64,000 nt of DNA from Powellomyces hirtus (taxonomy: Eukaryota > Chytridiomycota > Chytridiomycetes > Spizellomycetales > Powellomycetaceae). Every line of letters begins with the position of its first letter. Position 1 is the stretch's first letter. A program made the translations under genes and the position numbers. The notes beneath the pieces are model-generated. The model made no database searches, was not told where the DNA came from, and saw nothing but the letters and a program-made list of their open reading frames with translations. The DNA lies in the NCBI GenBank assembly GCA_025526995.1, contig JAHLKG010000023.1:1-64000 (forward strand), given 5' to 3'. Shown piece after piece: positions 1-64,000 of the stretch.

Positions 1-940
1 TGTAATATCTAACTCTCCACTGGCACATTACGACCGGAGAGTGACCACATGTCCTTCTCCATTGACCCATCCTCTTATCAACACCTACACTCAAATTTGT
101 GCATCCGATTTTCCAGCTCTGGCGGTTGTTTGGAAATCTCTGCTGGGTCTTAGTTTGATAAATGTATATAAACCCATCCCCATTGTTTGGGTGGGCACCC
201 CTTACTATGCGTTGGAAAAGGCGCATGAAATCTTTCTTTCCCATTCGCTTAGCTATGGTATTGAAGTCGTACATTCCTTTGCCTACCGTGTTTTGAGGTT
301 GACGCCGTTGGGGCTCAAAAATGCGCACACAGTTCTTCTTCTGCTCTAATTTGGTATGGACACTGTACTCGCTTTTGTTCACGTCTGGCCGTTGTTGTTC
401 ACGCATATTGTGTATGGGCTGCTGTAGTGATACCATTTTTGGCGCAACTGTAGCACAATTGACGGGGGCATAGCATAGTACCAGTACCACAACAATGAAG
501 AGAATAAAAATAACTGGGGAGTCCATTATCAATGGCTGTCAGGCTTGCTGATAGAACATACACATAGCTTAAGCAAATCTTAAAGTTCCCCGTTCGAGAA
601 CATACTTGTCCAGAATCTTGTCAGCACCGTTGCCCATTCGCCTCCTACATCAAGCAGGCGCCGGATATTGCCACTCTGCCTACTTTTGCGCCGGCGCTCG
701 AACAGGTGTTGATCTTGTTGACGCTAAGGAGAACATGTCTTATTTAAGTCCGCTACATCTGCTGGTATCAAAAGATTTACGGGCATCGTTGTGCACAGAA
801 GTTTGCACAGGCCGCACTCATGCTTGCCAGATCCCTTTTTGGCAATCCCAACCACCGCACTATTGCACGCACTGGGCCTTGTTGATTGCAAGGGGGCGTT
901 GCTCTGTGCAATGCACGGCCACACGCGAATGACATATGCC
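1..940. other. no supportable gene
   Basis: Open frames here are short, overlap on both strands and have no recognisable motif, signal peptide or splice structure. I see no RNA gene or repeat. Confidence 0.5.
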
Positions 941-1564
941 TCAGTCGTTAACGCAATACACTTGGAGCGGCTGTTTTCCACATGTCTTACGCAGTACGTC
1001 CTCGACAAACCGCGCGAACCTCCTCTGCTCAGCATCAACATCAGGGTTAGCCTCCACGGCAGCATGAGGGGTGGGAACAGTGTTGATCTTGGGGTCCAAG
1101 TCCCAGTCCGGGTCATCTTCTTTGTCGGCTGCATTGTTGGTGTTGTCGGAATCAGTCACGCGCGCGCATCTGACATCCAAATTGGGTTCCTCTGAGCTGG
1201 AGACTGCAGCCAACCTTTCCAATGCTGAGTCCCCTGCGTTCCCATCATCTCCGTTGCCGACATCTGCTGTGGGGACTGGCTGCAGTCCAGCTTTGCCAGG
1301 AAGGTGTCAAGCGGAAGCGGGCTCCGGTTCCTTGTCCGATTCCCCTGCGGTGGTGGAGTTCTCAGCAGCTGCAGCTTCGTTTGCCATGGCTACTTCCTTT
1401 ATGGCTCTAAGCTCGAGCTGTTTCTCGCGCTGGGCCTTGCAAACTTGTTTTTCTCCAGAGAGCGAACGGTTCCAAGTGTCCCAGTGTTCTTGCGTGACAA
1501 CAACGTCGGGGCACCCCCTGTAGGTGCCCTTTCCAAGCGCATGGGCGTGCTTGCGTCTTTGTTG
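941..1564 (-). pseudogene. degenerate unrecognised coding segment
   Basis: On the minus strand a frame opens at a plausible splice acceptor (TTTAATAG before 1564) and reads about 200 codons to a stop at 941-943, interrupted once by an in-frame TGA at 1307-1309. The first part is basic and has a Cys/Trp-containing stretch (PDVVVTQEHWDTWNRSL) followed by a charged helix (KAQREKQLELRAIKEVA). The second part is acidic and disordered and ends in another helix with arginines. Codon-by-codon consistency on both sides of the TGA suggests one former exon with a nonsense mutation. No upstream exon could be fixed. The protein was not recognised; a transposon-derived protein is possible, but that is a guess. 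Confidence 0.3.
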
Positions 1565-2685
1565 CTATTAAAGATGCGCTGCCCCATTTTATTGCTCTTG
1601 CAGCTGCGTTCACGCCTGTCCTTGTTGAGCAGTTCCAACGATCATTCAACGCGTGCTCTCTTTTTTGTCATTGAAACGTCAAATGGATTGACATTACAAT
1701 CCCAGTTCCAGCGTCTTTTTTTTGTTACCATCGGCCCCCACCTTATTCTGTCTAGATGCAGGCGCATGTCTCTGCTGAGTAGTCAGAAAGTCTTCCAGCA
1801 CAACCTTTGCTATGATTGAAGTCTTGCATGACAAACAATGTGCCACGCAAGCCTGTCACGCATGTTCTGGGGCCGCCTGCATCCCTTCCTTTGCCACAAG
1901 CTGTTTCCACCTTCCTTCTGCTTACCTCCCCACGTCGGCGCTGGACCAACGTAAGCAAGTCTAGCATGACTGCGTGATGTCATCCCATGCTTACCAGCTG
2001 ACAAGCTCTCGCCCCCTGTCAACCACCTTTCTTCTCTCACCTTGCCCTCGGCAATCTCTCCAGCAGCCGACCCAGTGAGATACAGTAGTGTGAAGTTCCC
2101 TCTGTACCGCACCACAACAGCTCAGGATGGCACTTCCATGCGCACTGCGCACAGTCGCCGTCTGTCTGGGAGCAAGTTGGCAATGTGCCCCGTTGCTGTG
2201 CTTGCTTTGCATGGCGCTTTGGATCTTCACGGTCACTAACTCTGTTATTTCTTGTAGAAAGGCAAAGAACACTTGGAGCGCTCTAGCAGTCATCTGCTGC
2301 ACTTTGGATGCACTCAACAAGATTTGGCCCTACTTTTACCTGCAAGACCTTGTGTTTGGTTGGGTGCGGTTGACGCTTTTTGTCTTCACAAGCATTGCAT
2401 CTATTCGTTGTTGTATACAAGAACGCACTTGTTGCACCGTTCAAGCACTCATGTGCTTCCTCTTGGAGTTATGCAACAAGATTTGGTCACTCTAGCTGAT
2501 GAAGTAACACTGAACCCCAGCGGAACACCCAGAACAGATACGCCAAAAACCTATTATAGCATAGCAAGAGCCCGTTCCAGTATGTTGACCACTATTATCC
2601 TGTACATAGTTGATATCTTGTTGTGATTATTGTGTGTGAATCTCTGCGTCAAATATAGTTTCCTTCGTGTTGCCACGTCGCTGGC
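1565..2685. other. no supportable gene
   Basis: Only short overlapping open frames. The minus-strand sequence upstream of the preceding segment is basic when translated but broken by stops, so it may hold remains of the same decayed gene. Confidence 0.35.
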
Positions 2686-3039
2686 ATGCGTGCGTTCGCA
2701 CCTGTCGGTGAATCCCGACATGCTTCATGGCCTTTTGCGTCCAAGAGAGCTGCAACTTTTTTGTGGCACAATTCTATACAACGCGAGCGCCTGCCTTCTA
2801 TGCCTGCTTCCCAGTACGACTACATTGCCACCTACGATCTCCACGGCCTTCAGAAAAGATTCGATGTGTCTAGCTTGCAAGGTCTCAGTCAGATGCTCAA
2901 AATCAGTCACTCTACCGCCATGCTTCTTGCTGGGGACGGCCAGTATACAGGAAAGATGCCCATCAGGATAGAACGGAAACGGAAAGGAAAGGCGAGGACA
3001 GAGTATGTCACCAACTGTACCCCTGGTCTACGTAGGTAA
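2686..3039 (+). CDS. hypothetical protein, 117 aa, weak
   Basis: ATG-initiated frame. The second half is soluble in character and contains a possible helical DNA-binding-like stretch (LQGLSQMLKISHSTAMLLA), then a basic run (KMPIRIERKRKGKART). The frame ends in a TAG directly overlapping a GTAGGT that could be a splice donor, so the true exon may end there. No family was recognised. An internal ATG at the start of MPASQYDYIATYD is an equally good start. The call rests only on amino-acid character; a chance frame is possible. Confidence 0.2.
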   Translation: MRAFAPVGESRHASWPFASKRAATFLWHNSIQRERLPSMPASQYDYIATYDLHGLQKRFDVSSLQGLSQMLKISHSTAMLLAGDGQYTGKMPIRIERKRKGKARTEYVTNCTPGLRR

Positions 3040-3587
3040 AAGCTCCAAACTATTGTCTCGTTGCTCCCCAACCCAGGATCGGCGACACACGAAGGCACTG
3101 TGTTCAAGCAACATCAAGGAGATGGACCATCCCTCTTGTGAGTCGTTGCAGTGATGCGGCGTCTGCGTTCACGGCGCGATCTTTTTTTTGGTCGTCCAAT
3201 ATCAGACAACCCGCAAAACGTTCAAGCAGCCATGCCCAAGAGTCATAGCGACTTCGAAGAGGTACGATCTCAGATTGAGTCGCCGCCCGCGTACATTGAG
3301 GAACAAGAAGACCACAGTATGTGAGGCCATTGAAAACCGTCCCTCACTGCATCGTGGCCTTGTGTAGGATGTGAGTGATTAGACGTCGCTGGCAGGGGCA
3401 GAAAAAAGAAACGGTGATTGCTTGCCCCTCCACCTGCGTGATATGACCGGACACGTGTGAGCCTGTCATTGCACATCGTCCTGCCAAATGATATGGGGAG
3501 ATGGCTAACTCCCTTTGGCAATGACCGACAAGGGTTTGCAATGTACTGTGGCTACCGAATCCCACCAGATAGCCAGCGTACAAGAGC

Positions 3588-3983
3588 TTGCGACCGCCGG
3601 CGGCTTTATTTTGTTACGCAACAGCCATATACAAGTGCAAGGCCATTCTTTTGGGAATGTCGCCATCAAAAGACTTGCGCTGTCATAACAACCAACTTGA
3701 CCAGGGCGGAAGGAGCTTCGACAGGCGGACCACAAATCTGGACCGAGAACTTTTCTCTCGCATTGGCAGGGTCAAAAAACACCTCTTGGCTCTCCACGTT
3801 GGTGTCAAGACTGCTTACATGTTGCCAAAGCACGTCAGAAAAACCAGCGCAGATTTACAGGAGGAGAATCGATCCCAGTTGCATCTTTTGACCCACATGG
3901 CAGAGTTCACTGTGGAGATACTGGAAGATGTGGAAATCTGGCTCGCCGGCAGGCAATTGCAGAAGAGCCGACCACTCCCTTAG
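3588..3983 (+). CDS. hypothetical protein fragment, 131 aa
   Basis: A plus-strand frame whose C-terminal 90 residues look coding: charged, amphipathic and without low complexity (for example RELFSRIGRVKKHLLALHVG and LLTHMAEFTVEILEDVEIWL). The first residues look like run-through from upstream noncoding sequence. A separate short reading at 3232-3324 (ATG, then SDFEEVRSQIESPPAYIEEQ, ending at a GTATGT donor-like site) could be an upstream exon of the same gene, but I cannot join them with confidence. The segment ends about 100 bp before the foldback element. Function unknown. Confidence 0.25.
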   Translation: MRPPAALFCYATAIYKCKAILLGMSPSKDLRCHNNQLDQGGRSFDRRTTNLDRELFSRIGRVKKHLLALHVGVKTAYMLPKHVRKTSADLQEENRSQLHLLTHMAEFTVEILEDVEIWLAGRQLQKSRPLP

Positions 3984-4087
3984 CCAAATGCAGCCCGAGA
4001 CTCGCATGAGACGGCGGAGGTTTCGTCAAAAGAAGGCTGGAATTGCTTGCTGCAATGGGAAGCGGTCTTCTCAGAGGTGCTTGGATG

Positions 4088-5259
4088 TTGGAGATATAGG
4101 CACTTGCAGTACTTTATCGGAATTGCAGAGGATTGGCCGAATTTGATGTGGCCTCCAGTATACTTTGTAAAGGGGGTTGATTACAGAGCTCTTCTGTGAT
4201 GCAGTTGACGATGTAGTGTTGTCAGATGCACGGGGATGTAATGTATTTTATGTTTTAAAGTCTTATCGGTAATGTCTTGATTCGAGCGTTCCAATCTACT
4301 CTTTCTCCAATCACGTGATTACACATGATCAAATTCAGCTCTTAGCGTTACCAGTATAGCGGTCACGCGTTCCAACAGGGGTTCGAAGTTAGGATCCAAT
4401 GTAAGGACTAGCGTTGAGTACGCAGAGCTCAACATTCCAATATTGGACACATACCTGGCTACGAAGGTGTGCTCTAGTAAGCAATTGCGATCTTACCGAA
4501 CCGGGGGCAAGGTTACAAAACAATGTCTGGGTATAACTGAAGTAGTTGACGTGAACAGTACCCTTGGGACCGTTTCCGGGAAGGGAACTACTGCCTCCTC
4601 AAGAAGATAACTGTACAGTGCTGGCTGCTGGGATTGCCGGGCTACGTAACCTGATTACTCTCTGGATGAGCAGCGGGGCAGCGGGGTGACATGCTAGTTA
4701 TGTCACCACTTGTATGTGTAGTGATATAGTGTGCTTACTTGACCACGCAAGGAGCCGGCCATCGCACTCGCTTTGTCCCAAAGTCGGCGGGAGCGGGCTA
4801 TAAACCCCTAGGCAAGTGCGCACTTTGGACGTGCTGGGGGGATACGCAACCGTTCACCAATCACTAGCCGGCACGCCAAGTGAGAACCTCTGAGCTAGGG
4901 TACTTATTGGAATGTTGAGACTTGAGTACTCAATGTCTGGTCCTTACATTAGATCCTTACTTGGATTCTCCGACTAGAGCGCGTGACCGCCATACCGGTA
5001 ACACTAAGAGCTGAATTGGATCACGTGTGATCACGTGATTGGAGAAAAGGTAGATTAGAACGCTCGAAGCGAAACATTACCAATAAGACTTTAAGACATA
5101 AAATACATTACATTTCCGTGCAGCTGACAATGATACAACGTCATCTGCATCACAGAAGAGCTCTGTAAACCCCCTTTACGAAGTATACTGGAGGCCACAT
5201 CGAATTCGGCCAATCCTCTGCAATTCTGATAAAGTACTGGAAGTGCCGATATCTCCAAT
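4088..5259. mobile_element. foldback / MITE-like element with ~350-bp inverted arms
   Basis: The left arm (about 4088-4444) is the reverse complement, with scattered substitutions and small indels, of the right arm (about 4915-5259). The arm ends read TTGGAGATAT followed by a variable base and GGCACTT. About 470 bp of noncoding sequence lies between. No transposase frame is present, so if it is mobile it would be non-autonomous. I could not find convincing target duplications outside the ends. The arms contain CACGTG/CACGTGAT-type palindromes. Arm divergence of roughly 10 percent suggests an old copy. Confidence 0.75.
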
Positions 5260-6228
5260 AGTACTATCCCAAAGAACAAAGTTTCAATGCATTTGTGGGC
5301 TTGAATGTTTCCTGCATGTGGCTTCAGATGGATCACAAAAGGTCCGACCCACCAAAGGCATGCAAACCTTGGGACCCTGATACGTTATGTAGCTCTCCGT
5401 TTGTTATTGAACGAACGCTTTGCAAATAGTACAGGCAAATTGTGAACAAGGCTTGGGCTGAGCCAACTGCGTCACGTGTACACTATTGTCTCACGTGAAG
5501 CAAATTGGATCGTGAGGGAGGCTTGCAGAAGCTGCTACCACAGACTGTAATCATTTTTCCAGATCTTGACACAAATGTCAGGAGCAGGGAAGGTGGCGGA
5601 ACAGCCACGGCGGGGTCAACTTCGAAATCTTCAATGTTTGGAGGTGCTGTCATGTTAGTTCTAGTATCACTGCCCTTGGAGTAGACGCTGCTGTCCTTCT
5701 GGCGTTGGCTAGCAACATCATTTTATATGTGTCAGGAAACACGGATGGCAGGGTTGACAAAGCTTACGGGAGACTATTGGAGGTGCCAAGTGAGAACTGG
5801 GCTGCATTGATTCTAACTATTCTTTTTGAGGTAAGGCCAGAATTCACTGCTGCCCAGCCTCACTATCCTTTCCGAGTGAGGCTGGAGAGCCCGAAAAGAA
5901 GTGGGATCCTCCAGAACACGGATACCTTTGCGATGCTAGTTCACGGGAGATGAATTGAAGCATTTGTGAAGCAGCCACATTCAAAGTCAGGAACAAAATA
6001 GATGAGAGGACAATCAAGTGTGACAGCAAGAGTCATGGATGGGGAAGGGTTAATAAAGACAAGTCTCTACCATCTGGAATGAACAACATAGCCAGAGTGT
6101 TTTGATTGAGGGTAGCCTTGTTGCGCAAGGTATATCAGCAGTGCCAGACACAACCACCGCAGACTGGTTCACTTTCAACTTTATTGACTCTGACGTACTA
6201 TGACATATGAACACGAAGCAACCTTTGC
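5260..6228. other. no supportable gene
   Basis: AT-moderate sequence with short unrelated frames. Isolated CACGTG hexamers occur, as in the neighbouring foldback arms. Nothing else was recognised. Confidence 0.45.
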
Positions 6229-6411
6229 AACATACATATTGCTGCTATTCACAAAGCACCCGACTCATCAAAACATCTTGTTGGCGCCACACACACATAT
6301 TGCCTGCTATCCACGAAGCACCTGATGCACCCAATATCTTTGCGACGTCCAACACACATGATGCTGCTATTCACAAAGCTCCCGGCCCATCAGAACGTCC
6401 TTTTTGTTGAG
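6229..6411. repeat. three-copy ~61-bp tandem repeat
   Basis: Three imperfect head-to-tail units share the core (G/C)CTGCTAT(T/C)CAC(A/G)AAGC at 6241, 6303 and 6363, giving periods of 62 and 60 bp. Copies differ at about a quarter of positions, so the array is old. No start-to-stop protein is encoded across it with confidence. Confidence 0.65.
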
Positions 6412-6673
6412 CAGGCTATGGAGATGGGCTCGTTCAATTTAGCACAGAGTGTAGTCGGATTGGGTTATCAGATTGGATGATTGCCTTTTTTGCTTGTTAG
6501 TTGTGTGTCTATCTCTCCAAGGGAACTACATGCATGGCTAGCCTATATATGTCACGTGGATACTTAATTTACTGAGGTATCACGTGAAATGGGCATGACT
6601 TGACCGCTGCGGCAGCCTCGCCACTGTGGTGAGGGAACATAAGCAGTGAAGCTAACATCTGACAGTGTGCAGA

Positions 6674-8187
6674 TCAGACTGACAGGTATGCTTGTGAGTC
6701 TACCAGACAACACTTTTGGCGCCGTGGTCCAGATTTTCTGTACTGAAGTTTTTTGTTGCTCTGGTCCTGTTTCCACAAGGCGCTCACCATTTGCACCATG
6801 ATACTTGAAGCGGAGCTGTTGCAAAGTTGGTGACAGTTCTCTGCCATACCGGGACTAGCCTGCACCTTGGCTTTCAGGGCTGGGGCAAGGTCACAGATGC
6901 GGGTGAACACACCAATGGTGTCGGATGGGGTTGTACTTTCGTCAATCAGCTCTCTCATTGTTTGAGCCGTTAGGCCATGGATGGGATGCGGATTGCTCAT
7001 GTCACTGTGGAAGTCTTGGAGCTCGGTCATGACTTGCTGCAAAGGATCATTGACCTGGCCAAAACTAGCTCGCATCACTGCCGCATTGCTCTGGAACCCA
7101 GCTTGCACCGCTGCAATGGTGCTCTGGACTCCGGCTTGCACTATTGCTGTCTGACTCTTGAATCCGATTTGCATTGTCGCATTGCTGCTCCCGAAACCGG
7201 CTTGCATTGCGTTGTTCACAGCCTCTCCGATGAGCGCCTGTAGTGCATTGGGCGTCATGCTCACATATCCAATGCTTGTAGCTTTGGATGCACAAGGTTG
7301 TGGATTGTTGTGTTCAACACCAGCGTTCTCTGACTCCTGCAAGCGTAAGGGAGCATGCTGCCGCATCCAGGACGAGGGCAAGGGAGCACTTGAAGAGTCG
7401 AATCGCGAGGGCGAACTGGAGGTGGAGGGTGAACTGGGCATTTCTGTCCTCCCATAATGCGGTGCCTCTGCACAAGAGGGCGATTCAGAAGAACGGGGGG
7501 GCAAACTGGCACAGGAGGAAGAACGAAAGCGAGAATGAGAGCAAGCCGCTGGAGTTTCTTGTTCACTTTTGAGAGAACGGGAGCACAAATTCAAGCGAGA
7601 GCGAGACTGGGCAGCAGGGATGACGGCAGGGATAACGTCGGAGACAAGCGGGTTTCCAATGATGCAGGCTCCCGACGATGGTTGGCTCGAAGCGGCCGAG
7701 TCTGTTTGGCTCATGGAAGGCAAAAGAGGCTCAAGCTGCACTGTTGCCAACGACAGTGTATTTCCGGCTACCTGCTGCGAAACCACCATGGGAGATGCAT
7801 CATTGCTACATTCTGTGGGCTTGGATGCATCATCAGTATGGCCAGGGATTTTGGCAGACTGCTGTGGGTCCTCAACAGCCGGTAAGGATGCAGGTAGCTT
7901 CTCCACTGTTTCAACGATGGCCCGGGAAGCGTTGGCTGGCTTGTGTGTTTGGACTGGTGCAGCAGTATGTTTGACTTGAACATTCCTTGAGCCAGTAGTT
8001 TCGGGCGTGGTGTGTGCGTCGGCTACATCGGAGACAGTATTCTGCCCTTTCTTGTTAGTACGAGATTTGGGTGCAGGAGCGCGTTTCTTTGAGAGCGGCC
8101 CTTCTCGTCTTTCTGCGGAATCTGATGTTTCAGCTGCGAAATTGCTTCTGCAACGGACAGCGTCACGGTGCCGGGATATTCAAAGCC
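6674..8187 (-). CDS. Ser-rich low-complexity protein with 11-residue repeats
   Basis: A long minus-strand frame stays open from about 8187 to a stop at 6674, roughly 500 codons; a conventional ATG is missing at the front, so the start is probably in an upstream exon (a splice acceptor TTGCAG lies near 8160). The N-terminal part has a basic, nuclear-signal-like stretch (KKRAPAPKSRTNKKG). The middle is a long Ser/Pro-rich disordered region. Then come five consecutive 11-residue units of the form MQ/VQ-A-G-F-x-S-x-x-A-x, followed by a helical region with LTAQTMRELIDESTTPS. The repeats would form an amphipathic helix or coiled coil. No catalytic motif. Family not recognised; a transposon gag-like protein is an alternative. 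Confidence 0.5.
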
Positions 8188-8646
8188 GGGCCTGCAGATG
8201 TTGGTAATTGTTTGCAACGGCATTTTGGAAGAGGTTGTGGGGACTGCTTTGCTAACGACCTTTGAGACGTTGGTGATGCTATTGTCTGTCCTGCTCCCAA
8301 GAAAGGTTCAGCTCGTACAGCAACAGCAAGAACGAAAGGTAGAGCGTCTTACATGATGTGGAGGACTTGAAAGGATACGGCATGTTTTTGGAAAGTAGCT
8401 GGTTGTATAGGACGGTATGGATGGTTGGATGGGCAAGAGTAGATCAGAAACAGATGCTTTTGAGAATGCCATCATGGTCAAGTACGAACGGTCTTTTATA
8501 AGCGATGGATAGACCAAAATCATCGATAAAACTGACTGTCATAGAACAAATGCCAAAGTCTCTCTTTGTCTGTGAGCGGAGAGTTGGTCGTCTGCTTTTA
8601 AGCTCCGCTTGGTCGTTTTTAGCAGATGCGTCATTCAAAGGAAGGT

Positions 8647-8854
8647 CATGGAATCTTTTTGACATCCGCTTGAGATGCGTCATGAAATGGCAGTGTGAAT
8701 TCATGTGGCAAAGCATGATAACAGCCCGCACTGCGCATGTTGCAGGGGAACATGGAATCTTTTTGACGTCCGCTTGATATGCGTCATGAAATGGCAGTGT
8801 GAAATCATGTGGCACAGCATGATGACAGCCCGCACTGCGCATGTTGCAGGGGAA
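8647..8854. repeat. two-copy 104-bp tandem duplication
   Basis: Units at 8647-8750 and 8751-8854 match over their whole length with only a few substitutions (CATGGAATCTTTTTGAC begins each; TGCAGGGGAA ends each). The high identity indicates a recent local duplication. No gene is evident across it. Confidence 0.9.
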
Positions 8855-9073
8855 ATTAAGGGGTGGTTGGTGGTTCTCCACGGTTTGGGCAGGCGAACTC
8901 GCAGTGGCATGGCTAAGCCACATTATGCTTATGATACTGTCATTTCGCGATGACCCGCTCTTTGAATTGGTCGCGCTAAGCCTAGCCAACATTGCCTGAA
9001 ATGCTTCCAGCTTCTGGCGCTACCATGACGGCTTCAAATTGCACCTTCTTCCCTGTCATCTCCATATATCTGG

Positions 9074-9389
9074 TTAAGCGCTTGGGGGTATGGCTGATGA
9101 AGAAAGACTGTCCGACAGCGAAAACGCAGAGGAATGGCTGATACTCACTATACCCACCATCTTCGACCCATGTGCGACACAAACATAGCACTGTGTCGCC
9201 GGTTGGCCATGCAGCCTGGAGGAAGCATAGGACCTAACCTCGTAGTGCTTGCTGTGTTTGCGATTTCCCTTATTCCCAGGCAGCCATATCGTAATAAATG
9301 GATTCGGTTTGGCTCCTCCTTTCTCCGGCAGGGGCTTCCCCTTGCTGTCCAGCATGGTGGATTTCCCCTTGATCGGCGCCTGTCACATC
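9074..9389 (-). CDS. possible gene fragment, unrecognised
   Basis: A minus-strand frame opening at a splice-acceptor-like GTGACAG near 9389 reads a soluble-looking peptide containing KGKPLPEKGGAKPNPFITIW and then a basic stretch. The NPFITIWLP piece resembles the edge strand of a C2-type domain, but that is only an impression. A neighbouring frame at 8985-9120 encodes another plausible C-terminus (AVGQSFFISHTPKRLTRYME) that could follow by splicing. An ATG-led peptide in a third frame ends at about 9395. The pieces do not join in phase by hand, so this may be a decayed gene. Confidence 0.2.
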
Positions 9390-9828
9390 GACTAGAACCG
9401 GGTCTGGTGAACTGAGAATCCGCAATAAAGTTGAATGGGCAGTGTGGTGTAGGAGATGATACATTCGTCTCCGCCATCACATCAAAATTCTGATTCTGTG
9501 CCTATGTGCTCTACATGCTTCTGAACTGTTCACCTTCACGACATCTCGCTGCACGTACGTTGGACGTTTGTACTATATCTATAGAAGCTTGAGATATATG
9601 TAACAGTCATAGACACAATGAGATACGAATCCGGAACAGCAGAACCAAATTGGTTTTTGTTTCCGATGCCCGCAAGGGGAATGCGTACACGAAAAGCTAT
9701 GCGACAAGTTTGTCCCTTTGGTCTATCAGGAAGAAAGCAGTGATGCGACCTTTCGAGGAATTTTCTACATTTGCGTAACATCTAGTTTCAATCGAAAGAG
9801 ATCTTGTTTACAAGGACGCGCAAGACTC

Positions 9829-10403
9829 TCAAGTTGTTCTGCACGTACATCCCCACTCGTTGTCGTACCAACCAATGACTTTAATCATAGTTTCATCAAT
9901 GACCATTGTGGACAGACCATCGACAATGCATGCACGGGGATTGCATCTAAAATCCTCGCTGCCCAACGGCCGCGTTTCGTATCCTAGCGTACCTTTCAAA
10001 TCACCGCTTGCCGCTTTTGCGAAGAAGGCATCCACCTCCTCCACGGTGGTGGCATGACCGACGCGGAAGACGGCGTCGGTTAGCGAAGCATTTAGCAGAG
10101 GCACCCGAACAGCCATGCCGTTCAGCCTTCCTTTGAGTTCCGGGGAAAAAACTACAGTAATCGCGGTGGCAGATCCGGTGCTTGTTGGAACAAGGGATGT
10201 GAAGCAACTCCGAGCCCGGCGCTGATCTTTGTGTGGAGCATCAACAACAATTTGCGTGTTGATCTGCAGTAAGATGTCCCATAAGCAGAAAGCCCACATA
10301 TACGCAAAAAGACTCCTCGATGTGACTCACAACGCAGTGGATGGTTGTCATTGTTCCTTGCAGTATCTTCAAGTTTTCATGGATCAGTATGGACCCAAGA
10401 AGT
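9829..10403 (-). pseudogene. decayed GAPDH, ArsJ-associated/bacterial type
   Basis: Minus strand. The C-terminal half of a glyceraldehyde-3-phosphate dehydrogenase is readable: TMTTIH, then after a 67-bp intron (10264-10330, GTGAGT...TACTGCAG) [66 protein letters not shown] and WYDNEWG. The APHKD-RRAR and [12 protein letters not shown] wording matches the bacterial GAPDH group associated with ArsJ (organoarsenical export), not the usual fungal glycolytic enzyme; that assignment is from memory of the family. The NAD-binding Rossmann half is absent. The region of the catalytic Cys (expected NASCTTN before LGP) is frameshifted and unreadable, and another shift falls just after WYDNEWG. It is therefore a truncated, non-functional remnant, probably of a transferred gene. 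Confidence 0.75.
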
Positions 10404-10791
10404 TGCCGATTCTTACGGCTGATGATCGATCTTCTCCTACAGCCCGTGCCAATGCAATTGGACGCCTTGTGGGTTGTGCCAGTATTACGGTATATGGTTG
10501 TGTCTGTGGACGTCCACGGGCTTTTTAGTGATTTGTGGGATAGTCAGTCTCTTCTTACCCCGGGTTTTGGCAAAGCAAGCAGTACCCCTATCTGTTTGAA
10601 GGTTCCACGACTATGTGTGCCGACGCATCAGCCTTCAATAGGCAGCACTAGCAACCGCGTTTACATCAGTAGCGTACGTATGACATCTGTCTATAGAATT
10701 GTAACTTTTTCACTGTAAAGGCAAGCTGGATCTGCCTTGTGTCCCTTCTCTTCATGGGTTGTCTTCAGCTCGTCAGTTTCCGCTAACTAAA

Positions 10792-12765
10792 CTAACCTAG
10801 TGGGCACGATGTTGCCCGATCACTCTCTTGTACTGTGTCCGTGTACTGGCTCTTTAATAGCTTCTCGGCTTCGGCTAAGCTAGTACGCACAATGTACCTC
10901 GATCCAAGGGGTTCATACTCAATAGGCCAGACAATATCCGTTTTGATACACTTTCGCAGCACCTTCGTCGCATCTACAGCAAATACGTGTCCTTCTGCGG
11001 ATGGTGTTTCCAGACGCTGTAGACGCATGATAAGCGCGTTCGTTTTGCCTTCAACCCTGACTACTTTGGCAAAGGCAGTCATTCCTGATTGATGCGTAAA
11101 CCCAACCACATCTCCTATCCCTGGAACGGGCGCGACGGGCACGTTCTTTTCGCTAACATCGTTAGCACCCAGAACTGTTCTTTTGAACGTTCGGGTAGCA
11201 AACTCCACTCCTTTGCGTTTCCGTTCCAGCGATGAACAATTGTTATACACTGTCTGCTGTACCCTGGTCGACAATGCCATTGATATCAACGCATTCTGGG
11301 CCATAGCAGCCATGCATTTTTTACACTTACCTTAGTGTATGACGCATGGCGCGACTGACGGACTCCCTCAAAAGCTGATGATTCTCAGCGCTTGACGACT
11401 CCATGAAAGTCGTAAAAGAATGGCGCAAAACATTAGGCCCCACCCCGGCTACACCTGTACGCACTTCAACGATACCGGAGAGGTACCCCGTCCATTCACC
11501 TGCGCTGTCAAAGCAGTTGCCACTGCGCTTGCAGAAGAGGTATCCATGAGTTTCGCCGCGGGTGATTGTTAGGCGGACCATAGGGCGCATCAGCCAAAGG
11601 AGGTACTTTAAGAGAACCTCGTCATCAACTGGCAGCTCAACTGCATCCTGCCGCCCGTTGGACTTCCCATTCTTGTAGTCGCTAGAAAAGGAAGAGTGGT
11701 CAATCGAAGGTGCAGTGTGAGTGGTAAGCCTTCTCATGAACTACCTTATCACCGCGATGTAACGTCTGCAGTAGGTGGTGATATGATTTTGGAAGGACGC
11801 CTTGCTCTCGCTCTCGGTCATCACATGGTCTTGCAGCAGCCGCACCTCTTTCGATCGTCCAGGCGGTAGGCACGAGTAAAAGGCTAATGCAACGTAATTT
11901 TGCACTTGCACCACAAGTTCACGGCTAGGTTCGGCAAGGGAAGGTTGATCCCACAAATCACACACAATCAGACGTTGACAACGAACCGCTTCAAGGAACT
12001 AACGTGGTATCGGGTAATGAGTTGGAAGACTTCTGCTGCTGCGGAGATACGCCTTGGTAGTACACACCTGCTCCCAGACTAGCGAGGTGGCTGAATCTGT
12101 ATCATTGTCAATTCTGTTTCGAGCGGCTAGCACCTGATGTTGGTTTCGTGCTTTCAAGAGCCGCGCAATCTTGGGACTTGTTGTGTCAATAGAGTTTGGC
12201 GTGCAAGCAATCTCGGCAGAGCGGTATTTCAGCACATCGATCGCAGAGGTCAAATGATTCGCAAGGCTACCGTGGCTCAAACTCCTGACGCAGCGCAGAT
12301 ATCCATCAACATACTTGAGCTGTGAGGACGGAACGGAACTTGAGTCGCTGACACACGTTAAATTGAAGCACCCCCCGCTGCCCACCATGAATAAGTCCAC
12401 GTCTTCAAAGTGAATAAAGGACGGAGCCCGAAAGCGACGGACTCTTTTAACCATCCCAAGAATCCACAAATCCGTTCTTGGGACTTTGCGATTGTCTGCT
12501 CGTTCCGAGGGCGGCTGTGTCCGCGTCGCAACTCATATGGGGCGCTGAAGAATGCCCGCAATCCATGAAATTCAGCATGATTGAGTGGCGCCATTTCATA
12601 GTCCTGCAGCGTGTAGCTAGCGAGAATGTACACATCAGCAACATGCACTACCTGGACACATTGGAGCAGGCAGGTATGCCTATTTGCCTACCATTTGAAG
12701 CGCACTACACTTTTGATTCCACGTCCAAGATCGTACTCGTCGACATCGGGCATAAGCTGACGCAT
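10792..12765 (-). pseudogene. Crypton tyrosine recombinase, one frameshift
   Basis: Five exons can be joined by splice sites and phase: 12765-12692, 12616-12068, 11998-11745, 11681-11331 and 11263-10792. The first ATG gives a conserved head (MPDVDEYDLGRGIKSVVRF) also present in copy 2. The core-binding part contains MAPLNHAEFHGL and RICGFLGWL. Catalytic pieces of a tyrosine recombinase follow: box I Arg in LPPGRSKEV, box II LRHSFTT, MRHTLR, and the nucleophile in VQQTVYNN directly across the last intron. After the Tyr there are about 140 further residues. Comparison with copy 2 shows a 1-bp deletion just after GFLGWLK (near 12437), which switches frame; all other exons are open. The element is thus recently disabled, unless the deletion is a sequence error. 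Confidence 0.85.
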
Positions 12766-13057
12766 ATGCACAGCTGGGCGGGAGGGTGAGTATGGAAGGT
12801 AATCTGCGCCATTGGAGAAAGAATTTACTGTGGAAGTTGTACGCTCTTCCTGCCTATCTGGAGTTGGCGGTGGGCTCTGGCAAGGTAAGCTCAACCTTAA
12901 TGGCGGTGGTGGCGTTTGCGACTCTTCAGCGGTTACAAGTACCCTGTCGGATCCTGCGTCTTCTTCTGCCAGTTGCCAGTTACTGTCTATGAAGGCCAAC
13001 CAGAGTCAGCCAGTCAGTTAGTCAAGCAGCTTGCTGACAGCCACATGAGCCCAACCG

Positions 13058-13078
13058 TAACCCCTGCCCTAACCCTAA
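13058..13078 (-). repeat. TTAGGG-like motif at the Crypton head
   Basis: On the minus strand the sequence reads TTAGGGTTAGGGCAGGGGTT. The same string with two changes stands ahead of Crypton copy 2 at 16680-16698. A related motif, TAACCCTAACCC, lies at 13435-13446. Confidence 0.7.
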
Positions 13079-13645
13079 GCTCATCAAACCTAGATCTAGT
13101 CTGACCTTCAACTGGACGTAGCTCCTTCAGTTTTTGGTCCAAAGTCGTCAAACGCTGCTCAACTATGCGGCACAGCATACTCTAGAGCCACAGGAAGGAG
13201 CAAAGAAATTGACCTCCTTGTTACAAAGCTTTACTAGACAAAACATGGTTTTTCTGATGTTTTTTGAGGTTTTGTCCGTTTTTCTCCGAAACTAAGGATT
13301 TTTGGGAGGTCCATTTTTGAGCAGGGTCTGGACACACCCAAAGGAACAACTTTAATTAAGGGCTCGAGTCAATCTGAGAACTCAAAATTCCGGCTCATCA
13401 TAACCCATAACCCAGTGGGTCCCCCTTGTAACTTTAACCCTAACCCTTAGCCCGTGATTTTCGATAATGAGGTGCGATTCAACACAGTCCAAAATTACGG
13501 ATGTTCGTCAGCGAGCCGGAAATAGGTATGCACGCCCAAACAGGCGGATGGAATCTTCCCGGGCCCGGGATGGGCTTCATCCCCGCCTATATCAACACAA
13601 CCGTTACTGCACCCGACGGAATCACCTTGTCGAAAATTTCTCATC
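13079..13645. other. intergenic, TAACCC-rich
   Basis: No gene. It includes TAACCC-type motifs (13402-13453) and the presumed promoter of the downstream sensor gene. No TATA box was identified with confidence. Confidence 0.5.
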
Positions 13646-15735
13646 ATGTATCAGCGCACTGCAATCATCGAAGATGAAGAGGCCGGCAGTGGAGCAGATT
13701 ATAAACCTGCCGATTTGGCCACGGAAGCAAAAGATGGCGATGCCCCGCCGCAAAAGTGGTATCAAAAGCTCAGCATGCCCTTGTGGGCGTTGCAGTCTTT
13801 CATCATCACCGGAATTCTGGCAGTCGTTGTGGTGCCGGTACGTTCGAGTGTTCATTCATTTGTCACGGAAATATATGAAAAACAATGGTGGTGCATACAT
13901 CTCCAGTCCAGCACAATCTTTATAACGAACGCATATGCAAATGTTGAAGACAGCGCCCAGACCATGGCAACGGTAAGGTTCCCGCGTTCGCTACACACCT
14001 GCCAGGGAGCTTCTGTGGCTGATCCTTTTACTCTCATACGAATGTTGACTGCTTCAGCTGACCCTGAATTCAGCCAAAGAAGGCCTCCGATCCACCACTG
14101 ACGGTTATCGGAACATTGCGCTGAACTTTGGTCTGAGGACCACTACCTTGGCGGTCGTCAAGACTGCGCTGCAGCCTCGAAACCTGACGTTGACCCCCTT
14201 GGTCGGTTCGGACTTCTTGAAGGACTTCATTCGCCTTACGTATGATAACCTTGACGTGTCGACCATCACTTGTGTTGCCAACACTGGACCGCCAGCTTCG
14301 CCTCCTGGCGGCAATGTCATATTTGGTGTTGGCAAGTGGACGATCGAATCGGAAAAGCCCGTATTCGATGGGCCCAATGGTGGTCTCAAGGATTTGGAGG
14401 GCCTGCTTCCTTGGGGGGCATACTGGACATGGAATCATATGGAGGCCACGGACAAGAACTTCTATTTCAAGAACTCTGTGAACGAAAAGGGCGAATTACT
14501 ACCCGATAAGGCCGTGAAAATCTTCCGACAAGGCTACGAGCAAGACTTCCTCAATCCGGCAAAGAATATCACCAACTACGTGAAGACAGCGCGAGTCTCG
14601 ACTCTCTTCGGCGGAGGGTGGACATACAAGGGGGCTCCCGGGGCGTACAACGCGTCTGCGGATCCTGTTTATCTCGAAATGGTGTCGAACAATCCTCGTG
14701 CTGAAGGAAAATCCATCTGGGTTTACTCGAACGTGTACGGAGCTATCCTGGGGATGAGCTCTGTCAACATCTACGGGAACAGCACGACGCCGACCCACCA
14801 ATGTTCAGTGGGCGGCTTGATGTTTATTTCTTTGGAGCCATACATCCGCCGCCTCCTTCCCTCGCCGTCTTCGGTCGTTTTCCTTTTCGATGCTGTCGGC
14901 ACAGCTCCGGGCGTCAAGCCAAGCTTCAAGCCGGGCACGATAATTGCGTCTTCTATCCAAAACGCGGCTGTCAATCAGGATCGTATTCTCGCTGGAGTTC
15001 CCGGTGCGGGACTGTACACCATTGAGGAGACATGGCATCCGACGATTTCGCAAATCGGTAGGTACTTAATGGCCAAGTACCCCTCGCTGGCCGATCTCGT
15101 CGGGCCAAAGATCATCAAGGCCCGGCTGGGCGACGGAGTGGACTGGTATATCGCAGCAGAGCAAATCAGTATCGACGACGCGGGCAATAAATGGACAATG
15201 GTCATCGCCTTTCCACGACACGATTTCTATTCAGCCATCGACAAGTCTATCTCCAAGAGCATCATTGTCATTTGCTGCTTGAGCTTTGCCGCCCTCGTCT
15301 TCACTGTGGCCGGTTCCATTGCATTTACCATGCCTCTACGTATTCTTGGAGCGTACATGGCGGAAGTTACGCAGATGAAGTTCAAGTGCCTGGAAGGCGG
15401 TCAGATCGACAAACGCAGCTTCGTCCGCGAAATTGCTTCGTTGGAGGCCGCGTTCGCTATTATGGTGAAAGCATTGTAAGTTTCTCCTGCGGAGTTCCTT
15501 CCCTTCCGTTTGTAATGCCTGATGCTTTTGTGGTCTTCATGTAGCGCTGCCGGTATCCGCAAGAATGCATGTAAGACTCAACCCAAATATACATTTGCGT
15601 AAACCATGTTGCCAAACAGCTCACTAACTGCCGACTTTCCGTTCAGCCCTGACTTCAAGGAACAGATCGGGTTCAGCAAGTCAGTCACAGAACTACTCCG
15701 TTATAGGCGCAGCTCGCGGGAGCATTTCAAAGTAG
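13646..15735 (+). CDS. two-TM sensor protein with extracellular Cache-like domain (paralogue 1)
   Basis: Five exons joined by phase: 13646-13837, 13907-13972, 14058-15475, 15545-15570, 15647-15735; 596 aa. A cytosolic N-terminus of about 45 residues precedes one TM helix (LQSFIITGILAVVVVP). About 420 extracellular residues follow, with PWGAYWTWN, GKSIWVYSNVY and DAAGNKWTM-like features (read as DDAGNKWTMVIAFPR), in the style of double-Cache ligand-binding domains. A second TM helix lies near residues 488-512 (IIVICCLSFAALVFTVAG). Then comes a HAMP-like helix (REIASLEAAFAIMVKAF-AAGIRKN), and the protein ends after a 30-residue Ser-rich tail. Homologues I know of in zoosporic fungi carry a cyclase or other output domain here; none is seen. 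The protein is paralogous to the gene at 54847-57494. Ligand and signalling partner are unknown. Confidence 0.8.
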
Positions 15736-16679
15736 ACGCAGCTGCACGTATCCGCAAAATAAGCCAGGAATTCCCACTCAACTTTACCAGTGCAACCCTA
15801 CCGGAAGGCAACCGACGGGCGCAATAAAGAGGCATGAGTATCGTTGGCTCGACCGCGTCGGCAGTAAGCGTCCCATCAAGCGACTGGTTTTGCAGCGCTT
15901 GCCAGGGGTTGAGAAGGCATCCCAGAGCTTCATTTCTGTTATTACTGCACATTATATGTCATATGCTTATTCGCCTGTCATGTCACTGATAGACGCACCA
16001 GATGCCATGCAAACCCGTGTGCGTCCATGGACACTTATCTGTTATTTAGTATGACATGGAGTATCAGTCTTTCTCTTGCAGGCTTTTGGGGTGAGGCGGC
16101 AAGGTGCATGACTCTTAGTTACTCGTTTACAACTTTCTGCGCTGGAGGCTTCTTCTGGCGTCTTTGCTGTCACTACAGCGTTGTAACGACATTGCCAACA
16201 TGTCCGTGGTAGGAGTCCGACAGGCAGTCGACGTATTTTGCTTCAGCTCACGGTGGAATGTGGGGTAGGACATCTGAAAGGAGTATTTGATAGGTCACCA
16301 ACCATCGGGCTGCTTGCTGATGCCATCCACAACAAGGAAGAGCGTCTTCCGGTCAAAGTCACCTTGTGCTTACTAAATTTGCCTCCTTTGCAGACTTCGT
16401 TGGTCATTGGGAGCTTGAGTTTCTTCAAGATATGGGCACCAGATATGGGCACCGGAATGGCCCAACGGTGATGCCGGAGGGTTCCTTCGCTGACAGGGGG
16501 AATGAGACCAGCACCAGCCCCAGAAGAGGCCAACGAAGCGGCCAAAGCCACAGCCCTAGATGGCGGGGCGGCCAACCGAACATCTGTAAATGCAAAGGGG
16601 CCGCCGCCACGTTCTCGACAGAGACATCGGGGCCAAGGGGGGGAGGGGCAGCTGCAGCAGAGCCTAGCTGGGGCTGACA
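15736..16679. other. no supportable gene
   Basis: The downstream flank of the sensor gene and anonymous sequence with a short GATATGGGCACC direct repeat (16430-16455). The stretch after 16480 is GC-rich and low complexity. No domain was recognised on either strand. Confidence 0.4.
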
Positions 16680-17533
16680 TAGGGTTAGGTCAGGGGTTGG
16701 ACGCAAATCCCTACACTAACTGGCGTGTTCCTGCACAAAGGACAAGCGATATCAGCCAATCTCAATGGAAACGTAGGGGAATTCGATGTGTCCGTGGAAG
16801 CAGAATCTATGACTGACGAACACGATATAGTCACCTGTATCAGTGTTGCTCCACCCCGCACCCCTATTGCTAAGGAAAGAACTCTGTCGCCCCAAGGGTG
16901 CTGTCGCCATGCGCATCCATATCCATCGCCACCACGGGATATCCGTTGAGCAATGCCCGATGTCGACTAGGAGGATTTGGTGCGCGGGATTAAGAGCGTG
17001 GTCCGTTTTAAGTGGTGAGTAGGTTCCATAGCGTGATTCTCTTCATTGCCGTCGAAGCTAACTTGCAAACCTCTGCTTAGTTATACACTGCAATCTTTCA
17101 AAACGATGCCGCTCAATCACCTGGAGTTCCATAGATTTTGCAAGTTCTTTAGCGTGCCATATGAGCTGCGCCGGGGGACCAATAGACTGCGCAACAAACA
17201 AACCATTGCAAAGTCGCGGGAACGGATCTGTGGGTTTCTAGGATGGTTGAAGCAATCTGGTCGCTTTACCAACCCCTCCTTTGTCAATGTTGAAGACATT
17301 GCACTGTTCCTGGTGAACCTCTCAGCTTGCTCTTTGACAAATCTACTGCCAGCTTACACTTCCATTTTCTAAACCAAATATGTTGGGGGCTACTTGCGGT
17401 CTATCCGAGAACTCAATCATGGAAGCATTGGAAACCACCCCACATCTGCCATCAATGTTTTAAAATACCACTCTACCGCCCCCAACGTCAATCCGAAAGC
17501 TAATCCATAGATTGCTCAACTCATTCGGTATTA
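16680..17533 (+). mobile_element. Crypton copy 2, 3'-truncated and decayed
   Basis: It starts with the same TTAGGG-like head as copy 1. The first exon (MPDVD, then a stop codon, then RGIKSVVRFK) is recognisable at 16953-17014. After a short intron (GTGAGT...CTTAG) the core-binding exon reads YTLQSFKTMPLNHLEFHRF, RRGTNRLRNKQTIAKSRERI and GFLGWLKQSGRFTNPSFVNV from about 17082. Homology to copy 1 continues, with frame breaks, up to about 17520-17533, where a solo-looking LTR begins. The catalytic exons are missing. Its reading without the 1-bp deletion is what reveals the frameshift in copy 1. Confidence 0.8.
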
Positions 17534-18006
17534 TGATCTTGGCAACGGAAGGCAGGAGCGAAGCACAGATAACGGATCGAGAGGTAGAATAGAGGGGATA
17601 GTATTTGCAAGGACAAGAACTGGGCCAAGGACTAGGACTAGAGATGAGAAGAACTGGTGTTGATCTGCTGGGGAGCTAGGACCCGGACTGAGGGGGGTTG
17701 GCTATTTATACTTTTTCTGAGAGGCTGGCGGGGCTACCGAAAGACTATAGAACAAAAAAGACAGCAACGGAAATGCCAAGTGTGGAGAAGCATAGTGCAC
17801 GGAACAAGAAAGAAGATACGGCTGGGTGGGGCTGCAGATGGCTGCGTGCGGCTGCGTGCAGCTGGGAGGTCCTTGACGTGTTGCAGGTTGCACGCGGCTG
17901 CGAGGTACATGACATGTTGCGGGTTCGTGACAAGGGATTGACAGCAGCAGGCTGTCAAGGTTTCTTGTGCTGACGTGAGCTATGGGATGGACACGTGTCC
18001 ATAACA
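17534..18006 (-). mobile_element. LTR of a Ty3/gypsy element (3' LTR of minus-strand chromovirus)
   Basis: A 473-bp block bounded by TG (TGATCTTGGCAACGG) and CA (GTGTCCATAACA). It sits directly downstream of the pol remains on the minus strand, after a purine-rich tract (GGTAAGAGAGAGGG) typical of a polypurine primer site. It contains a TATA-like box. Its outer edge abuts Crypton copy 2, indicating insertion into that copy. No partner LTR is found, because the 5' end of the element is missing, so target duplications cannot be checked. Confidence 0.7.
17702..17710 (-). promoter_or_regulatory. TATA-like box in the LTR
   Basis: On the minus strand the sequence reads TATAAATAG, roughly 300 bp inside the LTR counted from its TGTTATGG start, as expected for a U3 promoter. 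Function is inferred from position only. Confidence 0.45.
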
Positions 18007-20575
18007 TCACCCTCTCTCTTACCGTCGCCTCGTCCTTGGGCGTGGATCGACTTGGGACCGGGGCACGGTTTGTCGGGATACATATTGTGGAATTTGGCAA
18101 GGAGCTCGTCGGCATGAGTGATGTGTGCGGCAGGCTCCCAAGTATTCTCGGAATCAGGCCAGTCTTGCCACTTAATAAAGCACTACAGCCGGCGGCGACG
18201 GATTCTGGAATCAAGGATGGCTTCAACAACCCATTCTTCTTGGCCCTCCACTTCCTCAGGAGGTGGGCTCGGGCTCCACTCGTTTGCGGATGGTGAAGCA
18301 GGGCTCGAGGAGAGAGACGTGGAAACATTGTGGATTTTGTAGGAGGGGGGGAAGCTTGAGGCGGTAAGCAACCGAATTGATCTTCTCGACGACAGAGAAC
18401 GGCCCAATCTTGCGGTTGTCCAGTTTCTTTGAAGGCCTCATGGTCTTGAGGTTTTTGCAGAGGAGCCAAACTTTATCGCCGGGCGCAAAGTCAGGACCCA
18501 GAATTCGCTTTGTGTCGGCGTAGTGCTTCATTCGATCTTGTGCTTCCTTGAGCTGGACGGATGTTCATGGATTTCCTTGATCCGTACGGCACGCACTTCC
18601 GCAGCAGGATTGATAGACTCCGACGTGACGGCAACAGAAGGCTCAATCGAGGGTGGAAACCATTATTGGCGTAGAACGGGGTGGTATGGGTTGATGATTG
18701 AAGGGTGTTATTGTACGCAAACTCCGCCGATGACAGAAGCTCCAACCAGTCGTCTTGTTGATGGTTGCAGAAGCAGCAAAGATACTGCTCCAGGATCTGG
18801 TTGGTGCGTTCTGTTTGACCGTCGCTCTGGGGGTGGAATGCGGAGGAAAGGTTGACCTTGGTACCGAGGAGTCTGAAAAGACGTTTCCAGAATCGGGAGT
18901 CGAACTAGGATCCACGATCAGAGATGATTTTGTCAGGGAGCCCGTGGAGGCGGATGATGCTCTGGAAGACCAGGTCGGCAGTGGACTCGGCAGACTCAGA
19001 CTTGCGGCAGGGAATGAAGTGAGCTAAAACAACAGATGACCACTAGTACAGAGTCACGTCCGCTGACGGGAGGCAGGTCAGTGATGAAGTCCATTGACTA
19101 AGATCCCCAAGGGCGGTCGGGGATGGAGTTGGGCTGGAGAAGACCGTATGGCTTATGACAACTGGATCAGGCTTGGTTGCAGATATCGCAGGACTTGACG
19201 TAGGCCTTGACAAAACGCCACTGGCTGGGCCGCCAGTAGTTGCGAGAAACGAGTTCAAGCATCTTGGACACACCAAAATGACCGGATAGTCGGGTGTCAT
19301 GCATGTCGTAGCAGATCTCGGTTTGGAGCTCGTTGGTGGAAACATAGACAAGGTTATCGAACAGCAGAACTCCGCCTTCTCTGAGAAACGCTTCGCACGG
19401 TCTTAAGTTTCCTCTGTTCATTGGGATTCGGGGATCTTCAGCTGTTTGCGGATGGTCTTGGCAAAGTCATCGCTCATGCAGGCAGCTTTGATCCTGTCAA
19501 GAAGTGAAGAATCAAGGGGAGCGAGGAAAGTGGTAGCGAGGCAGAGACGGTCTGGAGTCAAAATTGTTGTCTCCTGGGAGCGGAACGCTTCTTCCCCTCT
19601 TTTAGCTCGTATTCTGAGCAGCGGGAGAGGGCGTCGGCTAGGTGTTGCTGGGGACCGGGGCGATAGGTAATGACGAAGTCGAAATCAGCAAAGAAAATCA
19701 ACCAGCGGGCTTGGCGGCGGTTCAGGGTTCGGGTGGTCATGAAATATTGAAGGTTTTTATGGTTGGAATAGACGGTAACCGTGTGACGAGCACCAATGAG
19801 ATAGTGCCTCCATTGGGCAAATGAGTCTTGGATCGCAAGAAGCTCCTTATCGTAAATCTCGTAATTGATCTCTTCGGAGGTGAATTTACAGGAGTGGAAG
19901 GCAACAGGGTGGAGTTGCCTCTGCCCGTCCGGTTGGAGGAGAACAGCGCCAATGGCAAAATCGGAGGCGTCGGTCTCAACAAAGAAGGGTTTCTCGGGAT
20001 CAGGATGAACAAGGATGGGTGCTGAGGTGAACGCTTTCTTAAGAGCGTCAAAGGCGGCTTGAGCGACCGCAGTCCATTTGAAAGGGAGGTCCTTGCGCGT
20101 CAGGGATGTGAGCGGGGCGGCGATCTTTGAATAGCCTTGGATAAACCGGCGGTAGAAGTTGGCAAAACCAAGGAAGCGTTGAATGCCTTTAACATTGGTG
20201 GGTGGTTCCCAATCTGTGATGGCGGCGATCTTCTTGGGGTCCATCTGGATTCCGTTCTCGGAGATAATGAAGCCTAGGAACTCGACGGATTCATGGTTGA
20301 ACTCGCATTTTTCGGGTTTGGCATACAAGCCGTGGTGACGGAGGCGGGATAGGACCGCGCGGACGTGTTTCGGGCGATCCTCGGGGTTCTGGGAGAAGAT
20401 CAGAATATCATCGAGGTACACTACGACGAAAACATTGAGGATGTCACGGAAAATATCATTCATCAGGTACTGGAAAACACCGGGAGCGTTGCTGAGGCCG
20501 AAGGGCATGACATTGTACTCAAACAGACCGTAGCGGCAGCGAAAGTATAGAGATGAGCGGTTTCTGTGTAGGAGT
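18007..20575 (-). pseudogene. chromovirus (Ty3/gypsy) pol, 5'-truncated, broken
   Basis: Minus strand, in order. The reverse transcriptase starts in mid-domain (RYGLFEYNVMPFGLSNAP, then catalytic VVYLDDILIFS). RNase H follows (FFVETDASDFAIGAVL). The integrase zinc finger has H-x-H-C-C (HDTRLSGHFGVSK ... SCDICNQA). A badly broken integrase core and C-terminal part come next (FAYNNTLQSSTHTTPFYAN; GPDFAPGDKVWLL). Last is a chromodomain-like end (EEWVVEAILDSRIRRR, an in-frame TAG, then CFIKWQDWPDSENTWEPA). Gag, protease and the N-terminal half of the reverse transcriptase are absent. RT-RNase H is open for 316 codons, but integrase has several frame breaks, so the element is dead. It is host-genome retrotransposon debris. 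Confidence 0.9.
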
Positions 20576-20598
20576 TGAAGGCCGGAACATTGGCCGTA

Positions 20599-20664
20599 GT
20601 TGATGACTACTTTGTGGAAGTCATGTGCGTTCGGTTGATGACTACTTTGTGAAGGTCATGTGCG
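20599..20664. repeat. two-copy 35-bp tandem repeat
   Basis: GTTGATGACTACTTTGTG is followed by a near-identical tail in both units, at 20599-20629 and 20634-20664. It lies between the truncated retroelement and the next gene. Confidence 0.85.
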
Positions 20665-20847
20665 AAGGACACGCGGCAGCGCTCTCTCCCAAACAACTCT
20701 TTAAAAGCAGCTTCCGCGTCGTGTCCCCGCAGTTTTGATCTGCACCCTTCTGCTGTCCACCCAATTCTTACCATTTCGTACGAATTGTCCACTCCTGCAA
20801 ATCGTACCTCGTCAAGCAAGAACACTCAAAGTCCCCGTGCTCGTCCG

Positions 20848-22730
20848 ATGCTGTGTTACGTTGTTCTAGCACTTCTTCCCATCTTCTTTTTGACATCTGC
20901 GGCTCCGCTTGCTGCTCATGATGCTCCCGGTCTCTTCCCTGCTACACTACCTGCCGACTATTGTCGACCACCATTGCCACCTCTGCTAACAAAGCTAACC
21001 TGGACTCATGACATGAAGGAACGGCTTTTTCTATTGAATGAGAGATTTGGAAGCCTGTTAAAGGACCTTTATCAAAAGACGCATCCCAACTCCAGTCAAC
21101 AAGTCGTTGTGTCCGTCGTTTTGGGAAACCGAACCATTTCATCTCATGGCATCGGCCACTTGATATCGAATGATTCTACGACGCCAGTGGTTGATGCGAA
21201 CAGCATCTTTCGCATAGCTTCTATATCCAAAGTGTTTACGGCGCTTCACCTGTTGTTGGCCCAGGAAGACGGCTTGGTTAAGGAAGATGACAAGCTGACG
21301 GCGTATCTGAAAGACTTCACCATGATTGATCCTTCCGGGAAGGACAGCGTGAATGACATCAATCTTGCAATGCTTGCCTCCCATGATTCGGGCATTCCGC
21401 CTAACGGTACGTTTGCCTGTTGATGGCAAGCGTCGCACGACATGTTAACCATTATGATGTTTGTTAGCCTGTCCCGTTGTAAGAAGCTTGGAGGACACTT
21501 ACAATTGTCCAAACACGTGGGTACACGCCATCAGAAAAGAAGTAGATATCCATTAATGACGAACTGAGACTCCCGTAGGGACAAAGAGCTCTTTCCATTG
21601 CTTGCAAGACGATCATTGGTGTTCCAACCCAATGGTCGATTCCCACTTTGTAAGTGACCTTTACAGACAAACTGCATACTTTATGATTCGCTCTAACCGC
21701 TCCCTCCTTTAACAAAGATTCCAATCTGGCCTTTGGCCTGCTTAGTCGCGCCATTGAAACGGCTGCTCAGGAGGATCAGATATCATACCTGAGACGTAAA
21801 GTGTTTGATAAGCTTGGAATGGACTCAACGGCATACGAGGCGGTCTCACCAGACAGGATGGCCCGAACACCTGCAACAAATTTGCTCGATTTCGGATATA
21901 TGAACCCGGGTGCCGGCTTCTACAGCACAGCAAACGACCTGTCCAACTTCCTGTCAGGCTTTCTCTTACGTGAAAATTCAGGTGTCCTCAGGGATGTAAC
22001 TATTCGCCACTGGCTAAAACCGACATCTTTCTTTCCCGATGCCGGCAGAGTATTTTATGGAATGCCGTGGGAAATCATACGTACCTCGTCGATGAACCTC
22101 TTCACGAAAGCTGGCACGGCACCACCATACAACTCGCAGATTGGCTTCCTGCCAGACCTGGGTCTAGGTCACGTTCTGTTGCACACGGGTGATCAGGTCG
22201 GCTATGGATTGTTGTCAACATCGATTCATCAGTTTTGGCGTGACGAGCTGGTGGACCTTCAGTCGGAGCTTGCCAAAGAGCGCTATGCTGGAATCTACCG
22301 ATCAAACAATGGTTATTGCTACAACGTAGATGTGGTAAACGCAACACTTGTTTTGCGTGAACTCGTTACACCTCAAAACGACACGGCTGTTTTCTCCTTC
22401 TACCTCGCAAGTTTTCTCACAAAAGACACACCCGCGGTCTTGGTCAACTCTTTTGACATAGATGAATTCAGGTATGTTGTTTTCATAATCCCGGTGGCGA
22501 GTAACGTCGCTATGCTAATGAAAGCCCCCAGAATTGGACTTACCTTCGAGGGGTTAGTACCGGGATGTTATATTACATCAGCCACGTTGGACCCGCTTGC
22601 GGATGAGTTTGGAAACTCTGGAGATTTAATTCGTTTTGTGAACGCTGGGAGTGACGATCGGATTCTAGTGCACAACTACTTCAAAGCGGAAGGGGGGCTT
22701 GATAAACAAAGCAAAACTTGCGCAATGTAA
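20848..22730 (+). CDS. secreted beta-lactamase-fold serine hydrolase
   Basis: Five exons in phase: 20848-21406, 21468-21516, 21579-21649, 21718-22471, 22532-22730; 543 aa. The ATG is followed by a clear signal peptide (VVLALLPIFFLTSAAPLA). The class C/LACTB-like fold is shown by the SxxK motif (Ser125-Ile-Ser-Lys128 in FRIASISKVF), the YxN motif (Tyr-Ser-Asn at residues 227-229, split by intron 3), then GAGFYSTANDLSNFL. A possible third motif is KAG in FTKAGTAPP or HTG in LLHTGDQVG. N-glycosylation sequons are present. Fungal members of this family are usually peptidases or esterases of unknown substrate, not antibiotic-resistance enzymes. The upstream frame continues without an ATG, so 20848 is the chosen start. 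Confidence 0.85.
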
Positions 22731-23031
22731 AATGCCAGGGCATTGGATTGTTGTTGTCATTGTACACGCGAAAAGAAATGCTTGCTTTTCTTCTAACGCA
22801 ATGCCCACTGAGCTTGGGGAACACAGGCGAGGGAGCAGGCTTACAATTTCAGGCAGCACCAATGACGAGTGCCACAGGCGCGTCCGGGGCGCAAAGGTAT
22901 CATATTTTCAGAGCAGGAAGGGGTTGGGCTACAAGCTTGGGACAAAACAAGTCATTTTGCCTCTGTTGGCCTCCAGGATAAGTTTTGTTCGGGCAAAGCT
23001 TGGGTTGGATCATCGACAAGATGAAGATGTA

Positions 23032-23855
23032 CTAGGCGAGGATGGAGGCAACGGCGAACATGACGGCCCCAGCGAACGAAATGCCAGCAACCTTGGAAGC
23101 TGACGACTGACTGCTCCGGGCGGTGTCTGTAGTGCTATTGGAGGAAGAGTTGGTGCGGTTAATGCTGCTGCTGGGGCAGGCCGCGAGCTGTGCGGTAACG
23201 TTGGCGGAGGTCTCCTTCAGGATCGGGAGAAAGGAGGCGGGGACGCCGGACGTGTTCTTGAGAGCAGTGCCGAAGGCGTTTCCGCACTCGGTACAGTACG
23301 TGGCCTGGTTGTCGAACGCGGTCACGAGGTTTCCGTTGGTTGCCCGGGTTATGTTGCGAATAAAGAAGTCGCCCGCAGAGCTCTTTCTGCATGCCAGGCT
23401 TCTCGCCCAGGCGACGAAGCTGAACATGTCGCCGCGTCCCAGGACGCGGACATGCCGAGACTGGCAGTGAGGTTGCTCTTTGGGTTGAGGATAGGGCTCT
23501 TTCAGCACGGTTTGCGGAGGGGCGCGGCCGCATTTTGGTAGGACGCAGTGCAAGAGTCCGAGCACAAGGCGTTCATGAAGGTGTTGCTGTTGACGAGGCT
23601 CTTGCCGGCATCAAACCAAGAGACGTTGGTGCTGGTAACGTATGGGAGGGCCTACCAACGATTATAATGCGACGGTTAGCACATCTCTTCCACCTTGATG
23701 CTTTTTCCCGTTTGACGTACTTCTGTCAAACCGCACGGGTTGATGAGTTGAATCACTGCGGCCGAGAAAGAGGGCTGACAGGTGGCCGGGAGGTTAGGGT
23801 TGATGACCTCGGCAGCGCCAGCGGGCAGCTGGGCCTGGACCGACGAAACGGCCAT
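23032..23855 (-). CDS. secreted, probably GPI-anchored Cys/Ser-rich protein
   Basis: Three exons join in phase: 23855-23721, 23651-23509, 23386-23032; about 210 aa. Reading further upstream gives TQIPVATSALVMAVSSVQA before QLPAG, which looks like a signal peptide. It probably begins in another exon, since an acceptor TTACAG lies at 23912. The mature part has spaced cysteines (LPATCQPSF, INPCG, NALCSDSCTASYQ, ATYCTECGNAFG, LAACPSS), then an Asn/Ser/Thr linker and a C-terminal hydrophobic tail (VAGISFAGAVMFAVASILA) without a charged end, the classic GPI-attachment pattern. The second intron has a weak donor (GTGCTG) and is the least certain point. Cell-wall or surface role is inferred. Confidence 0.6.
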
Positions 23856-23992
23856 AACGAGCGCGGAAGTGGCGACAGGGATTTGAGTGAAACGTGCGAG
23901 AGCGACGGGAGGCTGTAAGAGCCAGCGGGGGAGGTGGGACGGTGATCAGTTTTGTACTTGCGCTTGCACCGTCTGCCACCGGCTTTGGGCGC

Positions 23993-24222
23993 TCTCGGTT
24001 ATCAACGACAGCGGTGAGGACGTCATGTTCCTTGCGACTGGTCACAGATGTTCCGGTGCTTCGGTCAGGGTTGCAGTGTGCCCATGAAAATCGCCGACCC
24101 CGCCCCCCAAAGCCATTCTCGGTTATCGACGAAGGGCGGAGAGGACGTCATGGTTCCTTACACCTGGTCAAGGAGATGTTGTCGTTCACTCCGGTGCTTC
24201 GGTCAGGTGCGTACAGGAAAAC
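23993..24222. repeat. imperfect two-copy ~124-bp tandem repeat
   Basis: Units begin TCTCGGTTATC at 23993 and 24117. Both contain GAGGACGTCATG and TCCGGTGCTTCGGTCAGG. They lie just upstream of the secreted-protein gene and may affect its promoter. Confidence 0.6.
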
Positions 24223-24331
24223 CTGCGACTCCCCGTACCGGTATGTTATTCAACGTCATCCAACTTTGCTCGTAAAAGCCACACGTTATCGCAGAATCTT
24301 CTCTATTGTCGGCTAAGAAGCGTGTATGCTA

Positions 24332-24454
24332 CAGTCCTTGACCAAAAGTTAGCGGACCCCCTATAATTATATTCTATGCGACTCAGAGACGCGACTGCGA
24401 TAATCCCGGTGGAGCTAGTCCTAGGGCGTTCCGCTGACTTTTGGCCAGGAACTG
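24332..24454. mobile_element. 123-bp Tc1/mariner-type MITE
   Basis: The ends are inverted copies of about 26 bp, beginning CAGTCCTTGACCAAAAG on the left and, reverse-complemented, CAGTTCCTGGCCAAAAG on the right. Both are flanked by TA (24330-24331 and 24455-24456), the target site of Tc1/mariner transposases. No coding capacity. The same terminal sequence recurs at 61171. Confidence 0.85.
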
Positions 24455-24916
24455 TAACAGACGTGGATTAGTGGAGTTACTTCTGCTACTCCTCTCAAGC
24501 GCTTTTCTGTCACTTGGTCGCTGGCAACTGGTTCGTCTGACGTGGCGACGACCGTACTCATTCGATGAAAACCCGTCGCCGACGATTCTCGACACATGTT
24601 ACTTTTATATTAGAATCTCGTGGGCTCATAGTGGGATGCGCATTTGTATTCTATGCAATTGCTAGTGAACTAGATCAAAAGGGTGGTGGGTAGTATATAT
24701 AGGGACATCGCGGTAGCGGTATGCTGAGAGAGGAGCTGCGGCGCACGGGCCGGAACAATGAGCGAGATTTTCCAACGTGAGCGAGAGTGTTTAGAAAGGC
24801 AAGTTGTGGTAGCATAGCAGTATCTCCTACCAGTGGGTTGCTGCGTCAAGGCTGCGCACTTGAAATCGTGAGCTGCAAGCAACACCAGTTACACGAAGAC
24901 TCCGGCCTCCCCGACC

Positions 24917-25516
24917 TTACACCGCGACCATTCCACCCACCTCAACAGGATAGGACCGGGCCAACAGGCCAGCAAAGTAACCGGGAACAAGGCTGGTGGG
25001 TCTGGCAGAGAAGCGCAGTTGCTGTTGCTCCGCGTGCAGCTTGTGGGCTTCTTGCTCAAGCTCGTAGCAGCACTAGTGGCACGAGTCCAAAATTAAAAAC
25101 ACTAGCGCGGTACGAGAGAAACATGCTCGCATCTTCACCTTCTTTTGCGTCCGGGAATCCAAGTAAAGCAGCACAGGATCCATCACAACTGCCAGCCCAA
25201 GAACGATGTAGGCCCCCAGCCGCCTGTTTTCCTTCCAATGCAAATCCGTATCGAACGCAGAGGCTATCAGCACGGCCGCGAAAACAATTTTAAGGAGGTG
25301 CAAACCAGTGAAAAACGGTATTGCGAACGTTGCTCTGCTGACGCGGACGTTGAATCTGTCGATAAGTTTGGCATACGTCGCCGGGTCCAAACCGAGCCGC
25401 TGTGCGTCGGCGGTCGGCGCAGCGAAGTGCGGGTTGACGCCGCGAATGCGCATTGCAGGGAGGAGACGTTTGCGGATGGTCCAGTCCATTACTGAGGTTG
25501 TCTTCTGATCGAGCAT
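24917..25516 (-). CDS. small membrane protein, unknown function
   Basis: Two exons, 25516-25139 and 25072-24917, joined in phase 0; 177 aa. Residues 1-60 are soluble and rich in Arg/Pro. Two likely TM segments follow: FAIPFFTGLHLLKIVFAAVL and LGAYIVLGLAVVMDPVLLYL. After the intron comes a charged helix (CYELEQEAHKLHAEQQQLRF) and a short tail ending EVGGMVAV. The downstream exon fits the frame exactly and extends the protein past the intron stop. I do not recognise the family. A minus-strand TATA-like TATATATGC occurs about 40 bp upstream of the ATG. Confidence 0.6.
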
Positions 25517-25860
25517 GATTTGCGAGACCTTGAGGCCTCAGCGAGACAGAGAGAAGCATATATAACAACACGCCAGGTGGTCCGAGGGACCTCTCATCCC
25601 TGCAATCAATAAGGTAGACAAAATGGCTGACGACAGCACCGGCGTCGTGACGCATGCTGTTTGTCTGGATAGGAATGGAAATTTAACCAAAAAGGATGAA
25701 GTGCTAGTGGCCAGTACGGTTGAATGAGGTGTACTGTACAAAGACTCAGACAAAGAGGGGCGTCCGGAGGAAATTTTGAGTCGACTGTGCGAGGTCCAGG
25801 TGTGGATTGCATTCCTTATCCATCGCGCAGTAACCACAAACAACCCTCCAGCATTTCTAC

Positions 25861-26028
25861 CACAACGCGGTGGTCCAGGTATGGGTTCCGGTGATGCATC
25901 ATCATCTCTTCATCGTCGCATTCGTTGACCATCGGGCAGGAACCCACAACGCCGTGGTCCAGGTATTGGTTCCTGTGATGCATCATCATCTCTTCATCAT
26001 CGCACTCGTTGACCATCGGGCAGAAACA
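25861..26028. repeat. two-copy 84-bp tandem repeat, 28-codon period
   Basis: Units 25861-25944 and 25945-26028 are nearly identical. On the minus strand they read as two 28-residue repeats containing NECDDEEMMMHHRN. The frame is open for 102 codons and could be an acidic/His repeat protein, but its N-terminal part is encoded by the poly-C complement of the adjacent G tract. No gene is called. Confidence 0.85.
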
Positions 26029-26081
26029 ACGAAACACACTTGGGCGGGTTGGCGCCGGTGGGCCAAGATGATGGGCGAGAC

Positions 26082-26118
26082 GGGGGGGGGGGGGGGGGGG
26101 GGAGGGGGGGGAGGGGGG
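26082..26118 (+). repeat. G-tract (21 + 8 + 6 G)
   Basis: Thirty-five guanines in three runs separated by single adenines. Such a run can form a G-quadruplex and is also a likely place for length errors in assembly. Confidence 0.95.
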
Positions 26119-26299
26119 CGCCACATGTGCTGCCCAAGTCCCCCAATGGCCATTCAGGCCACTCCGCTCTCAGGCGTTTACAATTTAACACTGTCATCTG
26201 AGCTAGGTGACACGTTGCCGATTTAACTACAGCATTAAGGCACGCTCCCCTTGACGCGCTTCCCTTTCTTCGCTCGTTCCTCTCAATCTTCCAAGCCTC

Positions 26300-26869
26300 A
26301 TGGCCGCCCCCGACCACTCCCCGCAGGCAGCAACCTACTGCCAGTCCCACCCTCTGCTCCCAGCGGCCCTCATCGCCCGCATCGAACCGCAAGTATGCCC
26401 GCACCCGCTCAAACCCTCCGCCATCCGCTACATGGTCCGGCTGGACAACATTACCGGGCTCAAACATACGGGCGTGCACCTGTGTCGCATCCCACCCCTC
26501 ACCGAGTCGCTCATCTTCCACTGGCACCGAACCGACGAAGAATGGACCTACATTATCTCGGGAACCGGAGAGCTGGATCTATCATACCAGCACGAAGATG
26601 GTGCTATTGATCATGATCGCATTGTGACTGAGAAAGTGGGTCCCGGCGATTTCATGGGCCACACGCGGAACGGCCGGGCGCACGCGTTGAGGAATACGAG
26701 TGAGACGGATGAGTTGGTGTATTTGTGTGGTGGGGAGAGGACCGAGAAGGTCATTTGCGAGTACCCCACTGTGCGAAAGACACTTTATTATCGCGCGGGT
26801 GGAAACCATCGGTACGAAGATATGCCCTCCGATGAGCGGGAGGCGAAGGAAACGACCATTGCCGGATAG
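26300..26869 (+). CDS. cupin-domain protein
   Basis: Intronless, 189 aa, ATG after a TCATGG context. A single cupin barrel is recognisable: motif 1 around FHWHRTDEEWTYIISGTGEL with the metal-binding His-x-His and Glu, a Pro-Gly turn (VGPGDFMGH), and motif 2 around NGRAHALRNTSETDELVYLCGG. The remainder matches the COG3837-like group of small uncharacterised cupins, which end with a WP/YP-x-xRKT-like stretch (CEYPTVRKTLYY here). Substrate unknown. It may bind a metal and a sugar or small carboxylate. Lack of introns in an intron-rich region, plus family distribution, would fit bacterial ancestry, but this is inference. Confidence 0.85.
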   Translation: MAAPDHSPQAATYCQSHPLLPAALIARIEPQVCPHPLKPSAIRYMVRLDNITGLKHTGVHLCRIPPLTESLIFHWHRTDEEWTYIISGTGELDLSYQHEDGAIDHDRIVTEKVGPGDFMGHTRNGRAHALRNTSETDELVYLCGGERTEKVICEYPTVRKTLYYRAGGNHRYEDMPSDEREAKETTIAG

Positions 26870-27384
26870 GAAATGGTTGGGTAAGGGTACGCTAAAAACA
26901 GTTAGGACGTTCTAGAAACGGCCGCCGAGTCTGCAATCGTAGTCTGCTCAGTGCTCATTAAAACAGAAGCCTATATACATTCCACCAGGCAGCTTTGTGT
27001 TTGCTCATCCACGCAAAGCAGGGAAGCAGCCCCGCCACCCACATTGTTCAGAAGCGGGTTCGTAGCGCACTCTTGCACTTGGGCCAGCTCCGTGGGTCCC
27101 GCCATACTTGCGCGAAGACTACTAGGCTGCGCTTCGGGCCAATGCCGTCGTCCGTAAAGCCTTTGTCTCTCGTTTCTAGTCTACGGCCACTGTTTTTTTT
27201 TTCTCAAAAGGTGACAGTTGTAGCGTGTAAAGTGAAAGGGAAATACTGTAACGACATGGGTTGTATGAGTTAATAACGACATCTATGGAACGCTGTTCGG
27301 TGCAGCAATTCGGATTCTCTCCCAACTAACGCGTTTTCTTAGTTGAGCGGCAATAAATTTTGGTAACCCTAACACTAACCAAGG
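26870..27384. other. no supportable gene
   Basis: Short frames only. TAACCCTAACACTAACC at 27362-27378 is TTAGGG-like and directly borders the ABC pseudogene. Confidence 0.45.
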
Positions 27385-29590
27385 CGAGTCCGCGTCGAAC
27401 TTCGCATGATGAGCGCAGACTGTCCGACGGAAAAAGCGGCATCACCGTTCGCCGCCGGCAAGTGTATCCAGTTTGCGCGGCAGCTCTGCGACCGTCTGAC
27501 ATAGGCCCACCGACTCAAGCACCGTCCAGATGTGGTTGTCTGCAGTGCTGATTATGCGGTCCAGAATTTCGCGAAGCGATCCAGCAAACAGGAACGGCCC
27601 TAGGGAATGATCGTCATGCTGCTCCCAAGCTGCCGAAGCGATATCCATGCCATCGATTTTAATTGATCCGTGCGCGGCCTCCGTCATCCGGAAGAGGGCC
27701 ATAGACAATGTGCTATTGCATTGGCGTGAACAGCGAATTAGAGATCTGCACTTTCTGATGTGTTTCCGAGCCTGCAATCTCTCTTACCTTTTCCTGGAAC
27801 CGGTCCTTCCGACCACACCAACTTTTATGCCGGCTGGGAGTTCAACGGACCAGATCCAGGTCACTGCGGTAACGAGTGCTGTAGTTTTTGAATGCCACTC
27901 TGCCATTTGCCGGCCACGCTTCCGGAGCTGCGATCCCCTCAGTCTTCTCCGCAGCAAGATTCGAAAACTGAAGTGAGGCAAAAGGGAGGCAAAATGGTTA
28001 AAGATCAATTAAAATTAATGGTCCACGAAATCAACCTGATGAATACCTCGGCGGAGATGCGCTCTACGCTGACCATTTGCGTCTCCAGCTCGGCGAAGAT
28101 TCGAATGAAGAGGCAAAGTGTCTCCGACAAGCTCAGTGAATTGGTGATCGCGACCATGGCTCCAACGCTGCTCCTGTTGCGCAGAGCTAATGCCAAATTT
28201 GAGATAGCGAAGGTCACCACGACACTGAGTAAACCCAAGACCACCTGGAGCCATCTGGGCAAAACCCAGGTGGTAAGGTACGCTTGCGTAGCGTTGATCA
28301 GGGCTCGATTCTCGTCTACGCAGCGCTGCTCGACGCTGTACGCACGTATCGAGGACATCCCGTTCAAGGTCTCGCCGAAATGACCATAGACAGGGCTCTG
28401 CGCAATCGCATACAGTCTTTCCACGTCCCAGGACGCGTGGCGGTACTGTGCTTGAACCCTGAAGAAGGCCGCAGACTGGCACGGGATTTGACGACCGTCA
28501 GCGACTCGAAGACGTGAAGTATGGTATGGGTATAGGAGGGTTATCGTACCGACCATAACGATCACTGGGATAATGATCGGGCTGGCCACGCACGTGACGA
28601 CAAGGACTCCAGACCATCGTTTGTTGAAGCGAAAGGCGATGTTCTGATCGACGGCGTTGAGATCTTGGCCAATCCTATTCATGATTCGCCCTAAGCTGAA
28701 ATATAGCCAGTAATTTACCCTCAAAAACTATGTACCATTCGGTGAGGAACCTTACGGCGTCAGATCGAAGAATGACATCGGTGACCTAAATTGTTGACCC
28801 GTTTCAGTGTTAGCTCCGTCGCAGATGCACCAAACCGGCCACATACTCAATGACAGAAGCGATAAACGTGGAATGGAGTACCAAGGATGTGCGAATAGGT
28901 AGAATGCACATTGATAGCCAATAGCCGATGCTCAAGGAAATAGTAAAACGGCGAAAAAGGTGGCGTAGATCGACGAGTAGTGTCCCGCTCGTCGAAGAGA
29001 GTCCGGTTGCTCAATCCAGACGTTGAGGTAGTACGGCATTCCAAGCGACACGCTCGTCGAGAAGACCAATAGCCCAACGATGAGCGAAATATGGGCGGCT
29101 CCTCCGGCAAGTGCATAGCGCTGATAAACCGATAGAGTGACGGCGCCGCTGGCCATCCCCTCCTCGGCGGGTTGCAACATGATAGCCGCGTCCGAAACTT
29201 TGACAACGGACGGCTCTTTATCATCGGCAGCAGTGAATGTTTGTATCAACTGTCCTTGCCCTTCTGCTGCATGGCGCTCCGAGTGCCTTCCGATGCCTTC
29301 TTGGAGAGCTCAAGTTCAGCATAGCCGCAAATGCGCCTCCGCCGGCCAACAGCTTCTTGTAGGTTCCTGTTTTGATGACCAAGCAAGCTGATAACATTGT
29401 CGCAGAGGGGAAGGTGATGCCAGGCATTTGTGGCTAAGATTCCTGTCTTGTGACGCAAGTACCCTTTCGGCGCCAGGACGTGATCGAAATCGAAGATATG
29501 CCTGTCAGAATGCGCATCAATCGCAAAGAGGCAGTCGTTGAAAACAAAGACACCGGCATCCGAGCACAACGCTCGCGCGATGGTGATTAC
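27385..29590 (-). pseudogene. ABCC/MRP-type ABC transporter, truncated at both ends
   Basis: Minus strand. It begins inside nucleotide-binding domain 1 just after its signature (ARALCSDAGVFVFND ... DCLFAIDAHS). The linker follows, then transmembrane domain 2 (VYQRYALAGGAAHISLIVG; SPMSFFDLTP joined across an intron to LGRIMNRIGQDLNAVDQN; SPVYGHFGETLNGMSSIRAY; AELETQMVSVERI). Then comes the start of NBD2 (Walker A written GRTGSRKST, where GSGKS is expected; STLSMALFRM; FSVGQ signature remains). Several introns with correct phase are preserved. At least two frameshifts are visible, near 28935 and near 27855. The Walker A Gly-to-Arg change would also kill nucleotide binding. The first membrane domain and most of NBD1 are gone. 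Original role: export of organic anions or conjugates at a membrane. Confidence 0.85.
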
Positions 29591-30624
29591 ATGCCAATGC
29601 GACTACAACATGGACCTTCTCTAAAAGTGCACGCAAGACTTGTCGTGCACGCGAAGTTGGAGAAAGAGGTCAGCGAAACACTCCCCTTGAGGTCAAACAG
29701 ACGGGTGCCGTTAGATGAAAAACAGCGTCTCTTGCGGACTGCGAGTATCAAGGTGGCTCATGATAAGATACAGGTTACGTGAGTTCCAATCAGTCACTGT
29801 CTTGACGATGTCGTCGGTGATTTGGACACACAGTTTTGTGAGCGAAGAAAAACATTTTCCAACACGAGCCCCTGCCATCGGCCCCATCTCGCCTCTGTTC
29901 TATCGTCATTATGGCCTCCGCAGAAGCTAGTTCTGCTAGCATTGGCGCAAGGCGGAAACTGGCACCCAACATTGCACCGGCAGTCTTTAATCAACGGTTG
30001 AGAGTAGCAAGAATGCTGAGCGACGCAGCAACGTTCGCGCCGTTTCTGATGTATCATTATTCACCATCGGATGTTCGCGTGAAAAATAGCACAAAGAAGC
30101 ATTCGCGAGCTATGCAGGCCGCAGATTGCACAGGCCGGCTGTGCAGCACTTGCTGCTTGATCCGGCTTGGGCATAAAAGGTCCGCTCAAGCCCGTGAAAA
30201 TGCCCGGACCCATCACGCAAGGTTCCCCAGAACAATGCAATACTGCCCCCATGTCACCCACCAACTAATGCATAAAACATGCCTGAGGCATGGGAGTCTC
30301 CAAATGTCTGTCTTCCCAACAATGCGCTTCATACTCCTCCCAACGCGTGTTGTACGAGTTACCACCCCATTCGCCGACTGGATGCTTGCTCTCTGCAATT
30401 TAGTGACTGTGCGGTTTCGTAAGTTGCGGGGAGCACAAAACGATATCGGTCATTTTATATAGAGAAACTGCCCTGAACCGCCGAAAGGAGGCTGCATGAG
30501 GAACACTATGTGAACATCCCGCTTCAAGGCCTCGTTATTGCCATCTACCTACATACCACAGCGGTCCTGCCGTTGCGCAAATGCTACATATAGCGCTCAC
30601 CGTCACCTTCGCTTTCGAGATTAT
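29591..30624. other. no supportable gene
   Basis: A 183-codon plus-strand frame (29911-30462) has no domain, signal or splice support and a composition like noncoding sequence. Nothing else is visible. Confidence 0.4.
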
Positions 30625-32257
30625 TCAAGGGGCTTCAATGATTTCCAGCGATTGGTAGACCCAGCTTCGATTTCCCGCAGCAGCAGCATAGAACTGCGGC
30701 GGGGGAGCCAGTCTCTCGCTACCACTTGACAAGCCAATTCCTCCGTGATGTTGTTTGGCAACGAGAATCGGATGTTTCAAGGTGTTTGGCCCAATGACCT
30801 GTGTGGTCGGAGTGTATACCTCTTGCAACGCGTGTAGTGCCCATTGAAGTTGTCCGTCCGGCAGCTGATTCAGGGCGGACTGTGTTATGGGTAGCCGGTG
30901 TGTTATAACCAGAACACCGAGAATAAGAATAGCCAAGAGAGGAAGAGCGAAGGCAATTATTGACACCGGGCCGACTTCCACACACGTGTGCTTTCGGGTG
31001 ATGAGGATCGGTGACGGTTCTTGAAAGTTGGTCATCATCGTCAATAGAGTGGTGGGCAGAGTTGTACCACCGAGGCAATGGATGTCGTTGAAGATGTCGT
31101 TGTTCGTCACGCCTTCCAAGTCATCGAGGATGCCATAAGGCATGGCGCGTGTATAATGGCCAAGGCAAGCATTCTTATCTTGCTCGATGAATCGGTCAAA
31201 GAAGGAGATGATGTGCATTCGCCAAGGCCACTGGAAGCCTTTTTCGACGATCTGACAGGTATGCCCGCGAAACAACGTGTTTCCTTCACGAACGACACCC
31301 TTACGATCCTTCGGAAGGAAGGTGACCCACTCGTCGAACAAGAGGGCAGCGGCCATCATTTTCACCATGACTACGGGTGTTCCGAGCTCAGTTTGACCAG
31401 TCCAAGTGGCAAGGGAGTGGAATAGCATCACAGGAATGGTCGCACTTCCATCAGAAATGCGTTGTGTCATGGGGTAGGTCGTCTCCATTCCTAGCTGATC
31501 ATCAGGAACATCGGCAACAAGCTCCTGCCCAAGACTACTACGGGCAAAGTCTTTCATGTTCCCGAGAAAAGCTTGGGGACGGACGTCCGGCAAGCTGACA
31601 TTAACGCTCATGAAAGCTTCACGTTCTTCATACTCGCAATTCAACAGGAACCCCGGCGTGTCTTGGAGGGTCGGCGCCCAGCGAGAGGATGAGGAGAAGA
31701 CATTCGGCACGTACCAAGGGTTATCGATCCGCTTTCCGTCATATGCTTTGGCGACCTCGCCGAGATGCTGGTCGAATTGATCGAGCTTGACGCCGTCCCC
31801 ATGGGCTTTGACTGCCGGCTCCCAGTAAGAACCCTTGCCGCAACCAGACGTTGTTCTGCGCAAATCGAGGAGGAAAGAATGATTCTCTGTTATTCGGCGA
31901 TTCTTCAATCATTACAGCCATACAAAAACAAGAGAACCTCATATCCGCTGTCACCAGCACACCAGACATATAATCTATGTTCTGAGCCACCATCAGAGAC
32001 GCACAAACTACTGCCAAATACCATGCCCGACTCTGATAAAGCTTCCAGAGCTCATCCGCGACGCCCTTGGGCATCAAAAGACGCACATCAGCTGTCCCCG
32101 TTCGTTCGAGACGAGACCAGACGTACGCCCTCGATACTCTGCGAAAGCATGCAAAGACCAACAGCCAGAGCACCATCAGGATTAACCTAGCGAGAAGAAG
32201 CGTCCTGCGCAGAATCTCTTGGTCAGTTCCATCCTTGTAGAGGACGAACTTGAACAT
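30625..32257 (-). CDS. orphan membrane protein, ~516 aa
   Basis: Two exons, 32257-31938 and 31855-30625, joined in phase. TM helices: LARLILMVLWLLVFACF near residue 30, a possible second (WYLAVVCASLMVAQNIDYM) near residue 85, and one near the C-terminus (VSIIAFALPLLAILILGVLVI). The roughly 300 residues between are probably outside the membrane, with cysteines and Trp-rich patches (GCGKGSYWEP, NPWYVPNVFSSSSRWAPTL). The tail is cytosolic and ends NRSWVYQSLEIIEAP. The architecture (two N-terminal TMs, large domain, C-terminal TM) is clear, but I recognise no family; lineage-specific surface proteins are expected in such genomes. The donor GTTCTC is weak. Confidence 0.6.
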
Positions 32258-33036
32258 CGTAAGCCAAAGTTTGGAGACTGGTGGAAGTTAAAAGACGCGG
32301 GAGCAGAAGAATGCATTGCGAAAAGAAAGCTGGGGGGAGCCCGCACTCCGGCGAACCCTTCGAGACGTTGTACCACCTCGGTAGTGTCCCGGCGGCAGCT
32401 CGGAGGTTCCGTTTGGGCCTAGGCTTGGTTTCCGCGAAATTTTAGTCCATCTCCAAATCCACACTGGGGGTCAGATCTGCTCCCCACAGACAAAAAATTT
32501 TTGTGAAGGCAAACCTGGCCAATGCCCCCATTCTCATCTAGACCAACATTCCGGTGGTTGGCATCTTGTGGGAGATATCATGTAACCCTGTGTTCAAGAC
32601 GGGCCAAATCTGGCTCGCTTCTGACCCCCACGCTTCGCCCATTAGATTTGCGGACGGGCAGGACGGCAGGTGCTTGTCAATTCCCATCATTTCTAGAGCT
32701 GGGGTTTTCTCAATCCGACTCAAACCATCCACATTGCCCACCCCGCCCCTTTCTATTCCCGCCCAGTCCGCCCAGGAGAATCAGTGCCGAAATGTACTAC
32801 TCCCATGCTCCACCCAGCACCCTCCCCTCCCTCCCTTGAAAGGTCATCAGCAGGGTCCTTACACAACTTCCCATTCCCGTTGCCGTTGCCCTTTGCGACG
32901 ATTCGTCAAAGGACTGCTTTTCAAGCAGTCGGACAAGTTATTTTTCCTTTGAGACAAGTAATCCAAACGCACGACGCAACTCGGGGGGGACTTGGAGTCT
33001 GCTAGCTGCCTACGTTATCAAGCTGCACCTTTTCGA
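32258..33036. other. no supportable gene
   Basis: Promoter region of the minus-strand orphan gene, then Pro-rich pyrimidine-biased sequence (32740-32840). No motif seen. Confidence 0.4.
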
Positions 33037-33340
33037 AAGGCTGCTCAAGTTCAACATCAAACCCCCTGCATCTTCCCAGGTCTCTTTCCGTCCCATTGTC
33101 CTTAAGTGGCTGCATGACCTGCCGTATGCCGGCGTGGCAAGGGCAAATGGATGCCTAGAGAGCTGCGTTGAAGGTCGGTCAATTTGGACTTTCTCAAATG
33201 GTTGCTTGATCAGCGCATGCCGGGTGTAGTGCCCACTCTATGGACAAAGCGGCAGCCGCCGACGGGAATCTGCACATTGTCAAGTGGCTTCATCAGAATC
33301 GCACTTCCATTAAGAGAGGATGGGTTTTTAGACATTTAAT
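33037..33340 (+). pseudogene. ankyrin-repeat protein remnant
   Basis: Three ankyrin-like units lie in different frames: IVLKWLHDLPYAG, then LDFLKWLLDQRMPG, then AAADGNLHIVKWLHQNRTS. The pattern (A-A-x-G-x-L-x-I/V-V-K-W-L-H) is the one common in large ankyrin families of amoebae, oomycetes and chytrids. The frame changes and stops between units show decay. No start or flanking domain. Confidence 0.6.
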
Positions 33341-34029
33341 CGAATGTTGGATCGGATATGGATTTTAACGCCAGTTGAAGACCATTGGGAACTGAGGTTG
33401 GTATTGGCTTGTCTCGCTCTTGACCGGATCCAACCAGTTTCTCATCTGAAGATACCGTAGCATCAGGTCGCCATGTTATTGCAACCAGCCGATGTGAGGT
33501 TGGTATCATGGACAAGCAGGACAACTTGTAGATGTAAGGGAAGTGTGAACTTTGACCTTGGTGTTGGGAAATGTGGGATGTGAGCTGTAAGGTGTTAGCG
33601 CTGCACAAAAAATTACCTCTATGACTAGGAGATGGGGAGCTCCTTGGGCCAAACAGGGGGACGGATTTCTGGTTATTAACAACATCTTGCTCGGAAGCTG
33701 ACATGATACCAAGGATTGACGAAAGCAGATAGCTTTTTATTCATTGTGAAATCCCCTTTGGGATTGATTCAGAGCTGTAAAGCGGCCGACCGTGTGCAGA
33801 AACAAGAGCGATGAGATGGTATTCGCTTCATTCAAATCTTACAGGGTTTAACCGCTGTTGCGGGTTGCCGACGGCTTTTCTTTACAACGCCCATGTGTGA
33901 AACGAGCTTGAAATAAATACCCAAGGTCATCCCTGGATTCCCCTCGCTATGGTCTAAACTATGGTGGCTAGACTATGTTGTCATGGTCGGCCCAACCTGC
34001 TCGCCAAACGTCACCTCGCCCTTGAGGGG

Positions 34030-35262
34030 TCAATTATATGGAGCGCCAGCGCCCTCCTCTTTCTTCTCTCTCGTTGGCTTCAAATCTTGGTACTGAGCAA
34101 ACCTCGCCAGCAAGGGAGCAAGTCGGTCAACCTCAGCCGTGGTCTCCTTTGCAACTTCGACGCCAAATCGATTTTTTGCGGTCGCATCCGCGAGACCCGC
34201 GCAAACGCTATGTCGCAGAGCAAGCGAGTGCGCAACGTCGAGCGCCTCGTCGGCATCGCAGGGGACGTGAGGCCTTATACCTACTCCCTCCCAAGCACGA
34301 CCGGTAATTTCGCTCGTGGTTTTACCAATCGAAATAGACGCCAGGAGATGGGTGTCGATCGGCACAAAAGTGCAAGGATGACCACCACCGCGGGTTGTTT
34401 GACCAATGACTACTGCCCGTCCGAGCACTCGCAAGGTTCCAGCTAACTTTTCGGCGCAGGAGAAGGTGTCAGAGGAAATCAACACGTATACCGGGCGATT
34501 GAGGTAACGTGGTCCAGGGACCCAGGCCACGGAGCCACTTTGGTCGAAGGAATCTGAGGGGCGCCAATAGGTGGTGTTTGCGTGTATCTTGCCCGATACC
34601 AAATATGAGAGGACAAAATCGCCCGCATAGCCGTCACCGCCACCACACTTGCGAAGATCGAGGATAAGCGAAGACGTGGAGGACAGCATAGTGAAAGCAG
34701 CGGTGATCATCGGACCGGAAAGTCTGAGTGGTGCGAGATATCTAAAAGACAAAAGACCGACGTTTCCGCCTAGTCTGATGGCCTTTTCGACACCGTTGTT
34801 ATAAAGCTCGATGTTCTTCCACATCGGGGAGACCGGCTCCTCGACGTCCACTGATCCGTTCTCCTCCTCTTCATCATCGCCCTCCTCAATGGACAAGAGG
34901 GCCGAGGAGACCGTGACGGACAAGTGGGGGTCGCTGTTCAAGACGCGAAGGTCTTGAGTGAGAGCGGTAGCCAGGAGCTCCCTACCACCATCCTGGGCAT
35001 CCGAGTCAACGCATCGGTCGTATTCACCAGTAACAAGACGATTGTGGATGAGGGTGGCCATCTGCTCAGCCACGTCCTGAAAGACGTACTTTGCACGAAT
35101 CTGAGCGCACAAGCGTGTTACTGCGTGGAGCATGCATTCCCGTGAGAGGGGCGGGAGGCTTTGGCTTGGCACCGGCATTTCTGTTTCTGAATCTGTGCGC
35201 TGGGCAGGGGCAGCGGCGGGGGCACTAGACGTTTTCTCTAAATTAGGGCGGTCAGTGGTCAT
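34030..35262 (-). CDS. S41-family (tail-specific/IRBP-like) serine protease
   Basis: Intronless, 410 aa from the first ATG; the frame continues upstream to 35367 without one. An S41 N-terminal helical domain (LHAVTRLCAQIRAKYVFQDV) precedes an acidic insertion (EEGDDEEEENGSVDVEE). The protease core follows: GNVGLLSFRYL, LILDLRKCGGGDGYAGDFVL, LISSDTFSCAEKLAGTL with the expected nucleophile Ser in TFSCAE, GQTTRGGGHP and EGVGIRPHVPC. No PDZ domain is evident, and there is no signal peptide, so a cytosolic enzyme is likely. The general-base Lys is not in its usual place and should be checked. Bacterial IRBP-like proteins are the closest type I know. Confidence 0.8.
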   Translation of the reverse strand: MTTDRPNLEKTSSAPAAAPAQRTDSETEMPVPSQSLPPLSRECMLHAVTRLCAQIRAKYVFQDVAEQMATLIHNRLVTGEYDRCVDSDAQDGGRELLATALTQDLRVLNSDPHLSVTVSSALLSIEEGDDEEEENGSVDVEEPVSPMWKNIELYNNGVEKAIRLGGNVGLLSFRYLAPLRLSGPMITAAFTMLSSTSSLILDLRKCGGGDGYAGDFVLSYLVSGKIHANTTYWRPSDSFDQSGSVAWVPGPRYLNRPVYVLISSDTFSCAEKLAGTLRVLGRAVVIGQTTRGGGHPCTFVPIDTHLLASISIGKTTSEITGRAWEGVGIRPHVPCDADEALDVAHSLALRHSVCAGLADATAKNRFGVEVAKETTAEVDRLAPLLARFAQYQDLKPTREKKEEGAGAPYN

Positions 35263-35894
35263 TTGTTTATACTGAATACCTCTAGAAGGATGGGTTGTGT
35301 CCTTCCTGCCGCTGCGAGAACTGTAACCGTTAGTGGACGTCTGCACGGAGCGCCCTGGTTGGTTCAATCCACAAGCAGCCGCAAATGAGATACGCGAAAG
35401 CGCAGCAAATCAATGTTGGCGCGACGGCAAACATCTTCCTGCCTCTGCCTCTAGTCTGTATTCTATCAAACTATGTATAAGGGAGCCATTGATGACATGG
35501 GGATGAGCAGCCAAATTCGCACAATGTTGTCAATCATTCGTATGGGGTGGTAACCTGAAAGTGGGTTGAACATTGCTATTGAATTTGAAGCGTGCTGCAC
35601 ACGGGAACAGGGTTTCGGCGGACGGCAGAAGAGTTAATCATCGAGACCCAGGATGCGCCTTCACCATCAAATCCACTATCTTCTTTGAAAACAATTCTAT
35701 CATCTTGCACATGAACTTGATGTATTTGAAAGACATTGTAAACTTTGCCGATTATCTGACTGATACTGCTAACTCTAAGCCTATTTTTCTTGATCGCGTT
35801 TCAGATACAGGATGCGGCGAACCAGTCGTCAGCTACACTCCAGAGTGCATGCATGTGTATCTAAGACATTCCCCTTTCCACCCCTAAAGGGCGT
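35263..35894. other. intergenic
   Basis: Upstream region of the protease and 3' region of the phospholipase. No features seen. Confidence 0.5.
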
Positions 35895-37344
35895 TCACGC
35901 AACTTGGATCCGGTCCGTAGCAGTCGGGCAGTAAATGTTGTTGTCCAGGTCCTTGGGCCACTTTTGTGTCTTGTTCGTCGAGTCGAGGAAAAGATTGTTC
36001 CACAGGTTGCGGGCCATGTACTTGTGGGCCCTTTCCGACGGGTGGAAGCAGTCGATGTTGGATACAAACGAGGGGTCGAACTGTGTCAAAGGGGTGTTGC
36101 CGCCCGCAGGATCAAGGATCACAGCAAAGTTGTCATATTTGCCACGGTACTCGGTCACGACCTTCAAGAGGCGCTGGTTCCAGATTGCAGCGTAATCATC
36201 CATGACCTTGCGCTTGGCTACACCAGAGGCCGCTAGTGTTACGAAAACAAGCGTCGGTTAGCGTGGACAGTCCATCTTGGCTTTCCCTTTGCATGTACGG
36301 GACGGGACATTGAAAACTTACTGTCACCATCCACGAAAGCGCAACCACAGAGAGCCTTCAGACCAACCGCGCGCTTGATCTTGCATTGCAGTTCATTCTT
36401 CGTCAAAGGCCATATCTCTGAGACCTTGAAGATGCTCATGACGTTGATGACAGTGTTGGGAAGGTTGATTCGGACCTTCTCAAAGGCGGCGCGGATGAGC
36501 CTCTCGTATGTGTCGCCGTCGAGATTAGTGCCGTCGCAGACATCGCACATGTCGTTTGCGCCAATGAGCATACTCATGAACTATAAACAAACATAAAAAT
36601 AAGTCAGATTTTCGACGGGCAGAGGAGGGACCGGCTTCCTTCTAAGTTACCTTCCAATCTTTCTGGTAGTTGATTGTCTTGTCCTCTTTCACTGTTTTGA
36701 TCAGATAGTTCAGTTCACGGTCCAGATTTTCAACCTTGGCACCACTGAGGGCTGCATTGAAGCGGTCCTGCGGGAAGTAACCGCCTATGCCACAGAGTCG
36801 ACCAGAGCAAAGCTAAAGGAAATTTAAAATCAGGGCTTTGGGACTGGAGAATAATTTGGCGAGGCAGAGAGGCATATACTCACACTGACAATTCGGTCAC
36901 CGGTAGACGCGCCCACAATCTTCGGCGAGAAGCGCTTAAGCATGTTGGCGACGGTGACGGCGCCCTTATCACCGCCCATTGTGAACGAGATGCCCCGGTT
37001 TTCGAGGATGTTCTCGAGGGGGTTGAGCTTCATGCCCTCAGCAGCAAATGCAGCCTAGAGTCTGTTGCGTAAGTTATGCATGCCAGGGTCTGTAGCGCTC
37101 GCTGGCATCAACATACCGTAATGCTATCACCGATGGCCATGACAGCCTTAAAGTCATCCGGGCGGAGATCCTTAACGGACGTAGGAACAGTCGTCCGCAT
37201 GGGAAGAGGTGGGCAGGCGCCAATATCCCCAGTAAACTGGCCGGCGAGGGGTGCACGAGGATGGATTGCAGAGGACGTTGCGGGGAGAGCTGCGACCTGA
37301 GCCAGCAGGGCAACAACAGGAACGAGGTACGTCAAAAGGGTCAT
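35895..37344 (-). CDS. secreted SGNH/GDSL phospholipase B1-like
   Basis: Five exons in phase: 37344-37117, 37054-36884, 36812-36651, 36580-36322, 36232-35895; 385 aa. Signal peptide (LLTYLVPVVALLAQVAALP). Block I is MAIGDSIT at residues 69-76, with the catalytic Ser followed, across the first intron, by AAFAAEG. Then come LENRGISFTMGGDKGA, block III GAND (194-197, FMSMLIGANDMCDVC), and block V with the Asp-x-x-His dyad in SNIDCFHPSERAH (335-338). This order matches animal and fungal PLB1-type lipases acting on phospholipids. Several cysteines suggest disulphides, consistent with secretion. No GPI tail is seen. An inverted repeat lies 40-140 bp upstream of the start codon. Confidence 0.9.
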
Positions 37345-37383
37345 TGTACGGAAGTAAGGCGGTTAAGATGGAACTGGATCTCT

Positions 37384-37482
37384 GAAGCTCTGGATGACAA
37401 GTAGAGGGGGGAGCTAAGGGACGTCCCCATTTTATATTCCAGATGAAAACAGCTTCCCTCTCTACTTGTCATCCAGAGCTTC
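37384..37482. repeat. inverted repeat, ~31-bp arms, upstream of the phospholipase gene
   Basis: GAAGCTCTGGATGACAAGTA at 37384 is matched by its reverse complement ending at 37482; arms agree over about 31 bp with a 35-bp loop. It lies in the presumed promoter of the minus-strand lipase. It could be a hairpin, a dimeric operator or a tiny foldback insertion. Confidence 0.8.
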
Positions 37483-37513
37483 AAAGTGTGGTTGGCGCGG
37501 TCGGAATCTAGGA

Positions 37514-37890
37514 AGACGTTTGAGTTTTGCCGTTTGCCGCTGCATGTTACGTTTGTTGTTGACAGGTCCCGCTGGAGGACTAAAGGGCCACATTGACAAG
37601 AGTTTTGTCGAAGCTTGACCAGACGTTTTGGTTTTGCCGATTCCCGCTGCATGTTACGTTTGTTGTTGACAGGTCCCAGTGGCAGGTCCCACTGGTGGAC
37701 CAAAGGGCCGCGTTGACAAGAGTTTTGTCGACGCATGAGTAGACGTTTTAGTTTTGCCGTTTCCCGCTACGTGTTACGTTTGTTGTTGACAGGATCAAAC
37801 GGCCACATTGACAAGAGTTTGGTCAAACTCCGAGTAGACATTTTGGTGTTGCCGTTTCCCGCAGCATGTCACTTTGTCAGAGGCTTCCAC
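37514..37890. repeat. ~95-120-bp tandem repeat, 3.5 copies
   Basis: Units start AGACGTTT/AGACATTT at 37514, 37621, 37741 and 37836. Shared cores are GTTACGTTTGTTGTTGACAG and TTGACAAGAGTTT. Length differences come from internal indels such as a duplicated GGTCCCAGTGGC piece. Confidence 0.8.
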
Positions 37891-37954
37891 TCTACTACGC
37901 CTGGAATAATACCGATCAGTCTGTACACCAGCGCTTTTGAAGTGTTGTCCTCAC

Positions 37955-38150
37955 ATTAGCTCGTGAATCGAGTGAGAGACAGGACATTTGACACAGGGTC
38001 CGTTTGTTGCTTCGTGGATTGATGGCGAAAAGTTCAGCCAATGTTGTCGTCTGACTAGCTTGTGGATCGACGGTGAGAGAAAGGAGGTTCTCACAAGGCT
38101 CGGTTGTTTGTTGTTTCGTTGATTGATCATGAAAGGAGATCCAACCAAAT
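37955..38150. repeat. diverged two-copy ~100-bp repeat
   Basis: Both units share TAGCT(C/T)GTG(A/G)ATCGA, GAGAGA, a GTTTGTTG run and TTGATTGAT-like segments. They are more diverged than the neighbouring arrays. Confidence 0.5.
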
Positions 38151-38244
38151 GGGTCGTTTGTCTGGCTCATATCCTCCGGCAAAACCCCACGCACGCATCT
38201 CGGACAGTCGTCCTGAGAATATCAGAATTGCGAGTCCGTCACTT

Positions 38245-38506
38245 CACGCGAGCAGGTGGTCGACCCCTGGCTGGAGGATTCATAGCAGAACTCTGTCAGC
38301 TCACGCGAGCAGGTGGTCGACCCCTGGCTGAAGGATTCATATCAGAACTCCGTCAGCTCACGCGAGCAGGTGTTTGACCCCTGGCTGGAGGATTCATAGC
38401 AGAACTCCAGCAGCTCACGCGAGCAGGTGTTTGACCCCTGGCTGGAGGATTCATAGCAGAACTCCGTCAACTCACGCGAACAAGTGGTCAACCCCTGGCT
38501 CGAGGA
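38245..38506. repeat. 57-bp minisatellite, ~4.6 copies
   Basis: Units start CACGCGAGCAGG at 38245, 38302, 38359, 38416 and 38473, an exact 57-bp spacing. A 57-bp unit is 19 codons; the plus-strand reading is LTRAGGRPLAGGFIAELRQ-like but is broken by stops in units 3 and 4. No CRISPR character, since there are no unique spacers. Confidence 0.9.
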
Positions 38507-39400
38507 TGATCAGTTTACAGCAGTGACCTACGTCAGTTGGACGTGAGGCCTCTTTCTTGAAGGGGACTCCAGCGGGTTCAAAGAGATTCCGCTGGCCGTG
38601 TGGTCAAGCCGCGTATTTCTCCACCTCGCGTGTTCAAACCGCGTGGCTTCCGCAAAAGAGACTCCTGTTGTTTAAAGAGACCCCTGTTGTTATTTGGCGA
38701 CCGCGTGGCAAAAGCACTGTACGATCACAGGCAGTTGTGGGATATGTGGTCGCACTGACTGCTTTATACTTGTAGACTGGCTGCGGAGTCCGGAGAGGGA
38801 AGGGCGGAAGCGGAGCGGGACGCAACTGGGCACTACGAAACGACGTTAAGTTTTCCCTACCGTTTTCTGACTCGGAGCAAAAGACGAGGACTGGTGTCGA
38901 CTGCATAGGGTGTACAGTATGTTTTTGCCCGAACCTACTGCATGTGAACTCGTGGTGGTGATGCGTTTCACAGTTCAGCAATGGCGGCAGACGCGAATAG
39001 TTCGCGGAACGAATTGGCGAACGCGCAATACCATTTTCTGAGATGCTGCTCGAAGGAGGTCGGCCTTTTCAGAGGTTTCCATGTGGTTCAGAACTTCGAA
39101 ACCTTGGAAGTCATAGTCGTGGTTAATTGCAACTGGTGGCGCCAGGATTGTTGCCACAATGGCGCGCTGGCTACCGGATTGCGCCTGCCAAGCGATTGGT
39201 AGCGCTCGAAGTGTCCCGGCGTTGTCAATTGTATCAATTGTCTTAGCCTACCGCGCAGCCTCGCCCACCAGGTGCAGCGACGATGCACGCACCTCTTTTT
39301 CCATATATTTACCACTACGGTTTGGCGCGTGGGCAAATGATGAGGCCTACTTTGTCTTTTTCTCATGGGACGCTTGCAAGTTGGTTGATATTTTCCGTAG
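38507..39400. other. no supportable gene
   Basis: Short frames only. A minus-strand peptide at 38975-39157 has some coding character but no start or domain. Confidence 0.35.
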
Positions 39401-39622
39401 TTATACGCTGCGAAACGTCGATGTGACGCCACTCAATCACCTGGAGATCCATCGGCTGCTCGCTCTCTTTAGCGTCCAATATGAGCCAGAAGGAGAAACA
39501 GCAGACCTCGCGATGTACAGACAATGCAAGCGGATTTGTGGGTTTCTAGGATGGTTGAAGCAGTCTGGTTAAATTTTGAACCCCTCATTCGTGAATTTTG
39601 AAGACATCGAGCTGTTCCTGTG
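39401..39622 (+). mobile_element. Crypton fragment, copy 3
   Basis: After an intact splice acceptor (TTTTCCGTAG) the core-binding exon reads YTLRNVDVTPLNHLEIHRLL, then RICGFLGWLKQSG, a TAA, and ILNPSFVNFEDIELFL before homology ends. Only this exon remains. Its preserved acceptor shows it derived from an unspliced genomic copy. It carries a different disabling mutation from copies 1 and 2. Confidence 0.75.
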
Positions 39623-40184
39623 AGCTTTCGAACCCCGCCGTTCGAGAAACTCTCTCAAGTGCAGACACTCATACACCTCGTTCAAGATCAAAGATGGTGA
39701 AGGACACTTGTTGGCGGTTGTCTGAAAGGAAAATCTGGAGGAATCCGGTTGTACTGGTGCGAGGCCAGCGCGTAAAGTCATGTTCTAAATGTACAGTCGA
39801 AGCCTGGCGGTTGAGCTGTGTTCAGCTGCAAGCTGCAAAGCGTTCAAAGCAGAAATCTGGTAATTCTTTGGAAACGGAATAATAATTTGTAGTCGGTCGG
39901 TAAAGAGTCTTCGCGGTGTTGAACCTACCACTAAAAACTATAGCCCCAGTAGCATTACCGTCACAGGTGTATCGTTCTGGCGATGGGGATGGCTACGCTG
40001 AGTTGCCTCTTGCCAGGTATCTGGATCGATAATGGGAAATGGTTGGCTCCCATGCAACCAAAAGCAGTCGTACTAATTGTGAAAGACTCGACTGCAGATA
40101 AATGTGGGTGCATGCAGTTGCGGGAACCCATTTTATGAAGCCAATAAGCTGAACTTCATGGTATATAGTTATCGAGTCAAAAAG
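39623..40184. other. no supportable gene
   Basis: No gene recognised. It contains the presumed promoter of the small secreted protein. Confidence 0.4.
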
Positions 40185-40526
40185 ATGAAAAGCCTTTTGA
40201 GCCCCCGCTTTGTGGGTCTTCTCTCTACCATTACGGTTCTAATACATTGTTTAGCGCACTTGGCCGCTCAAGGGTCGTCTCGCTATGAGCAGGGGGCCCT
40301 CATCAGTGTGCTGGTCAATATCCTCTGGGCAGAAAGAACCTTTCGATGTCGGTCTATTATTGGCGCCTCGCCGCTGGTAAGCTAAATGTAAGCTAGTTGA
40401 CTATTCTATTTTCACCAGGACCAGTTCCTAACAGAGGACCACCATGCAAATCGCTTTCGCGACCCGCAACAGGTGGTGACTTCGGTCTCGGCCGACGGAA
40501 AGTGGCCGCTCTTGGAAGCACGTTAA
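40185..40526 (+). CDS. small secreted protein, 99 aa
   Basis: Two exons, 40185-40376 and 40419-40526, with a 42-bp intron (GTAAGC...TTTTCACCAG) and exact phase. The start MKSLLSPRF leads into a signal-peptide-like stretch (VGLLSTITVLIHCLAHLAA). The mature part is about 70 residues with a single Cys and a polar C-terminus (TEDHHANRFRDPQQVVTSV). An ATG at 40158 would add nine residues. No family recognised; a truncated paralogue of a larger secreted protein is possible. A long Arg-rich minus-strand frame overlaps the second exon but has no ATG. Confidence 0.45.
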
Positions 40527-41176
40527 AGGAGACTGTGCGCCCAATCGTGCTTTTGCGAGCGAAACTCCATACTTACCAACCCTGACGTTGATTCCCGTGT
40601 GCACGATCCTATGCAGAGACCCCGGACCAGGCCCCATGAACTGGAAATCCAATGAACGAACTTGAGCGCGGATGCGCACGTTCATGGAAATCTCTGAGCG
40701 TCTGTGGACGTCGCCATCGCGACATCTGGGTGGGACGTCGATTCCAAGCGAGCTTTTGATGACCATGTTCATATCACGCACGCTCCACGACCTCACGTCT
40801 ATTAACAGCAATGCTTGGCGTTGAACGCCCAGGTAAAAAATGAGACAAACCGTACCTAAATCAGGCACCTTCCATGGCGCAGCCGCACGCACCGCGCGCA
40901 CCTCTCCCCATGAATCATGATATCCATGACGTGTGTCCGCGGCATCAACGGTCCGAAAAGTATCTCGAAATGGGGATATGAATTGATAGAATTCTTCACT
41001 TGATGATGTTGTTGATGCCTTCCGTCCGTCAGAGCCGAACGACAACCTTTCGTCATCGTTCCTGCCGTTTGTCCGTCTGCCGTACACACTCCTGCATATG
41101 ATAGACAGATAGATATCTAAAAAAACTCTCCGTCTCGCTGCTCGGCCGCCTCTCCTCTCATATTTGTTTGACCCTG
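40527..41176. other. intergenic
   Basis: 3' flank of the small gene and 5' region of the phosphate carrier gene. The overlapping Arg-rich minus frame is not supported as a gene. Confidence 0.5.
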
Positions 41177-42590
41177 ATGTCTGCTTCGTCTTCCATACCC
41201 GTCTCTGTTGCCGCCGCCGCCGCCTTGCCCCAATGGAATGCCCGCTATGCTGGGCCCGTGCCTCATGACAACGCCTACTACGCAAAGTGCTTTGCCTCGG
41301 GCATCTTGGCCTGTGGTCTCACCCACACAGCCATCACCCCGCTCGACGTGACAAAATGCAGCATGCAGGTCAAATAGTGTCCGGCGCCCTCAAAACAGAC
41401 TAGTGGCATGTGCTGACAGACCCCTGCGTTTCATCAGGTCAACCCCGGCAAGTATAAAGGACTCGGCCAGGGTCTGCGCACCATTGTCTCCGAGGAAGGC
41501 GCGCGCGCCATTTGGAAGGGATGGGGCCCCACAGGTACAGTATTTTTTTCACTCGCCTTACATTCACCAGACACAATGTGCAGTCCTGAAACCCCGTTCC
41601 CCCCTCCCCCCTCAACTTACACCTGAAACTATATAGCTCTCGGTTACTCTGCTCAAGGTGCTTTTAAATTTGGACTATATGAGTTTTTCAAAGACTGGTA
41701 TTCGAACTTGGTGGGAGAGGAAAACGCTGTCAAATACAAGCAGCTGATTTGTAAGTGTTTCTAACGCGTCGCGAACGGACAAACGAAAACTCACATGTAT
41801 GCGTTTTTATCATTAAAGGGTGCGCTGGTTCCGCGTCCTCTGAGTTTTTCGCTGACATGGCCCTCTGCCCCATGGAGATGACCAAGGTCAAGGTGCAAAC
41901 TTCTCCCGCCGGCGCCTTCCCGAACGGGTTTAGTGCAGCCGTGGCAACAATGTGGACCCAACGCGGCGACACCCGATTCCCTTACGGATCTCTGGGTCCT
42001 TTGTGGGCAAGACAGTAAGCTGCATCTCCTTGCCTCTGTCGATGGCCCTGGCTCAATGCTTTGGGGTTTCACCTGTTTGTTGGCATCTGCGTTAGGATTC
42101 CGTACAACGTCTCCAAGTTCTTCTTCTTTGAACAAATTGTCTCTGGCTTCTACACCTATGTATTCACGGCGCCTAAGGACTCGTACTCCAAGACAACTCA
42201 ACTCGGTGTTACCTTTGGATCGGGTTACCTTGCTGGTGTCATTTGCGCTATCGTTTCTCACCCTGCCGACTCGATCGTGTCCCTCATGTCCAAGGCTGAC
42301 AACAAAGGAAAGAGCGTGGCACAGATTGCCAAAGAAACTGGCGCCAAGCGCTTGCTGACGGGCGGACTAGGAACCCGTGTGTTGATGATTGGAACATTGA
42401 CAGGTAAAGGGATGGCTGCTGGAGACGCGTGTGTGACGGGCGCAATCGCCTAACTTGTTCATGACGCTTTATCGTTTCGTCGTTCTGCCCTTGCCCATGT
42501 GTAGGTCTGCAATGGTGGATCTATGATTCTCTCAAAGCAGCTATGGGTATGGGGACGACCGGAGGGTCCGCTCCTGTAGCACCCAAGTAG
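41177..42590 (+). CDS. mitochondrial phosphate carrier (SLC25A3/Mir1 type)
   Basis: Six exons in phase: 41177-41368, 41438-41534, 41637-41750, 41819-42014, 42096-42403, 42505-42590; 330 aa. All three mitochondrial carrier repeats are present: PLDVTKCSMQV (repeat 1, then GWGPTALGYSAQGAFKFGLY, diagnostic of phosphate carriers), CPMEMTKVKVQTSPAGAFP (repeat 2, with RQIPYNVSKFFFFE) and SHPADSIVSLMSK (repeat 3). The protein imports phosphate with protons across the inner membrane for ATP synthesis. The start 41177 gives an Ala/Ser N-terminus before WNARYAGPVPHDNAYYAKCF, close to yeast Mir1 length (311). An upstream in-frame TTG is not used. Confidence 0.97.
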
Positions 42591-43286
42591 ACTCTTAGCT
42601 GTGGCCATCCGCGGGGCCATCACAAGTAGTTTCTGTCTAGACTCGAATAGTTTGCATCCATCCATCCATCCACCCATGCATCGACCTACAGTAGATATTC
42701 ATCATCGATGCCAGTAGACTTGGCAGGAGCGACTTCCTAAACCCATCGCGTCGAGCCACGCCAATCATTCAAACTTGGCAGCCGTGGCTCAGCGCGTAGT
42801 GACCACAACTGATATTTTGTATCTCTTCCTTCACCCAAGATCCTATGATATATGGCGCATGCAAAGTCACCTGCCAGTGCGTTGGTTGCCAAGTAGAACT
42901 CCTCACGCATGCGCTCTCCTGTATGTAGTATGGATCTGAGTAACTCAAGACTCAAGTTGTCGACGGTCAACAGTTACAACGCGTTTTAAAGCTTAAACGT
43001 TAACTTTGAAACCCCTATTTGCGGGCGGGCGCGCGGGCGGCTGGTGTGGCTATCCGATTACGTTACTAACAGCATGCATGCGGCAGACTACGGTGATCCA
43101 CAGACGCCAATGTCGGGCGGTCTTGCAGTGGGGCTGTGTTTGGCAGCAAAGTGCTGTTACTGTTAGTTTTATACCATGACACTTTTTGGAATACATAAGT
43201 CGCCCACCCGTCCTTCCGTGCTGAGACTCCGTCTGGCTGGCTAACTTCCCACCGCCAACAACAATCTTCACTTCCCCTTCACTACT
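42591..43286. other. intergenic
   Basis: Includes a GCGGGCGGGCGCGCGGGCGG tract (43021-43040) about 250 bp before the next start codon. No gene seen. Confidence 0.5.
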
Positions 43287-44144
43287 ATGGGCCTCTTGAT
43301 CGTCTACGGCCTCTGGGCCGCTTTCCACGCCCTCGCTGCCGCTCTCGTCATGTACCGTTCCAAAACCTATCCGTGCCGCTTCCTCTTCTCCTTGGCCAAC
43401 TGGGTCGCCGTCGCTGTCCAGGTTATCCGCTTCTTTCTTTTTAAAGAGACGTTGCGGTTCAGCGCTCCCGAGACAAGGAACCTTACCACGGATGACCAGT
43501 CCACCCGAAACCTCCAATTAGCCCATAATCTGTGCAGCCTGGTCGCCTCGGTCGGGTTTATGGTCTCCTACTTTATCTTTCTGAGAGCGTTGGTCGCCAG
43601 GTCAAATGGCTTGCGTCCCACAATGCTTATCAAGATCTTGGCTGCTATAGGACTGATTGGGCTGGTCACCGCGCATGCCATTTGGACCTCTATGGTAGTC
43701 GATCAACGTCAATCGGTAGAGGACGCAACATTACGCCACGTCAAGAACTGGTTGATGTTGATCAGCCATGTCCCGTTGTTGCTTGTGGCTCTCGGCATGC
43801 ACAGAAGATCTCTCAATCGTCCCGTGGAACCCGATGCAGCCGCCTTCAAATATCGTCGCCCCCAATTCTACCTCTTCATCCCAATCTACTGCGGTATCCT
43901 CTCCTTCGGTCTCGCCTCACGTGCGCTGGCCGTGAGAACTCAGTTTGGATATTTTGAAGACCGCCAATTGAGTCTCGCCGTCACTGCGCTGGTGCTTCAA
44001 ATCATCTCCTTGACAATGTTGATTGTTGGACCCTATAAGGTGCTAGGTCCACCGGCGCCGGTGGATGTAGAAACCGCAGAGTTTAGCTTTGCTCGCCCTC
44101 GACAGTCCGCATTTCATACACTCCTTTCAGCCGCTTGCTCCTGA
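43287..44144 (+). CDS. polytopic membrane protein, about 7 TM
   Basis: Intronless, 285 aa. The N-terminus lies directly in the membrane (GLLIVYGLWAAFHALAAALV). Further hydrophobic segments: FSLANWVAVAVQVIRFFLF, LVASVGFMVSYFIFLRALV, IKILAAIGLIGLVTAHAIW, WLMLISHVPLLLVALGM, FYLFIPIYCGILSFGLASRA and LAVTALVLQIISLTMLIVG. This seven-helix topology with short loops resembles fungal RTA1-like or receptor-like proteins, but no diagnostic motif is seen. The gene at 58673-59763 encodes another protein of almost equal length and topology. Function unknown. Confidence 0.75.
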   Translation: MGLLIVYGLWAAFHALAAALVMYRSKTYPCRFLFSLANWVAVAVQVIRFFLFKETLRFSAPETRNLTTDDQSTRNLQLAHNLCSLVASVGFMVSYFIFLRALVARSNGLRPTMLIKILAAIGLIGLVTAHAIWTSMVVDQRQSVEDATLRHVKNWLMLISHVPLLLVALGMHRRSLNRPVEPDAAAFKYRRPQFYLFIPIYCGILSFGLASRALAVRTQFGYFEDRQLSLAVTALVLQIISLTMLIVGPYKVLGPPAPVDVETAEFSFARPRQSAFHTLLSAACS

Positions 44145-44749
44145 CGCTGTTCCGCTACACCATCAATCAGTTAGAGCATACATAGGGCCCAATTACATAC
44201 TGTAGATGAACTGTATTTTTTGAAAATATATGCATTCCCTTCCATCATTTGAGGTAAGCGCCGGAAGGGCACGCAATGGAGATCCCAGTCACATAAGCAG
44301 ACAATGCGCCACATCGGACGCGCACCCGCCATGACACTTAGAAAACTTCCTTGTCTGTCTCCCGCCTGTGCGCGACTAATGGGGCGCAAAGAAGTGGGAA
44401 AAAGCATATCTATCTGCTGCATGAACAATGCATCGTTGCCGCACGGTGGAAGAGAGGAATCAATAGAACTTCAAACGCTTATCGCACGAGCGCTGAACAA
44501 AGACAAATGAAGATGCTCTATACCTCATTTTGGCATATTCACTTGGCTTTTACGTAGCATCGGCCATATTCTATTCCATCAGCAGCGACCCTTTGAAGCT
44601 CGTCCTCATTCTTTGGCAGCAACGTCTTTTTAATGATGTTATCGATTCTACTGGCGCATCCAATATTTAGTCCCACTCTGGACTATGCAGTCGACCGGCT
44701 CGTGGCATGTAATTATGGTTTTCTTGGCGTCTGAATCAATCGAACACCC
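44145..44749. other. no supportable gene
   Basis: 3' flank of the membrane protein and 5' flank of the beta-helix gene. No features recognised. Confidence 0.4.
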
Positions 44750-45988
44750 ATGACTGTTCTACTTCCTCGCCTTTACGGGGGCGACATATCACTGTTTGCG
44801 CAGATGAACTACTGGTCAAACATTTCGCCGTCAAAGGCCAAGTTTGTCAGCGTGGGAGCGGGCACAATCTTGAGCCGATCCACTCTGCGCCCCAACGGAG
44901 CGGGACATGGCATATTGGATTGGGAGAAAATGTGAGTGTGGATGGATCGCTTTCATCGGTCCTGGAACAACAGCAAAGGATGGAGCCGCCATTGCAACCC
45001 TTGCTCGCGTGGTACCTCGAAACCGGGATGCCCCCATCCCAATTCCTATTTCTAAAGATATGTCCGTGGCCAAAGAGAGCATCAGCACGCTCAACACACT
45101 CGAATGGGACGACGTTCTTCGTGAAACCACCACGGAAGCGGAAAAGCACCGTTGCCCTTTGGTTAACGATTGATGGCACTTTCATCCATGCAAACCTTAC
45201 GCTTCCGCCTTCCAAGAACGTTACAACAAAAGTACCCAGCAAGAGAACATTGATGTTGCAGTGGGTAGCAAGCGTGCTATTCACTTGGACTCCCTATGGT
45301 GGACCCTTTGTAGGTATCTTGAAAGCTTGCACGGAGGCGGCAATCGCCATGATGAATGCAGCCTTGCCCATGCCGGTTTCTGTGCCATTGACTGGGCTCG
45401 TGGTGATGTATGCTGGTGGCATCGCATCAATCTTGTTCCTTATCCTCGCGTCCCGTCTCGTCGTTCCGCGGACCAAACCATCCCTTGATCTGGCAACCAG
45501 CCCGCGTACGTACCTATATATGTGTCACCAATGCATCAGCACGGACTTGGTAGGCATTGACGTTCTCCCATTCATTGGCGGCTCGTGGGTCAAGAACGTC
45601 GTGGACAGGCTCGGTGGCGCCCACGTCGGCCGAGGCGCAATGTCTTTCCGCCCCGTGCTCGATGGTCGCCTTTTGTCAATCGGCGCGGGAGCGGTAGCCG
45701 ACAAATCGGTTACCTGCGCGGCGCACACGATGGAGCACGGGAGTTTGCGCTTTGCGCCGTCCAAAATAGGTTAGGGTGCCAGCCTGCACCCACGATCAAA
45801 CCGTTCTTGCTGGGGAGAGCTTGGTGTATGGGTGCACCCTTGCCATCGGCTCCGAGGCGCTCTTCCAGGCGGACATGGGAAAGCAGCAGACGGGCGTGTG
45901 GATGGGCATGCCCGCTAGGGGAACGCACAGGGGCCGGGCTGAGGAGAAGCCCAAGTGGAAATCTGGACAACCGGAGTTGGAGGCCTGA
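44750..45988 (+). pseudogene. membrane protein with left-handed beta-helix (NRPS-terminal type), split in frames
   Basis: The order of pieces matches the NRPS terminal domain of unknown function known as TIGR02353 (Pls/PosA-like). First come hexapeptide turns (VSVGAGTILSRSTLRPNG; IGPGTTAKDGAAIATLARV). Two membrane helices follow (GLVVMYAGGIASILFLILA the clearer). Then comes a second beta-helix (GGAHVGRGAMSFRPVLDG, LLSIGAGAVADKSV, AHTMEHGSLRFAPSKIG) and a closing segment (VLAGESLVYGCTLAIGSEAL, VWMGMPAR). The pieces fall in three frames. Some shifts could be introns (GTGAGT at 44932; GTTAGG at 45770), but I could not join them in phase by hand, so I call it a likely pseudogene or unresolved gene. 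No adenylation or carrier domain is nearby, so it is a stand-alone form. Confidence 0.55.
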
Positions 45989-47180
45989 GACATCAGACGC
46001 TCCCGCATAACATTCACCAATGGGCATCATCTTGCGAGACTCCCCGTAGGAGAGCCGAGTATCTTGAGATTGAGGACAGAGGCTACAGCCAATGGTTCAT
46101 GTGTTAAGACTTGGTGCAAACAGAAGAAAAAAGGTGCCAAAGAGCCAGATACACCTAAATAGATATATACCGTCTGTTTCTTGCTTTCATTGAGGCGCGT
46201 ATCCTTTGTTTTGATGGAATCTGCGCCGATAAACCGCTGCAGCGGATGCAGGAGAAGGCGGACCAACTTGATCCATTATGGCACCGTAGGGGACAGCAGA
46301 CGAAACTCCTCATCGGCGACTTGAATGTTCTGAGACGTCTGTTGAGATAACGTCAGAATCGCTTACACGATTTATCCAAAGGCGGATAAAGACTAGAGTG
46401 TCCAAATGATCCCATCCCCGTCCCGCTGCATCCTGACTAATTCCACACAAGGCAGAGTGCGGGGAGCTCTCGGAATTGTGCTAACGGGATACCGCAACTT
46501 GATAGCACGCGCGAATGCTCCTGCTACAGTACGGCTGTGACACAGTCAAGCTCCGATCGGAGCCCCATGTCGTAGAACTACTACGCTAGTGAATGGGGAA
46601 ATGTTCAGAGAGAGGACCCCGGCGTAGTTGTTTAATGATCGCTCCCTCAGTGATGGGGCCATTGTAACACATCGGCAAACTTGTTCAAGTCCGGACCGGG
46701 TGTTCAGACCGTCCAATGATTGATGGTGCTAGAAGTTTTACAAGGCGGCGACCCATACCTCTCTTTTCGTTTTCCAATTTAGCGAAACAAGAGCAGTAAG
46801 GGGACATCGTAATCGCATTTAAGATAGAGGGTCAAAAGCTCTTGTGCTTCAAGCCTACTGCCTGATGGATCACATGAAACGGGACCTCCGTGGTTGACGG
46901 GCCCACCGTTGTCTCTTGGCCATTGGACCCTCTGCCCTGCCTTGAATCCAGCTGAGAACGCCGCATATCTCATCATTTCCATTATCACGGCAGTTGCCGT
47001 TTCAATGTCTATCACATTTTTGATCCAAATACCGCTTCAGCGTTACTTTTGATGTCCAGTTGCTTTTACTGCACGGATATTTTTCCCTTTCATGTTCCAA
47101 CTTTGGCTGGTATGATTGAAAGATACAGTTTACAGTATTACCTATAGACCACCGCAAGCTCTACAGCTAAAGCCTATAAC
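45989..47180. other. no supportable gene
   Basis: About 1.2 kb with only short frames on both strands. I see no repeat or domain. Confidence 0.45.
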
Positions 47181-47981
47181 CTATCTGTCTCCTTTCTTCA
47201 TCAACGAGAAAGTCAAGGCCCCAAACGCAGCAATGGCCGCACCGACAATTGCCATTCCAACCAATCCCTCTGTGGGGTTGAGTCACTCGATCAGTCCAAA
47301 GTTCTCATGGGATGTGTGTTTTTAAACAGAAGATCGTACCAGATTTCACTTTCTCGTCAATGAGTTGCCTGAGGGAGAGAGCTTGCGTGTTCCGCGTTTC
47401 CAACTGCAAAAGCGTTTCGTTGTACTTTCGAGCATTCTATACAGATTGGGCATCTCCGTTGTTAGTAATGAGCGCCTCTAACAGAGATGTCTCTCGGCAT
47501 ACCTTGTAGTTGCCCAACTTGTATTCGCCCAAAGCTATGTAGTAGAGGCATTCGCGACGACGGCTCGGAAGGTCACGATATATTTCTGATCATAGCAAGC
47601 TATCAGGAATCGGCCATACATCGCACATATAATTATTATGAGACATACCATGCAGCAACTTAATTCCGTCTTCCTGGTCTGTCCTGGCTCGGCTTCGAAC
47701 TGGGCAGCATGCTGAGTGAGTTTTACGAACGAAGGACCGTCGGCACGAAGACTGAAAGGATGCGAGCGTTACCGAGTGCCCAAGCGTAGTTGAACTTTGT
47801 CTGCGGACGGGGCTTTGGATCTTCAAGCTGGTACTGTTTGCGGAGAATCTGGAAAGAAGAAGCAGCAAACGTTCGTCAAGTCTCGGAAGTCTGCGGAGGG
47901 CTAGGATCACCGGGTGCGTACCGCAAGTTCTTCGGGAGAGAGGGAAACTTCGGCCTCGTGAGCGTCAGGGAGAGTGTCCAT
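47181..47981 (-). CDS. mitochondrial fission 1 protein
   Basis: Six short exons in phase: 47981-47922, 47848-47773, 47699-47649, 47585-47503, 47436-47340, 47269-47181; 151 aa (yeast Fis1 is 155). The TPR-like bundle reads [50 protein letters not shown] and [20 protein letters not shown]. The outer-membrane tail anchor follows ([20 protein letters not shown], then a basic end KKGDR). FIS1 sits in the mitochondrial and peroxisomal outer membrane and recruits dynamin-type fission machinery through adaptors. The motif Tyr-Ala-Trp-x-Leu before the second helix is characteristic. No single frame shows the gene; it appears only after splicing. Confidence 0.95.
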
Positions 47982-48301
47982 AGTAGCAGCAACTGTTCCG
48001 TGTGAACTTAGTGAGAGAGTATGTAAAATGTGTTCTGTTAAAGGATGAGATGAGGCAGTTTGTTTGATGTGGGTTGCGAAATGGGGGAAAGTCTGGAGTG
48101 ACGACACACCATTTTTGTCAATCAGCGCGTCGGTTCTTCCAAAACGTTTTGAGGCGTGCGCCATCTCCCATATTCCATACCCATCCAGCCTGTAGGAACC
48201 GTTTTTTTCGTCGACCGCATCTGTAAGTCCAGCCGGTCCCACCGTAAGCAGGTTGTGCAGTTTACCTGCAAGCACATACCCTTCAAAGCGTCCGCCCCTC
48301 C

Positions 48302-51300
48302 ATGGACCTCCTCGTTCCTTCACGCACTCCTCTCAAAGCGGTCCACCCTCGCACATATAGTCCAACGACGTCCTCCAATAACCTACGTGCTGACCCGTAC
48401 AGCGGCCGGCACTCGGCGGCCGCCCGCTCCAGCAGTCCCCCGGAGCAACACACGCGGAATGGCAGTAGCAGCAGCGTCGACCGCTATGATGTCCCGCCCG
48501 ACCAGCATGCTTACCGGACTCCAGCACGACGAAGCCAGGGCGAGGTAGTTTATGCCGCATCGTCGCAGCGGCGCTCGTTGACGCAGTCGTCCTCCGGCAT
48601 GTCGTTGACCGGAGCCCAGACCCCGTTCCAGCGCGCGACATCACTGACCACGTCGCAGAGGTCGAGCGTCAACGAGCGTCGGGAACGCGCCTCAGCTACC
48701 ACGACGAATACAACCCCATACCCCGACTCCCGTTCGTCTGCGCAGCGATACGAAGACGAAGGAGAGTCTGATGCGTCTTTTATCGATGATGACTTCAAGC
48801 AGATGGTGGAAAAGCTAGGGGCAGAGGAGTTGACGCATCTTGAAGGGTTGACGAGGGGCCGAGAGCATGAGAGCCACGAGTCATTACCGCAGACTCACGC
48901 TCTGGAGCGAAATCGCAGTCGCGATACTGACCGTGGAATGATGGAAGCTGCCGTCAACCAAGAAAAAGCATCGGCAAGCAGTCACGCATACTCGGAGGAT
49001 GACAATGAGTATGATCTAGATTCTAGCCTTCATGAAGCTTTCAATGATTCGGCGGACGAAAAGAGCCATTTTTTGGATGATCCCACCATGGATTTATTAG
49101 ATGCAGAGTTTGAGGACAGTCAATTTGGTTTTGGAGGAGAAGAAGACGACGAGAATTACCAGAAAATTGAAGGATTGGAAGATTTGGACCTTACCGGAAT
49201 GGGGGCCCCGGACGAAGAGCCGCAGGATACGCGACCGCCGTCGCCCGAGTGGCACGATGAGCACATCGGGAGTTCTAGGAGCACGGTTCATCATGCGGTT
49301 TCACGCCAAGATCTGGATGATTCTCAAATGAGGGAATTCTGGGAGCATGCCGCCGAAATGGCCACACCAACGCCAGCTGGGCATGGTCGCATCTATCCCG
49401 CGCGCAGGGAGTCACCCGTACCAGGTACGCATCTCCCGATTGCAGATTGTCATTGAAATTCATAATTGTTGTCCGTATTGAATGGAAATCAGTGGCAGAG
49501 CTGCGATTTGATGATCACGAAGGTCAACAGATAGACGACCAAGAGTTCCGGGAGGTGCGCGGGGAAAGTCCTGAGAGTTCGCTGGGTGTGCTATCTGACT
49601 GCGAGCATGAAGGCGAACCCGAAGCCGAGATTCTACGGTTGTCGACTAGCCAGAAGCAGCACGCTTCCCCACCGCCCAGCGAGCATGAATACCCTCAGCG
49701 TCACGCGTCTGGCCCGGAGCTCAGAACTTTTCCATCACCATATGGTGCCGAGGTTGATCAGATCTCAGAACCGGAGTTAGATAATGGTGGAGAATACGCT
49801 ACGTCCGAATCCGAGCCGCATCAGAATTATCACCACCAACAGCACCACGAACAGTACCAGCAGCATTACAAGCAATACCCCTCCGACCCTTTCATAGATC
49901 TACCGTATCCACCCGAGTCTGAACCGTCCCGTGCGCCCTCGTACCGTGAACTGCCTCGCAACAACGAGGACGAGATTCACAGCTTGCGGGCTCTCAATGA
50001 AAGACTGCTGCAAACCTGCGAGGAACTGAAGGGTGATCTGGGTATGGAGCATTGCTCAATCAGAAGAACACAACCGATGAGAGCTCATCAAACACTCTAC
50101 TCCCGTAGAGGCCGCATTGCACGAAAAGGAGCGTCAGGAATCGGCCCTGCAGCAAGAGTATGAGAGGCAACTCCAAGAACGCGAGGTATGTTGTTCAACG
50201 TAGGCAGGGTTTTGACCAGCTGAAGTAATTGTGATCACTCTATTGTAGGAGGATGAGGCCGAGAGGTATCGGCTTTTGCATGAGAAGCTCGCAGCTGCCG
50301 AGGACCAGCTTGAGCGAGCGCATCAAGCGCAGGATCAAATCTCTACAATTCGAGCGTCACTGCAACAAGAAAAAGAGCTGGACATTCTTAACATCAAAAA
50401 GGACCTCGCCGAGCAGAAAGAGCGCGAGCTGCACGACCTCCGACGGGCAATGGCCGCTGACAAGGACGACGTGGCGCGGCAGGTTGGCGAAGAAATGCGA
50501 CGCCAGCAGCAGGCATTCCAGGAAGAACGTGAGCGCGCTGACAACGATTTGCAACGACTCAGAAGACTCCTCAAGCAGAAAGATGACGAGGCGAGGGATC
50601 TTGAAGAACAACTGTATACGCGGCCGCCCAGGAAACCGCCAGTCGAGACGCAGGATTTCTGCCAGCAGTGCGAAATCAACAATAGCGCAGCAGAGAACGA
50701 GCTGGAGAAGCTGAGAAACGAATTGGAAACTCTGCAGAGGAACCATCAGGGTGAGCTGGAGTTGGTCCGCCAGCAGCAGGATCAGGAACGCACCCGGGCG
50801 CGCGACCAGCTCGCAAAACTTTACGATACCGGCAAGCAGCTTGAAGAGGAAACTAATACTCTGAGACGCGAGACGGCATCCCTGAAAACACATCATGAGC
50901 GCGAAGTGCAATCCCTTCGGCATCAACTCAATGAGGAACTCACCCGCGTAAATGCCATGTCCGAGCAAGAAGAAAGTGTCAAACGGGAGAAAGATCGACT
51001 GGAGCTGGAACTGGCAATGCAGAAAAGTCAGTACGACCGCGAAGTCCAGGCTCTCCGCATCCAGCTCGACGAGGAACGTGATAGGCCGCGACCAGCGTTT
51101 GACGCGGACACGAATGACCTGAGACGCGAGATTGAAAATCTCCAGCAGGAGATATCAGTGCTGAAAAGTCAATACGACCGTGACGTCGGATCTCTTCGCA
51201 GTCAACTCGAACAGGAACGCTCGAACCATGATGAGAGCGTGAGACGAGAGATGAATAGTTTGGAGCGAGACATGGCAGCTCAGAAAATCAAGTACGAACG

Positions 51301-52705
51301 CGAGGTGCATGCTCTGCGAATCGAGCTTGAAGACGAACGCAACCGTCCGCAAGAAACATTCACCGAGGAAGCAGCGAGGCTGAAACGTCAAATTGAAAAT
51401 CTGAGACGCGAGACGGAAGGGCTCAGAAACAATCACCAGATCGAGGTGGATTCATTGCAGCAGCAGCTAGAGGACGAACGCATCCGATCGCGTGACCAAA
51501 TTGCCAAATTGCAACAGAAGCAGCGATACGAAACAAACCTCACCGCCGCCGACCTCCGCGACCGCTTCCCGGCCCAGATGGATCAAGTTCGTGACGAGCT
51601 ATGGGCAGAACTGCAGCGGCGCGAAACCGGCCAGCAGCACAGCAACCGCTCTCTCATGCAGCGCCACGAGCAGGAACTCAAGCACCTCTCAAACCAGCAT
51701 ACAGCCGAAATCGAGGCACTTAAATCACACCATGCAGCTGACATCCAACGCGTCTCGCTCAAACTCAAAAAGCAGTGCGCGGCTGCGTACGACCTCGCGG
51801 TCCGCAAATCTCAGCAGGAGTTTGCGAAATCGGAGGAAATGCTCAGAAAACAGATGGAGCGGCACAAACTCAAGTGGGAACAGGAACATTCACTGCCAGC
51901 ACAGCAGCCGGATAAGCACCGCAATGGTACACAGAAGCGGACCACGCATGAAAACCGCAGTCGTCACCACGACATGGATGGATTCGCTGAGGCGGAACTC
52001 AACAACCCTGCAGACGACGGCGACACGCACCACCGCCAACACCGACACAAACCGAGCAACAATCACTATCAAGGCGACGCAGAATCCACACAACAGCTTC
52101 TAGCCCGTATCGCCCATCTCGAAACTACCAACCGGACGCTCTCGGAATCCCTGGCCGAATCGGCCGCCCATCTCCGCGACGCCGAAAGCCATCGCACTCA
52201 CGACCTTGCGGCCATGATAGCCGCCGCGAAACAAAAGTACCTTGCCACGCTCAAAACCATGCGTGACGACCTTGCCCGATCCAAAAAGACGGGTATCGAA
52301 AGGCTCGAGCAGGAGTGGAAGCGAAGGAGAGAGGAATTGGATGCGGAGTGGTCGAGGAGGTAAGCGCCCGCAGCAGACAAAGGCACAATGGGGAGCCCCT
52401 ACCTTTTTACGGTGCTAAATTATTCGCTTTTCCCATGATCAAGATTGGAAGAAGTGAAGGAGCAGTACCAGGCTTCAGCGGCCACCACGGCGTCCCAGCC
52501 GCGCACACGCGGACCCTCAGCAGCTAGCTCTCCGCCCATGTCCCGACGCACATACTCGTCAGAAAGCCTTGCCGCTCGACGCGCCGCACCAGTCGATCGC
52601 GACGGCAAAGCTGTATGGAAACCGCCAGGTCCGGGCACTGGCGCAGCTGCCATAACCACCAGCGCCGATAATCACCGCCAGCGAAGACGCGGCTTGGATC
52701 CTTGA
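48302..52705 (+). CDS. 1,382-aa coiled-coil protein with disordered acidic N-terminus
   Basis: Five exons in phase: 48302-49424, 49493-50041, 50082-50185, 50249-52359, 52444-52705. Residues 1-150 are Ser/Arg-rich and disordered, then an acidic stretch (SFIDDDFKQMVEKLGAEELT; many Asp/Glu), then a His/Gln-rich region. From about residue 540 to 1300 the chain is almost continuous coiled coil. Recurrent units of 40-47 residues contain REV(Q/H)(S/A)LR-x-QL-x-EER; a C-x-x-C (DFCQQCEIN) interrupts near residue 730. The C-terminus is basic and disordered. Such proteins are typical of spindle-pole, basal-body or flagellar structures; the role here is inference. The 40-bp intron 50042-50081 is unusually small; if it is wrong, a frameshift is needed instead. 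Confidence 0.85.
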
Positions 52706-52973
52706 GATAAACACCAAAGAAATGGGTCAAATTCGACCGTTTCGGGGCTTGTTGGCCCCTACTTGTTTTCTACAATTTTTGTTTTGTAATGGTAGACACT
52801 GGGACTGTGTTTCTGAATACATTCTTGCTGCCATGGAACTTGCGAGTCACTTTTGTGTCAAAGATAGGGATAGCACGATGGGAAAACGTGAGTGGGAAAG
52901 TGGAATTTGTGTCGGTGTGTGTGATCCAAATTAAGGGCCAGTCCGAGGTTCTCGAGGGGAGCCAGTTTGATGG

Positions 52974-54424
52974 TCATTTGCCAAACCAGCTATCCAATTC
53001 CTTCTCGATCTGAGGGTATATTTCATCAGAAGTTTTGCCGTGGAAACTTCTTAGGGTGCCTCGGGCTGCATAGTAGTCGAGCAAGGGCTTCGTGAGTTCG
53101 TAGTATTGATCCAGCCGGTATTTAAACGTTTCCTGAACGATTTTGATTCGTCAAATGAAGACAACGAGAGCGCCTATGTGAATAGCGTAGCAATCATGCG
53201 TACCACGTTGTCATCGGCGCGCTTCGTCAGCGGCTCCCCCGTTTCGTCGTCGAACCCGGTCTTTTTCGGTGGATTGTAAGACATGTTATATGTTCTGCCC
53301 TGGAATAGTGTTGTCCTTAGTATGGCCGGATCGTGACGCGTTGTATAGACACCAGCGTCGTTCGGCGGAGATACTCACGCTGGCGGGATGTATCCACCGA
53401 TCTGAAAGATCGAGACGAATCAGAAATGCGCCAAGGAATTTCCCATATCCGCCTACAGGTTATGAACTCACCCATTATTCGTTGCAGGATGACTGCACGA
53501 ACATAGAGCGCAATGAACAGTCAGAATAGCAAGTCAAATGCAGTCGGGTCACCTCAACTGACTAACCTTCCTCTGGAACATCCAGGTTAATGACCAGATC
53601 AAGCGGATGTTGAAGCGTTTCCAGATGCGCGTCCAGTGTCTGCGCCTGTGACAAGGTTCTCGGAAACCCTGAAAAGGAAGGTTCGTCATCGTTCGGAGAG
53701 GTGTGTGCAGCCTCGAGGTTGTCAAGTATAGCCATACCATCAAGCATCCAGTTCTGTACATGGGAGTAAAATCAGACGCCGTTTTAGCATACATATCAGA
53801 GGGAACACCGAGGCTGATTTTCAAAACAAGAAGATCAGGCAATCGACGCGTCTTTGATACAGATGCCGTGATACAGGGCCCAACTTTGTTGTGCGAGAGA
53901 GAAAGTTCGCCGCATTTACCTTGCCCTCGAGTTTATCGAGTTCGAACATGATCAACTCCACGACCAAGTCGTCTGGCACGAGCCCGCCATCTTCTATGAT
54001 CTTCTGAGCTTGCAATCCAAAAGGCGTTCCGTCCATGATACTTTGCCGCAACAAGTCACCACTGGATATCGTTTCAATGTCGTATCTCTGAGTCAGGCGC
54101 TTTGTCTGTGTTCCCTACAAAATAGTGCTGAGTACATGGGAGCAAACGGTAATGCTGAGACCCGGGGTTTCCATACTTTTCCAGCACCTGTTAAAATAGA
54201 TCGATACGAACGTAAGTGACCGCACTTAATCACATGAGTATTGCTGCCATTACAAGAGTGGTTGCGGACGTACCTGGAGAACCCATGATGAGCGAGCGCA
54301 TACGGCGCTCCTTGTTGACATGCGCCAATGCGGCGGAAGCGCTGTGGAACGCAAATACCAGGCGAGGCGTAGCGCATGAAGCCCGCAAGAAACGTGCTGA
54401 GGCGCGGGACGGCGCAAACAGCAT
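52974..54424 (-). CDS. mitochondrial GTP:AMP phosphotransferase (adenylate kinase 3)
   Basis: Nine exons in phase: 54424-54274, 54187-54177, 54114-53920, 53753-53738, 53668-53567, 53492-53472, 53401-53379, 53299-53204, 53132-52974; 257 aa. A basic targeting presequence ([20 protein letters not shown]) precedes the P-loop GSPGAGKGTQT. AMP-binding and core motifs follow: [51 protein letters not shown] and [10 protein letters not shown]. The LID has [20 protein letters not shown] with [11 protein letters not shown]. The protein recharges AMP with GTP in the matrix. Four exons are only 11, 16, 21 and 23 nt; the P-loop is spread over three exons. Confidence 0.95.
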
Positions 54425-54846
54425 GGTGGTGCGGGTGTGCATTTGCTTTGCCTCTCTGCCTGCCTGTCAACCTGCAATAGGAGAACGAAGGAAGATGGGG
54501 CAAAATGACCTGCAAAAGGACCGGAAGGAAGGACGTGCGGTTGGGAGATATGGCATGTCCTACTATGGCATTTATGTAAGCAGGTCCGATCATTTCGCGT
54601 TTTTCCCAAAATCTCCTCAAAAAGTGTCCGTTTGGAATCAACGCTTATCGAGGTCGGAGGACGCATATACCGATCATCTCGGAGATGATCCAGCGAATTA
54701 AGACATGCAGCAATTCACCACTACTTAAACACTGCCAGAACAGAATTTTATAGATGCATATCACTGTCACGGAGGATATCACAATCACAGAGAAGATGTA
54801 ACAATTTTTGCCGGGGTTTTGCCGGGTTGTTACAAGTCAGGGCAAA

Positions 54847-57494
54847 TCAAATCCCTCGGGATGCGTATGATGCCGGGACGTTCGCAAAACTCGTGTCTCT
54901 GGGAAGGGTGGGAAGGTTTCTTGCAGAGGCACCGGGTGCTCCACCGTTGGAAGAGTGGGATCGGTCAACCCCGCCTACCATTGATTTGTTCTTCTTGATT
55001 GCTCCGGCGCTGTTAGAGGCGGGCAAGGAGTCAAAAGGTAGGGTTGAAAGATGGGATGATCAGTATCGATAACATGCCCGGGTCATGCAAGGATACAGGT
55101 CAAGCGGCATGGCTACTTACAATGCTTTCACCATCGTCGCAAAAACAATCTGGACTTTTCGGAGCTAGTAGTGGGAGAAGTAAAGGGAGATCCAGGAAAT
55201 AGGGAGATAAGAATTAGGAGACCACCTCCCTTTCCTACGCCTCTGCCTTGACGTACCTCCCACACCCACGACCGCCTGTCCAACGCTCCGGAAGACTCCA
55301 ACGTTCCGAAATTCAGCTTGGTAAGTTGCTCCATCTGTGTCGCAAGGGTGGCGAGAGGCAGAACAGCCAGGACAAAAATTGCCGCAACGGCCAGAGCCAT
55401 GGCAACTGAGATGCCGATAGAAATGGCACGACTTCGGCTGCTCGCCGCATCAATAACCCCAAATACCTACACACAGGTCATGCGAATGAAGATTAGAGAT
55501 GCAGCTTTGCACAGTGATTTGATGTAGGAATGTGTGGTGGTACTGGAGTCATTGAAAAAGTGCGCATGCAGTTCATTACCTCTGTTCTCGGGATCGCCGC
55601 GACAAGCAGATACGGATTGTAGACGCTCATCTTAGCAACGGCAATGTTCACAATCTACATCGACAGACGGGCAAGTCGACAAATCACAATACGCACGTTA
55701 GTCATGTGCTCATATGCAGACACTATCGAGAAGACTGCCCATGACTTACCCAGCGCTCCCCTCCAAGTCGGATTTCAAAAGACGGGTTCGCAGAAGCTTC
55801 AGCCAACGCTTTTGGGAAGCTGCCATAGCGCTGGAGCAACTTAGCCTCGAGCTCCAGAGTCTGTTCGTCCGCCGTTGCTGAAGCATATTGAAGCTGACCG
55901 GAAGAGTCAAAATTCGAGCCACTAACAATCATATTGCTGCTTGCTACATGTTTGAGAGTAGAATCGAAGATTGCCACCACTGCAAGTGCAGGTGCAGTTA
56001 TTTTAAGTATCGCGACCTTAGCTCTGCTAAACAGTATATGATGACATGCGGTTCACATACCACTGTTGGCCGCAGGTTTTGCAGCGCGAAGTAGGTTATT
56101 CCACGTGGCATCAACGGAAATACCGGCCGCGCAGGCAAAGCTCGGGATACTGGCATTGCCCAAAAATTTCTGTTGAATCACCAGCCCAACTTTGAGGTTT
56201 AGATTCTCCCTGTTGACTATACGACAAAGTGAAGGGCAATGTCAATAGCGTTCTTCCTCAACAATGCGTCAGGCAATGTTGGCAAAGTCTTACTGGTAAA
56301 AAAGGGTTCGCGAGGTGCGGCTACAAGGCCTAGCTGCATCAGGCCCGTGCCCGCAATGACAGACGCTTTTCCGTAGGTAGTGTAGTTTTGACTGACAATG
56401 GAGCGAGCTGTCAAAGTTCAAGCACGTTTAGGCTTTTTTGTAGCAGCCACAAGAAGGCAAGGATACTAACTGGTGGAATCGAGTGCGTAGGCCCGTTGAG
56501 TGTTTGGAACTGTTATTGGCTAAAAAGTAAGTATTTACGTCGCGGCGTTTCATACAGACAAACTACATACGTACGATCATTATCCACTATGGACAAAGCC
56601 GTCCTATTTGTCGCGGGATCCACTATTGTTTGTATCTTTCGGTGTATAAATACCTGATGTCAGCACGTACTAACGTCTACCACCTCAAGTCCGTATTACT
56701 AACCCACGACTCCATAGCGTGGACATTCGTGACTGGCTGACCAAAGTATGCACCACCCGGCTTGAAATCCGCCGCACTGTTTAAACAACAGTTGTGAGCA
56801 TTATCCTGAAGGACGTGTTCTACCGTGGATGTTCGGATGACTACTTCATACCTAAAGCCTGTCTTGAATTCTGTCGTCACACATAGAAGCGTGTCGAGGT
56901 TCCATTTGTCTTTGACCAGAGACATGGTTGGGATAGCGTACGAGTTTTGCAGACCAGTTTTATTCCCCGTCAACGAAGGAATGACATAAGGAGAGTCGAC
57001 CATTGTGTATACAATGGGCACCAGAGCTTTGATAGGCGTCTCGGTTTTCACGCGAACCTATTCGAATAACCGCCGCTTAACATAGCAGGAAGGAAGCATC
57101 CTTAAACTCTCACTTACATCTTCCAGTAGCACTGTAAGATACTTTCCGGCCAGATATGAGACACTATCTTGACTGGCATTGCTCAGGATAATCGTGTTCT
57201 AGTCAGATACCGGGTTTGCATTAGATTTGCTTTCATCACCATGACGCGAAGCTCTGGAAACGGTGGACGACATGGGTAGTCCCAGTGTCAAATATGCACC
57301 GATTCGCACTGATTACTTACCGGCAAGACGACACCCACAAGAGCCAGTGCGACCAAAACAGGCGCCAACACAGTCAGCGGGAATCCGACAAACCATGAGG
57401 CCCTTGTTTCCTTCCTCGTAGACTCCTTCGCGAGGTCCCCAATATTACCCGTCTCGGAGGGCATATTGACCGCACTATATGAAGCGTTGGCCAT
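54847..57494 (-). CDS. two-TM sensor protein with Cache-like domain (paralogue 2)
   Basis: Twelve exons in phase: 57494-57321, 57198-57118, 57057-56700, 56622-56575, 56509-56471, 56407-56294, 56216-56061, 55979-55750, 55654-55580, 55466-55257, 55164-55121, 55009-54847; 563 aa. Cytosolic head, TM1 (GFPLTVLAPVLVALALVGVV), an extracellular domain of about 380 residues, TM2 near 441-465 (SVAMALAVAAIFVLAVLP), then a helix ending MVKAFAGAIKKNKSM. The same helix in the gene at 13646 reads MVKAFAAGIRKN, and the TM2-flanking blocks align, so the two are paralogues. The tail is 40 Ser-rich residues, with no kinase or cyclase. An aberrant intron-4 acceptor was chosen by phase. Extracellular ligand unknown. 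Confidence 0.8.
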
Positions 57495-58672
57495 CTCTGT
57501 ATATCTGCTATTCCAAGATTATTGTTTCTTTTGTTTCCTTGGACTCAGATATTTTAGAGTTTATGTTTTCCGTGTGATACTTTATTTTCTTGAACGATCA
57601 GAACTCGACAAGAACCGATTGTAAGTGGGCTTACAAAGAGGACAAGGGCTATTTAAACACTTTGTCGCGGGGGCGTGGGGTCCAAGGAACATAATCTGAT
57701 TTAAGTGCTCTGGGCTTGGATTTCCGCGGCCTTTGAACCCTGCTGACGGTCGCCCCGCCAAACCGAGGGACCATGTTTACATTGTGCCTATTTTATTCTC
57801 CAGAGTGTGTATTGTTTGCAAGACGCCCCCCTTATGTAATCACCGCGCCATCTCCGCCACGCGACGCGCCAAACGGTTTTTGACGGGTTCCACGGGGCCG
57901 TATATCACCCCGCGCCCCACGGTTGCGGGATAAGCCGTTCTTGACATTGCAAGATTGTTTACAAAAAGGTTGCTGCCCCCTTCCACGGAAAGGGTCATAT
58001 TAATCTAAAAGACTTTTTTTTTGACAGTTGAGCTTGAGAAATAAACACGAAATATTGGGTTAGGGTCAAGTCCAGTATATATGAATATGTGCGTCCTTTC
58101 GGTCCTGGTCGGTAGAACCGACGGCCCCTAAGGGCCCCAGAACCTCCTGGCCCTGCTCGGTTCCCTTACAGGTCCAACGGACCAGGGAAGCAAGATATTG
58201 TCGGCAGCTGCCGACGGCCCCTTGAAGGGATGGTGAACAATTTGAGATCCAACATCAAGATAATTGGTATACAGGAAGGCGATGCAATTTACCGCCGTGT
58301 ACATATTAGGCGCCATTTATCTCCAACGAAGCACCGAGTTAAAGGGACATGGTTCTCAAAGGCTTTCCCAGACATGCATATGTGGAACCTGCCCCTCCAT
58401 TTGGAGACCACCTTACTCTTGCGTAGAATGCTCAAACTTAAGGCTAACACCATTACAGCTAGGCCCAGGAGGCTGCTTACAAGCCGAATGCGGGTTGCCC
58501 CATTTTGTGTAATTGTATAAATAAGGGCACAGGTCAACAGCCCGCGCTTGCAAGTCCTAAACTTCCCATCTGCACTCAGTTCGTACGCCGTTACCTCGGC
58601 ATATAAACTTGTTCATTGAGACTGCTACATCACGGCATTTTTGATCATTTTTGAAAGAACGCACGCAGAGCC
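57495..58672. other. intergenic, 1.2 kb
   Basis: Divergent-promoter region between the sensor and the next gene. It includes GGGTTAGGGTCA (58057-58068) and GC-rich palindromic stretches (ACCGACGGCCCCTAAGGGGCC-like, 58112-58215). No convincing frame; a minus-strand 82-codon frame with one hydrophobic segment lacks support. Confidence 0.45.
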
Positions 58673-59763
58673 ATGAGCGCCGTTATCGTGTCCTTGAACT
58701 CGTTCACCCTCTCGCACACTGTCGTTTTGTTCGATCGAGTGTTGAACAATGAGCGCATCATCACGCGCAACAAGGTGCCGTTGCTGATTTGCTGCCTGGC
58801 GCACATAGTTTCGCGGTAAGAGAAAAGTCTCACTATATTGAAGAACGCTCACGGAAAATTGCAATGGATCTCTACTGATTTTGTTCCTCTATTTCCTCAT
58901 CCTTCAAGATTTCAACTTGTGTTCTTATTCGACAGTGACGCACCGAGGGATTGTCTGTCCATGGTCATTGTCTCCATGCTCTTTGGGCTGATCCTCTTCC
59001 GCTTCTCCCTTCTCTATCTCCTGAGTGTGCTCTGCCTTTCACTGACCAGCGGCATTGGGGGGAACAAGCTGTTCACGAAGGGGTTGAACGTTCTTGGGTG
59101 GTTGCTGTTCCTGGCGTCCTCCATTATCCTCTTATATTACGAAGTAGCCACACCGTTCTTCACCAACACCTGCCTCCAGATTCTCCCCAAACGTTTGTTG
59201 TCGGCCAACAACGCCTGCTTTTTGTGTTCCTTCTTTTGCTTTGCGGCGCCCATCATTGTTCAACTGTTCTTGCACGTCAGAAGTGTGCGTGGGACCAGCG
59301 CCAAGGACAACGCCATTCGTCGGATCTACGTCAGGCAAATGATCTTCATGGCGGCTTTTACGATTATTTATCTTGTCCTCCTTATTATCACGGTAATGTG
59401 GGAATTGACGAATATGGTTGGCAGAAATATCTCTCTCACACATCTCTATCCATTGTTTTCTAGTGGTGGTTGAACGAGTTGTATTCGATGATGTTTGTCT
59501 TTATCTTCAGCGGTAAATTAACTTTATTTCTCGCACGCATGTATCGTGTTAGCATCGACATCCTAATTCTTTCCCTCCATGTGTCTCCAACAGATTACGT
59601 CTGGCTGCTCGGTATCTACATGTGGATTCTTCCTCAACGGTCGGATATTGCAGACAAGACGAGTGCCGGTGCTGAAGCGCAGTCCAGAGTCCAGCAGTCG
59701 ACCACGGCTGCTTCGTCCGGCGCCAAGTATCTCAAGACAGCTCAAGTGGACAATGATGTTTGA
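58673..59763 (+). CDS. polytopic membrane protein, about 7 TM
   Basis: Four exons in phase: 58673-58815, 58909-59392, 59464-59512, 59594-59763; 281 aa. Hydrophobic segments include NKVPLLICCLAHIVSR, CLSMVIVSMLFGLILFRFSL, LNVLGWLLFLASSIILLYY, NACFLCSFFCFAAPIIVQLF, IFMAAFTIIYLVLLIITWW and YVWLLGIYMWILP. The C-terminal 45 residues are polar and probably cytosolic (AGAEAQSRVQQSTTAASSG). The internal loop LHVRSVRGTSAKDNAIRRIY is basic. Topology resembles a small receptor-like protein; no family motif recognised. Confidence 0.75.
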
Positions 59764-60180
59764 GGCAAAAGAGTAGGGATGCGAGTTTTTTTCGGCACAT
59801 TGGGAATGGGGGAGTCTGGGCTATGATCGTGGTAGTGTGAACCGTTTGTCGATAGGAGATTGTCTTGATGGATTAAATAGGATTGGGTTATTCGTATTGA
59901 AAAGATCGCTCTTAGCGAATGCCCATTTTGAGACCCGTCATACGATCGCCTCTCTATACCTTTGTTTAGACGTTGGATTTGTCATTGTTCTTGCTTTTCA
60001 GTGTTCTCTCTGACCTGTTCTACGTTCCAAAACTAGCGAAGACCCTGATCTTTGTATCGGCACTCGCGAAAAACAACAAACGGGTAATCTTTGAAGCCCT
60101 TACTCGCGGCCGCCTCTATATGCCTATATAAGCTACTATATGCCAGCACAGACTGTGTCCCGCAGCAAGAGCAGGAAGCG

Positions 60181-61113
60181 TTCTGAGTTCATTCCCATGG
60201 ACAATGGTGCTTCCAGCCATGCCACCGCGAACGAAATACAGTACTCTGCGTCCAACGAGCGCGCAAAGATGATTTTGGATTCATCGCCACCCTTTCGCCG
60301 TTCTGTTTCCCGTTGTCGGCCCCACTGGTCCCAACCGTTGAGAATCCAAAGTTTCTCTCAAAGAAGGTCATTTCAACAGTCTTGAGGAAGATCGTCCGGA
60401 AGACATTGGAACCGCAGTACTTTGGCCGCTCAACATCCCCACGCCCCCACAACGAAGAGTTGTCTCTCATCCGCCAATTCCGCATGAACGAGAATCAAGT
60501 CAAGGCATTCGGTAGCCATCTTCAACGGGACACATAAGTGGCACAACTACGTTCGGGGTGCCAAATACGAAGATTTCTCGCGGCTCCAGGCGTATCATTA
60601 ACCTAAAGTGTTCCAAACCCGTGGTTCACCGTGGGTTGGAGTGAATCCGAGCCAAGGCCGTTTGCTCGGCTCAACAGGAGAAACACACCGAGAAGTATTG
60701 TTGCCAATTTGTTTCGATACGCAAAGAGTGACATCCCTGAGGCAGCGGCCTTTGGCTTGATTCTAGACGAACCCCATTACGATACGTTCAACTCTGGTTG
60801 CGAGCGCCGAAATGACCCTAACGGAATTCATTTCGGGAACGATTTGGTAATTATGAACACTCCCTCGCTACGGTAGTCTATATACGTGATTGCGTATTGA
60901 CCTTTGATTCCCGCGACCGCTGCCACCGCAAAATCCACGACGCCATCTACTGTACAGAGTTGGACACCATGGCCTTTGCCTCTTGGGTACACCCTCTCGA
61001 CGCCTACTCATTCTTGTACACTCACCAACGGGGTGTTGTCAAAGCCCAACAGCAGCTATGTACCAAGGCCGCTGTGGAGATTGAGAAGAACAACGCGGAA
61101 GAGAGGAGCAGGT
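60181..61113 (+). pseudogene. PUS1-like tRNA pseudouridine synthase remnant
   Basis: Order and wording of three pieces match eukaryotic Pus1/TruA-family proteins. The piece LEPQYFGR ... FRMNENQVKAFG is followed, after a 1-bp shift near 60515, by AIFNGTHKWHNYVRGAKYED (family pattern F-x-GTH-x-x-HN(Y/F)). Then SIVANLFRYAKSDIPEAAAF continues to GLILDEPHYDTFNSG (family P-x-A-x-x-LGLLL-x-x-x-xYD-x-YN). Last comes DAIYCTELDTMAFASWVHPL. The segment carrying GQSFMLHQIRKMVG is deleted between 60600 and 60640, and the N-terminal catalytic half is missing. With stops and shifts this is a dead copy; family identity is from memory. Confidence 0.6.
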
Positions 61114-61170
61114 AAGTCACCTATAGGATTTTCTCGCAATAGTTGATTCACATTAGTAGAGGTGGGATTG

Positions 61171-61195
61171 GAGTCCCTGGCCAAAAGTCAGCGGA
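61171..61195. repeat. Tc1/mariner-type terminal sequence
   Basis: GAGTCCCTGGCCAAAAGTCA matches the inverted terminus of the MITE at 24332-24454. No opposing end was found downstream, so it is a one-ended remnant, inserted near the pseudouridine-synthase relic. Confidence 0.65.
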
Positions 61196-62331
61196 GCCAC
61201 GGTGATACTCAATTTACAGTACAACCCGTTCCCGCTAATGTAATAACTTGACCAGCGACGAAGCTCGGCCAGGCAGACCTGCGAGATCTCAAGATCCTGA
61301 GATCTTGACGTGGAATTGCTCACATGCAGATATGAAAGCACTCAACCCTACACAGCGCGCTGCTATTGTAGCAATGCGGCGCGCCTGCAAAAGGTGTCCA
61401 AGTCAACAGCCAGCTTTCTGAACGAAGGCACCACATTGCCTCCACTCAGGCGTCCAGATTGCGCATGCAGTTGGGACATTTGCCACAAATACATATTGAA
61501 ATCTTCCTACATCCATTTTAAAATTTCAGGTCCAGTATTGCAAACCATACCCCTCTATAAAAAACAATTGAAAACCTCCGAACTGTGCTTTTCAACAATC
61601 CCAGCATTACAAATGTGACGCCATTTCAAGTGGTGTAAAAAAAAAAATGGAAAATCCCACATGGCCACTCAAAAGAGTCCAGAGCGGCACTGCAGTGGCA
61701 AAGTCCAGTCAGTCCCAAAGTGGAGGCGGGGGGCCAAAATCACCAACCACCCTAATTTCATTGGCATGTTCATGGTTCCCGCCATCACCCAAACCATACC
61801 GAGATGCGAACGGCAGGCGGTCACTCCAAACCCAGAGTGCGGCGCAGGTCTGCCGGATGCTACCTAGTACGGGAGGGCAACCAGAATGGCCAACCCCCCA
61901 AGCAGGGGCCCGGCGCGGGATGCGTTTGTGGAGGTGGCGCGGGAGAAGTGACGGTGGTGGGCGTCGGCACCGAGAGACAAAACCCCAGCAGAGTCGAGTT
62001 GAGTCGAGGTCGAGGCGCTAACGGAACAAACCACCAAAAGAAGAAAAAAAAAAAAAAAGAAAAAAAAGACACGCACCAAAGTCGGGACATCACAACGCGG
62101 ATGAATCCCACACAAGCCGGGGGGAGGAAAAATCTCATTGCGTACCGAACCCGCGTTCACGAAAACACGGGTTGGACAAAACACAAAAAAAAAAAAGAGG
62201 TGGTGCGTGACAAACTCTTTTTGTAGCTGGGGTGCAGTCTATGCAGTGGGCAAAAAAATAATTTACGTGAGATGTGGCGGATATGGGGCATGGAGTAAGT
62301 AGTAAATTAATGCAAGGCGGGACATGTTTTT
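61196..62331. other. no supportable gene; A-rich 3' flank
   Basis: It holds AGATCTCAAGATCCTGAGATCT (a near-perfect palindrome, 61285-61306) and A-tracts at 62044-62068 and 62184-62196, probably within the 3' flank of the zinc-finger gene. No frame was supported. Confidence 0.45.
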
Positions 62332-64000
62332 TCAGATGCCACCCGTGTGCGCGCCCCAGTCGTGGTTAAACAGCTGTTCGCCGTCGGGGGTGTCCGAGAC
62401 GGCCGAGAAAAAGTCGGCTTCTGGTACGAGTCGGAGACGATGGGTGTCGGCGGCCGCGTCATCATCGACCAACATGTGGCGCTCATCCTCAGCCTCAGCC
62501 GCCTCGTCGTCCTCGTCGTCGTCTTCTTGCAGAGACGGGATGGCGGTGTGGCTGGCTGGTGGGGCCGCGGCGGCGTCGGTGGTGGTGGAGGAGATTTTGG
62601 CGGCGAGGTCTTCAGGGTGGGTGAACGTCTTTTTGTGGTATCGCAGGCCAGCGGCGGTACCGTATTGCTTGGTGCATTTGGGGCAGGGGTAAAAGTCGGG
62701 TTTGTGGCGGGCGACGCGGACGGGGGCCTGGCGGGGAATCGTGGTCATTTTGTGGAAATTGCGGAGGTGGTAACGGAGGCCAGCGCCCGTGCCGTAGGTT
62801 TTGGGGCATTCGGGGACAAAGCAGCGGTAGACGCGCTGGGCGGGGCTGCTGGAGCCGCTGCTGTTGCCGCTGGCCGGGTTCGACATGGCAGAGGTGGCAG
62901 TGGTGGCGGGAGAGGAGGCAGCGCGTGCGTGAGGTTGACGGGGCGAGAACTGCGGGGTGGTGGTGTTGGTGGGATGACGGGCACGAGGGGAGGCGGGGAG
63001 AGACGGCGCAGGCGAGGCCCACGTGCTGGACGGTGTGACGGTTCCCGACGGCAGGGCAAAGTCGAGGTAAGGAGAATTGGCCGCGAGCGTGTTGGGCGGC
63101 GGAATGTCGTCGTCTTCAAATGCCTGCTCCTCGTTGTCGTCCTCATGCTCGCCATCATCATCATCATCATCTCCGCGGAGCTGCAGCTGCTGTTGCTGCA
63201 GCTGCTGTTGGTATGCGTGTTGTTGCGGTTGATAAGAAGGATGTTGTTGGTGCGGCTGGAGGGTCATGACCATGCCAGCGTCGCTCGGTGACCGCGGGTA
63301 CGCGAGCGGAGGGGGAATACGAGGGTGGTATGCATCGCCGCCGCTAGTGGACGCCGAGAAGGGTGGAGTCGGAAGAGAGTGCGGTTGGTTGGCCAGCGAC
63401 CCGGGAACGGCAGATTCGGTCCACGACGTTGCTGATGGAGATGGCGACGTGATCGTGGTGGTCAGACCCTGAGATTTTAGCTGCTGTTGCTGATGCTGCT
63501 GATACTGCTGTTGAGCCAACATGCGTTGCTGCTGCTGTTCTTGCTCTTGCTGTTTCTGCAAATTCATCAGATGCCGCTGATGTCGCTGTTGTTGCATCTG
63601 TCGCTGCTGCTGATAGTGCGCGCCCAAGATGTCTTCAAATGTGTTGAAGACTGGCGTAGGGAGCGACGGCAGGCCGGTGCCGGTTGGCGACGGCTGGTAC
63701 AGCGAATCGGTCATCAGACTGGGCAGGTTGCCGAACGATCCACTGTTGCTGCCGCTGCCGTTGCCTGTAGGGCTCTGCATGTAGTCGTATCCGCCGTTGC
63801 CTCCGCCTCCGCCCGCGGAGACCATGAGGTGAGGTGGGTATCCCGCAAATCCCGCATCTTCAAACTGCCCCGGGAACTGCATGTGCTGCTGTTGCTGTTG
63901 CTGCTGCTGGTGGTGTTGTTGCTGGCGTTGTTGCTGCTGATACTGCTCATGTTGCTGCTGCTGGGTCAGCGAATGCTGTTGCACTTGCTGCGGATGCTGT
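62332..64000 (-). CDS. Gln-rich C2H2 zinc-finger protein, 5' partial
   Basis: The minus-strand frame is open to the window edge (upstream codons are still Gln/His-rich), so the start lies beyond; at least 555 codons to the TGA at 62332. The N-terminal part has polyglutamine runs encoded mostly by CAG/CAA, then Ser/Pro/Thr-rich sequence and an acidic patch (DDDDDDGEHEDDNEEQAFED). Two C2H2 fingers follow: YRCFVPECPKTYGTGAGLRY with His-x4-His, and YPCPKCTKQYGTAAGLRYH with a His-x5-His ending. The shared YGT-x-AGLRYH finger type recalls fungal Sfp1-like regulators. A long acidic C-terminus ends the protein. Probable nuclear transcription factor. Confidence 0.9.
   Translation of the reverse strand, partial: QHPQQVQQHSLTQQQQHEQYQQQQRQQQHHQQQQQQQQHMQFPGQFEDAGFAGYPPHLMVSAGGGGGNGGYDYMQSPTGNGSGSNSGSFGNLPSLMTDSLYQPSPTGTGLPSLPTPVFNTFEDILGAHYQQQRQMQQQRHQRHLMNLQKQQEQEQQQQRMLAQQQYQQHQQQQLKSQGLTTTITSPSPSATSWTESAVPGSLANQPHSLPTPPFSASTSGGDAYHPRIPPPLAYPRSPSDAGMVMTLQPHQQHPSYQPQQHAYQQQLQQQQLQLRGDDDDDDGEHEDDNEEQAFEDDDIPPPNTLAANSPYLDFALPSGTVTPSSTWASPAPSLPASPRARHPTNTTTPQFSPRQPHARAASSPATTATSAMSNPASGNSSGSSSPAQRVYRCFVPECPKTYGTGAGLRYHLRNFHKMTTIPRQAPVRVARHKPDFYPCPKCTKQYGTAAGLRYHKKTFTHPEDLAAKISSTTTDAAAAPPASHTAIPSLQEDDDEDDEAAEAEDERHMLVDDDAAADTHRLRLVPEADFFSAVSDTPDGEQLFNHDWGAHTGGI

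What the first reader, a model, noticed from the sequence alone, without database searches (positions are those of the whole stretch)
10740..13080. Near-intact spliced Crypton disabled by one base
Five exons with conserved phases reassemble a full tyrosine recombinase (box I Arg, LRHSFTT, MRHTLR, VYNN). Comparison with copy 2 shows a single 1-bp deletion after GFLGWLK. Multi-intron Crypton genes with a recent inactivation suggest intact copies elsewhere in the genome.
Basis: partly seen in the sequence, partly recalled or inferred. Interest (0 to 1): 0.8.

Follow-up and report, generated by a model that had tools for sequence, protein, structure and literature searches.

The report
Broken recombinase gene near chromosome ends
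The stretch is a real but frame-broken, intron-containing gene for a DNA-rearranging enzyme (a tyrosine recombinase), one of about fourteen mostly decayed copies found near contig ends of a chytrid fungus, several of them starting beside telomere-like sequence, which makes it a lead on a little-known mobile or chromosome-end gene family.

Summary
The gene is real: minus strand, about 13082-10792, six exons and five GT-AG introns, not five and four. Exon 2 is one base short (231 nt; 232 in two relatives); exons 3-6 are open for 442 codons. The host is Powellomyces hirtus, a chytrid. The protein is a tyrosine recombinase (YR): a core-binding part like XerA and Cre in a fold comparison, conserved R-K-R-H-Y, a Tudor-like tail, but N or T for the HxxR histidine. 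Named relatives were all chytrids. 'Crypton' is not established. One relative in the genome (contig C8) has an intact 600-codon gene, but of another lineage (60% identity), so no sister copy dates the inactivation. The window copy also lacks an N-terminal exon found at C14a and in other species. Beyond the finding: 14 of 14 loci lie within 45 kb of a contig end (Gypsy control 3 of 24), and copies on unrelated flanks share a left border at a telomere-like site, TTAGGGTTAGGTCAGGGG. Insertion by the recombinase or telomere-seeded duplication could explain this; the right end was not found.

The parts
13059..13082 (-). telomere-like left-border motif: 16-mer GGTTAGGGCAGGGGTT (13074-13059), preceded by CTTAG
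   Evidence: Pattern search finds it one mismatch from the C8/C14b/copy 2 border; six borders compared
12692..12765 (-). exon 1 from the first in-frame ATG; the frame is open up to 13005 and the true start is uncertain
12617..12691 (-). intron 1 (75 nt, GT-AG), shared with C8
12386..12616 (-). exon 2 (231 nt), carries the one-base deficit after GFLGWLK
   Evidence: 231 nt against 232 nt in C8 and in window copy 2
12320..12385 (-). intron 2 (66 nt, GT-AG), shared with C8
12068..12319 (-). exon 3
11999..12067 (-). intron 3 (69 nt, GT-AG), shared with C8
11745..11998 (-). exon 4, box I Arg (PPGRSKE)
11682..11744 (-). intron 4 (63 nt, GT-AG), shared with C8
11331..11681 (-). exon 5, Lys (DYKN), NVLRHSFTT and MRHT
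11264..11330 (-). intron 5 (67 nt, GT-AG); also in the C17 674-676 kb copy by reading, absent in C8, C14a, C14b, C37, C3
10792..11263 (-). exon 6, Tyr (VYNN) and Tudor-like C-terminal part, stop codon
   Evidence: fold of the relative P0001
16678..17606 (+). copy 2: truncated copy of the C8/C14 lineage with the same left border (16683-16698); 92.7% identical to C8 over 849 bp
39372..39630 (+). copy 3: exon 1-2 fragment of the same family

Best explanation
The feature is a pseudogene, or nearly so, of an intron-containing tyrosine recombinase from a YR family, so far seen in chytrids only, whose copies lie near contig ends of Powellomyces hirtus. The enzyme has, in order, an N-terminal domain missing in most copies here, a Cre/Xer-like helical core-binding domain, a catalytic domain with Arg, Lys, Arg, His and nucleophile Tyr, and a Tudor-like barrel that may tether it to chromatin. 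Most likely it cut and rejoined DNA at the telomere-like site at the left border of its own gene and spread among chromosome ends that way. Shown: gene structure, family, the one-base lesion, location near contig ends, shared left border. Inferred: catalysis, mobility, the site being its substrate, the role of the barrel.
Against: No right end, target-site duplication or terminal direct repeat found. The HxxR histidine is N or T in 24 of 24 rows. The shared stretch of C14a and C14b ends on the right without the motif, and C14a's likeness to window 15446-15766 runs past that point, so the 6.6 kb C14 unit is not a clean transposon. Much of the catalytic part of both models has pLDDT under 50, and Foldseek gave nothing at E<=0.001. 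Of nine contig ends that hold the 14 loci, seven were looked at: two carry telomere repeats (C3, C37), five do not (C8, C14, C17, C20 start, C23).
Confidence: 0.55

Rival explanations
1. Subtelomeric duplication without transposition: a telomeric 3' overhang or an interstitial repeat anneals at the telomere-like site in the first intron and copies a variable length downstream (break-induced replication), so copies share a left border, differ in length and gather at chromosome ends. The YR gene is a passenger.
For: Shared left border with likeness running 0.85 kb (copy 2), 2.6 kb (C8) and 6.6 kb (C14b) to the right; CTTAGGG in the G-strand sense leads into the border, as a primed 3' overhang would, exactly in the window copy, C14b and the C17 705.9 kb copy and one base off in copy 2, 4 of 6; all 14 loci near contig ends.
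Against: The 16-mer is kept with one mismatch in the window copy although the next 60 bp are only 23-32% like the others without gaps, which suggests a use for the site; transcription points to the nearer contig end in only 9 of 14 loci (strands).
Confidence: 0.35
2. The frame break is an assembly or sequencing error and the gene is open apart from its missing N-terminal exon.
For: Exons 3-6 are fully open, all five introns are GT-AG, and the lesion is one base.
Against: Several other copies are plainly decayed (stops in C14a/b, frame breaks in C17 and C37, truncation of copy 2), so a lesion here is unremarkable.
Confidence: 0.15
3. It is an ordinary CryptonF transposon.
For: A YR gene with introns in a fungus, with no reverse transcriptase recognised in three neighbouring reading frames of the C14 unit.
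Against: No GCR1_C reported for 22 relatives, no match to a named Crypton in the homology searches, no terminal direct repeats located, HxxR histidine replaced.
Confidence: 0.06
4. It is a remnant of an integrated DNA virus that carried a telomere-specific YR, as in the endogenous nimaviruses of crustaceans.
For: Such viruses insert into (TAACC)n and carry a dedicated YR family (PMC10871703, abstract and passages).
Against: A scan of 2.9 million viral contigs with two peptide patterns gave 8 stretches, none confirmed as a relative; three neighbouring C14 reading frames have no Pfam match over a curated cut-off, the nearest being a baculovirus coiled-coil family at E 0.042.
Confidence: 0.04

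Closest known systems
Cryptons (Kojima and Jurka 2011, PMC3212892; section 6 and passages read)
   Same: YR-encoding elements in fungi, with a further C-terminal domain in CryptonF; no long terminal repeats
   Different: No GCR1_C or DUF3504 found; Tudor-like C-terminus instead; HxxR histidine is N/T; no 4-6 bp terminal direct repeats shown; telomere-like left border; bias to contig ends
Telomere-associated YRs of endogenous nimaviruses (PMC10871703; abstract and passages read)
   Same: A YR linked to telomere-repeat sequence
   Different: The majaniviruses among them are 278-401 kb and flanked by telomere repeats at both ends; here only one border is known, and no sequence comparison with those YRs was made
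CryptonV (as cited in PMC8869645; passages read)
   Same: YR elements with a reported preference for simple repeats
   Different: Reported from cnidarians with microsatellite targets; no sequence comparison was made
DIRS and Ngaro retrotransposons (PMC3783388; passages read)
   Same: YR
   Different: Retrotransposons; no reverse transcriptase was recognised in the three C14-unit reading frames scanned. That paper reports no detectable YR elements of its kinds in Spizellomyces punctatus and Batrachochytrium dendrobatidis
Xer and Cre recombinases
   Same: Core-binding fold; R-K-R-H-Y (recalled for Xer/Cre)
   Different: No Tudor-like domain and HxxR histidine present there (recalled)

Membership tests
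Tyrosine recombinase superfamily | Conserved Arg I, Lys, Arg II, His III and nucleophile Tyr (column assignment is mine) | tested here: met
   R 23/23, K 24/24, R 23/24, H 22/22, Y 21/21 of the rows of 26 with a letter there
Tyrosine recombinase superfamily | Catalytic-domain profile match | tested here: met
   PF00589 at 2e-5, in 1 of 22 relatives only, a protein that carries the C-terminal half twice; phrog_1 integrase 1.7e-9 in the same protein; XerD model best 0.0026, 2 of 16. The window exons and P0001 alone have no match
Tyrosine recombinase superfamily | Core-binding plus catalytic fold | tested here: inconclusive
Crypton | R-H-R-Y tetrad (PMC3212892), taken as including the HxxR histidine | tested here: not met
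   N in 14 and T in 10 of 24 rows
Crypton | Short (4-6 bp) direct repeats at both termini | tested here: inconclusive
   Left border found; right end not located
CryptonF | C-terminal GCR1_C domain | tested here: not met
   0 of 22 relatives at E<=0.1; none in the window exon pieces at E<=1
Crypton-derived animal genes | DUF3504 domain | tested here: not met
   0 of 22 relatives at E<=0.1
Starship captains | DUF3435-type YR (name recalled) | tested here: not met
   Not among the five families reported for 22 relatives
DIRS/Ngaro | Reverse transcriptase in the same element | tested here: inconclusive
   Three reading frames of the C14 unit show none by Pfam, but the element's limits are unknown

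The most novel reading that the evidence does not exclude
A YR mobile element whose recombination site is a telomere-like sequence inside the first intron of its own recombinase gene. Integrated units would begin at this site without the N-terminal exon and carry that exon at their far end, so that the full-length enzyme is rebuilt only in a circle or a head-to-tail array; insertion into telomere-like DNA would keep the element at chromosome ends. C14 fits: two units with left borders 10,388 bp apart, the N-terminal exon lying about 60 bp before the second border. Against it: no other copy shows the exon at a right end, and an isolated N-terminal exon lies 245 kb inside contig C12.
Probability: 0.1. 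Interest if true: 0.85.

Novelty: new variant of a known kind. Interest (0 to 1): 0.5.

Why it matters
A 2013 survey reported no detectable YR elements of the retrotransposon kinds in the two chytrids it looked at (PMC3783388, passages). A chytrid YR family with a telomere-like border, a strong bias to contig ends and a Tudor-like tail would be a tractable case of a recombinase tied to chromosome ends, known otherwise, in what I read, from endogenous giant viruses of crustaceans. If the recombinase does use the telomere-like site, it is a candidate agent of chromosome-end change in fungi. The window copy itself is an ordinary decayed member.

Tried and rejected
Pfam and PDB-sequence searches with window exons, and Pfam and phrogs scans of the C8 protein or P0001, gave no YR match, nor did PDB-sequence searches with the profile or with P0010; YR identity rests on relatives, conserved columns and fold. 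PF00589 searched in the genome gave nothing. Two AlphaFold models were poor in the catalytic half; Foldseek gave nothing at E<=0.001, and the second model's list is led by phycocyanins, which I take as noise. Telomere healing of a broken 5' end was rejected: it would leave CCCTAA, not TTAGGG, reading into the gene. Transcription toward the contig end (9 of 14) is not significant by my reckoning. I first took the 6.6 kb C14 unit for the transposon and dropped this when likeness ran past its right end. A splice-acceptor reading of the border was dropped because, by reading, the frame after it closes. Of 12 motif matches with up to 2 mismatches (reversed-pattern control 23), six are family borders, one (C28, 3.7 kb from a contig end) has short likeness to them (E 0.003) and five with 2 mismatches were not examined. 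The C17 705.9 kb and C28 places were found by the motif, so their having it is not independent evidence. The Gypsy control used 24 places, some merged from two pieces, of 129 listed matches, only on contigs whose length I knew. The Fisher test treats loci as independent, which tandem copies are not. A search for N-terminal-domain proteins of 60-190 residues gave seven, two from Thoreauomyces marked partial and five unnamed: undecided.

Full report
What was claimed. The finding describes a five-exon Crypton recombinase at 10740-13080 disabled by one base. The gene is on the minus strand. Splicing by GT-AG and by comparison with a relative gives six exons (12765-12692, 12616-12386, 12319-12068, 11998-11745, 11681-11331, 11263-10792) and five introns of 75, 66, 69, 63 and 67 nt. 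The start is uncertain: 12765 is the first in-frame ATG, but the frame is open to 13005. Exon 2 has 231 nt against 232 in the C8 copy and in window copy 2, which puts what follows in exon 2 out of frame. Copy 3 has 220 nt, in the phase of C8, and five of the nine copies tried could not be measured. Exons 3-6 read 442 codons to the stop.

Host and copies. The window lies on contig C23 of a 29.26 Mb genome in 60 contigs. P0001, 100% identical over 86% of the C8 protein, is named Powellomyces hirtus, and P0001, P0002, P0003 and P0022 lie on contigs of exactly the lengths of C8, C14 and C37; P. hirtus is a chytrid. Searching the genome with three exons and checking the loci with seven relatives gives 13 places with coding similarity: C3, C8, C9, C14 (two), C17 (two), C20 (two), C23 (three) and C37. 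A fourteenth (C17, 705.9 kb) was found through its border motif and reads by eye like the start of the C8 copy, though no protein match was reported there. A border relic on C28 may be a fifteenth. C8 carries an open 600-codon gene with four introns. C14a and C14b have two stops each in exons 3-5, and C17 and C37 have frame breaks. The fifth intron is present in the window copy and, by reading, in the C17 674-676 kb copy, and absent in C8, C14a, C14b, C37 and the C3 fragment. A Borealophlyctis protein appears to have it read through, so its absence looks like a precise loss.

Age and selection. Between C8 and C14a/b dN/dS is 0.19 and 0.20. Between C8 and the window copy identity is 60.5% over 415 codons, with synonymous differences at 0.86 (saturated) and non-synonymous at 0.26. 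In a tree of 22 rows the window copy is a long branch of its own beside Fimicolochytrium and Geranomyces lineages; the tool calls the place of such long rows unsure. The family has probably been kept by selection for a long time, and the window copy has no close sister here. 'Recent' inactivation cannot be dated; it rests only on the open state of exons 3-6.

Missing N-terminal exon. C14a has, just upstream, an exon for a domain of about 110 residues also found at the start of Fimicolochytrium P0010 and P0016 and Borealophlyctis P0025. Three versions of it have no Pfam match. Three searches found it in the genome only at C14 and, alone, at C12:584.7 kb, 245 kb from the nearer end of an 830 kb contig. 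The window copy and the C8 copy lack it.

Left border and location. C8, C14b and copy 2 are 97-98% alike over the 60 bp after the motif and unlike before it; the same border marks C14a, whose upstream exon lies about 60 bp before it. The border reads TTAGGTCAGGGG, preceded by CTTAGGG in C14b, the window copy and C17 705.9 kb, by CATAGGG in copy 2, and not by a repeat in C8 and C14a. The 16-mer survives with one mismatch in the window copy although the next 60 bp are 23-32% like the others without gaps. The 14 loci lie 1.5 to 44.1 kb from a contig end; 3 of 24 Gypsy places on six contigs lie within 46 kb (Fisher p 7e-8, treating loci as independent, which tandem copies are not). Of the nine contig ends concerned, seven were looked at: C3 and C37 end in telomere repeats, while C8, C14, C17, C20 (start) and C23 do not. 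So 'subtelomeric' is an inference for most of them.

How it may work. The anatomy is that of a recombinase that binds DNA with a Cre/Xer-like clamp and cuts with a tyrosine. The conserved telomere-like site beside the gene is the natural candidate for its substrate, and telomere-repeat-specific insertion linked to a YR is reported for endogenous nimaviruses (PMC10871703, abstract and passages). A telomere-seeded copying process without transposition explains the same border with variable right lengths (0.85, 2.6, 6.6 kb) about as well. No right end or target duplication was found, so I do not choose firmly between them. The Tudor-like barrel may guide the enzyme to chromatin; its binding residues were not examined.

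Known or new. Cryptons are the closest kind, but the marks tested were not met or could not be tested (PMC3212892, section 6 and passages). In the listed parts I saw no paper whose title or abstract start reports this family or a YR with a Tudor domain; the library is open-access only and long lists were cut. PMC3783388 (passages) reports no detectable YR elements of the kinds it sought in Spizellomyces punctatus and Batrachochytrium dendrobatidis. I rate it a new variant of a known kind.

Noticed in passing
window 9829-10326 (-): C-terminal part of a glyceraldehyde-3-phosphate dehydrogenase (PF02800, 1.3e-39), about 470 bp downstream of the recombinase stop and on the same strand; whether it is a fragment or part of a gene was not settled.
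   Followed up: partly
window 4088-5258: Long inverted repeat (arms of 91 and 192 nt, 95% and 88% complementary); its arms match C3:4875-5242, C3:27264-27633 and C17:714219-714540, the last just before a recombinase copy. Looks like a terminal-inverted-repeat element near contig ends.
   Followed up: partly
window 19558-20655 (-): Gypsy-type reverse transcriptase and RNase H; 36-47% identical to the other 128 matches listed in the genome.
   Followed up: partly
window 20653-22730 (+): Beta-lactamase-family hydrolase gene (PF00144) in two open pieces, starting next to the Gypsy fragment on the other strand.
   Followed up: partly
window 15446-15766: 75.7% identical to C14:4972-5280, at the right side of the C14 recombinase unit; the likeness runs past the point where C14a and C14b part.
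   Followed up: partly
L011 6773-7771 (+) and 7768-8535 (+): Reading frames opposite to the recombinase (333 and 256 aa) found also in C14b (333 and 254 aa), no Pfam match over a cut-off; cargo or second element gene unknown.
   Followed up: partly
window 37453-37888 and 38178-38519: Repeats with spacings of 95-120 bp and of 57 bp just before recombinase copy 3.
   Followed up: no
L052 (C12:584702-584965, -): Isolated N-terminal recombinase-type domain, 67% identical to Fimicolochytrium P0010 over 75 residues, far from a contig end; no recombinase body was found on C12.
   Followed up: partly
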